A stretch of 39,665 nt of DNA from Leptolyngbya sp. Prado105 (GTDB lineage Bacteria > Cyanobacteriota > Cyanobacteriia > Leptolyngbyales > Leptolyngbyaceae). The position numbers were made by a program, and so were the translations under genes. The notes under the pieces are model-generated. The model ran no database searches, had not been told where the DNA came from, and was given only the letters and a program-made list of their open reading frames with translations. The stretch lies in contig JALOOO010000015.1 of NCBI GenBank assembly GCA_025454375.1, forward strand, positions 1 to 39,665, in the 5' to 3' direction. Below are positions 1 to 39,665 of the stretch, piece after piece (positions within the stretch are counted from its first letter, which is position 1; each line of letters opens with the position of its first letter).

Positions 1-2
1 CA

Positions 3-386
3 CCGGTGCCAGTGGCGGCACACCCGTCGCCTGCGGATCAGTATCGTTGACTTCGCCGCCCAGCCCCGCACCACGGAACACGACGACAAAACGGTGCTCC
101 TTCACAGGCTCAACAGGCTCCTAGCAGTGCCGATCTGCTCAGAGATCCTCAATCTCAAGATTCACTCAGCAACCTATTTAACAATCGAAGTGATAATCCC
201 AGCAGCAGCATTATGGATTTGATCCAGAGAGTGTCGCAAGGTTCGGTTGATCCAGAAGCATTCCGCCAGCAACAGCGAGAAAGCCTAGATGCCGCAACGG
301 TAGATTTCTTTAAGAAGCGTCAACAGTTGTTGCAGCAGTCTCAGCCTCAGGTGGCTCCTGCCCCTGTCGTGCAGCCGATTAAGTAA
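3..386 (+). CDS. 3' end of an unknown proline/glutamine-rich protein (partial, with an in-frame TGA)
   Basis: The reading frame ending in TAA at 384-386 is open from position 51 and continues upstream in the same P/A-rich style to the window edge, except for a TGA at 48-50. The C-terminal 57 residues, from an ATG at 213, look like a folded helical tail: [10 protein letters not shown], then a Q-rich helix, then a PAPVVQPIK end. The preceding part is low in complexity (Q, P, S, N). I do not recognise the family. Either this is the tail of a longer gene whose CGA became TGA by mutation or sequencing error, or only a short 3' ORF is real. A hairpin lies 4 bp after the stop, which supports a real gene end. 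Nothing in the sequence shows its function. Confidence 0.45.
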
Positions 387-390
387 GACC

Positions 391-424
391 CTTAGCCCCT
401 TAGCTCTAATTCTTGGGGGCTGAG
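391..424. terminator. Hairpin between convergent genes, possible bidirectional terminator
   Basis: CTTAGCCCC at 391-399 pairs with GGGGCTGAG at 416-424 (nine pairs including one G-T), with a 16-nt loop. It sits between the stop of the upstream gene (386) and the stop of the kinase gene (443, minus strand), where a shared terminator is expected. Neither side has a strong T-run, so intrinsic termination is only probable. Confidence 0.5.
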
Positions 425-442
425 AGTCTTGTCTCCATCTTG

Positions 443-2734
443 TTACTTCGCGATCGATTTGAACCTAAACTGACCGGATTTATCCCTTGTGACTTGCATT
501 AGCGCGATCGCTGTTTCGCGATCGCCTTCGGGGGTAAAGTTAACCGAATGCACGGCTCCAATCGTGGTGAAACCGGGGGTCGAAAGTATCGCTCGGATTC
601 CATTGCGCGTCGGGGCTTTTTGAATCGCGGCAATCATCGCCTGCGTCGCATCATAACCTAACGCCGATCGCCATCCTGGAGCGCGCCCCCAGATGAATTT
701 GGCTTGCTGCTCAAAGGGTGAATTCTGTAGCTGAGTCTGAGCCGAAGGAATCGCAACGACCATGCCACTGGCTGCATTCCCTAACTCGCTCAAAATTCGA
801 GAATTGTAGAGCGCATCTCCTGCCAAAATCGGCAGACGTTTTTGATTGGCATTGATCACCAGTAAGGTGCGATCGAGGAGTTCTGCATTTGGCGCAAGAA
901 AGATTACTTCTGCACCTTTTTTTGTCGCTTGAGCAACACTCTCTGCAATCTCGATCGTCGGATTGCTCAAATCGACTTCATGCACAACTTTTCCTTTGTC
1001 GCCGTAGTAAAGCGCATCCTTAAAGGCTTCAGTGAGCGATTTACTATAGAGATTTTTGGAATTAAAGAAGATCGCTGCTTTGCGCTTCTTCAATTGCTTT
1101 GTCATGTAGGCTGCAAGCTGCTTAGCGGGCAGTTCATCACTAGGCATTGTGCGAAACACATAGCGACTGAAGCCTGATAGATTCCTAGCAGAACTTACGG
1201 GAGAAATTGCAACGAGTTCTCCTTCTTGGTAAATTTTCCCGGCGGCAAAGGTTGTATCACTGGTGCCATGCCCGACTACGCCCAGAATTGACGGATCGCT
1301 GACAAGCTGTGTCGCAATCTGGCGAGCGATCTCAGGATTTGCATCATCGGACGCGATCGCAATTTTTAGCTTCTTGGCTGTTGTCTGATTGATGCGATCC
1401 TGTGCTTGAGCAATGCCGCGCAATACTTCAGCAGTAGCAGTTGGATTTGTCCGAACTGGCAGCACAACGGCGATCGTACTGGCTGGCTCTGACCCGATCC
1501 GCGCATTGTTGAGATAGATCAAAGTTTCAGGATCGCTCTTATCTGCACTCCGAGCTTGCTCAAACAGACGAGCGGCTTCTGCAAAATTGCCGCTTTTCAT
1601 TTTGTCGATTCCCGCCTGTTTCAAAGGTTGAGGCGGGGTCACTGGACTGAGTAAAGTCTGTCCGAAACTGAGAATTTGTGCCGTTCCAACAGGCGGCACT
1701 GGAGTCGGAGAATTGCGCGTCATTGTCCAAGCAGAAACGCCCACAATTGCCGATAAACCCGCTCCAATTGCTACTATTTTTAGCGGATTTGAGACACTGG
1801 GCTGAGTCGATTTTTGCCGATCTTTTGCCTTTGAAATTGGCATTTGAGTAAAGAGCGAAGACTTGACCCTATTCAGTGCCTCTAAGATCTCATCTGCGGT
1901 TTGATAGCGATCGTGAAAGTGAAATTGCGTCATCTTTTCCAAAACAGCGGCAAAATCATTGCTCACTGTCACTCGATCACGCCAAATGATCTGATGGGTA
2001 TCGGGATCATAGGCAAGCTGAGACGGACGCACCCCTGTCAAGGCTTGAATTGCAATCATTCCTAACGAATAGAAATCGCTGTTATATCGCGGTCGTCCTA
2101 AACATTGCTCACTAGCCGCATACCCAGACGTATAGACTGGAACGCTGAGATCCGTTAGAGGTTCTGTTGCGATCGAGGATTCTAAAATCGTTTTTACCGC
2201 TCCGAAGTCGATGAGGACGAGTTTCTGATCGCGATCGCGTCGAATCAAATTCTCTGGCTTCAAGTCGCGATGAATCACACCTTGGTCATGAACAAAGCCC
2301 AAAATCTGTGTAACATCTTCAACGAGATCGACGACTTGCGCTTCTGAAAGCGTCTTATCCCCGCCAATCTCATCACTGAGGGGATGTCCTTGAATAAATT
2401 CTTGTGCTAAGTAAAACTCGTGATCTTCCTCGAAGTACGCGAGCAATTGCGGAATTTGATCATGTCTTCCTAAGCGCTCTAACGTTTCTGCCTCCGCAAA
2501 AAACATCCGGCGCACCTGGCGCAAAATTACTTCATCGTGACTTGAAAAGCTCAAATGCTTCAGCACACAGCGAGGATTCCCAGGACGTTTTGTGTCTTCA
2601 GCAATGTACGTTTGCCCAAAGCCGCCAGAGCCAAGGGGTTGAACGATTCTGTACCGTGCGTCGAGTATACGTCCTAGCATTGCAGCCCTGAAAAGTGATA
2701 ATGGCATTGTAGGTCGATCGACAAATTCGGGCAC
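443..2734 (-). CDS. Ser/Thr protein kinase fused through a membrane segment to a type 1 periplasmic-binding-protein domain
   Basis: Numbering is from the farthest start (763 aa). The kinase domain (about 27-290) has the glycine loop GSGGFG at 35-40, Lys59 in CVLK, HRD at 155-157 and DFG at 176-178, so it should be active. One hydrophobic helix follows at about 317-337. A TPR-like helical pair (about 373-412) and a domain of about 340 residues come next. This last domain starts at IAVVLPV (421) and resembles the LivJ/branched-chain amino-acid-binding fold. The layout suggests a cytoplasmic kinase with an external ligand-sensing domain; the ligand is unknown. The start is unsure: Met1 lies only 8 bp from the divergent nfi start, while Met19 (2680) begins MLGRILDARY, as related cyanobacterial kinases do, and leaves room for promoters. 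No clear ribosome-binding site decides it. Confidence 0.88.
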   Translation of the reverse strand: MPEFVDRPTMPLSLFRAAMLGRILDARYRIVQPLGSGGFGQTYIAEDTKRPGNPRCVLKHLSFSSHDEVILRQVRRMFFAEAETLERLGRHDQIPQLLAYFEEDHEFYLAQEFIQGHPLSDEIGGDKTLSEAQVVDLVEDVTQILGFVHDQGVIHRDLKPENLIRRDRDQKLVLIDFGAVKTILESSIATEPLTDLSVPVYTSGYAASEQCLGRPRYNSDFYSLGMIAIQALTGVRPSQLAYDPDTHQIIWRDRVTVSNDFAAVLEKMTQFHFHDRYQTADEILEALNRVKSSLFTQMPISKAKDRQKSTQPSVSNPLKIVAIGAGLSAIVGVSAWTMTRNSPTPVPPVGTAQILSFGQTLLSPVTPPQPLKQAGIDKMKSGNFAEAARLFEQARSADKSDPETLIYLNNARIGSEPASTIAVVLPVRTNPTATAEVLRGIAQAQDRINQTTAKKLKIAIASDDANPEIARQIATQLVSDPSILGVVGHGTSDTTFAAGKIYQEGELVAISPVSSARNLSGFSRYVFRTMPSDELPAKQLAAYMTKQLKKRKAAIFFNSKNLYSKSLTEAFKDALYYGDKGKVVHEVDLSNPTIEIAESVAQATKKGAEVIFLAPNAELLDRTLLVINANQKRLPILAGDALYNSRILSELGNAASGMVVAIPSAQTQLQNSPFEQQAKFIWGRAPGWRSALGYDATQAMIAAIQKAPTRNGIRAILSTPGFTTIGAVHSVNFTPEGDRETAIALMQVTRDKSGQFRFKSIAK

Positions 2735-2742
2735 ATCCAGTT

Positions 2743-3402
2743 ATGAAAATTCAGCAACGTCACGAATGGGTTTTAACCGCAGAAGAAGCGATCGTGATTC
2801 AGCAAGATCTGCGCCAAGAGGTGATTGTGCAGGATCAATTCGGGGCGGTGCAACATGTGGCTGGGATCGATGTCGGATTTGAACAAGACGGAGCGATTAC
2901 CCGAGCAGCAGTCGCAATTTTGACCTATCCAGAGTTGAAGTTTTGTGATCATGCGATCGCGCGTCGTCCAACCACTTTTCCATATATTCCGGGCTTTCTC
3001 TCGTTTCGCGAAGTTCCAGCCGTTTTAGATGCCTTAGAACAAGTCAAGACCATGCCTGATTTGCTGCTGTGTGATGGTCAAGGGTTAGCGCATCCGAGAC
3101 GATTCGGGATTGCCTGTCATCTAGGAATTTTGACGAATATCCCTGCGATCGGCGTTGGCAAGTCTCGCTTAGTTGGCAAGCATGAAGACCCGCCAGATGA
3201 GCGTGGGGCTTGGGTTCCTCTGATCCATAAAAGCGATACGATCGGAGCCGTCCTCAAAACTCGTCCCGGCACGAAACCGCTTTATATCTCTCTCGGACAT
3301 CGGATTAGTTTGGAAAGCGCGCTCGCCTATGTGATGGGTTGCACAACAAAATATCGGCTTCCAGAAACAACTCGCCATGCTCATAAATTAGCTAGCGGAT
3401 AG
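2743..3402 (+). CDS. nfi: Endonuclease V (deoxyinosine 3' endonuclease)
   Basis: This 219-aa protein is full length for endonuclease V, which nicks DNA next to deoxyinosine and starts repair of deaminated adenine. The metal-binding residues expected from the Thermotoga enzyme are visible: Asp43 in AGIDVGF, Glu90 in FRE and Asp111 in LLCDGQG. The PYIPG wedge motif is at 80-84, and the HPRRFGIACHLG and GVGKSRL motifs are also present. The 3' end overlaps the convergent reductase gene by 15 bp. The start is close to the divergent kinase gene, so the two probably share a promoter region. No other repair gene is adjacent. Confidence 0.93.
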   Translation: MKIQQRHEWVLTAEEAIVIQQDLRQEVIVQDQFGAVQHVAGIDVGFEQDGAITRAAVAILTYPELKFCDHAIARRPTTFPYIPGFLSFREVPAVLDALEQVKTMPDLLLCDGQGLAHPRRFGIACHLGILTNIPAIGVGKSRLVGKHEDPPDERGAWVPLIHKSDTIGAVLKTRPGTKPLYISLGHRISLESALAYVMGCTTKYRLPETTRHAHKLASG

Positions 3403-4254
3403 AAGCTCGTACAGAAGCGCGATCGCGGCATTATCTAAATCACCTTTGCCTTGAGCAATCAGCGAATCCATTAGCATCGTCACTTGAGCGCTACCCAGTA
3501 AAGGCACACCGACTTCTCGCCCAGTCTGCAATACGAGATTCATATCTTTGCGATGCAGATCGAGCTTGAATCCTGGTTGGAAGCTTCCCTCTAAAATTCG
3601 CTTACCGTGAACTTCTAGCACCCGACTTTGAGCAAAGCCACCGAGTAACGCATCGCGCACTTTTGCGACATCAACGCCTGATTTCTTTGCTAAAGTCAGA
3701 GCTTCTGCAACAGCTTGAACCGTCATTGCGACAACAATTTGATTGCAAGCTTTAGTAATTTGTCCGGCTCCAGATCCACCCATATAAACAATGTTCTTTC
3801 CCATCGCTTGCAGCACAGGTAAAGCGCGATCGAAGGCTTCGTGATCTCCTCCAACCATGATCGACAATGTGCCTTGCTGTGCCCCAATATCGCCACCCGA
3901 AACCGGAGCATCTAAAGCTTGAACTCCGTGTGTTTTTAGCTCGGTATAAATCTTTTTAGAAGTAGCCGCCGCGATCGTAGACATATCAATAAACAACATC
4001 CCGGATCGTAACTCTTCGAGCATTGCTTGTACGACTGCTTCGACATCAGGAGAATCCGGAAGACAGGTGATCACAATATCGGATTGTTCAGCGACTTGTT
4101 GAGCCGAAGTTGCAGGAGTTGCACCGTCTTGGGCGAGTTCGGCGATCGAAGACTGAGATCGATTAAAAACCGTAACCGAATATCCTGCTTTTAACAAATT
4201 CCGCACCATTGGTTTGCCCATGATGCCAAGCCCGATAAATCCGAGGCGTTCCAT
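3388..4254 (-). CDS. 3-hydroxyisobutyrate dehydrogenase family reductase (tartronate/glyoxylate/succinic semialdehyde reductase type)
   Basis: The protein has 288 aa. The N-terminal Rossmann motif GLGIMGKPM (8-16) binds the cofactor. The family substrate motif DAPVSGG is at 115-121. The catalytic lysine is Lys168 in GAGQITKACNQ, and KDMNL lies in the C-terminal helical domain. These mark the beta-hydroxyacid dehydrogenase family. Photosynthetic relatives mostly reduce glyoxylate or succinic semialdehyde with NADPH, while bacterial GarR acts on tartronate semialdehyde; the sequence does not settle the substrate. It lies 33 bp downstream of the pentapeptide gene on the same strand and may be co-transcribed. 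Its 3' end overlaps nfi by 15 bp. Confidence 0.85.
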   Translation of the reverse strand: MERLGFIGLGIMGKPMVRNLLKAGYSVTVFNRSQSSIAELAQDGATPATSAQQVAEQSDIVITCLPDSPDVEAVVQAMLEELRSGMLFIDMSTIAAATSKKIYTELKTHGVQALDAPVSGGDIGAQQGTLSIMVGGDHEAFDRALPVLQAMGKNIVYMGGSGAGQITKACNQIVVAMTVQAVAEALTLAKKSGVDVAKVRDALLGGFAQSRVLEVHGKRILEGSFQPGFKLDLHRKDMNLVLQTGREVGVPLLGSAQVTMLMDSLIAQGKGDLDNAAIALLYELLSAS

Positions 4255-4287
4255 AGTTTCTAAGATTTCATGATGTACAGTGAAATC

Positions 4288-5775
4288 TTATCGTCTTGCT
4301 TGAAAGCCTTGAAGAAATTCGATCGCTTCAACTTGGCTCGGAAGGACAAATTCGATCGGCTGATTCAGAAACGCAAATTCTTCCTCAGCTTTAGCGTACT
4401 TAATTCGGCGTTTACCAAATTGGGGACTGTCGTAGATAGTCAGAGATCGCTGAAATGAATTGGAAAGCGTCAATCGAGTTGGAGTCTGGAAAAAGCGAAT
4501 TTTTTGGATTGCGATCGGAATGGCTTGCAGTAATTTTGAAGTGTCGATTTTTTGGATCGAATCACTCAACGTTGCGACCAATACATGAAATGCCTGTAAT
4601 CCAATAGAGTCATCAATCTCCTGATAAGGCACTGATTTAAGAAGACTGAGCAAATTATCCTGCGTCACCTTAGCATCCGAAAACGGCAGGATGGCGATGA
4701 ACGCCGTAGAAAATAAATCCTCATCTCGATCGAGCGCAAATCGTAAAATTGTTCGCCGCTTGTGAATCTCAATTTGAGGTGGCGTAATCCCATTTTTCTG
4801 GCGGGCGAGTTGTTGATAAGCAACGGCTAAAGCACAGTGAGCATCCGAACTTAACCGATCGTCAATCACGATTTCCACGATCGGCGGAGACTCATGAAAA
4901 TATTCGCTGAGATCCTCGCTAATAAATTGATAAATCTGGCTTTGATCTCCATTCTGACTGAGATCAATCCAGCGGCAGGTCGCACCTGCGGTTTTAATTC
5001 CAAACGGCGAAACCGAGTAGAGTTTTGCCCCTGTGAGATTCGAGCCGCTTAAATCTGCTCCTGTCCAATCTACATACGCGAGATTCGATCGAGACAAATC
5101 CACATGAACCAATGTTGCATTGAGCAAAATTGCATGGCTGAGATCGACTCCGGTGAGGGTTGCCCCGCTTAATTTTGCCCCAGTTAGATCTGCCCAACGC
5201 AGATTCGCCCCACTGAGATCCGCCCAGCGCAGATTTGCCCCGCGCAGGTTTGCCCCTTGGAGATTAGCGCGGTTGAGTGTCGCCTGCCGCAGTTCTGCAT
5301 ATCGCAAATCTGCTCCAGATAAATCGGTGCTGCTGAGTTCGCTATTCGTCAGATTTGCTCCGTGAAGATTTGCAGAAATTAGCTTGGCATAGCGGAGATC
5401 GGCGCGACTGAGATTTGCCCGTTGCAAGTTGCTCCCGCGCAGTTTCGCATCTCGTAAGTCGGCATAGCTAAGATTTGCCGATCGTAAATCTCCAGAGCTA
5501 AAGTCAGCGCGAGTTAACTCCGTATTGCTTAAATCTGCATGTTGAAGATTCGTATGACTAAAATCGGAGAGCGTCAGCGTTGCGCCATGAAATTTTGCAT
5601 ATTCAAAGCTCGAATGACTAAAATCTGCATTCGTAATTTTTGAGGTCGCGAAATTTGCTTGATGAAAGGTCGATCGACTTAAATTCACCCCTGGCAGATT
5701 GACTCCGCTCAAGTTCAGCCCCGAAAATTCTCGCAGGTCTGCGGCATATTGTTCTAGAAGTTCCTCAGCGTTCAT
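4288..5775 (-). CDS. Pentapeptide-repeat protein with a unique C-terminal domain
   Basis: The protein has 495 aa. Residues about 18-265 are tandem A(D/N)LxX pentapeptides (for example ANLRG, ADLSG, ANLRW), about 45-50 units, predicted to form a right-handed quadrilateral beta-helix. Residues about 270-495 are not repetitive: a WIDLSQNGDQSQIYQF stretch, then alpha/beta sequence with IEIHKRRTILRFAL and a final FLQGFQARR. I do not recognise this C-terminal part. There is no signal peptide or membrane segment, so it is probably cytoplasmic. Function is unknown; some family members mimic DNA, others are scaffolds. The 33-bp gap to the downstream reductase suggests co-transcription. Confidence 0.88.
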   Translation of the reverse strand: MNAEELLEQYAADLREFSGLNLSGVNLPGVNLSRSTFHQANFATSKITNADFSHSSFEYAKFHGATLTLSDFSHTNLQHADLSNTELTRADFSSGDLRSANLSYADLRDAKLRGSNLQRANLSRADLRYAKLISANLHGANLTNSELSSTDLSGADLRYAELRQATLNRANLQGANLRGANLRWADLSGANLRWADLTGAKLSGATLTGVDLSHAILLNATLVHVDLSRSNLAYVDWTGADLSGSNLTGAKLYSVSPFGIKTAGATCRWIDLSQNGDQSQIYQFISEDLSEYFHESPPIVEIVIDDRLSSDAHCALAVAYQQLARQKNGITPPQIEIHKRRTILRFALDRDEDLFSTAFIAILPFSDAKVTQDNLLSLLKSVPYQEIDDSIGLQAFHVLVATLSDSIQKIDTSKLLQAIPIAIQKIRFFQTPTRLTLSNSFQRSLTIYDSPQFGKRRIKYAKAEEEFAFLNQPIEFVLPSQVEAIEFLQGFQARR

Positions 5776-5885
5776 GTGATCTCGTCAATCCTCGTATCGC
5801 AAAGTTGAAATTTTCGAGGTGAATTCAGCGCTAACGTACCCAGTTGTAGAGCAGAATTACCTGTAATGGTTTGGGGGATATGCGG
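5776..5885. promoter_or_regulatory. Divergent promoter region between the pentapeptide gene and tyrA
   Basis: The 110 bp between two divergent starts must hold both promoters. A G-run at 5872-5876 ends 9 bp before the ATG at 5886 and is a plausible ribosome-binding site. It decides in favour of that ATG over the in-frame TTG at 5871, since the protein then begins MKVGIVGLG as family members do. I see no clear operator. Confidence 0.4.
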
Positions 5886-6722
5886 ATGAAAGTTGGAATC
5901 GTGGGCTTGGGGTTGATTGGTGGATCGCTTGGGTTGGATTTGCGATCGCAAGGACACACCGTCTTGGGAGTCAGCCGCAAATCGCGCACTTGCGAATTGG
6001 CGATCGCGCGTGGAGCCGTAGACGAAGCCGATTCTGATCTGGCGCTGATGTCCGATGTGGATGCGATTTTTGTTTGTACTCCGATCGTGCATATTTTTAC
6101 AACCGTCCAACAATTGATCCCGCATATTTCTCTAGACACCGTTGTAACCGATGTTGGCTCAGTTAAAGCATCGATCGTCAAAGATTTATCTCCGATTTGG
6201 AAAAATTTTGTCGGGGGTCACCCAATGGCAGGAACGGCAGAAAGTGGAATTGAAGCCGCACTGCATGGATTATTTGCAGGAAATCCCTATGTGCTGACTC
6301 CAACGGATGAGACTCCAAAACCCGCGATCGACCGAATTGAATCGCTCTTACGTCCGCTCCAGGTGAAATTGTTTCACTGCAAACCAGAAGATCACGATCG
6401 AGCGGTGGCTTGGATTTCGCATTTACCTGTGATGACGAGTGCGAATTTGATTTCGGCTTGTTTGAGTGAATCGGATCAAGCTGTGTTGAATTTAGCAAAA
6501 ATGCTCGCGAGTTCAGGATTTCGAGATACGAGTCGCGTCGGTGGTGGAAATCCTGAATTGGGGGTGATGATGGCTCAGTTTAATAAGACTGAAGTGTTGC
6601 GATCGCTGTCGGTCTATCGAGAAAGGCTAGATTACCTCACACAATTGATCGAGCAAGAGAAATGGACGGATTTGCAGGCTGAGTTTGAGAAGACACAGGG
6701 AGCGCGATCGGACTTTTTATAA
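5886..6722 (+). CDS. tyrA: Prephenate/arogenate dehydrogenase
   Basis: This 278-aa protein catalyses the oxidative decarboxylation step of tyrosine synthesis. It opens with the dinucleotide-binding motif GLGLIGGS (7-14). TPIVHIF, TDVGSVK and GGHPMAGTAESG follow in family order, then the helical dimerisation domain with the conserved ISHLPVM and SGFRDTSR segments. Cyanobacterial TyrA enzymes mostly use arogenate and NADP, which is an inference here. The start at 5886 is chosen for the G-run upstream and for the family N-terminus. It is a stand-alone gene, with no chorismate mutase domain fused and no aromatic pathway neighbour. Confidence 0.93.
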   Translation: MKVGIVGLGLIGGSLGLDLRSQGHTVLGVSRKSRTCELAIARGAVDEADSDLALMSDVDAIFVCTPIVHIFTTVQQLIPHISLDTVVTDVGSVKASIVKDLSPIWKNFVGGHPMAGTAESGIEAALHGLFAGNPYVLTPTDETPKPAIDRIESLLRPLQVKLFHCKPEDHDRAVAWISHLPVMTSANLISACLSESDQAVLNLAKMLASSGFRDTSRVGGGNPELGVMMAQFNKTEVLRSLSVYRERLDYLTQLIEQEKWTDLQAEFEKTQGARSDFL

Positions 6723-6840
6723 GACAACATTTGGAGAAGGCGGTTTAAAAGTCATTGCTGCTCGCATCGCCCCGACTGTGAATCAAAATCCGAGCTTTTG
6801 CGATCGCCTAGAATTAAAGACAAGAGTTAGGAAGAAAAGA

Positions 6841-7419
6841 ATGGTTCAAGCTTCCCTAAAATCCATCTCACTTGAGGAATTCCTGCTACTTCCAGAAACC
6901 AAGCCTGCCGGAGAATACATTGGTGGCGAAATCATTCAAAAACCCATGCCCAAAGTTAAGCACAGTACCCTTCAAGGAGAACTTGTTCCCGCCATTAATG
7001 CCAAACTCAAACCTCAGAAGATCGCTTGGGCATTTCCAGAATTGCGCTGTACTTTTTCAGGACGCTCTATTGTGCCAGATATTGCAGTCTTCACCTGGAA
7101 TCGCATTTCATTTGATCAAGCAGGAGACATCAGCGATGATTTTGTCTCTGTTCCAGATTGGATCATTGAAATTCTCTCGCCCGAGCAGAGCGCAACTCTA
7201 CTAACGAAGAAAGTCTTGCGCTGTCTTGCAAATGGATGCCAGATGGGCTGGTTAATCGATCCAGATGATTTCTCAGTCTTTATTTATCAACCTAAACAAG
7301 AACCTCTCTACTTCGATCTCGACGCTCCAGCAGATATCTTGCCTGTTCCCGCGTTTGCCCATGACTTTCAATTGAGCGTTGGAACATTGTTCAACTGGTT
7401 AAAAGGAGAAACATCCTGA
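6841..7419 (+). CDS. Uma2 family (DUF820) PD-(D/E)XK nuclease-like protein
   Basis: The protein has 192 aa and begins MVQASLKSISLEEFL, the usual Uma2 N-terminus; the frame is open further upstream but lacks family character there. The restriction-endonuclease-like core is visible: Pro79-Asp80 in IVPDIAVF, Glu110 in WIIEILSP and Lys123-Lys124 after it, then GWLIDP near 137-141. Cyanobacterial genomes carry many such genes, and their biological role is not established. It follows tyrA by 118 bp on the same strand without obvious functional linkage. Confidence 0.88.
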   Translation: MVQASLKSISLEEFLLLPETKPAGEYIGGEIIQKPMPKVKHSTLQGELVPAINAKLKPQKIAWAFPELRCTFSGRSIVPDIAVFTWNRISFDQAGDISDDFVSVPDWIIEILSPEQSATLLTKKVLRCLANGCQMGWLIDPDDFSVFIYQPKQEPLYFDLDAPADILPVPAFAHDFQLSVGTLFNWLKGETS

Positions 7420-7455
7420 GGCAAGGCTAATCGAGGAATGCGATCGAGAGCTAGA

Positions 7456-7523
7456 GTTCACCCGCACGTGAACGGCGCGCTAATCGAACCGACCCCGCTA
7501 CTTAAAGCATTCTACTAAGTGGG
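7456..7523. terminator. Two weak inverted repeats between convergent genes
   Basis: GTTCAC (7456-7461) pairs with GTGAAC (7468-7473) across a 6-nt loop. A second imperfect stem is formed by ACTTA (7500-7504) with TAAGT (7516-7520), extended by CCC/GGG. They lie between the stops of the Uma2 and glycosyltransferase genes, where terminators are expected. No T-run is seen, so the call is weak. Confidence 0.3.
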
Positions 7524-7571
7524 ATTTCTGCCGATACAGACAAAGTACGCATCGATTCATTCTAGCACTGC

Positions 7572-8489
7572 TCACTTCTGGGCTTCTGCAAAAGCTGCAT
7601 AAACCGCTTTAACGTTATACCAATTGAGAAAAATTCGGGCGACTTGTTCAGCGAGTTGGGGTTTATTTTGATTGATCAGCGATCGCATCACAGGCGCAAG
7701 CGTTCTTTCATTTAACAATCCACCTAGCGACAAAACGCCCCACAAGACCCGATGAATCCAAGTCATCTGAATCATCATTTTCACATCAAAGGTTGGATGC
7801 TTCTGATAAAACACAACCCCCATACGTCCGCGCTGCATTTCTACATCGATTAATTTTGGAATTTGGTCGAGTGAAAAAGCTGGATGCCAATGATATCCAA
7901 CGGCTTCGGGACATTTTACTAACTTCAAACCCAAATTCTTCAAGCGCACTCCAAGCTCAAGATCTTCCCAACCGTACTGTTTGAATCCCGTGTCAAAAAG
8001 TCCAGCTTCGATCAGCCAATGACGCGAGATTGCCACATTTCCAGTCGCAAAATATGCCGCCGAAAAATCCGTCAATTTGTAAGGTTCTGAAGTCGGACTT
8101 GCGAAATTTGCGGTATTGATCACACGACCATAGGTAAACAAGCGATCGTTGCCTAATTCTTCTTTTCCGCGAATCAAAGTATCGACATGCGACTGTAAAA
8201 ACACATCCGTCACAACCAGATCGCTGTCAATAAAAACGATCGTATCTCCCTTCGCCTGCTCCACCCCATAATTCCTAGCACCCGCCGCCCCCCCATGATC
8301 CTGACAGAACAATCGCACATGAGGAAACTCCGACGAACGAGACTGTAACCATTCGACTGTGCCATCCGTCGAGCCATCATCCACCACCACAATTTCGTAA
8401 TCCGAAAACGTCTGGTCTTCCATTGCGCTCAGACACTTTTCTAAAATCGGTTTCCGGTTGTACGTGGGAATAACAACACTCAAAAACAC
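7572..8489 (-). CDS. Family 2 glycosyltransferase
   Basis: The protein has 305 aa and a GT-A fold. It starts with VVIPTYNR, then DDGS at 37-40 (nucleotide-sugar contact), the DxD motif DSD at 88-90 (metal) and WEDLELG at 175-181, which carries the likely catalytic base region. The C-terminal roughly 100 residues are helical without a clear membrane segment. Such enzymes transfer a sugar to a polysaccharide, lipid or protein acceptor; the acceptor cannot be read here. The start codon is GTG. No other polysaccharide gene is next to it. Confidence 0.88.
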   Translation of the reverse strand: MFLSVVIPTYNRKPILEKCLSAMEDQTFSDYEIVVVDDGSTDGTVEWLQSRSSEFPHVRLFCQDHGGAAGARNYGVEQAKGDTIVFIDSDLVVTDVFLQSHVDTLIRGKEELGNDRLFTYGRVINTANFASPTSEPYKLTDFSAAYFATGNVAISRHWLIEAGLFDTGFKQYGWEDLELGVRLKNLGLKLVKCPEAVGYHWHPAFSLDQIPKLIDVEMQRGRMGVVFYQKHPTFDVKMMIQMTWIHRVLWGVLSLGGLLNERTLAPVMRSLINQNKPQLAEQVARIFLNWYNVKAVYAAFAEAQK

Positions 8490-8704
8490 AAGAGACTCTC
8501 CTCAACAGCACATTAATTAGTATCCTCGATCGTGGCTTAAGCCAGAAAGTTGCCCAATTTGAGAAAATAGATTAACCCTGACCACGTAGGAAAAAACCAC
8601 ACATGACTTAAGTCTAGAATTCTGTGCATCTCCTGTCGTGCGATACAGAACTTTGCCCGCATAATTGTAAACTTGATCGTCTTACATTAGAGAGAACTCA
8701 AATC
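8490..8704. promoter_or_regulatory. Divergent intergenic region upstream of argG with a 12-bp palindrome
   Basis: This 215-bp gap separates the glycosyltransferase start from argG. It contains the perfect palindrome TGGCTTAAGCCA at 8533-8544, a possible operator. A GAGAG stretch just upstream of the ATG at 8705 is the likely ribosome-binding site. I cannot assign -35/-10 boxes with confidence. Confidence 0.35.
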
Positions 8705-9907
8705 ATGGGTCGTGCAAAGAAAGTTGTGCTGGCTTATTCCGGGGGAGTTGATACATCCGTTTGTATTCCATACCTTAAGCAAGAATGGGGCGTGGAAGAA
8801 GTGATTACGCTAGCAGCAGATTTAGGGCAGGGCGATGAGTTAGAGCCGATTCGAGAGAAAGCATTGAGTTCGGGCGCGTCCGTTTCTCTCATTGCCGATG
8901 CAAAAGTCAGCTTTATCAAAGATTACGCATTTCCAGCAATTCAAGCGAATGCGCTTTACGAAAATCGCTATCCGCTTTCGACCGCGTTAGCCCGTCCTCT
9001 GATTGCAAAATTATTGGTCGATGCCGCCGCCGAATATGGAGCCGATGCAGTCGCGCATGGCTGTACCGGGAAAGGAAATGACCAGGTGCGGTTTGATGTC
9101 GCAATTGCAGCGCTCAATCCGGATCTAAAAGTTCTTGCTCCCGCACGCGAATGGGGCATGAGCCGCGAAGAAACGATCGCTTACGGCGAGAAATTCGGCA
9201 TTCCATCGCCTGTGAAAAAATCTTCGCCTTACAGTATCGATCGCAATTTACTTGGACGCAGCATCGAAGCAGGGCCTCTCGAAGATCCCTGGACAGAACC
9301 GCTCGAAGAAATCTATGCGATGACAAAAGCGATCGCTGACACTCCGAACGAGCCGGACTATGTTGAAATTGGATTCGACAAAGGCATTCCCGTGAGCTTA
9401 GATAGTCGCTTGCTCAACCCGATCGATCTGGTGAGCGAACTCAACGATCGAGTCGGCAATCATGGGATCGGTCGGATCGATATGGTCGAGAACCGCCTCG
9501 TTGGGATTAAATCGCGAGAGATCTATGAAACACCCGCATTGCTCGTTTTGATTCAAGCCCATCGGGATTTAGAAAGTCTGACTCTGACTGCAGATGTGAC
9601 GCACTACAAGCGTGGGATTGAAGAGACTTACTCTCAGATGATCTATAACGGTTTGTGGTACAGCCCCTTGAAAGGTGCATTAGATGCCTTTGTGCAGCAA
9701 ACTCAGGAGCAAGTGAGCGGGACGGTTCGAGTGAAATTGTTCAAGGGTAATTCCACGATCGTCGGACGCAAATCTGAGCAATCTCTCTACACCCCCGACC
9801 TAGCAACTTACGGAGCAGAAGATCAATTCGATCACAAAGCTGCGGAAGGCTTTATCTATGTCTGGGGCTTGCCGACTCGCGTCTGGTCGCAGTTACACCG
9901 CAAATAA
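8705..9907 (+). CDS. argG: Argininosuccinate synthase
   Basis: This 400-aa protein, full length for the family, joins citrulline and aspartate with ATP in arginine synthesis. The ATP pyrophosphatase P-loop AYSGGVDTS is at 10-18. Also visible are [24 protein letters not shown] and the [15 protein letters not shown] segment that contacts citrulline and aspartate. The upstream in-frame extension is rejected because [14 protein letters not shown] is the family N-terminus and a GAGAG site precedes this ATG. A strong hairpin 64 bp after the stop ends the unit. Confidence 0.97.
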
Positions 9908-9970
9908 GCGCATGAACTCCGTTGATCTAATCCGGCAAGGTCGCTTTTCTGGACTAGGTAAACGAAGTTC

Positions 9971-10008
9971 TTTCGGATTATGCCTGAAACATCTGGCATA
10001 ATCCGAAA
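9971..10008. terminator. Perfect 14-bp hairpin between argG and tRNA-Lys
   Basis: TTTCGGATTATGCC (9971-9984) and GGCATAATCCGAAA (9995-10008) are exact complements across a 10-nt loop. It lies after argG and also after the minus-strand tRNA, so it could end both transcripts. There is no long T-run on either strand, so it could also act as a processing or stability element. Confidence 0.65.
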
Positions 10009-10028
10009 CCTTATAAGCTATAACCTAT

Positions 10029-10099
10029 GGATGACCTGGGGCTCGAACCCAGAACCAGCGGATTAAGAGTCCGATGCTCTACCATTGAGCTAGTCATCC
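10029..10099 (-). tRNA. tRNA-Lys (anticodon CUU)
   Basis: The minus strand folds as a complete 71-nt cloverleaf. The acceptor stem GGATGAC/GTCATCC has seven exact pairs. The D arm is GCTC/GAGC, and the T arm CTGGG/CCCAG has loop TTCGAGC. The anticodon loop CTCTTAA gives anticodon CTT, which reads the lysine codon AAG. The outermost anticodon-stem pair (27-43) is T against C and does not match. No CCA is encoded. It lies divergent to cobL, 48 bp away. Confidence 0.93.
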
Positions 10100-10147
10100 T
10101 TAGTTCTCCCAACATCATATCAGGATTGCTTGGATTCAGGATAGGGT

Positions 10148-11329
10148 ATGCGTAAGTGGTTATCGATCGTAGGAATTGGCGATGATGGACTCGACGGAAT
10201 TTCATCAGTGGGTCGATCGCTGATCGATCACGCCGAAATTCTCTTTGGGGGCGATCGACATTTAGCCCTGTTGCCAACCGATGCACGCCTCAAAATTCGG
10301 TGGACTTCTCCCATTGGTCAATCCATTCAGAACCTTCTTACCTACCAAGGTCAAGCAGTCTGTGTGCTAGCGAGCGGCGATCCCATGTGCTACGGAATCG
10401 GCTCAACTTTAGCACGTCAGATTGATTTTGCAGAAATGACGATCGTGCCTGCTCCCTCTGCCTTTAGTCTTGCCTGTGCGCGATTGGGGTGGGCACTCCA
10501 AGAGGTTGAAATGCTGAGTCTTTGCGGTCGCGATCCCCATCTATTAAATGCTGTCCTGTATCCAGGTGCAAAAATTCTCGTGCTAAGTGCCGATCGACAA
10601 ACGCCTTTAATCGTTGCTAATCTCCTCAAACAACGCGGTTTAGAAAAGAGCGAAATCATTGTTCTAGAACATTTAGGAGGTTCTCAGGAACGAATAGTGA
10701 GCGGGAACTTTGAGAATTTAGCTGATCTCAATACGATCGCAATTACCTGTCCCGCTAGTTCTTTACCTGCCCGAATTCCAGGGCTTCCCGATTCTGCTTA
10801 TACCCATGATGGACAACTGACAAAGCGCGAAATTCGAGCGGTTACTTTATCGACGCTCGCTCCTCATCCTGGGCAATTGCTCTGGGATGTGGGAGCCGGA
10901 TGTGGCTCGATCGCAATTGAATGGATGCGCTCCGATCGCAGATGCCGCGCGATTGCAATTGAATCAAATCCAGATCGCCTCAAACTTATTGCACAAAATG
11001 CCAGCACGCTCGGCGTTCCGAATTTAAGAATTGTCGCCGGAAAAGCTCCGATCGCACTGCAAGATTTACCCATGCCAGACACAATCTTTATCGGAGGCGG
11101 ATTAACTGCTCCAGATGTGATTGAAACCTGCTGGCAATCGCTGCGGTCTGGGGGGCGACTGGTCGCAAATGCCGTGACCGTCGAAACAGAAGCAAAGCTA
11201 TTTCAATGGCAGAGCCAAGTCGGAGGAGAACTTACCCGCATCGCTGTGCAACGAGCAGAAGCGATCGGGAAATTTCTGGGTTGGAAAGCCATGTCGCCCA
11301 TCACCCAGTGGAGTGTAACAAAGCCTTAA
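10148..11329 (+). CDS. cobL: Precorrin-6B C5,15-methyltransferase/decarboxylase (CbiE-CbiT fusion)
   Basis: The 393-aa length matches the fused CobL enzyme, which methylates C-5 and C-15 and decarboxylates the acetate side chain of precorrin-6B in cobalamin synthesis. The N-terminal CbiE half (1 to about 200) has VGIGDDGL and SGDPMCYGIG (76-85), typical of tetrapyrrole methylases, and PAPSAFSLACARLGW. The C-terminal CbiT half has TKREIRA, then the SAM-binding motif WDVGAGCGSIAIEW near 245 and FIGGG. No other cob gene is adjacent, as is usual in cyanobacteria. Its stop overlaps the convergent downstream gene by 4 bp. Confidence 0.93.
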   Translation: MRKWLSIVGIGDDGLDGISSVGRSLIDHAEILFGGDRHLALLPTDARLKIRWTSPIGQSIQNLLTYQGQAVCVLASGDPMCYGIGSTLARQIDFAEMTIVPAPSAFSLACARLGWALQEVEMLSLCGRDPHLLNAVLYPGAKILVLSADRQTPLIVANLLKQRGLEKSEIIVLEHLGGSQERIVSGNFENLADLNTIAITCPASSLPARIPGLPDSAYTHDGQLTKREIRAVTLSTLAPHPGQLLWDVGAGCGSIAIEWMRSDRRCRAIAIESNPDRLKLIAQNASTLGVPNLRIVAGKAPIALQDLPMPDTIFIGGGLTAPDVIETCWQSLRSGGRLVANAVTVETEAKLFQWQSQVGGELTRIAVQRAEAIGKFLGWKAMSPITQWSVTKP

Positions 11330-11682
11330 TCGAGCGGGCTATAGTGACGGCAACCTTCACAAGGACCATCGGGATTCACAGCACATCGGACTAACTCCGA
11401 TCGCGCATTAAATTCACAACTTGCATCTCCCAAAAACCAACGCCCATCGACGAAACTTCGCTCGATTGGGCGTTGAGCTGTTTGGACATAGAGCGCGACT
11501 TTATGAAGTCGATAACGCCCTGACTTGAGTTGGTAGCGATGCCGACGTTCTAAAACGGCGTAAGTCTGACCCTCCAAGTCGAAATAGGCTCCAGGCTGGG
11601 GTGACCAGTCAAACTGGACATTGCCAAGAGAACGACTCGGATGAGTCAGAATAATCTCTGTCGGTAGTGAGTCTTGCTCCAT
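11326..11682 (-). CDS. Small conserved cyanobacterial protein (DUF6464-like)
   Basis: The protein has 118 aa. Recognisable family-like segments are LPTEIILTHPSRSLG at the N-terminus, TYAVLERRHRYQLKSGRYRLHK in the middle (beta-rich, basic), and a C-terminus with four cysteines in the pattern C..C..CxxC ending GPCEGCRHY. The cysteines could bind a metal. There is no signal or membrane segment. I recall this as a cyanobacterium-specific family of unknown function, and the family number is from memory. It is convergent with cobL, overlapping by 4 bp. Confidence 0.75.
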   Translation of the reverse strand: MEQDSLPTEIILTHPSRSLGNVQFDWSPQPGAYFDLEGQTYAVLERRHRYQLKSGRYRLHKVALYVQTAQRPIERSFVDGRWFLGDASCEFNARSELVRCAVNPDGPCEGCRHYSPLD

Positions 11683-11780
11683 GAAAGTGTGTTCTAGCTA
11701 ACGCATAGAGTTACTCGATGGTATCGCACTTGAGCAACGACCCGAATTGAGTTTAGATTTTGCACAGAATTGAGAAAAAT

Positions 11781-13277
11781 CTATCGCTTTCTCACTACAC
11801 CGTACCAAGGATTGACTTGCAACGCTCCACTAGGTTTGAAGACAACCTTAAAGGAGGCTGCTGATTCTGCGGGCGCGTTTGAATCGATCGGTTTACTCAA
11901 TTGCGGTAGCGGAGTATCTTTCGCAAAATCATTTGCAGGTTGGTTCTCAGGTTGGAAGCCCACGATCGTGCCATCGGGTTTAATCCGAACTCGGTAAACT
12001 AAGTCTTTATTAAACGGCGGTCTACCTTGCCAGCTTTTATCGATCGCGTCGTAAAGTTTCGGCTGCAAATTCTCAAGCGTGGCTGCATCGGTTAATTCGG
12101 TTGCAGGCGTTGCGACAGGACTCGGAGACGCAGCAGGACTTGGAGAATCGGCAGGACTTGGAGAATCGGCAACTGTTGCACTTGGAGCGGCTGAAGTCGC
12201 ATTGGCTGGCGTGACTTCAAGATTGCCTTGCGGTTTGAAGACGACGCGATACTGTGCGAGGGGTTCAGAGTTAGGAGTGCTACCACTAGGTTGACGATAG
12301 AGCAAATCTAACAGCGGCGTTTGTTGGGCTGCTTTTTCGAGAGCGGCTGGCGTTTCAGCTTTGAAGCCGACAATATCACCGTTTTTCGCAACCCCAATTC
12401 GATAGGCTAATTCTTCTGTAACGGCAGATTGCGTTGTCCATCTGTCACGAATTTGAGCCGTGACACGATCGCCTAATGTTCTTAATTCCGCAGCGTCGGT
12501 AATGGCAGGGGCTGCATTTAGTGCAGTTTCAAGTTGAGCGAGATCAGGACTCGGCGACGCAGTTGGAGCAGCAGCAGCAGTTGGAGAGGCGGCAGGGCTT
12601 GGGCTAAGGGTTGGACTTGGACTCGGAGAATTATTAGCAACGGCTGCTGGACAATCGGCTGCGCCAGGGCTGAGACATTCTGGCGTTTTGACCCGCATCG
12701 TGGGCAGAGAGAAGAAGGCGATCGCTGCCAGTGCCAAACCTGAAACCCCGATCGAAGCCGGAACGACTTGTTTTGCCATCTGCTCACCGGATCGAGCATA
12801 TCGCTTCGGAACCGGGGAAAGATTCAACGACCAGAAAGGCAAGGTTTGCGTATCTGCGACAAATTGATCGATCGCTTCAACGAGATCAAACAATTGCACG
12901 GTCGTTAGATTGACGGATCGTTCTTCACTTGCCGGATTATTGGGATCTTTCTCGATGCTGATTCGATGATGAGCGCGATCGAGACGTTCTAATTTGACAA
13001 ACGAAGGACGATCGCTATAAGTATGACGCGGCAGATGCACGCCACTGAGAAACTCCTGAGCGTACAAACTCACTGCTGTAACGAGACTTTCAAAGAATTC
13101 ACGTCCACCTTTGAGCGGGGTGTCTTGTCCGGGGAGATGACATTCTGCATTAATCAGCAGCGACATCACCGGGCGAATATCAGTCTGCCCTGTTGCAGTT
13201 GGATCAGATAACCCCTCTAAAATTAACGTGCAATTCGGCAAGCTATATTGCCGTTGTAGCGTCATTGCATTCGTCAT
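11781..13277 (-). CDS. DUF4335 family membrane protein with duplicated C-terminal domain
   Basis: The protein has 498 aa. The N-terminal about 165 residues (from YSLPNCTLILEGLSD) are the DUF4335-type domain. A membrane helix lies at about 171-191. Beyond it come a (SP)n/A-rich linker (about 203-244), a globular unit (about 249-360), a second SPSP linker and a second related unit (about 400-497). Both units share the pattern (V/I)xxxGxIVGFxxE, then xxVVFKPxGxLxV, so they arose by duplication. Function is unknown; the layout suggests a cytoplasmic domain with extracytoplasmic repeats. The ATG shares its A with the TAA of the upstream DUF3038 gene (TAATG), which indicates translational coupling. 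Confidence 0.82.
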   Translation of the reverse strand: MTNAMTLQRQYSLPNCTLILEGLSDPTATGQTDIRPVMSLLINAECHLPGQDTPLKGGREFFESLVTAVSLYAQEFLSGVHLPRHTYSDRPSFVKLERLDRAHHRISIEKDPNNPASEERSVNLTTVQLFDLVEAIDQFVADTQTLPFWSLNLSPVPKRYARSGEQMAKQVVPASIGVSGLALAAIAFFSLPTMRVKTPECLSPGAADCPAAVANNSPSPSPTLSPSPAASPTAAAAPTASPSPDLAQLETALNAAPAITDAAELRTLGDRVTAQIRDRWTTQSAVTEELAYRIGVAKNGDIVGFKAETPAALEKAAQQTPLLDLLYRQPSGSTPNSEPLAQYRVVFKPQGNLEVTPANATSAAPSATVADSPSPADSPSPAASPSPVATPATELTDAATLENLQPKLYDAIDKSWQGRPPFNKDLVYRVRIKPDGTIVGFQPENQPANDFAKDTPLPQLSKPIDSNAPAESAASFKVVFKPSGALQVNPWYGVVRKR

Positions 13278-13912
13278 TACTGCACTTCTCCGTCAAACAA
13301 ACTAATCCACAGCCGTTGTACACCCGAAGTTCCGGTACAGAACAATAATTGCTCTAATAAGTCGAGCGCTAATTCGTTCAGTTTCTCATCGGAACTGTAC
13401 GCCAACACTCCCGCCCGTTTGGCATTCATCCGACTGCGGTAGTGCGATCGAAATCTTTCCAAATATTCTGAGAGCCGAAAATGATGATCCGGTGACAAAT
13501 TCTTCTCACTCAGTTGTTGGTACGCTAAAAGCAGTTGCCGAATTAGCACCGTTAAGCGACGGGCTAAATAGCAAGCGACTAACACTAAAGCTTTTGCCTC
13601 AACCAAAGTGAGAGGGCGACGTTGGGCATAGCGGCGGAAAGGATTCGTCGATCGCATTCGCCAGAGTGCCACTCGATTTTTTAGGACTCCACGCAGGTCA
13701 AACTCATTTGCAACCGCCAAGATTGCTTCTGATCCCGTCAGATCTAACGCCTCGATCGCTAACAACAACAAATCAATCTGCATCCGAGTCCGGCGAGGGC
13801 ATACCCCATCTGCGACAGGCGGATCAGGCAGACTATCGAGAATAATCGGTGTGGGGGGCGTTGGCGGAGCAGGTGGGCTATTCAACTGCATTACATTCAC
13901 GGAGACACTCAT
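13277..13912 (-). CDS. DUF3038 family protein
   Basis: The protein has 211 aa and is largely helical. It has a proline-rich N-terminus (PPAPPTPPTP), then RMQIDLLLLAIEALDLTGSE, a basic region RRYAQRRPLTLVEAKALVL, and a C-terminal helix ending LWISLFDGE. DUF3038 followed by DUF4335 is a recurring cyanobacterial gene pair, and the TAATG overlap with the downstream gene supports a joint function. The function is not known. There is no signal or membrane segment. It is the first gene of the two-gene unit. Confidence 0.8.
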   Translation of the reverse strand: MSVSVNVMQLNSPPAPPTPPTPIILDSLPDPPVADGVCPRRTRMQIDLLLLAIEALDLTGSEAILAVANEFDLRGVLKNRVALWRMRSTNPFRRYAQRRPLTLVEAKALVLVACYLARRLTVLIRQLLLAYQQLSEKNLSPDHHFRLSEYLERFRSHYRSRMNAKRAGVLAYSSDEKLNELALDLLEQLLFCTGTSGVQRLWISLFDGEVQ

Positions 13913-14362
13913 TCCTTTAATTTAGTTAGTCACACTGTAGATTCGTCTGAAGCAACCTTATTTCTTAAAGGCTGAAAGACCCAGAACTGTAGAATGCTTC
14001 ATTCCATCATCGTTCACTGCTCCTAACTACGAATCACGTATGGTAAATTACGAATTTGCAAGCATTGTACCGAGAATCGACTGCGAATTCGAGGCTGAAG
14101 CCAAGCAATACGCCTAGAGAATTCTGTAAGCGAACTGAGATTTCTGCCTCCGTAGAGTTGCGGGAAATTGCAACTCATCTCGATCGATTAAATTCGATTC
14201 GACAGAATCAAAAATTTCCCAGACAGCATTACAGTCTAGCGGACTTCTCGCACGATGCTGCTCCATTTTGACAAATTTGATCCCGATTCAGCGCAGATTT
14301 TTATAAGGGAAGTGGGACAATAGATTTCATTGTTTTGCCCTGCGTTTAATTTGGTTTGGTGT
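13913..14362. other. 450-bp intergenic region upstream of psbP, with a possible frameshifted small ORF
   Basis: No recognisable gene lies here. Two adjoining plus-strand frames look coding-like. ATG at 14040 gives 25 codons ending CEFEAEAKQYA and stopping at 14115. The next frame continues from there as REFCKRTEISASVELREIATHL to a stop near 14271. A single frameshift would join them. This may be a decayed gene or chance. The region also serves as the divergent promoter region for DUF3038 and psbP. Confidence 0.3.
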
Positions 14363-14917
14363 ATGTTGAAGAATTTCAAACGAGTCGTTGCGGTTTTGCT
14401 CATGGTACTGGCACTGGGTTTGCAGGGCTGTGTGTCTGCTGGCGTGGGTGGGCTAAATAGTTTTATTGACAGCACCGACGGCTATCGCTTTCTCTATCCG
14501 AACGGCTGGCTTTCGGTCAAAGTCGCAAATGGTCCTGATGTTGTGTTTCATGACATCATCGAGCAGACCGAAAATATCAGTATGGTGATTAACCCGGTTC
14601 CTGGGAAGAAAAAACTTTCAGATTTAGGAACGCCAACTGAGGTCGGCTATCAGCTTGGAAAAAGCGCGATCGCTCCGCCGGATTCGGGGCGCACGGCTGA
14701 GTTAATCCGTGCGGATGAGCGTCAAATCGCCGATCGCACTTATTATCTACTGGAGTATTTGGTGACGTTACCCAATCAAGAGAAGCGGCATAACTTAGCC
14801 AGTGCGATTGTCTACCGCAGCAAGTTATATACGATGAATGCGTCCACTTCTGAAGCACGGTGGGAGAAAATGGCTCCACTGTTAATCAAATCTGTGAAGT
14901 CGTTCAAGGTGGATTAG
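14363..14917 (+). CDS. psbP: PsbP-like photosystem II lipoprotein (CyanoP)
   Basis: The protein has 184 aa. The signal sequence ([20 protein letters not shown]) ends in a lipobox LQGC with Cys23, so it is a lipoprotein of the thylakoid lumen side. The mature part has the PsbP-fold features [33 protein letters not shown] and a C-terminal [11 protein letters not shown]. CyanoP binds early photosystem II assembly intermediates near D2. The ATG at 14363 is preferred over the in-frame upstream codon because it begins the signal peptide. maf follows after 2 bp and is probably co-transcribed. Confidence 0.93.
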
Positions 14918-14919
14918 AG

Positions 14920-15576
14920 ATGCCCGTTCCCTTTGTGCTTGCGTCTGCATCTCCGGCACGCAGACGACTTTTAGAGATGGCTGGGATTCCTATCATGGTC
15001 TTCGCGAGCGATTTCGACGAGTCGCAGATTCAAATTACCGATCCGGGTCAACTTGTACAGGTGCTTGCCGAGGGGAAGGCTCGATCGACGATGCGCGCTT
15101 TGTTTGATCGCCAAGCTGAATTGCCGCCTGGATTTTTTTCAACGAATCCAGGGTTGATTCTCGGCTGCGATTCCGTTTTGGCAATCGGGGGCGAAATTCA
15201 CGGTAAGCCAAAAGATCCAGATGAAGCGATCGCTCGCTGGAAAATGATGCGTGGCAATGTGGGCGAATTGTTTACAGGACATGCTTTTTTGCAGCCTTAC
15301 ACAACGGAACAAGGGGCGCTAATGCCTTATCCGCCGCTTGTGAGAACACAGGTCACGCGCGTTTATTTCGCGAATATCAGCGATCGACAGATTGAAGCAT
15401 ATATTGCCACCAAAGAACCGATGAGTTGTGCCGGATGTTTTGCCTTAGAAGGGCGGGGCGGATTATTTGTCGAGAAGCTGGAAGGTTGTCATACCAACGT
15501 AATTGGTTTGAGCTTGCCTCTACTGCGGCAAATGTTAGCAGAGCTTAAATATGACGTAACTGACCTTTGGAGGTGA
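14920..15576 (+). CDS. maf: Maf family nucleoside triphosphate pyrophosphatase
   Basis: The protein has 218 aa. It begins [18 protein letters not shown], the conserved Maf start with the SxSxRR phosphate-binding motif, followed by SDFDES, GCDSVL (catalytic Asp region), GKPKDPDEA and [20 protein letters not shown]. Maf proteins hydrolyse non-canonical or canonical NTPs to NMPs. The start at 14920, 2 bp after the psbP stop, is chosen because the upstream extension overlaps psbP and lacks family character. It is slightly longer than the usual about 195 aa because of an insert before YPPLVRTQV. Confidence 0.92.
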
Positions 15577-15689
15577 TTAGAGTTTAAAGATTTAGTGCAT
15601 CTGGAGAAAGCGCTCCTAAACTGGAAGAACACAGAGAGACAATAGGTTAGAAATCCTACCTGAGTCCTTCAAGATTGGCTTGATTCTGC

Positions 15690-16718
15690 ATGACGTTACC
15701 TGTGAATTCTTCAAGGCTTGAGGCGCGTCCGGAGCAACGTTCTGAGATGCTCTTGCGCGATCGATATGAGGTCGGGCGATTGCTCGGGCGCGGTGGATTT
15801 GGTGTGACCTATCTGGCGCGGGATATCAGACTTCCGGGAAGTCCTCGCTGTGTGATTAAGCAACTCTGTCCCAAAGTCCAAGATCCGGCTGCCTTAAAGA
15901 AAGCGCGTCAACGATTTGAGCAAGAAGCAAGAACCCTAGCGCGATTGGGAAGTCATTCTCAGATTCCGCAATTATTGGATTATTTTGAGATTAATGGTGA
16001 GTTTTATCTGGCTCAAGAATTTGTCCGAGGTCGAACGCTGGCTCAAGATGTTCACAAGTCGGGTGTTTGGTCAGAAAAGACAGTGAAGCAGTTTCTGAAA
16101 GATTTTCTGCCTCTCTTGCATTATGTTCACAAACAGAAAGTGATTCACCGGGATATCAAACCTTCTAATATTGTGCGCTGTAAGGAAGATGGGCGCTGGG
16201 TTTTGATTGATTTTGGGGCGGTCAAGGAACGAATCGCTGCGCCGGATCATACCTATCGATCGATGGCAACGCATTTTGTAGGCACGATCGGGTTTGCGCC
16301 CCCCGAGCAGATTGCGATGCGTCCGGCTTATGCGAGTGATGTTTATGCGCTGGGTGTGACCTGTCTGTATTTATTAGCAGGACGAATTCCAAATGAGCAA
16401 GATTACGATCCCTATACAGGCGAATTGAATTGGCAAAAGATTGTGCGAGTCAGTGACTATTTCGGACGCATTCTAGAAAAAATGTTGAAGTCTTCTCTGC
16501 GCGATCGTTTCAAGTCTGCCGATGAGATTGCGAGAATTTTGGAACTAGAAGATCATTTGGAGGCATTGCGCCCTTGTTTGAGCCATCATCCGTTATCTCA
16601 GACTGAGATGGAGCCAGAAAGTCTTGAGTTTGTTTCGCCATTGGCGAGGACAGCGATCGCGATCCGAGCATGGCAAGCCCGACTCGCAGCAAGAGAAGCA
16701 CAAGATAAGAAGCACTGA
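15690..16718 (+). CDS. Soluble Ser/Thr protein kinase
   Basis: The protein has 342 aa. The kinase domain spans about 26-290, with glycine loop GRGGFG (33-38), Lys57 in CVIK, HRD at 153-155, DFG at 174-176 and an APPEQ motif (the APE equivalent) after the activation loop. All catalytic residues are present. The remaining about 50 residues form a helical tail (AIRAWQARLAAREAQ) without a membrane segment or sensory domain. It is close in sequence style to the kinase at 443-2734 (same CVIK/CVLK, IPQLL, FYLAQEF motifs), so the two are paralogues. Targets are unknown. Confidence 0.9.
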   Translation: MTLPVNSSRLEARPEQRSEMLLRDRYEVGRLLGRGGFGVTYLARDIRLPGSPRCVIKQLCPKVQDPAALKKARQRFEQEARTLARLGSHSQIPQLLDYFEINGEFYLAQEFVRGRTLAQDVHKSGVWSEKTVKQFLKDFLPLLHYVHKQKVIHRDIKPSNIVRCKEDGRWVLIDFGAVKERIAAPDHTYRSMATHFVGTIGFAPPEQIAMRPAYASDVYALGVTCLYLLAGRIPNEQDYDPYTGELNWQKIVRVSDYFGRILEKMLKSSLRDRFKSADEIARILELEDHLEALRPCLSHHPLSQTEMEPESLEFVSPLARTAIAIRAWQARLAAREAQDKKH

Positions 16719-16753
16719 TACAATCGGGGCATCGGACGCTGTTGTCATGAAAA

Positions 16754-17077
16754 ATGCGCCATCCTCAGTTAGATGAAATCTTGGCAAGACTGCGATCATA
16801 TCTCGAAGAGACGTATGGAGATCGCTTGTCGCAAGTCATTCTGTATGGCTCTCAAGCACGAGGCGATGCCCATGAAGAGTCAGATATTGATGTATTGGTT
16901 GTTTTGAAAGACTCATTTGATTTTTGTACCGAAGTCGATCTCACGAATCATTTCATTGCTGACCTCTGCTTAGACTGTGAAGTGGTAGTTTCAGTGATGT
17001 TTGCGAAGTTGCAGAAAGTTGAATCTTCTGGAATGCCGTTTTATAGAAATGTTCGGCATGAAGGAATTGCAGTATGA
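16754..17077 (+). CDS. MNT-type nucleotidyltransferase, antitoxin-like partner of a HEPN protein
   Basis: The protein has 107 aa. The minimal nucleotidyltransferase signature is complete: Gly32-Ser33 in LYGSQARGDAH and the metal-binding DID (44-46) in ESDIDVLVVL. In MNT-HEPN pairs the MNT protein is the antitoxin and may modify the HEPN toxin with AMP. The next gene starts within this stop (ATGA overlap), as is usual for such pairs. From 16,700 to 17,970 no CGATCG core is present, unlike flanking DNA, which fits recent acquisition. Confidence 0.88.
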   Translation: MRHPQLDEILARLRSYLEETYGDRLSQVILYGSQARGDAHEESDIDVLVVLKDSFDFCTEVDLTNHFIADLCLDCEVVVSVMFAKLQKVESSGMPFYRNVRHEGIAV

Positions 17078-17460
17078 CACAGGACATTAGTTCTCTTCTT
17101 CATAAGGCTCGACAAAGTTTAACTGCTGCAAAATTGCTTGCTGATGAAGGACTCTTCGAGTTTTCAGTCTCACGCGCTTACTACACAATGTTCTACATAG
17201 CACAAGCATTATTGCTGTCGCGCGAGCTTAGCTTTTCAACTCATGCAGGAGTGATAAATGCGTTTGGACTACAATTTGCCAAATCTGGCGAAATCGCCCC
17301 AGAATATCATCAAGCTTTGATCAAAGCTGAACGACTTCGATTGCAGGGAGATTACGATGTGGAACCTGAAATCTCGGCAGAGTCGTCCGAAAAGCAGATT
17401 GATTGGGCGACTCGTTTCATTCAGTTAGCAGAAGCACGCCTTGAAGGGTTAGAAACATAA
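17074..17460 (+). CDS. HEPN domain protein, probable toxin of an MNT-HEPN pair
   Basis: The protein has 128 aa and four or five predicted helices. SRAYYTMFYIAQALL (33-47) and SFSTHAGVINAFG are typical of COG1895-type HEPN proteins. The first Arg is followed by Tyr, not His, at the RX4-6H position. An alternative RX6H is R50-H57 (RELSFSTH). It is therefore unclear whether it is an active RNase. It lacks the RX4HXY motif of classical HepT, so it is related to, but not the same as, type VII HepT. It is translationally coupled to the MNT gene by ATGA. Confidence 0.85.
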   Translation: MTQDISSLLHKARQSLTAAKLLADEGLFEFSVSRAYYTMFYIAQALLLSRELSFSTHAGVINAFGLQFAKSGEIAPEYHQALIKAERLRLQGDYDVEPEISAESSEKQIDWATRFIQLAEARLEGLET

Positions 17461-17598
17461 TTCAATTTTTTAATTTAAAGGCGCGAAGAGTATCCTGATT
17501 TTCAAGAATCATATGTGTATTATTTGACGAGATACGTACTGAAGTCACCCAAGAAATGGAGAGAACAGACGTATAGATAAACCGCGATAGATTACCGT

Positions 17599-18888
17599 GT
17601 GAAAATAGTAATGAGATTTTTACAGACTGTATTTGGTCTCTCATGGACTTTGGGATACATCGGAAATGGACTCTTGTTTGCGTATGTTGAGTGGAGTTTT
17701 CTCCGCCAAAATTTCCTGCAAATCTTCAATCCGCTTCTACATCTTCAAGTCTTAGGAGTTCTCCTCACAACTCCACTTTTCTGGATTTTCCTAGCGATGG
17801 CAGCCGTTGGATACTACATGGTAATGAGGCTCGGTCGGCAGCTTGAGCGACGAACAAAGCAGTCTGTAAAACGCATTGAAGCGATCCCATCCGTAACAAC
17901 GCAACCCTCTCAAGAGCGCAATCGATTACCGACTGCTTCGATTTACGAAACACCTGTACATGCTCCCCCAAAGACGATCGAACCAGATTACAACTCGCAA
18001 GTGGGTGAGTTAGAAATTAGGTTGCTAAATTGGGCAATTCAAAGCAATCAACAAGTGAGGTTTCACTACACAAAGCAAAATGGAGAGGAGAGCGATCGTA
18101 CAGTGACTCCAATCTGCTTGACAACAGCAAATCGAACCACGTATCTAGAAGGAGTCTGTGACCTCAGGAGAGCTAGACGAAACTTTGCAGTTCATCGAAT
18201 GCGCGATTTGCATCTGATTTCGCAAGGAACTGAGCAACGCGCAATTTGTGAAGAAATTACGTCTCCAACTCGCCTCAATTCAAGTAAATCGCTTTCTAAT
18301 GCTGTACAAGAAAAAACTGCTGAACAACGACAATTTATTCAATGTCGAATTGATGAATTGGAGTACATCACAAATTCGGTATGGAATAACGTCGAAGAAT
18401 TGAAGTCTTTGTACCACGAATTGAGTTTTCGTTCTAGCAAAAGAGCAGTCACCTTGCAAAAGCGGATTTCGATTCGGTTGGCTAAATTGCAGGAAAGTCG
18501 ATTTCCTTCGACAACTGCTAATTCTGGGTTACAGACCCTATCGAGTGAAGTGTTTAAATACGAAAACGGGGTGTTAAAACAGTACGGCTACAAAGTCGGG
18601 ATGAATGGTTTACCGGATGAGGATCGCTGGAGAATTTTGGATCAGATTTTTCTGAGTCCCCTGGCACAAAGTGATAATAACGCTTACTTGAGTGAGTGGG
18701 GTGATCCAAATAGTGCGAGGAGATTACAGAAAATGTCCAATTCGATCGCAGCTTTTGCGCGGAATGCAAAGCACCATCATGGAAATGATTATCGCAAAGC
18801 AATTCAAGATTGGGAAACTGACTTAGTATATCTGAAGAATACTTACTACAAGAACTGGTTTTCGTTTCGGTATCCGCGCACAAAGTGA
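17599..18888 (+). CDS. Membrane-anchored WYL-domain protein
   Basis: The protein has 429 aa. Two membrane helices (about 8-28 and 51-77) are followed by a linker and a WYL-like domain at about 140-208 (VRFHYTKQNGE, TPICL, TTYLEGVCDLR, FAVHRMRDL). The W-Y-L triad reads T-Y-L here. A helical region (about 240-300) follows. The C-terminal module (about 315-429) has YGYKVGMNGLPDEDRWRIL, SEWGDP, RLQKMSNSIAAFARNAK and WETDLVYLKNTYY. I have seen that module at the ends of other WYL or nuclease-type proteins but cannot name it. The start is GTG at 17599 or ATG at 17611. WYL domains usually sense ligands in transcription or defence regulators; here no DNA-binding domain is present. Confidence 0.75.
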   Translation: MKIVMRFLQTVFGLSWTLGYIGNGLLFAYVEWSFLRQNFLQIFNPLLHLQVLGVLLTTPLFWIFLAMAAVGYYMVMRLGRQLERRTKQSVKRIEAIPSVTTQPSQERNRLPTASIYETPVHAPPKTIEPDYNSQVGELEIRLLNWAIQSNQQVRFHYTKQNGEESDRTVTPICLTTANRTTYLEGVCDLRRARRNFAVHRMRDLHLISQGTEQRAICEEITSPTRLNSSKSLSNAVQEKTAEQRQFIQCRIDELEYITNSVWNNVEELKSLYHELSFRSSKRAVTLQKRISIRLAKLQESRFPSTTANSGLQTLSSEVFKYENGVLKQYGYKVGMNGLPDEDRWRILDQIFLSPLAQSDNNAYLSEWGDPNSARRLQKMSNSIAAFARNAKHHHGNDYRKAIQDWETDLVYLKNTYYKNWFSFRYPRTK

Positions 18889-18918
18889 GGATAAAACTTG
18901 AAAGCCTAAAGAAATATT

Positions 18919-19299
18919 ATGATTCGATTCTTTTTAATTTCAGGCGCAATTCTGGCGGGACTTTCGGTTGCAGGTGGAGCGTTTGCAACTCATGCTTTGA
19001 GAGCTAAACTTGACGATCGTGCGATCGCCATTTTCGAGACAGGCGCAAAATATCAGATGTATCACGCGATCGCGCTGATTCTCGTTGCGCTATTGATGGC
19101 TCGTGCTGAACTCGGAGAAACCATTCTCGCCGTTTCGGGAATTGCATTCATAAGTGGAATCGTTCTCTTCTCTGGGAGCCTTTATACATTGTCTTTATCG
19201 GGCGTGAAAATTCTAGGCGCAGTCGCACCTTTAGGCGGAGCCGCTTTTCTGATTGGGTGGGCTTGTCTGGCGATCGCAGCCTTCCAGTGGAAGCCATAA
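18919..19299 (+). CDS. DUF423 (YgdD-like) small membrane protein
   Basis: The protein has 126 aa and about four hydrophobic helices. The conserved DUF423 elements are present: GAFATHALRAKL near the N-terminus, TGAKYQMYHAIALI, FSGSLYTLSL and a final GGAAFLIGW segment. It is an inner-membrane protein of unknown function. It lies 48 bp upstream of egtC on the same strand and may be the first gene of the ergothioneine transcript, but no functional link is known to me. Confidence 0.9.
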   Translation: MIRFFLISGAILAGLSVAGGAFATHALRAKLDDRAIAIFETGAKYQMYHAIALILVALLMARAELGETILAVSGIAFISGIVLFSGSLYTLSLSGVKILGAVAPLGGAAFLIGWACLAIAAFQWKP

Positions 19300-19347
19300 T
19301 TGCAAGCTTTGTGTAAACATAGGACAGTTTGAATCGATGAGTTTCCT

Positions 19348-20118
19348 ATGTGTCGATTACTTGGCTACTTGGGGCAACCCGTTTTACTCGATCGCTTGAT
19401 CTCCCAGCCTGATCACTCCCTTGTGGTGCAGAGCTACCAGCCTAAAGAAATGACCGCAGGCTTGCTGAATGCCGATGGATTCGGAGTCGGTTGGTATCAT
19501 GCAACGCGCAAAGCAGAACCTTTTATCTATCGCAATACGCTGCCGATTTGGAATGATCTAAATTTGCAGAGCTTGAGTCGATATGTCGAATCGGGTTGTG
19601 TCTTAGCGAATGTGCGAAGTGCAACGGCAGGATTGGCAACAGATTTGAGTAACTGTCAGCCGTTTCAATATGCGTCACTGCTTGGGATTCACAATGGATT
19701 TATTGAAAATTTTCGGCAGACGATGTATCGCCCAATGCGAGATCGTTTAAGCGATCTCGCCTATCAATTTATTCAAGGCCTGACGGATTCAGAGCATATC
19801 TTTGCAACAGTGATTGATGAACTAGAAACGAGTGCAAATCTTACAGATGCACTTCATCAGACCTTGAAAGTGTTGACTGAACTGGGAGAAGCCACTCAAA
19901 CTCCCTTCTCAGCAAATTTAATCCTGAGTGATGGTGATCAGCTTGTGGCATCTCGCTATGCGCAGGGTGTAAAAACTCCGACACTGTACTATTTGCAAAA
20001 TCCGGAATCGGTGATGATTGCCTCAGAGCCGATATTTGAGGGAAGCTGGAAGGCGTTACCCGATCGCTGTTTGTTGACTGTTCATCATGACCTCAAGCTT
20101 GATATCACTCCGATCTGA
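19348..20118 (+). CDS. egtC: Ergothioneine biosynthesis glutamine amidotransferase EgtC
   Basis: The protein has 256 aa and is a class II glutamine amidotransferase. The nucleophile is Cys2 in MCRLLGYLG. The Ntn-hydrolase signature residues appear in DGFGVGWY and NVRSAT, with HNGFIENF next. In the classical pathway EgtC removes the gamma-glutamyl group from gamma-glutamyl-hercynylcysteine sulfoxide. Assignment as EgtC rather than another YafJ-like amidase rests on the immediate egtB-egtD neighbours. The 3' end overlaps egtB by 32 nt, which suggests coupling. Confidence 0.9.
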   Translation: MCRLLGYLGQPVLLDRLISQPDHSLVVQSYQPKEMTAGLLNADGFGVGWYHATRKAEPFIYRNTLPIWNDLNLQSLSRYVESGCVLANVRSATAGLATDLSNCQPFQYASLLGIHNGFIENFRQTMYRPMRDRLSDLAYQFIQGLTDSEHIFATVIDELETSANLTDALHQTLKVLTELGEATQTPFSANLILSDGDQLVASRYAQGVKTPTLYYLQNPESVMIASEPIFEGSWKALPDRCLLTVHHDLKLDITPI

Positions 20119-21175
20119 AATTCGTGACGCAATGCAGCGCTGTCGATCGCGAACTTTAGACCGAGTTCGATCGATTGACGATGACGATTTCTGCACTCAA
20201 GCCCATCCAGATTTCAGCCCCGTTGGATGGCATTTAGGACATATTGCCTACACCGAAGCGATTTGGATTTTGCAGCATTTGGCAGGCAACGCACCTCTGA
20301 TGCCGGAATATCATCAGATCTTTGCCCAAGACGGATTGCCAAAGTCGGAGCGGGTGAAATTACCTCAGATCGAGACAGTTTTAGAGTATTTGGAAATTGT
20401 GCGATCGAAAGTATTTGACTATCTCGAAATCGCGCCTGTGGAACAGCAGGAACGACTGTGGAAATGGTTGATCCAACATGAATGTCAACATGTGGAGACA
20501 ATGACGATCGTGCTGGCGTTAATCGACGCAGAGAAGTTCTCGCTTCGATCTGAGTCGCTTGATTCAGAAGAATTCAATGACATGATCTTGATCTCAGCAG
20601 GTCGATTCATTCAAGGCAGCAATGAGATCGAAGCTCAAGATAACGAACGCCCAGCACATGAAGTCGAGCTAGATGAATATTGGATCGATCGCGATCCGGT
20701 GAGGTATGGCGACTATCGATCGTTTATCGAATTCGGTGGATATCAGAATCCTGACTATTGGACTTCAGAAGGATGGGAATGGGTGAAATCTAATGCGATT
20801 ACTCAACCGCTGTATTCAGGTAAAGATCATCAACCCGTCTGCGGAGTCAGTTGGTATGAAGCAGATGCCTATGCGCGATTTGTCGGCAAACGATTGCCCA
20901 CAGAAGCCGAATGGGAGAAAGCGGCTCACGTTCAAAACATGCTAGGAGAAGTTTGGCAATGGACATCTACCTGGTTTGATAGCTATCTCAACTTTGAAAA
21001 CTATCCTTACTCAGGCTATTCGCAAAATTATTTCGATGGAAAACATCGAGTTCTCAAAGGCGGTAGTTGGGCAACTTTTCCATGGGCGATGCGAAACTCA
21101 TTCCGAAACTGGTATTATCCGCACGTTCGCGAAATTTTCTCAGGGTTCCGTTGTGTTGTGGTGAAAGGAGTCTAG
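20087..21175 (+). CDS. egtB: Ergothioneine biosynthesis iron-dependent sulfoxide synthase EgtB
   Basis: The protein has 362 aa. The N-terminal DinB-like helical domain carries the iron ligands: His49/His52 in GWHLGH, and His131 and His135 in IQHECQHVETM. The C-terminal formylglycine-generating-enzyme-type domain (about 165-361) has AGRFIQGSNE, CGVSWYEADAYARF, LPTEAEWEKAA, WQWTSTWF and GGSWATFP. EgtB joins the sulfur of (gamma-glutamyl-)cysteine to hercynine using oxygen. It is shorter than the about 430-aa mycobacterial enzyme: the segment between EWEKAA and EVWQWT is nearly absent. Overlap with egtC supports start 20087; a later Met16 is possible. Confidence 0.92.
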   Translation: MTSSLISLRSEIRDAMQRCRSRTLDRVRSIDDDDFCTQAHPDFSPVGWHLGHIAYTEAIWILQHLAGNAPLMPEYHQIFAQDGLPKSERVKLPQIETVLEYLEIVRSKVFDYLEIAPVEQQERLWKWLIQHECQHVETMTIVLALIDAEKFSLRSESLDSEEFNDMILISAGRFIQGSNEIEAQDNERPAHEVELDEYWIDRDPVRYGDYRSFIEFGGYQNPDYWTSEGWEWVKSNAITQPLYSGKDHQPVCGVSWYEADAYARFVGKRLPTEAEWEKAAHVQNMLGEVWQWTSTWFDSYLNFENYPYSGYSQNYFDGKHRVLKGGSWATFPWAMRNSFRNWYYPHVREIFSGFRCVVVKGV

Positions 21176-21180
21176 CCCGA

Positions 21181-22185
21181 ATGTCTGCGTCTCAAATTTC
21201 TAATCGTATTCATCTTACTTACTTGGTCGATCGCGCTACCCCGTCTGAAGACGAGTTACATCCTGGCAGTGATGTCGTTCGCGGACTCAGCCAGACTCCA
21301 AAGACGCTCCCTCCTCGTTATTTCTATGACGATCGCGGTTCTCTCTTGTTTGAACAAATTACTGAACTTCCTGAGTATTACTTAACCCGTACCGAAACAG
21401 AAATCCTCAAAACTTGCGCACCTGACATTGCAAAGATCACAGGCGCATGTGAATTGATCGAATTAGGCAGCGGAAATTCAACCAAAACGAGAATTTTGCT
21501 CGATGCTTATCGATCGGCAGGGCATCCTCTGGTCTATTGCCCGATCGATATCAGTGCTGGAATTCTAGAAAACAGTGCCCAAAGTCTTCTAATCGACTAT
21601 CCAAGTCTCGAAGTTTACGGGCTGGTTGGCACGTATGAATTAGCATTAGAAAAATTACCTCATGCTCAATTGCCGACTCGAATGATTGGATTTATTGGCA
21701 GTACTCTCGGTAATTTAAGCTCAGATGAATGTGACATTTTTCTCGGGCAAATTACGCAAGCTTTGGAGCCTGGAGAATATTTTCTTCTGGGAATTGATCT
21801 GCACAAATCAAGTCAGCAACTTGAATCCGCATATAATGATCGCCAGGGCGTGACCGCTAAATTTAACTTAAACATGCTGCAACATTTGAATCAGCGATTT
21901 CAAGGAGATTTCGATCTGACCCAGTTTGAGCATGTTGCCATTTATAACGAGCGCGATCGTCAGATCGAAATGCACTTGCGGAGTTTGAGCGCCCAAACCG
22001 TCCACCTCAAAGCGCTAAATTTGACCGTAGAATTTCTCTCAGGTGAAACGATTTTGAGTGAGATTTCCCGTAAATTTGACTTAGGAGAAATGAAAGAATT
22101 ACTCTATAAAAAAAATCTAGAGTCTGTGCAAAGCTGGACTGACCCGAATCAATGGTTTGCCGTTTTACTCTGCCGCCGAAGGTAA
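21181..22185 (+). CDS. egtD: L-histidine N-alpha-methyltransferase EgtD
   Basis: The protein has 334 aa. It trimethylates histidine to hercynine, the first ergothioneine step. The family features are LPPRYFYDDRGSLLFEQIT and PEYYLTRTE near the N-terminus, the SAM-binding ELGSGNSTKTRILLDA, FIGSTLGNL, and a C-terminal FLLGIDLHK. The ATG at 21181, 5 bp after the egtB stop, is chosen because the upstream extension would overlap egtB in another frame. Last gene of the cluster; egtA and egtE are not in the window. Confidence 0.95.
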   Translation: MSASQISNRIHLTYLVDRATPSEDELHPGSDVVRGLSQTPKTLPPRYFYDDRGSLLFEQITELPEYYLTRTETEILKTCAPDIAKITGACELIELGSGNSTKTRILLDAYRSAGHPLVYCPIDISAGILENSAQSLLIDYPSLEVYGLVGTYELALEKLPHAQLPTRMIGFIGSTLGNLSSDECDIFLGQITQALEPGEYFLLGIDLHKSSQQLESAYNDRQGVTAKFNLNMLQHLNQRFQGDFDLTQFEHVAIYNERDRQIEMHLRSLSAQTVHLKALNLTVEFLSGETILSEISRKFDLGEMKELLYKKNLESVQSWTDPNQWFAVLLCRRR

Positions 22186-22484
22186 ATTTAAGCTATAGAA
22201 TTTCCCCCATCTTGGGTACTCTAGTCTTCAGCAAAAAACATTCAAGCTCGTGCATCCTGATCATTAAATCTGTTAGGAGATGAAACTTTTTAGTGGGATC
22301 TGGATAAACTGATATAGACAAATTCGAGATTGTGTCCTTGAATAGGTAGAGGAATTACTGAAATAGATGGAGTATCATCTATTAGATTCATCGAAAAATC
22401 CTGGATTGAGTCACAACACGCAGAATACTGTTTAGGAGATCGCGCCGGAGTACCGCAATCCAGTATGAGAAAGGTGAAGGGGAG
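22186..22484. other. 299-bp intergenic region, no gene seen
   Basis: There is no coding frame and no strong hairpin. It must contain the end of the egt transcript and the promoter for the next gene. An AAGG..GGGGAG stretch just before the ATG at 22485 is a good ribosome-binding site. A small AGATG/CATCT inverted repeat lies near 22364-22380. Confidence 0.4.
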
Positions 22485-23096
22485 ATGAGTGAGACGACAT
22501 CATTTTTAGGAGGAGCGGCACTCGCGGGACTCGCGGCTGTCATTTTGTTGAAGGGAGGCGTGAATGCAAATTCACCCATGCTTGCCCCAACTCAACCCCT
22601 TCCCAATTATGGCTATCCGAATGTGGCACCGGGTGCGCCTGTTGGAGTAGCTCCAACTGTATCGCCTGCACCCGTGGACACGGAAAAGCAGCGAGTAGAG
22701 ACGGAGCAGTTGAAAGCCCTTCTCGAACAGCAGCGCATTCAGACAGAGCAGCTTAAAACTCAACTGCAAAGCCAGCAAGCGCTGATTGATACGATGAATG
22801 CGCAGAGTAAGTCAAACTTCAATTTACAGAAGCCTGCTGCTGCAAATAATTCGTCGATCGAGGATAATCCCGTCTTCTCAAATCTGTTGTGGATGTTGGG
22901 GGGGGTGATTCTCACCTTTGGGGGCGGAATTGCTTTAGTCGGCATGTTTGTTCTGTTTGCGAAGCAGCAGCGCCCTTCCCGCACGATCGAAGTGATTCAC
23001 GATGAATATCCGGGATATTTATCGACTCGTCGTCGTCCTCAAGCCTTACCGACTCGGCGCACGATTAAGCGAGTCGAAGCAGAAGAACTTGATTAG
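22485..23096 (+). CDS. Hypothetical two-helix membrane protein with coiled coil
   Basis: The protein has 203 aa. Hydrophobic segments lie at about 6-24 and 132-159. Between them are a proline-rich stretch (35-65) and a Gln/Glu-rich coiled coil (about 66-105, VETEQLKALLEQQRIQTEQL). The C-terminal tail is basic (STRRRPQALPTRRTIKR). Both ends are probably on the same side of the membrane. I do not recognise the family. Codon use resembles the neighbours, and a good ribosome-binding site precedes the ATG. The next gene starts about 40 bp downstream and could be co-transcribed. Confidence 0.72.
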   Translation: MSETTSFLGGAALAGLAAVILLKGGVNANSPMLAPTQPLPNYGYPNVAPGAPVGVAPTVSPAPVDTEKQRVETEQLKALLEQQRIQTEQLKTQLQSQQALIDTMNAQSKSNFNLQKPAAANNSSIEDNPVFSNLLWMLGGVILTFGGGIALVGMFVLFAKQQRPSRTIEVIHDEYPGYLSTRRRPQALPTRRTIKRVEAEELD

Positions 23097-23138
23097 TTGT
23101 TGTAAAGTGTGAATTGGCTTCTCGCAAACGCACACTTG

Positions 23139-24038
23139 ATGAATAAGACATGGCTCGAAAGCTGGTATCCGATTCAGAGGCGATTCACGCCTTATCTGTT
23201 TCTATTACCCGCTCTGATGGTGTTGGGATTAACGGTCTTTTACCCAGCATTTCAGGCGTTTTATCTCAGTTTCACCCGATACGACTTGATTACTCCGCCA
23301 GAGTGGATTGGTTGGGAGAATTTTAGGCGGTTGAGTGGCGATCGAGTATTTTGGCAGACGCTTAGAAATACGATTCTGTACTTAGTTTGTGTCGTTCCAG
23401 TTTTAGCGATCGCGCCTTTGGCTTTAGCGATTTTGGTGAATCAGAAATTGCAAGGGATTCGCTGGTTTCGTGTAGCTTACTATACGCCTGTGATCATTTC
23501 GATGGTCGTTGCGGGCATCGCGTGGAAATGGCTTTATGCAGACAATGGATTGTTGAATCAATTTTTGAGATCGCTGGGATTTTCGGGTGTGCCGTGGTTG
23601 ACTGATCCGAATTTGGCAATTTTTAGCGTCATGGCAGTCACAATCTGGAAGGGGTTGGGCTACTACATGGTGATTTATCTGGCAGGATTGCAGTCGATTC
23701 CAGCGGAACTTTATGAGGCGGGTGCGATCGATGGGTCAGATGGGCTTCGGAAGCATTGGGATATTACTGTGCCCTTGATGCAGCCTTATTTGCTACTCGT
23801 TGCTGTGATTAGTGCGATTTCAGCGACGAAGGTGTTTGAAGAGATTTTCATCATGACCAAGGGCGGACCGTTGAATAGCTCTAAGACGATTGTCTATTAC
23901 GTCTATGATCAGGCGTTTGGAGAGTTGCAGATTAGTTACGCTTGTACGATTGGACTGGTGATGTTTTTGATCATTTTAATGTTGTCGATCGTGCGGCTTG
24001 CGGTTCAGCGATTTACAGAGACAGATAATTTAACTTGA
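23139..24038 (+). CDS. Carbohydrate ABC transporter permease (MalF/UgpA type), without adjacent partners
   Basis: The protein has about 299 aa and six hydrophobic helices. It starts RFTPYLFLLPALMVLG, a typical sugar permease N-terminus, and has the ATPase-contacting EAA loop EAGAIDGSDGLRKHWDITVPLMQP. It belongs to the binding-protein-dependent transport inner-membrane family (CUT1). The substrate is unknown. The frame also allows a GTG start at 23109; neither start has a clear ribosome-binding site, and ATG 23139 gives the usual N-terminus. No second permease, binding protein or ATPase of this class is next to it. Confidence 0.88.
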   Translation: MNKTWLESWYPIQRRFTPYLFLLPALMVLGLTVFYPAFQAFYLSFTRYDLITPPEWIGWENFRRLSGDRVFWQTLRNTILYLVCVVPVLAIAPLALAILVNQKLQGIRWFRVAYYTPVIISMVVAGIAWKWLYADNGLLNQFLRSLGFSGVPWLTDPNLAIFSVMAVTIWKGLGYYMVIYLAGLQSIPAELYEAGAIDGSDGLRKHWDITVPLMQPYLLLVAVISAISATKVFEEIFIMTKGGPLNSSKTIVYYVYDQAFGELQISYACTIGLVMFLIILMLSIVRLAVQRFTETDNLT

Positions 24039-24045
24039 ATTTCGG

Positions 24046-24095
24046 TTAGGGAACGCCTGCAATTCACACCGGATTTAGGCTTGCAATATCCCTAA
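24046..24095. terminator. Inverted repeat between convergent genes, likely bidirectional terminator
   Basis: TTAGGGA (24046-24052) pairs with TCCCTAA (24089-24095). Inside, TGCAA (24058-24062) pairs with TTGCA (24081-24085). It lies 8 bp after the permease stop and about 30 bp from the stop of the convergent muramidase gene. Short A-runs follow on the plus strand and, read in reverse, give a T-run for the minus-strand transcript near 24112-24118. Confidence 0.55.
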
Positions 24096-24126
24096 AAATG
24101 TCATCAATGGCAAAAAAAGACAGCCA

Positions 24127-24816
24127 CTATTTTGATTTCAGTTCTTGGTTCAGAACTTTTTGATAAATTTTGGGGAGATTGTCGCTCATCGAATTCGTTT
24201 CAATCCCATAACCCAGACTTGTCCAGGTTGGGGAGAGCATTTTGAGAACTGTATTGACTTGACCTTTTTTCAACAGTTGGCGGAGGTCAGATCCCCAAGC
24301 TTTAGAATCGCTCAGCCAACGATAAACGACCTCATCTTGATACTGTGGCTCAAAACTGTAATTCCTCCACATGAAGATGCCAGCAGGAGCAGGATGGTAT
24401 TTTTTTGCCTTGGCTTCCCAGGTTGTGGTGATGAACTGATAGCGACCTGCGGCAGTGGTGCAGTCGCCCATATTCGGACCATTGACGATCGTAATACAGC
24501 GATCGGGATGTTCACTCAAGTTCTGCATCCGCGTGCCCCCATACAAAATGCTGTAAGGATTTTGCACATTGGATTCGCTCGCAGAAATAGTGCGCATCAA
24601 CGCTCGAATATAGGGATCGCCGCCTCGCATTACTAAGGGCGCATCGGCTCCGCGTTCTGAGCTTTGAAACAGAATCACAGCAGGATTTTTTCCTTGCATA
24701 TGACCAATCATCAGCACGATCGCTAATAAAATTAGACTGCGAACGAGCCAATTTCCAACATTCTGTTCGAGGGCATCCGGTTTCGGAGCGTCTTTCTTTG
24801 AGCCTGTTTTTGTCAT
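24127..24816 (-). CDS. Membrane-anchored lambda-endolysin-like (GH104-type) muramidase
   Basis: The protein has 229 aa from the ATG at 24816; an upstream TTG frame is less likely. A single membrane helix (about 23-40, WLVRSLILLAIVLMIG) is followed by a domain resembling the lambda R endolytic transglycosylase. It has ALMRTISASESN with a candidate catalytic Glu, LSEHPDRCI, a TTAAGRYQFITTTWEA motif, QDEVVYRWL and a final WTSLGYG. Such enzymes cleave the peptidoglycan glycan strand. The anchor places the domain in the periplasm. It lies 55 bp downstream of the ABC ATPase gene on the same strand. I see no phage genes nearby, so it looks like a chromosomal cell-wall enzyme. Confidence 0.8.
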   Translation of the reverse strand: MTKTGSKKDAPKPDALEQNVGNWLVRSLILLAIVLMIGHMQGKNPAVILFQSSERGADAPLVMRGGDPYIRALMRTISASESNVQNPYSILYGGTRMQNLSEHPDRCITIVNGPNMGDCTTAAGRYQFITTTWEAKAKKYHPAPAGIFMWRNYSFEPQYQDEVVYRWLSDSKAWGSDLRQLLKKGQVNTVLKMLSPTWTSLGYGIETNSMSDNLPKIYQKVLNQELKSK

Positions 24817-24871
24817 AGAACCCGTCACGCGCTGCAAAGCATTCTAGCTTTGATTTGATGAATTGAGCGGC

Positions 24872-26503
24872 TCAACCTGTCATTCGATTCAGAAGCGGTG
24901 CTGCACCCAGCAGGGATTGGGTATAAGGATGCTGAGGGGATTTGAATAAGGATTGAGTCTCACCAAGCTCGACGATTTTACCGCCATTCATCACGGCAAT
25001 GCGATCGCAGAAGTAGCGAGCGACCCACAAATCATGGGTGATAAAAAGATAAGTCAGACCGAATTCTTGTTTCAAATCTTGCATAAGTTGTAGTACTTGC
25101 GTTTGCACAGTGGCATCGAGCATACTCACTGGCTCATCACAGATCACGAGTTTGGGGCGAGTGATCAGGGCACGGGCAATTGCGACTCGTTGCTGCTGTC
25201 CCCCAGACAGTTCGCTGGGATAGCGATCGTAAAATTCGTTCGGGTTTAATCCAACTCGATTGAGAACAGCTTCGACGGCTTGTTTGGCGTTCTCAGGGGT
25301 TGCAATGTTGTGAATCAGTAAGGGATCTGCGATACTCTCTCCGACAGTCATCCGGGGATTTAAACAGGCGTGCGGGTCTTGGAAGATCATCTGAATTTGG
25401 CGACGCTGTTGTTGCAGTTGGTCGCGATTGAGTTGGGTGAGATTTTGACCTGAGAATTCGACTTTGCCGCTAGTAGGACGGAGCAATTGCAGAATCGTTC
25501 TCGATAAAGTACTTTTACCACAGCCTGATTCTCCGACTAAGCCTAAAGTCTCACCCGAATAGAGGTCGAGAGTAATGCCATCGACTGCGCGAATGGTGCG
25601 ATCTTCGCGATCGAACAATTTTGAGAGCAAATTTGATTCGATCGTGTAGTGCTGTTTGAGATCCGATAATTGCAAGATTGGTGCAACACTCGATCGATCA
25701 GGACTGACAATCGTTTCTGCATCTTTTTGCAAATGCAGTGCAGAATTCAACAGAGTCCGAGTATATTCATGCTGTGGATGACGGAAAACGGATTCGGTTG
25801 CTCCCATTTCGACAATCTCACCGTCATACATGACTGCAATACGATCGCAATATTCTGCCACCATTGCAAGATCATGCGAGATCAGAATTAGTGCCATGTT
25901 TCGCTCACTACAGAGACGAGTGAGTTCTTTGAGAATTTGGGCTGAAACGGTGACATCTAAGCTGGTAGTCGGCTCGTCTGCAACGATCAATTTAGGATTG
26001 AGCAGTAACGCTAATGCGATCGCGACTCGTTGCCGCATTCCGCCGCTAAATTCGTGGGGATATTGCGACCAGCGATTTTCGGGAATGCTGACGGCTTTTA
26101 AGGTGTCGATCGCTCTTTGCTTTGCGTCTTTGGTTGAGAGATTCGGTTCATGAGATTTCAAGGTTTCGAGACAATGATCACCGATCGTCATCAGGGGATC
26201 GAGTCGAGTCATCGGATCTTGAAAGATCAGCGCAATGGCTTCTCCCCGAAATTGTCGTAGCTCATTCGCAGACAGGTCTAGGACAGATTTTCCCTGAAAT
26301 TTTACCAGTCCTTTCGTCTGGGCGGAGTCTGATAAGAGCCGCATCGCTGCTCGTCCCAGGGTGGATTTGCCACAGCCAGATTCACCGACTAACCCTAAAC
26401 GTTCTCCCGGTTGCAGGACAAACGAGACATCATTGACGACAGTATTCTGTTCCGCTTGGTAGGCGACTGAGAGATTTTCGACGGAAAACAGCGGCTCGTT
26501 CAT
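24872..26503 (-). CDS. ABC transporter ATP-binding protein with two ATPase domains (oligopeptide/dipeptide type)
   Basis: The 543-aa protein is a tandem of two complete nucleotide-binding domains. NBD1 (about 5-260) has Walker [10 protein letters not shown] (40-48), signature FSGGMRQRV and Walker [13 protein letters not shown]2 (about 275-540) has a second [18 protein letters not shown] and LVICDEPVS. Each domain ends in the [16 protein letters not shown] tail typical of DppD/DppF and GsiA/YejF proteins. It energises uptake of peptides or related solutes. The permeases and binding protein are not in the window. It precedes the muramidase gene by 55 bp, so joint transcription is likely. Confidence 0.93.
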
Positions 26504-26904
26504 GAATTTAACGATCGTAGATTTCGATGGAATCCACTTTAACCGATCTCTCGCGACATCCGATTTTGAGTTAGAAGAAATGAGATTGGGCGAGGTGACT
26601 TAACTAAGAGTGTGACATCCATCCTTCGAGATTCGCCTTTGACGATGATTTCAGTTTGGCGTAGATGATTTCCAATACACTCGAAAGCGATTCTAGAATA
26701 CGCGATCGACAAAACATACCCATTCATGCGGAAAATCACCTTGACAATCTGATCGATCGCAGTAGAATTGCACAAATTCATCACATTGAGCAAAAAACTA
26801 TAGATCAAACGTTCTAAGTATGCTATCTATTATAGAAATTCAGCTTATTTAGATCGCTTGTTCGATTCCGGGCTACACTAAACACTGATTTTTACCAATT
26901 CCCT
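26504..26904. other. 401-bp divergent region between the ABC ATPase gene and smc
   Basis: The region holds the promoters of two divergent genes and one possible small minus-strand ORF (26539-26781), described separately. The part nearest smc (26809-26904) is AT-rich. I see no strong repeat. Confidence 0.35.
26539..26781 (-). CDS. Possible small hypothetical protein
   Basis: An 80-aa frame from ATG at 26781 (a TTG at 26808 would add 9 residues). The middle reads like alternating beta strands: IVKVIFRMNGYVLSIAY, TEIIVKGESRRMDV and LLVKS. It fills an otherwise empty 400-bp gap. No Shine-Dalgarno site is visible and I recognise no family. It could be chance. Confidence 0.3.
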   Translation of the reverse strand: MNLCNSTAIDQIVKVIFRMNGYVLSIAYSRIAFECIGNHLRQTEIIVKGESRRMDVTLLVKSPRPISFLLTQNRMSREIG

Positions 26905-29900
26905 GTGTACGTTAAGCGTGTTGAACTAACCAATTTCAAATCCTTTGGAGGCACAACGCCGATTCCGTTGCTGCCGGGGTTCACCGTGATCTCAGGACCG
27001 AATGGATCAGGGAAATCAAATTTACTAGATGCGCTGCTGTTTTGTCTCGGTTTGGCAGGCTCGAAAGGAATGCGGGCAGAGCGATTGCCTGATCTTGTCA
27101 ATCATGCTCAGGCAAGTAAAGGACGCGCAACGGTTGAAGCCGCAGTTACAACGGTCTTTGATCTATCTGATGAATTGGATCTGTTTAACGCGCTGATCAA
27201 TCCGAGTGAAGAAAACGTTGATGTTTCCTTAAACGAACCCAGCCAGGGTTCGAGCAATGGACACTCCGAAAATGGCAATGGCAACGGGCATGAAAATGGC
27301 AATGCACCGACTCTTGTTTATGAGTTGAGCGGATCTGAGAATAGTAATGGCTCACCCAACGCAGAATGGCGTGTCACTCGTAAACTGCGAGTCACGCAGC
27401 AAGGCACATATACCTCAAACTATTTCATTAATGACGAACCCTGTACCTTAACAGAGTTGCATGAGCAATTGAACCGGATGCGGATTTACCCAGAAGGGTA
27501 CAACGTTGTTCTGCAAGGGGACGTAACGCGAATTATCTCAATGAATGGACGCGAAAGACGCGAAATCATTGATGAATTAGCAGGGGTCGCATCGTTCGAT
27601 CGCAAAATTAACCAGGCGAGAGACAAGCTTGATGCAGTCAAAGACCAAGAAGACAAATTCCACATTGTCGAGCGAGAACTGATCGAACAACGCGATCGCT
27701 TAGCCCAAGATCGGATCAAAGCGGAGAAGTACAAAAAACTCCGAGCAGACCTCCAAGCAAAAGAGCAGTGGGAGGTTGTGATTCGCTATGAGCAAGCGGC
27801 TCAGGGCGTTCGGAAACTACAAGAACAGATTCAATCGGATGAAAAAGCAATCTCCGATTACACCGAGCAAATGGAAACGCTGCAACTTCAGATCAATGAA
27901 GTGACAGCCGAGTTAGAAAAGCTCAATACCCATGTGCGATCGATGGGCGAAGAAGAACTGATTGCAGTGCAATCGAACTTAGCTTCGTATGAAGCCGAAC
28001 TGCGTCAGTTAGAACGCCAGCAAAAAGAACTCAAGAAAGCTAGTGAAGACTTGAGTTCCAGCTTATCCAAAGTGCAGCAAGACCTCCAGGAAAGCGTACA
28101 GACGCTGAGCGCTTTAACCAAAGAGAAAGCCTCGATCGAGACGCATGAATTGAATGCTGCAACTCAACTCAGAGATCACGCCAAAGAATTACTAGAACGC
28201 CATCGCGAAGAAGCCAATGCTTCGGCTGCCAATGCAGATGCTTGGGTGCAAGAACAAACCCAGTTGCATCATCACATCGAAACATTGATCAAATCCTTAG
28301 AGCCTCAACGTGCGGAGCAAGCTGGATTAAAGGCAAAAACCGATCAACTCGATCGACAAGTTCAAGAACAAACAGACGCACTCAGATTAACGACTTCGCA
28401 ACTGAATGAGAAACAGGTCGAAGAAAAAGACTTAACCGAACGATTTGAGCGAGCAACCCAACAAGTCCAATCCTTGGCGCAATCTCTTGCCGATGTCGAA
28501 CAAGAATTAAAAATTCAACAAGAAACTGCAAAGCGATTAGATCAAGAGCAACGAGACAAACAACGTGCATTAGACAAATTAGAAGCCCAAACGCAAGCGG
28601 TTCAAGAAGCTCAAGGAACCCAAGCCTCTCAAGTAATCATGAAAATGGGACTGACCGGGGTCTGTGGCTTAGTTGCAGAACTCGGTCAGGTGGAATCGCG
28701 ATTTCAGACTGCCATGGAAACTGCCGCAGGGGCGAGACTTGCCAATATTGTCGTAGAAGACGACGCGATCGCAGCCGCCGCGATCGACATTCTCAAACAG
28801 CGTCGAGCCGGACGAGCAACCTTCTTACCCATGAACAAGCTCAATCCACCTCACATTCCAAATCGCTCAACGATGCGACCGATGCAGGGCTTCATTGATT
28901 ACGCGATCAATTTGATTGACTTCGAGGATCGTTACTACAATGTGTTTGCCTATGTATTTGGAACCACCGTCGTCTTTGAAACCTTAAACGACGCAAGACG
29001 GCACTTAGGACAATTTCGCATCGTAACGCTAGATGGAGAATTGCTAGAGCCGACGGGTGCAATGACGGGGGGAAGTAGTGGCAATCGATCACATCTGCGA
29101 TTTGGCAAAGGTCATGCCGCAGAATCACCTGAAATCGCAGCCTTGAAACGGCGATTACAAGAAATTGATCAAGTCTTAGGACATTGCGAAGGGACGATCG
29201 CGAAACTGACGATCATCCAACGCGATCGCACCAAAGACATGAGCGATGCGCGGCAACAACATGCTGAATTGAAAGTCAAAGTCGATCAAGCCAAAGCAGA
29301 ACTCGATCGACTCGAAAAACAACAAATTCAACTGACGAGCCAGGTTGAAACCAATCAAGCCGAGCTTTCAACCGCTCAAGTCCGGTTACAGGTCTTAGAT
29401 GCAGAAGTGCCGATTCAAGAAGCAGACCTTGAACGCTTGAGAACGACTCTAGCTGAATTAGAACAATCGCAATCGCATAGTGAATGGCAGCAGATCCAAG
29501 CTGGATTGCGCGTATTAGAGACGGATCTCAATGAGAAAGATCAAAACTTGAGAGCGATCGAACAGAGATCGCAAGACCTCGAAACACAACGCCAACGACT
29601 CCAAGAAAAAATTGAGCAGGGAGAATTGCGAATTCAAGACTCTCGCAGCCTGCAAACGCAGCAATTTCAACAACAGAGCGAAAATACAGCCCAGCAAACC
29701 GCAGTCAATACCCAGATTACCGAACTCAAAGCCACCCTAGCTGAACTCGATAAAACCCTGGGTGAAGAACGGGCAAAACGAGATGCAGTCGATCGTCAAC
29801 TGCGCGACCTGCAAAATCGTCATCAGCAGATGATTTGGCAACGCGGTCAAACTCAAGAAACCTTGCAAGCTCGTCGAGGTGAAGTGATTGAGCAAGAAAC

Positions 29901-30621
29901 AGCACTGCAAGCTCAGCGTGCTGAACTGCCTGACCCAATTCCTGAAATTCCGGCAGATGCAACCCGCGACCTCGGACAACTTCAGCACGAACTGAGACTC
30001 ATGCAAAAACGCCTCCAGGCAATGGAACCTGTCAATATGTTGGCTTTAGAAGAATACGATCGCACTCAAGCCCGCCTCGACGAATTGACTGAAAAACTCG
30101 AAACCCTACAGGAAGAACGCACCGAACTGTTGTTAAGAATTGAAAACTTCACCACCTTGCGACAACGTGCCTTCATGGAAGCTTATGAAGTCGTCGATAT
30201 CAACTTCCAAAAGATCTTTGCCACCCTATCGGATGGAGATGGGCGCTTGCAGCTAGAAGATCCCAACGACCCTTTCAATGGAGGATTGAACCTGATCGCT
30301 CACCCGAAAGGGAAACCTGTTCAACGTCTTGCTTCGATGTCTGGAGGTGAGAAATCTCTCACCGCATTAAGCTTCATCTTCGCCCTTCAGAGGTATCGCC
30401 CCTCACCTTTTTATGCGTTTGACGAGGTAGATATGTTCCTAGATGGGGCAAATGTGGAGCGATTAGCTAAAATGATTCAGCAACAGGCACAGCAAGCTCA
30501 ATTTATCGTCGTCAGTTTGCGTCGTCCGATGATCGAACGCGCCCAGCGCACAATCGGGGTTACCCAAGCGCGAGGAGCCTATACTCAAGTCTTGGGAATC
30601 AAGCTCCCTCAGAACGCTTAA
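26905..30621 (+). CDS. smc: Chromosome segregation ATPase SMC
   Basis: The protein has 1238 aa. Its N-terminal ATPase half has FKSFGG and Walker A GPNGSGKSN (31-39). Long coiled coils (about 275-575 and 755-1050) flank a hinge (about 580-720, LTGVCGLVAELG to TGAMTGGSSGN). The C-terminal half has the ABC signature MSGGEKSLTALS and Walker B FYAFDEVDMFLD. SMC forms a ring dimer that folds and separates chromosomes with ScpA/ScpB. The start is GTG at 26905, giving the family N-terminus YVKRVELTNFKSFGG. An Asn/Gly/Ser-rich insert (about 97-152, including NGHSENGNGNGHENGN) interrupts the N-terminal head. scpA and scpB are not in the window. Confidence 0.97.
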   Translation: MYVKRVELTNFKSFGGTTPIPLLPGFTVISGPNGSGKSNLLDALLFCLGLAGSKGMRAERLPDLVNHAQASKGRATVEAAVTTVFDLSDELDLFNALINPSEENVDVSLNEPSQGSSNGHSENGNGNGHENGNAPTLVYELSGSENSNGSPNAEWRVTRKLRVTQQGTYTSNYFINDEPCTLTELHEQLNRMRIYPEGYNVVLQGDVTRIISMNGRERREIIDELAGVASFDRKINQARDKLDAVKDQEDKFHIVERELIEQRDRLAQDRIKAEKYKKLRADLQAKEQWEVVIRYEQAAQGVRKLQEQIQSDEKAISDYTEQMETLQLQINEVTAELEKLNTHVRSMGEEELIAVQSNLASYEAELRQLERQQKELKKASEDLSSSLSKVQQDLQESVQTLSALTKEKASIETHELNAATQLRDHAKELLERHREEANASAANADAWVQEQTQLHHHIETLIKSLEPQRAEQAGLKAKTDQLDRQVQEQTDALRLTTSQLNEKQVEEKDLTERFERATQQVQSLAQSLADVEQELKIQQETAKRLDQEQRDKQRALDKLEAQTQAVQEAQGTQASQVIMKMGLTGVCGLVAELGQVESRFQTAMETAAGARLANIVVEDDAIAAAAIDILKQRRAGRATFLPMNKLNPPHIPNRSTMRPMQGFIDYAINLIDFEDRYYNVFAYVFGTTVVFETLNDARRHLGQFRIVTLDGELLEPTGAMTGGSSGNRSHLRFGKGHAAESPEIAALKRRLQEIDQVLGHCEGTIAKLTIIQRDRTKDMSDARQQHAELKVKVDQAKAELDRLEKQQIQLTSQVETNQAELSTAQVRLQVLDAEVPIQEADLERLRTTLAELEQSQSHSEWQQIQAGLRVLETDLNEKDQNLRAIEQRSQDLETQRQRLQEKIEQGELRIQDSRSLQTQQFQQQSENTAQQTAVNTQITELKATLAELDKTLGEERAKRDAVDRQLRDLQNRHQQMIWQRGQTQETLQARRGEVIEQETALQAQRAELPDPIPEIPADATRDLGQLQHELRLMQKRLQAMEPVNMLALEEYDRTQARLDELTEKLETLQEERTELLLRIENFTTLRQRAFMEAYEVVDINFQKIFATLSDGDGRLQLEDPNDPFNGGLNLIAHPKGKPVQRLASMSGGEKSLTALSFIFALQRYRPSPFYAFDEVDMFLDGANVERLAKMIQQQAQQAQFIVVSLRRPMIERAQRTIGVTQARGAYTQVLGIKLPQNA

Positions 30622-30722
30622 AGCGGATTTCACACAGGATCACGTTCGGCATTCCGCATCGTTTGATCCTACATATGGTTTGATAATTAGAAAAAAGTGT
30701 AAGAGACAGGATTCGGGACTCA

Positions 30723-31829
30723 ATGACAGAAGAATTTCGCCAACGCTCCGACATACTTGGAACTCAGGTGATTACGCGCACCACAGGCAAACGGCTTGGC
30801 GTGGTGAGTCAGCTTTGGGTAGACATTGACAGCCAAGCGGTTGTTGCCCTCAGTCTGCGCCCGAATCTGTTCTACGGCACTGCTCAACCGATGATGCTCG
30901 ATAGCATTCGCCAGATTGGGGATGTGATTTTAGTCGATGACGAAGATGTGATCGAGGATGTCAATCTCGAAGGCTACAGCAATTTGGTCGGGTATGAAGT
31001 CATTACCGAAACGGGTGAATTGCTTGGAAAAGTGCGCGGGTTCCGTTTTGATGTCGATAGTGGCAGGTTAGACAGTTTGACGATCGCTTCGATCGGACTG
31101 CCTTTGATTCCCGATCAAGTCGTCAGCACTTACGAACTCTCGATCGACGAAATCGTCAGCAGTGGACCCGATCGCTTAATTGTCGTCGAAGGCTCGGAAG
31201 ATCGGATGAATCAACTGAGTGTAGGCGTGCTAGAGCGGCTGGGCATTGGTCGCGCTCCCTGGGAGAAAGATGAGCCACAATATCTCGCGCCTGCTCGTCC
31301 CGAAAATCAGCTTCCTTCTGGGCAACCGACCCAAGTGGAGATGCGTCCTCGGGTGCAAGAACCCATCACAACCTGGGAAGAAGAATCAACTTGGAGTGAG
31401 GATGATTTGGGTGAACCTATTCCGCTCCGCCGAGATCCAGAACCTCCTCGTCAGCAATATCGAGAAGCTGAAGTCTATCCGACCCCCGATGCTTATGATG
31501 ACGATGAGGAAGAAATCGATAACTGGGGCAGTCTGGCAACAGTCGATGATGACGATGATAATATCGATACTCAATCCACCTGGGTGGATGAAGAGGAAGA
31601 AGATGCGATCGTCGTTGAGTACACCCCGATTGTTGAAACAGAGCCAAATATTCCGCCGACCCCAGAAAACTTTGAGCCAGGAAATCTAGATGAAGACCCC
31701 TGGGCAGAGCAATCTCAAGCAGAGGGGGATGAAGAAGAACCCGAACCTTCTGGAGAGCCTTTGCCGCCCCTGAATATTCCTGACAAGCCCAAACAAAAGC
31801 AACCTGAATATGAAGAGGAAGGCTACTAA
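30723..31829 (+). CDS. PRC-barrel protein with long acidic tail
   Basis: The protein has 368 aa. Two PRC-barrel-like units (about 8-80, ILGTQVITRTTGKRLGVVSQLWVD; and 86-160, LVGYEVITETGELLGKVRGFRFD) are followed by about 190 residues rich in Asp, Glu and Pro, with clusters such as DDDEEEID and EEEEDAIVVEY. The tail is predicted to be disordered. PRC barrels act in RNA processing (RimM) and photosynthetic complex assembly; cyanobacteria have several of unknown role. There is no membrane segment. A palindromic repeat lies 27 bp after the stop. Confidence 0.85.
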   Translation: MTEEFRQRSDILGTQVITRTTGKRLGVVSQLWVDIDSQAVVALSLRPNLFYGTAQPMMLDSIRQIGDVILVDDEDVIEDVNLEGYSNLVGYEVITETGELLGKVRGFRFDVDSGRLDSLTIASIGLPLIPDQVVSTYELSIDEIVSSGPDRLIVVEGSEDRMNQLSVGVLERLGIGRAPWEKDEPQYLAPARPENQLPSGQPTQVEMRPRVQEPITTWEEESTWSEDDLGEPIPLRRDPEPPRQQYREAEVYPTPDAYDDDEEEIDNWGSLATVDDDDDNIDTQSTWVDEEEEDAIVVEYTPIVETEPNIPPTPENFEPGNLDEDPWAEQSQAEGDEEEPEPSGEPLPPLNIPDKPKQKQPEYEEEGY

Positions 31830-31855
31830 GCCACGCTCTCAGGTCTACTTAGCGG

Positions 31856-31903
31856 GGTGGGCAAGCTTGTCCACCCAAACCTGGAAGCAGGCGAGCTGCC
31901 TGC
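31856..31903. repeat. Intergenic double palindrome
   Basis: GGTGGGCAAGCTTGTCCACC (31856-31875) is a 20-nt palindrome with one G-T pair. GCAGGC (31887-31892) and GCCTGC (31898-31903) form a second stem with loop GAGCT. Such GC-rich repeat units are scattered between genes in many cyanobacteria. It lies between the PRC-barrel gene and the next gene and may also stop transcription. Confidence 0.6.
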
Positions 31904-31919
31904 CCCACAGATTTCTCAT

Positions 31920-32324
31920 ATGACACAACATTCCGAACTTCCTCCCACTCAGACTTCTCATCCCTTGACTCATGGGCACAGTTTTTCAAGTCCAGGCGGG
32001 CATTTTACCTATCGAGTCATTGGTCCCTGCTGTCGATTATTCGATCGAGAACAGCTTCCCTACCCCTGCTGTCGCATCGAATGGCACGGCAAAGAACCGA
32101 GTTGGCGTAGAATTGGGCGGCGATTTATCGTTGATCTTGCGACTCGGAACAGTCCCTCTTACAGCGTCGAAATTGTCGGACGCGAGGCCCATGATCCGAT
32201 CGTCATAACATTGTATTGGTTCAAACTGCCTCAGCCGTTAAAAGAATGGTGGCATTCGAGCAAACCTGCAACCGTCAACTCAACCCACTCTCGACTCGCA
32301 GAAGACATCAAAATCGAAGGATAA
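31920..32324 (+). CDS. Hypothetical cyanobacterial protein
   Basis: The protein has 134 aa from the ATG at 31920; the open frame upstream runs through the palindromic repeat and is rejected. Features are a Ser/Thr/His-rich start, then FTYRVIGPCCRLFDREQLPYPCCRIEW with two CC pairs, WRRIGRRFIVDL, IVITLYWFKLP and LKEWWHS. I do not recognise it. The last 94 bp overlap the convergent MMADHC-like gene. The protein looks soluble. Confidence 0.55.
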   Translation: MTQHSELPPTQTSHPLTHGHSFSSPGGHFTYRVIGPCCRLFDREQLPYPCCRIEWHGKEPSWRRIGRRFIVDLATRNSPSYSVEIVGREAHDPIVITLYWFKLPQPLKEWWHSSKPATVNSTHSRLAEDIKIEG

Positions 32325-32710
32325 ACCGCACTGCCCCAATGTGGATGAATAACCGTGCAGCAATCTCCGGTCGGCTTTGCGACATATCCCAGCGTCGATC
32401 GCACCACTGCCACATCATCTAAGCGTAAAGACCCAGATTCTGACAGCAGCGGCAAGCCAGTCTTGGGGTCAAATAAATCTGCCAGATGACCCTGTTGGCG
32501 CAGCGTTTCTGCCACTTTCAAACCGAATGAGAGAAACTTCGATCGCAGAACTTGTTTCTGGTGGTCTGCTTCAGGACAGCATTCAGTTAATTCGCGATCG
32601 GCAGGCTGTAAAACCACCACAACTGAGCGAATGGGATCAGACCAATCTGGCAGCAACCTCTCAGAATGCTGACAGATAAATTCGCTCGGTGGATGGACAG
32701 AATATTGCAT
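32231..32710 (-). CDS. MMADHC-like protein (methylmalonic aciduria and homocystinuria type D homologue)
   Basis: The protein has 159 aa. It begins MQYSVHPPSEFICQHSERLLP, followed by IRSVVVVLQ, FLSFGLKVAETLRQQGHLADLFDPKTGLPLL, LRLDDVAVVRSTLGY and HPHWGSAVYPS. I recognise this set from cyanobacterial proteins annotated as MMADHC-like. The human protein channels cobalamin to its two target enzymes. By inference the bacterial protein may handle cobalamin or a related cofactor, but no experiment is known to me. It has a possible ligand Cys-Cys pair in DCCTVIHP. Its 3' end overlaps the convergent upstream gene by 94 bp, and its start lies 15 bp from the divergent methyltransferase start. Confidence 0.8.
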   Translation of the reverse strand: MQYSVHPPSEFICQHSERLLPDWSDPIRSVVVVLQPADRELTECCPEADHQKQVLRSKFLSFGLKVAETLRQQGHLADLFDPKTGLPLLSESGSLRLDDVAVVRSTLGYVAKPTGDCCTVIHPHWGSAVYPSILMSSASREWVELTVAGLLECHHSFNG

Positions 32711-32725
32711 TGCAAAGTAAAAAGA

Positions 32726-33715
32726 ATGGATCGATTCAGATATAGTGCTAATGCACCAAATATCCTATTAGATATGCCGCAGTTTGAATCGGCTATTGAT
32801 CATCTTAAAACGCCTGATCATACAGTGACCGACTTTGAAAAAGAAATATTATCTCCACAGCTTTTCTACCATCATGATCAGGGGCAGCTTTGGCTTGGGG
32901 ATGCTGTGGAATGGCTGACCTCCCTTCCTTCTGAGTCGATCGATTTAGTCTTTGCCGACCCTCCTTACAATCTCAAAAAAGCCGAGTGGGACAGCTTTAA
33001 ATCTCAAAAAATATATGTGGAATGGTCGCTGCAATGGATTGAACAAGTTGCCAGAATTCTCAAGCCAACTGGAACGTTTTATATTTGCGGCTTTTCAGAA
33101 ATTTTGGCAGATCTAAAGCTTCCAGCTTCCCAATTCTTTGAAGGCTGTCGCTGGCTAATTTGGCACTACAAAAATAAAGCAAATCTATCGAATGATTGGG
33201 GTCGATCGCATGAAAGCATTTTGCATTTTCGTAAGTCGAAAAAATTCACCCTCTCTGTTGAGAACATTCGCACTCGTTACGGTGAACATACGTTGAAATA
33301 CCCTGACCATCCGCAAGCCTTAACCAGTCAGTACGGCAATGGTAAAAAAATGAACTGGCAACCGCACCCAAAAGGAGCGAAACCTCGCGATGTGATCGAA
33401 GTGCCCACCACCTGTAACGGCATGAACGAAAAAACATCCCATCCGACTCAAAAGCCGGAAGAATTAGTGAGAAAATTTGTCTTAGCTTCTTCTCAAAGAG
33501 GCGATCGTATTCTCGATCCGTTTATCGGGTCTGGCACTACTGCGGTCGTGGCAGAACAACTTGGACGCAACTGGCTGGGCTGCGATCAACAGGCAGAATA
33601 CTTGAGTTGGGCGATCCCCCGGATTGAATCTGCAAAGAAACAATCGGATGAAGCCTGGTTTTGGGAAGACCGCGATCGCGAAGACCGCCGTTCAAAAATT
33701 CGCGAAACGTCATAA
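32726..33715 (+). CDS. Orphan DNA methyltransferase (N4-cytosine/N6-adenine, DPPY type)
   Basis: The protein has 329 aa from the ATG at 32726; an upstream ATG at 32666 would overlap the divergent gene. Catalytic motif IV ADPPYNLKKAEWD (77-89) comes before the SAM motif DPFIGSGTT (264-272), the beta-group order. SHPTQKPEELV (238-248) is the usual motif before it. The region between is the expected target recognition part. No restriction enzyme gene is adjacent, so it is probably a solitary methyltransferase with an epigenetic role. The target sequence and methylated base cannot be read from the protein alone. Confidence 0.9.
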   Translation: MDRFRYSANAPNILLDMPQFESAIDHLKTPDHTVTDFEKEILSPQLFYHHDQGQLWLGDAVEWLTSLPSESIDLVFADPPYNLKKAEWDSFKSQKIYVEWSLQWIEQVARILKPTGTFYICGFSEILADLKLPASQFFEGCRWLIWHYKNKANLSNDWGRSHESILHFRKSKKFTLSVENIRTRYGEHTLKYPDHPQALTSQYGNGKKMNWQPHPKGAKPRDVIEVPTTCNGMNEKTSHPTQKPEELVRKFVLASSQRGDRILDPFIGSGTTAVVAEQLGRNWLGCDQQAEYLSWAIPRIESAKKQSDEAWFWEDRDREDRRSKIRETS

Positions 33716-33788
33716 TCTTGTATGAAAATAAGTTGACGATCGTGCGTCGGGCGTATATCTTTTTCTGGCAACGGTACAAGGAGCTTTT

Positions 33789-35003
33789 GTGGTTATTCTA
33801 ATTGGCATTCTCACGGGTTTAGTTGGATTTGTTCTGCTGGTTTTGCTGTTGCTCGAAGCCCAGTACTGGCAGCGTCCCACGAACACGCTGGAACTCAGTT
33901 CAGGGAAATGGGAACTCGCAGTGTATGACCCACAGAAATATGTGCTTGTGGGACAGATCGAACTGACCAATCTGACTCGCCACCTAGAAGTCATGGCTCC
34001 TAATGTCCATGCCGAAGTCAAACTGCTTTCTTCTGGAAGCTTAGACGGCATCCGGATCAAAACTCGGATGATCCCCCGCTTCAAAGACGCAGAACCTCGC
34101 GAAGACGGTTATTGGGAAGCACATATTATTAAGAGCATGGGACGCGACCCGATCGAAGTAATTATCGAAATTGAGGGGTCTAACCTCAGCGAACTGCAAG
34201 TCGCTTGGATTCAACTCAACTACATCTCCTACGGTTCTCGCGGTCGATTCCCCAAGATTCGCCATGTGATCGTGCCGCTAAAATTTCCTGCCGTCGAAGA
34301 CTCAAAACGCTGGCGACCTGCTAAAAATGCCGATGTGCTGCCGATTAAAACTCACTTGCTGACCCATCTAGACGATCCGGTGAACGTTGTGAAACGGTAC
34401 GTCATGCCTCATGCACAACCGGGCGACATCGTGACGATTGGAGAATCTCCGATCGCGATTATGCAAGGTCGCTACCGCCATCCGAGCGAAATTCAACCCG
34501 GTTGGTTAGCGACTCGGCTTTCTTATATGTTCCATCCCACTTCGAGTCTGGCAACGGCTTGTGGATTGCAATCCCTGATTGACATTGAAGGCGAAGCCCG
34601 GATATTAGCCGCATTTATTATTGGGTCGATCGCAAAAGTTTTCGGGATCAAAGGCATGTTCTACCGACTCGCGGGTGAGCAAGCTCGACTGATCGACGAC
34701 GTAACCGGAACGATTCCACCCTACGACCAATTTATTGTCATGGGACCTGAGAATTCTCAAGCATTGTGCGATCTCATTCAGCGAGAAACGGGATTATCTG
34801 CGGCAATTGTCGATGTCAATGACTTGAAAAGAGTTAAAATACTAGCAGCATCTGCGGGTGTGTCCATGCCTTTGCTGACGCAAGCTTTGATCAGCAATCC
34901 GGCTGGAAACGCCAACGAACAGACTCCTGTCGTTCTGATTCGTCCGACTGATTCTTTTACAGAACGCGCTCCCGTTGGGCTGCAATCGGCAAATCAACCT
35001 TAA
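33789..35003 (+). CDS. Membrane-anchored protein with an F420-0:gamma-glutamyl ligase (CofE)-like domain
   Basis: The protein has 404 aa. One N-terminal helix (about 2-23, ILIGILTGLVGFVLLVLLLL) is followed by a beta-rich region (about 30-165). The C-terminal part resembles CofE: MPHAQPGDIVTIGESPIAIMQGRY, RLSYMFHPTSSLATACGLQ, FYRLAGEQARLIDD and VMGPENSQALCDLI. CofE adds glutamate to coenzyme F420; most cyanobacteria are not known to make F420, so the substrate is likely different. The start is GTG at 33789 with a good AAGGAG site at 33777-33782. It lies 73 bp after the methyltransferase and 75 bp before the GNAT gene. Confidence 0.8.
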   Translation: MVILIGILTGLVGFVLLVLLLLEAQYWQRPTNTLELSSGKWELAVYDPQKYVLVGQIELTNLTRHLEVMAPNVHAEVKLLSSGSLDGIRIKTRMIPRFKDAEPREDGYWEAHIIKSMGRDPIEVIIEIEGSNLSELQVAWIQLNYISYGSRGRFPKIRHVIVPLKFPAVEDSKRWRPAKNADVLPIKTHLLTHLDDPVNVVKRYVMPHAQPGDIVTIGESPIAIMQGRYRHPSEIQPGWLATRLSYMFHPTSSLATACGLQSLIDIEGEARILAAFIIGSIAKVFGIKGMFYRLAGEQARLIDDVTGTIPPYDQFIVMGPENSQALCDLIQRETGLSAAIVDVNDLKRVKILAASAGVSMPLLTQALISNPAGNANEQTPVVLIRPTDSFTERAPVGLQSANQP

Positions 35004-35078
35004 ACAAATACCCCTTAAGGTTTACCTAATGCCCCTGCCTAACTCATAACCTGGGGTTGAACTGCTGCTGATATTCCT

Positions 35079-36329
35079 ATGTCCCGATCTCCTCAGACTC
35101 CCTCAGTTTTTATCCGTCCCGTTCAGTATCGGGATCTTGATGCGATCGACCGACTAACTCAGCAATCGCCTGAGATAGAACTGCCGCATTGCTCTACTGT
35201 CCGAGAAAAGGCGGTATCGCTGCGAAATTGGTATGGAATTCTGAAAGTTCTCAGCCTGTTCCCGAATCCTTTTCAGTCGCTCTCCTGTGTACATGTCGCT
35301 GAATTGAATCAAAAAATTCAAGGCATGATTCAGGTTTCGCCGTTTAATCGCACAGGCAGCACTTGGAGAGTCGATCGAGTGGTTGTGACTCCTGCGATCG
35401 TCAAATCTGAGAATGCAGAAGCGCAGGTTCTGACCAAAGTCGATGTGGGATCGCTGCTGATCCGGTTCTGTTTGGAGCGAATTTGGCAGGCGCGGACTTG
35501 GGTACTTGAGATCGATGTGAACGATAAGTCAGCATTAGATCTCTATCGTCACAATGGGTTTCAGCCCTTGGCGAATATGACCTATTGGGCAATTTCGTCC
35601 GAGCAACTAAGCGCCTTAGCGGAACGAGAGCCGGATCTGCCAAATTTATTACCCGTCAGTAATGCAGACGCTCAGTTGCTCTATCAGCTTGACACAATGG
35701 CGATGCCGCCTCTGGTGCGTCAAGTTTTCGATCGCCATATTCAGGATTTTAAAACGAGTGTATTTGGCAGCTTAGTTGAGTGGGCGAAGCAGATTTTAAC
35801 CCGCAGCGAAGTTGTGAGCGGATATGTGTTTGAGCCACAGCGCAAAGCCGCGATCGGATATTTTCAGCTTCGCCTTTGTAAAGATGGTTCGCAGCCGCAT
35901 ACGGCTCAACTAACCGTAAATCCTGCTTACACCTGGCTTTATCCTGAACTGATGGCGCAGATGGCGCGGATCATGCAGGATCTTCCCCCTCAGACCTTAC
36001 AGATTGCGTCACCAGATTATCAGCCAGAGCGAGAAGAATATCTCGATAGTATGGGTGCAGATCGGATCGGGCATACGCTGTTGATGTCTCGATCGGTTTG
36101 GCACAAAGTTCGCGAAACCAAATCGATCGCCGAAGGCTTGCAGTTAGCAGAAGTCTTACAAGGATTGCAGCCTGCTCGTAAGCCAGTACCGGGGCGGATT
36201 TCGATGATGAAATCGACGAAAAATATCTCGTCGGAGCAGAAAGACCAGAATTCTGAAACGCCAAAAAGCGTGCAAGAACTTCTCAAAATGGCTTCTCAAG
36301 ATCCGCATCGCGAAGATCCCTGTTGCTAA
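35079..36329 (+). CDS. GNAT family N-acetyltransferase
   Basis: The protein has 416 aa. The acetyltransferase core is at about 10-175: VFIRPVQYRDLDAI at the start, RVDRVVVTPAI, VGSLLIRFCLERI (acetyl-CoA-binding helix) and ALDLYRHNGFQPL. The second half (about 190-370) looks like a degenerate second GNAT unit (GYFQLRLCKDG, LTVNPAYTW, YLDSMGADRIGHTLLMSRSVW). The tail is charged and probably disordered. The substrate is unknown. Its stop abuts the ruvX start with no gap, which suggests translational coupling. Confidence 0.85.
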   Translation: MSRSPQTPSVFIRPVQYRDLDAIDRLTQQSPEIELPHCSTVREKAVSLRNWYGILKVLSLFPNPFQSLSCVHVAELNQKIQGMIQVSPFNRTGSTWRVDRVVVTPAIVKSENAEAQVLTKVDVGSLLIRFCLERIWQARTWVLEIDVNDKSALDLYRHNGFQPLANMTYWAISSEQLSALAEREPDLPNLLPVSNADAQLLYQLDTMAMPPLVRQVFDRHIQDFKTSVFGSLVEWAKQILTRSEVVSGYVFEPQRKAAIGYFQLRLCKDGSQPHTAQLTVNPAYTWLYPELMAQMARIMQDLPPQTLQIASPDYQPEREEYLDSMGADRIGHTLLMSRSVWHKVRETKSIAEGLQLAEVLQGLQPARKPVPGRISMMKSTKNISSEQKDQNSETPKSVQELLKMASQDPHREDPCC

Positions 36330-36761
36330 ATGGAAAGAGTTGCAGCGCTTGGATTAGATGTGGGACAAAAACGCATCGGAGTCGCGGGCTGTGATGGAAC
36401 CGGTTTAATTGCGACTGGATTAACGACAATTACACGCAAATCTTATGCTCAGACGATAGAAGAACTGCGTCAAATTGTTTTCGATCGACAAGTTGAAATT
36501 CTGGTAATTGGGTTGCCCTATTCTATGGATGGATCGCTTGGAAAACAGGCGATCCACATTCAGAAATTTGCCGAAACCCTCTCGAAAGCGCTGTCCTTAC
36601 CGTATGAATTTATGGATGAGCGATTGACGAGCTTTGAAGCAGAAGAATCGATGAAAGCCGCACGGATTTCGCTGCGAGAAAATAAGGGGTTAATCGATCG
36701 CAAAGCTGCCGCAATTATTCTTCAGCAATGGCTCGATCAGCGAAAAGCCAAGCAGGACTGA
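36330..36761 (+). CDS. ruvX: Putative Holliday junction resolvase RuvX (YqgF)
   Basis: The protein has 143 aa and an RNase H-like fold. Expected acidic residues are present: Asp10 in GLDVGQKRIGVA, Glu97 in MDERLTS and Asp123 in GLIDRKAA, with the family motif VIGLPYSMDGSLG at 59-71. YqgF proteins are linked to Holliday junction resolution and 16S rRNA 5'-end processing; the latter is better supported in E. coli. The ATG directly follows the GNAT stop. It contains the last CGATCG core (36695-36700) before the mobile-element region. Confidence 0.92.
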   Translation: MERVAALGLDVGQKRIGVAGCDGTGLIATGLTTITRKSYAQTIEELRQIVFDRQVEILVIGLPYSMDGSLGKQAIHIQKFAETLSKALSLPYEFMDERLTSFEAEESMKAARISLRENKGLIDRKAAAIILQQWLDQRKAKQD

Positions 36762-36838
36762 ATTTTTTCTGTCGGTTGTATAAGCTGCCAGAAGCTTCTA
36801 TGCTCAAGCGCATCAACTTACCTGGTGAATGCGTAAAG

Positions 36839-36887
36839 CCCCCGCGTTTCAACCGGGGGATATAAGCGCGTTGCCGGATTTATCCGG
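36839..36887 (-). repeat. Hairpins at the IS left end, resembling a tnpB right end/guide-RNA scaffold
   Basis: CCCCCG (36839-36844) pairs with CGGGGG (36854-36859); CCGGAT (36874-36879) pairs with ATCCGG (36882-36887). Read on the minus strand, the order is a small CCGG hairpin, AACGCGCTTATAT, then the C/G-rich hairpin. This is the order I associate with the 3' ends of cyanobacterial tnpB genes (omega RNA scaffold). That resemblance is from memory. It directly follows the truncated tnpA frame. Confidence 0.5.
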
Positions 36888-36898
36888 TCTTGATGGTT

Positions 36899-37267
36899 CT
36901 AGTTTAACCGTGATGTCTTGCCAGTGGTGTCAAACATATATGAATGAGTCCACAGGCTAGGCAATTTGAGCAGTTCTGGAAACTCTTGCCGCATGAATCG
37001 GGATGACCGACCTTTGAAAGCTTTAACCACTTGAGCGATGGAATGATGAGGGTCATACTCTACTAACAAATGAAGATGATCAGGCGCTACCTCAATCGCT
37101 TTGATCATCCATTTTTTTTCGTTAGCAACACCCTGAAAAATCTCAATGCAGCGAAGCTTTAAGTCTTCTCGGTTTCGGAATATTGCCCGTCGCCTGCAAG
37201 GTATCCAGACTAGGTGAACGGTGGCAAGTCCTAGACAGTGATTGTAATGCTTGTATGGCTTATTCAT
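36899..37267 (-). pseudogene. tnpA: IS200-family TnpA transposase, truncated before the catalytic tyrosine
   Basis: The protein has 122 aa. The Y1 HUH transposase core is clear: VHLVWIPCRRR, the metal-binding HUH motif His64-Leu-His66 in PDHLHLLVEY, FKGRSSRFMRQEFP and LWTHSYMFDTTGK. The frame stops right after TSRLN. Family members continue through a last helix that carries the nucleophilic tyrosine (Tyr127 in IS608, whose His64/His66 numbering matches this protein). Without it the protein cannot cut DNA, so it is very likely inactive. The start at 37267 is divergent to tnpB. Confidence 0.8.
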
Positions 37268-37312
37268 GTAGATAATATTGACTCATCTACAATCTATGTT
37301 AACATAAGAGGT

Positions 37313-37593
37313 ATGAAGACATTGAAATTCAAGCTATATCAAAGCAGTCGAAATAAACACCTCAAACGCAGTATCAATGCTGCCGGGGTGATTTATAACC
37401 ATTGCATTGCGCTTCACAAACGGTACTACCGGATGTGGGGTAAGCACTTGAACTGCAATAAGCTTCAGAGTCACATTGCCAAATTGAGAAAGCGTAAAGC
37501 ATTCTGGCAACAGGTCGGATCTCAAGCGGTACAGGATATCTGCCAGCGAATCGAGAAAGCCTATCAACTGTTCTTTAAGCATCACAAGAAAGG
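37313..37593 (+). CDS. tnpB: TnpB (OrfB, RNA-guided nuclease family), 5' exon interrupted by a group II intron
   Basis: The 94-codon N-terminal piece begins MKTLKFKLYQSSRNKHL, followed by AAGVIYNHCIALHKRYYR, LQSHIAKLRK, QAVQDICQRIEKAYQLFFKHHKKG. This is the helical N-terminal part of TnpB. The RuvC and zinc-ribbon parts are missing because the frame runs into the intron at 37594 and stops at 37622-37624. The ATG at 37313 follows an AGAGG site; the open frame upstream overlaps tnpA and is rejected. If the intron splices, the downstream exon beyond the window could complete the protein. Confidence 0.82.
37582..37593 (+). other. Intron-binding sites IBS2 and IBS1 in the tnpB exon
   Basis: IBS1 is GAAAGG (37588-37593), the last six exon bases, and pairs with EBS1 CCTTTT at 37848-37853 (five Watson-Crick pairs plus one G-T). 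IBS2 TCACA (37582-37586) pairs with TGTGA at 37787-37791. Their adjacency to each other and to the splice site is as expected. Confidence 0.75.
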
Positions 37594-37786
37594 GTGCGAT
37601 TCGTTGAAGTATGAATCACGGTGAAAACCCGTACATAACACTTCCAGCCTGACAGCAGATCACTGTCATTAAAAGGCTGAACTTGAGTGAAGCTGGGAAC
37701 AGGGCGCAATCAGACATCGGTTATGAGATGACACTGGCGCTAATGGGGTGTTCCTATGGTGAAACAGAGCCTATAAAAGCGACCCA

Positions 37787-37853
37787 TGTGAAAGCAGGGC
37801 ATAACACAAAAACCCCTGACTTCATTGGAGATAATCCCGCCGCATTTCCTTTT
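37787..37853 (+). other. Exon-binding sites EBS2 and EBS1 in intron domain I
   Basis: EBS2 is TGTGA (37787-37791). EBS1 is CCTTTT (37848-37853), in the loop closed by CCGC (37838-37841 region) and GCGG. Both are complementary to the contiguous exon bases 37582-37593. The spacing and order (EBS2 before EBS1) are those of group II introns. Confidence 0.7.
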
Positions 37854-38064
37854 AATAGCGGTAAGAGTCTAGGGATTCCAATGGTCGAATTGGCTACACC
37901 TAACGGAACTAACAATCTAATCGAAGGAACGAATAAAAACGAAATGGGGGTCAAGAGGCTGTCGAGCCTCAAGTAGGGCAGACGAGCGCCGGAACTCCCA
38001 CATCTCGGGTAGGACAGACCGTAATTGGTCTGAGGTGTTCAGAAAACACAAACCGGAGAAGAGT

Positions 38065-39576
38065 ATGTTTAGACACAGCAGCAATGCTAGTGAAACCTGG
38101 AAAAACCTACCCTGGAAGAAATTCCAGAAAGATTTATTCCGCCTTCAAAAGCGAGTGTTCAAAGCAATTCAAGCTGGAGACAAGCGAAAAGCTATGTCCC
38201 TACAGAGGTTGATACTCAAATCAACCGCAGCTAGGATGCTGGCAATTCGCCAGGTAACGCAGCTAAACGCTGGAAAAAGGACGGCTGGTATAGATGGTAA
38301 AGCCTCACTCAGCCATGAGGAAAGGCTCAACCTGAGTGAAGAAACCAGAACCAGAAGTAGCAACTGGAAACACCAGAAACTACGGGAAATCCCCATACCT
38401 AAGAAAGACGGGACAACCCGCTTCTTAAAAGTGCCAACCATCGGGGATAGAGCATGGCAATGTCTTGTCAAACTAGCCCTAGAGCCAGCACACGAAGCAA
38501 CCTTCCACGCCAGAAGTTACGGATTTAGAACAGGCAGATCGGCACACAACGCCCAAAAACACCTGTTCGACAATCTACACTCCAGGGTCAATGGAATAGA
38601 AAAACGGGTCATAGAACTCGACATCGAAAAGTGCTTCGACAGGATCTCTCACAAATCCATAATGGAGCGACTCATTGCCCCTACAGGCATAAAACTCGGA
38701 ATATTCCGATGTCTCAAAGCAGGAGTCAACCCAGAATTTCCTGAACAAGGAACCCCGCAAGGGGGAGTTGTGAGTCCCCTACTAGCTAACATTGCACTCA
38801 ACGGCATAGAAGAAATCCACAACTCCGTTCGATACGCGGACGACATGGTGATCATCCTAAAGCCAAAAGATGATGCAATAACAATACTTGAGCAAATCTA
38901 CCAATTTTTAGCAGAAAGAGGGATGAAGGTCAGTGAAAAGAAAACCAAGCTAACCGCTACGAAAGATGGATTTGATTTCCTCGGTTGGCACTTCAAAGTG
39001 CAAAACAACGGGAAGTTTAGATGCGTTCCATCAGTGGACAATTACAAAGCTTTCCGCCAGAAAGTAAAAAACATCGTCAACAACTCGAATATTGGTGCTA
39101 CGACAAAGGCAGAGAAATTAGCCCCGGTAGTTAGAGGATGGAGAAACTACCACCGCTACTGCAAAATGAGTGGTTCACGCTTCTCGCTGTACCACACCCA
39201 AAACAGAGCGTTCAAGGTATTTAATAAGGAATCGGGACAGGACTACTACTCCAGTAAGAAATTACTGGAAAAAGCGTTCCCCCCCGTACCGTACTCCGAA
39301 AATAAACACATCAACGTCAAAGGAAATAAATCACCCTATGACGGAGATACCGCCTACTGGAGCAAGCGAAATAGCAAACTCTACTACGGCGAAACCTCTA
39401 AAGCCCTCATAAGGCAAAACCATAAATGTGCTTCCTGTGGACTGAAATTCATCGGTGAGGAAAGGATTAACCTACACCACATCGACGGAAACCACGCCAA
39501 CTGGAAGAAAAGTAATCTAGAAGCAATTCACGAGAGTTGCCATGATTACAAACACATGAGCAAAAGCGAAAGCTAA
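38065..39576 (+). CDS. ltrA: Group II intron-encoded reverse transcriptase/maturase with HNH endonuclease domain
   Basis: The protein has 503 aa from the ATG at 38065, preceded by GGAGAAG; a GTG at 38035 is also in frame. The RT domain has KRTAGIDGK (RT0/1), REIPIPKKDGTTR, YGFRTGRSAHNA, IELDIEKCFD, TPQGGVVSPLLANIAL and the active-site YADD (257-260). The region between motifs 4 and 5 is short, as in the chloroplast-like class. The maturase X domain (about 310-400) has VVRGWRNYHRYC. The C-terminal HNH domain has CASCG (455-459), LHHIDG (470-475) and a final HESCH. It helps the intron splice, cuts the bottom DNA strand and copies the intron into DNA. Confidence 0.95.
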   Translation: MFRHSSNASETWKNLPWKKFQKDLFRLQKRVFKAIQAGDKRKAMSLQRLILKSTAARMLAIRQVTQLNAGKRTAGIDGKASLSHEERLNLSEETRTRSSNWKHQKLREIPIPKKDGTTRFLKVPTIGDRAWQCLVKLALEPAHEATFHARSYGFRTGRSAHNAQKHLFDNLHSRVNGIEKRVIELDIEKCFDRISHKSIMERLIAPTGIKLGIFRCLKAGVNPEFPEQGTPQGGVVSPLLANIALNGIEEIHNSVRYADDMVIILKPKDDAITILEQIYQFLAERGMKVSEKKTKLTATKDGFDFLGWHFKVQNNGKFRCVPSVDNYKAFRQKVKNIVNNSNIGATTKAEKLAPVVRGWRNYHRYCKMSGSRFSLYHTQNRAFKVFNKESGQDYYSSKKLLEKAFPPVPYSENKHINVKGNKSPYDGDTAYWSKRNSKLYYGETSKALIRQNHKCASCGLKFIGEERINLHHIDGNHANWKKSNLEAIHESCHDYKHMSKSES

Positions 39577-39585
39577 GAACATCGG

Positions 39586-39619
39586 GAGCCGGATGCACCG
39601 AAAGGGGCACGTCCGGATC
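39586..39619 (+). ncRNA. Group II intron domain V
   Basis: The 34-nt hairpin has the exact family length. It opens GAGCCGGA (catalytic AGC triad at 39587-39589), has a GAAA tetraloop, a two-base CG bulge on the 3' side and closes TCCGGATC. The third pair is G against A where G-U is usual. It forms the catalytic metal centre of the ribozyme. Confidence 0.92.
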
Positions 39620-39665
39620 TAACAGAGAGGGGCGAGGCATAATAGCCTCCCTCGACTCTACCAGT
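39620..39665 (+). ncRNA. Group II intron domain VI and 3' splice-site region
   Basis: AGAG...GAGGC pairs with GCCTC...CTCT around loop ATAATA. An unpaired A in CTCGACTCT is the likely branch point for lariat formation. The window ends 4-8 bases after the stem, so the last one to four bases could already be the 3' exon. Confidence 0.65.

What the first reader, a model, noticed from the sequence alone, without database searches (positions are those of the whole stretch)
37582..39665. Group II intron nested in tnpB with readable EBS/IBS pairings
The intron begins with GTGCG after codon 93 and two bases of tnpB. IBS1 GAAAGG pairs with EBS1 CCTTTT, and IBS2 TCACA pairs with EBS2 TGTGA, so the insertion point is fixed by base pairing rather than by homology guesswork. 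An RNA-guided nuclease gene has been invaded by a self-splicing retroelement that carries its own HNH nuclease. If splicing is efficient, TnpB expression would depend on the maturase, coupling the two elements. Introns hiding in other mobile elements are known as a strategy; this specific pairing deserves a check.
Basis: partly seen in the sequence, partly recalled or inferred. Interest (0 to 1): 0.72.

Follow-up and report, generated by a model that had tools for sequence, protein, structure and literature searches.

The report
Group II intron inside tnpB
A group II intron, a self-copying RNA element, sits inside the gene for the RNA-guided nuclease TnpB of a cyanobacterial insertion sequence; it is real and well placed, but introns of this kind in elements of this kind were already known.

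Summary
Confirmed. A group II intron with an RT-maturase protein and an HNH-like tail occupies 37594-39662 inside tnpB of an IS200/IS605 element, within a glycine codon (KK-GG|A-V). Exon-1 matches in relatives fix the 5' border: 18 of 22 end there. EBS1 and EBS2 are right by covariation (46 of 67 perfect own IBS1 pairs, mismatched 3.6%; 47 of 65 for IBS2, mismatched 12.6%). EBS3 is 37890; it and host reading frames move the 3' border one base to 39662. The last three bases, AGT, fit intronless tnpB; the contig ends there, so exon 2 is inferred. The same intron (0 of 91 differences) sits at the same site in a second tnpB differing at 36 of 281 exon bases: recent homing is likeliest. Splicing, and TnpB dependence on the maturase, are untested. 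Closest published case: three F4 introns of Thermosynechococcus elongatus at one site in ISEL1, an IS200-family element (PMC2882425, passages); in the genome I take to be that one, the site is the tnpB start. New member of a known kind.

The parts
36829..36898 (.). left end of the IS200/IS605 element, with hairpin GCCCCCGCG...CGGGGG
   Evidence: similarity to intronless relatives G221 (L037) and G058 (L133) begins at 36829 and 36831; exact border not proven
36899..37267 (-). tnpA, IS200-like Y1 transposase, 122 aa
   Evidence: Pfam PF01797 101.8 bits; NCBIfam NF033573 111 bits, cut-off 55
37313..37593 (+). tnpB exon 1 (93 codons plus GG of the glycine codon)
   Evidence: NCBIfam TnpB models E 8e-11 and 2e-9, both below the curated whole-protein cut-offs, as a fragment would be; no Pfam family at E 0.001 (on 37313-37582); 93% protein identity to TnpB of G004
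37582..37586 (+). IBS2 TCACA
   Evidence: pairs 5/5 with EBS2
37588..37593 (+). IBS1 GAAAGG
   Evidence: pairs 6/6 with EBS1
37594..39662 (+). group II intron, 2069 nt, GTGCG...CTACC
37787..37791 (+). EBS2 TGTGA
   Evidence: covariation with IBS2, 47 of 65 introns
37848..37853 (+). EBS1 CCTTTT, in a predicted hairpin loop
   Evidence: covariation with IBS1, 46 of 67 introns; hairpin
37890..37890 (+). EBS3 (U)
   Evidence: covaries with the first exon-2 base, 64 of 74 introns
38065..39576 (+). intron-encoded protein: RT, maturase domain, HNH-like C-terminus; 503 aa from ATG (a GTG start 10 codons upstream at 38035 is possible)
   Evidence: Pfam RVT_1 128 bits, RVT_N 103, GIIM 39; HNH 19.3 bits, just under its cut-off of 21.4; best match among solved structures 6me0 chain C
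39584..39662 (+). domains V and VI; candidate branch-point A at 39655
   Evidence: RF00029 at 39584-39661; fold; branch A assigned from the usual distance to the 3' end (recalled), not tested
39663..39665 (+). first three bases of tnpB exon 2 (AGT); the contig ends here
   Evidence: 14 of the 20 fetched intronless tnpB loci that can be read past the site have AGT after the same GG (my count from the listing; a 21st, L128, ends at the site)

Best explanation
A mobile group IIB intron carrying an RT-maturase protein with an HNH-like tail has homed into tnpB of an IS605-type element, between bases 2 and 3 of glycine codon 94. Mechanism (inferred from what is established for such introns): the spliced lariat with its protein reads the tnpB target strand by EBS1-IBS1, EBS2-IBS2 and EBS3-IBS3, reverse-splices in, the HNH domain cuts the other strand and the RT copies the intron. 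Shown here: the intron, its three exon-pairing sites, its borders, and an identical 5' end at the same site in a second, diverged tnpB of the same genome. Inferred: splicing restores ...KKGV...; without splicing, translation of tnpB stops 10 codons into the intron. The guide-RNA region at the far 3' end of tnpB (recalled from other TnpB systems) and the divergent tnpA would not need splicing, so only the TnpB protein would depend on it.
For: Rfam domain V-VI match; IEP domains; second copy, 36 of 281 exon differences against 0 of 91 intron differences, probability 4e-6 if both had diverged alike; of 22 exon-1 matches elsewhere, 18 end at the border; EBS1, EBS2, EBS3 covariation; border ...ACC| keeps host frames open for a mean of 74 codons against 17 and 24 for one-base shifts, longest in 18 of 28; AGT after the intron, as in 14 of 20 readable empty sites; the exact pattern AARGG|GTGCGATTCGTTG occurs twice in 388 genomes, both times in these two tnpB copies; exon 1 conserved as protein between the two copies, dN/dS 0.05; three copies without the intron or internal stops in same-genus G004.
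Against: Exon 2 is not contiguous in either copy: C15 ends 3 nt after the intron and C350 ends 91 nt into it. The body of exon 2 was not found in the assembly (93% complete); only two contig-end tnpB 3' fragments (C136, C286) and one internally deleted element (C219) were, and none can be tied to these copies. The 3' end is CC, not the consensus AY. TIGR04416 (283.1 bits, cut-off 300) and HNH (19.3, cut-off 21.4) fall short of their curated scores. In 10 of 28 tested introns another border kept the frame open longer, and 10 of 74 lack the EBS3 pair. No transcript data.
Confidence: 0.9

Rival explanations
1. The intron sits in a dead tnpB remnant: exon 2 is missing or degenerate, so splicing yields no TnpB. 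Internally deleted copies of such elements exist (C219 here; two copies in G070).
For: exon 2 body absent from the assembly; deleted derivatives
Against: AGT fits intronless tnpB; two tnpB 3' ends lie at contig ends, as expected of an unresolved repeat; exon 1 open in both copies with dN/dS 0.05, though that record may predate the insertion
Confidence: 0.2
2. One insertion only: the intron entered one tnpB and the IS then transposed with it, or gene conversion spread it, rather than two homing events.
For: same site in both copies; gene conversion cannot be told from retrohoming with 91 bases
Against: exon 1 differs at 36 of 281 sites (dS 0.82) and the intron at 0 of 91; the region with tnpA and the left end of the window element has no match in the 1500 bases upstream of the C350 copy (L002)
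Confidence: 0.08
3. Assembly chimera joining tnpB to an unrelated intron.
For: draft genome of 383 contigs; both copies run to contig ends
Against: two contigs with different tnpB alleles show the identical junction; EBS1, EBS2 and EBS3 all fit this exon
Confidence: 0.02

Closest known systems
Thermosynechococcus elongatus F4 group II introns in ISEL1 (IS200 family), Mohr et al. 2010, PMC2882425 (passages seen)
   Same: cyanobacterial introns, whose closest relative the paper gives as a CL/IIB1 intron, three of them at one conserved site of an IS200-family element. In G070, which I take to be T. elongatus from its 28 RF00029 matches (the paper counts 28 introns), three introns share the 5' flank GTGAGGCGTGGA at a tnpB start and one runs on into a near full-length TnpB match
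   Different: 838 and 850 nt in the two that I measured, too short for such a protein; inserted at codon 2 (start codon my reading) of another tnpB, with another target sequence; two of the three continue into a TnpB C-terminus only, as in internally deleted elements
RmInt1 in ISRm2011-2 of Sinorhizobium meliloti, PMC4238363 (abstract and section 11 seen)
   Same: mobile group II intron in a transposase gene of an insertion sequence; splicing needed for the host gene
   Different: bacterial class D, another insertion sequence, the transposase itself and not tnpB
IStrons, group I intron plus IS element, PMC4227781 (search listing and passages seen); PMC3073962 (passages) describes an IS605-like element in the intron
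   Same: self-splicing intron joined to an IS605-like element
   Different: group I ribozyme, with the IS carried by the intron; here a group II retroelement lies inside tnpB
Maturase reverse transcriptase of PDB 6me0 (that it is the T. elongatus T.el4h protein is recalled)
   Same: best match among solved structures, E 3.4e-66 over query residues 9-365
   Different: the match does not cover the C-terminal part with the HNH-like stretch

Membership tests
group II intron | domains V and VI | tested here: met
   RF00029 50.9 bits, gathering 40, model 1-77 of 77
group II intron | 5' GUGYG | tested here: met
   GTGCG at 37594, identical in the second copy
group II intron | 3' AY (a consensus; PMC7923331 calls an intron with other ends a IIB intron, passage) | tested here: inconclusive
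   EBS3 covariation and host frames place the end at ...ACC; of 80 distinct tails 73 are in register, and those 73 end in C
group II intron | self-splicing through a lariat | not testable with these tools
   sequence only
class IIB | EBS1-IBS1, EBS2-IBS2 and single-base EBS3-IBS3 | tested here: met
chloroplast-like (CL) IEP | RT and maturase domains | tested here: met
   RVT_1, RVT_N, GIIM above their cut-offs; TIGR04416 283.1 bits, below its cut-off of 300
chloroplast-like (CL) IEP | HNH endonuclease domain | tested here: inconclusive
   PF01844 E 0.0013, 19.3 bits against a cut-off of 21.4
chloroplast-like (CL) IEP | place in the CL clade (length would suit CL2B, given as shortened and cyanobacterial in PMC8919778, passages) | not tested
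   no IEP tree was built; the subclass is a guess
IS200/IS605 element, IS605 layout | Y1 tnpA divergent from tnpB | tested here: met
   divergent partner ORF also in intronless G221
RNA-guided nuclease TnpB | TnpB homology of the interrupted gene | tested here: met
   exon 1 93% identical to G004 TnpB; the latter scores 226.6 on NF040570 (cut-off 100) and 234.5 on NF038281 (cut-off 425, not reached) and matches TnpB 8bf8 at E 1e-37
RNA-guided nuclease TnpB | RuvC active site and zinc ribbon in exon 2 of this copy | not testable with these tools
   exon 2 body not found in the assembly

The most novel reading that the evidence does not exclude
The intron has specialised on this tnpB family: both 5' copies found in the genome are occupied and no intronless copy was found (draft, 93% complete), so TnpB protein, but not its transposase or guide RNA, has come under maturase control. 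The intron would then throttle the RNA-guided nuclease while gaining from it, because TnpB-driven repair of vacated sites would recopy the intron along with the IS.
Probability: 0.15. Interest if true: 0.6.

Novelty: new member of a known kind. Interest (0 to 1): 0.36.

Why it matters
It is a clean case, by sequence, of a retroelement using a TnpB gene as a homing site, with occupied and empty alleles in one genus. With the introns of G070 (taken as T. elongatus) and three other cyanobacterial tnpB insertions found here, it suggests that this happens repeatedly and at different tnpB positions. It would allow a direct test of whether an intron can set the level of an RNA-guided nuclease without touching its guide RNA.

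Tried and rejected
Looked for exon 2 in the same genome with DNA, protein and the intron 3' end: only 3' fragments elsewhere. Considered C306 and C314, which hold TnpB 3' parts, as the missing half: C306 is another TnpB, 31% identical and broken into two frames; C314 holds 64 codons at a contig end, and searches did not return it. Plasmids: 42 records match, none over 80% of the query; I saw 20 of the 42 rows, whose features are mostly reverse transcriptases, and opened none. Viral contigs: one relative, not followed up. A claim of enrichment in tnpB was dropped: 3 of 74 other introns lie in tnpB (ten query proteins, nine of them TnpB), but survival bias and relatedness were not modelled; a fourth, L111, has a weak TnpB match (E 3e-4) about 280 bases beyond its junction and was not counted. 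No structure prediction, covariance model or IEP tree was run. In print: I found no paper reporting a group II intron in a gene called tnpB, in nine searches. Most listed papers were not opened: of the 20 I saw passages of three (PMC7923331, PMC4227781, PMC12558985). The held library lacks most subscription journals. The ISEL1 case is, by my reading of G070, the same thing under another name.

Full report
What is there. The window is the whole contig G000:C15 of a draft cyanobacterial genome of 383 contigs. Its genus-mate G004 carries a 325,675-bp replicon that matches plasmid AP017309.1 of Leptolyngbya sp. NIES-3755 in length and in place of match, so the host is probably a Leptolyngbya relative (inference). 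At its right end lies an IS200/IS605 element: a left end near 36829, a Y1 transposase gene on the minus strand (36899-37267), and tnpB on the plus strand from 37313. tnpB is open for 93 codons and two bases and is then cut by a group II intron that ends three bases before the contig does.

The intron. Rfam finds domains V and VI at 39584-39661. The intron protein has RT and maturase domains and an HNH-like C-terminus; its best match among solved structures is chain C of 6me0, a maturase reverse transcriptase. The NCBI group II RT model (283.1 bits, cut-off 300) and the HNH domain (19.3, cut-off 21.4) do not reach their curated scores.

The 5' border. In 291 genomes, this one included, exon 1 matches 23 places outside this genome (my count; the tool scored only a few candidates per genome, so copies are missed: G004 has three and one here). 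One, G079, ends because its contig ends and is dropped. Of the other 22, 18 end at query base 281 or 282, which is the exon border; four end at 276, 287, 269 and 156; none goes more than six bases past the border. Six short intron matches begin nearby, five at 281-282 and one at 277. Of 21 intronless loci fetched, 20 can be read past the site, and 14 of these have AGT next. G004 has three copies matching over all 374 query residues without a stop; one search reads one as 383 aa.

Exon pairing. From the loci and the window I extracted 85 intron rows; 78 remained after keeping one per locus with at least 30 bases upstream, 75 after removing repeats. For EBS1, 73 had a usable loop and 67 loops were distinct: 46 pair 6/6 with their own exon, 16 pair 5, 3 pair 4 and 2 pair 3, while 3.6% of mismatched combinations reach 6/6. 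For EBS2, 47 of 65 pair 5/5 and 12.6% of mismatched ones do. On its own, the 6/6 match would be weaker evidence: the window IBS1 also pairs 6/6 with 5 of the other 66 loops.

The 3' border. Taking the end as ...ACC, the next base covaries with window position 37890: 64 of 74 Watson-Crick, 39.6 expected; the next best column exceeds expectation by 7.8. The extraction pattern demanded a final C; a search without that demand gave 80 distinct tails, 73 in register, and those 73 end in C. For 28 introns with at least 300 bases on either side and an upstream frame open for at least 100 codons, the border ACC| leaves a mean of 74 codons open downstream, against 17 and 24 for borders one base earlier or later; it is the longest in 18 of 28. 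Some of the other ten may lie at a gene's end, and the longest open frame need not be the gene. The intron is therefore 37594-39662 and tnpB resumes with AGT, giving GGA-GT.. = Gly-Val, as in intronless TnpB. This departs from the AY consensus for 3' ends.

A second copy. Contig C350 ends in the same tnpB-intron junction. The exons differ at 36 of 281 bases (dS 0.82, dN/dS 0.05), the 91 shared intron bases at none. Its IBS2 reads TCATA, which still pairs 5/5 by a G-U pair. In 388 genomes the exact junction pattern AARGG|GTGCGATTCGTTG occurs only at these two places; a sister site with other letters would be missed. This is what recent homing into a dispersed target predicts. Mohr et al. reason in the same way about identical inner introns in diverged outer introns (PMC2882425, passage).

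What is missing. The body of exon 2 was not found in the assembly. Two contigs, C136 and C286, end within the last 29 codons of such a tnpB, and C219 holds an internally deleted element. Two left and two right contig ends fit a repeat that the assembler could not resolve, but the halves cannot be matched. The step from AGT to a whole TnpB is inference.

How common. Among the 74 other introns, three lie in tnpB by comparison with nine TnpB queries: L108 and L091 with the frame running through, L114 with a broken downstream part. L044 and L117 lie in the N-terminus of what reads like another group II intron protein, that is, twintrons (judged by eye). In G070, taken as T. elongatus by its 28 RF00029 matches, three introns share the 5' flank GTGAGGCGTGGA; one continues into a TnpB match of 370 aligned residues from codon 2, the other two into a TnpB C-terminus, as in deleted copies. 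This fits the published statement that three F4 introns sit at a conserved site in ISEL1, an IS200-family element (PMC2882425, passage); the passages that I saw do not name tnpB.

Mechanism and meaning. Homing by reverse splicing with EBS pairing is established for such introns; here the anatomy is shown and the reaction is not. Unspliced, tnpB would stop ten codons into the intron. Whether splicing is efficient is open: for RmInt1 in its insertion sequence, less than 1% of exons are correctly spliced in vivo, and the authors propose that this limits the IS (PMC4238363, section 11). The simplest reading is a retroelement that uses a dispersed, dispensable gene as a safe site. Control of an RNA-guided nuclease by the maturase is possible and untested.

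Noticed in passing
G000:C219:14838-14988 (L142, about 1460-1650): Internally deleted relative of the element: what looks like a left end is joined to the last 38 or so codons of tnpB and the right end, so it may keep a guide-RNA region without a nuclease gene.
   Followed up: partly
L108, L091, L114: Related group II introns inserted in other tnpB genes, in Calothrix, Dolichospermum and Phormidium contigs.
   Followed up: partly
L044 and L117: The closest named relative of the window intron protein (L044, 86% identity) and L117 appear to sit inside the N-terminus of another group II intron protein (twintrons).
   Followed up: no
L019, L053, L085, L051, L030: Several family members lie 0-2 codons before a stop of the upstream frame, which might be a way to avoid harm.
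   Followed up: no
3' ends of the related introns (80 distinct tails): This cyanobacterial intron family ends in ...ACC or similar with a final C, and EBS3 pairs with the following base, unlike the AY consensus.
   Followed up: yes
G070 (L187, L188): Two introns with the shared 5' flank continue into the tnpB 3' end, as if the middle of tnpB had been deleted.
   Followed up: partly
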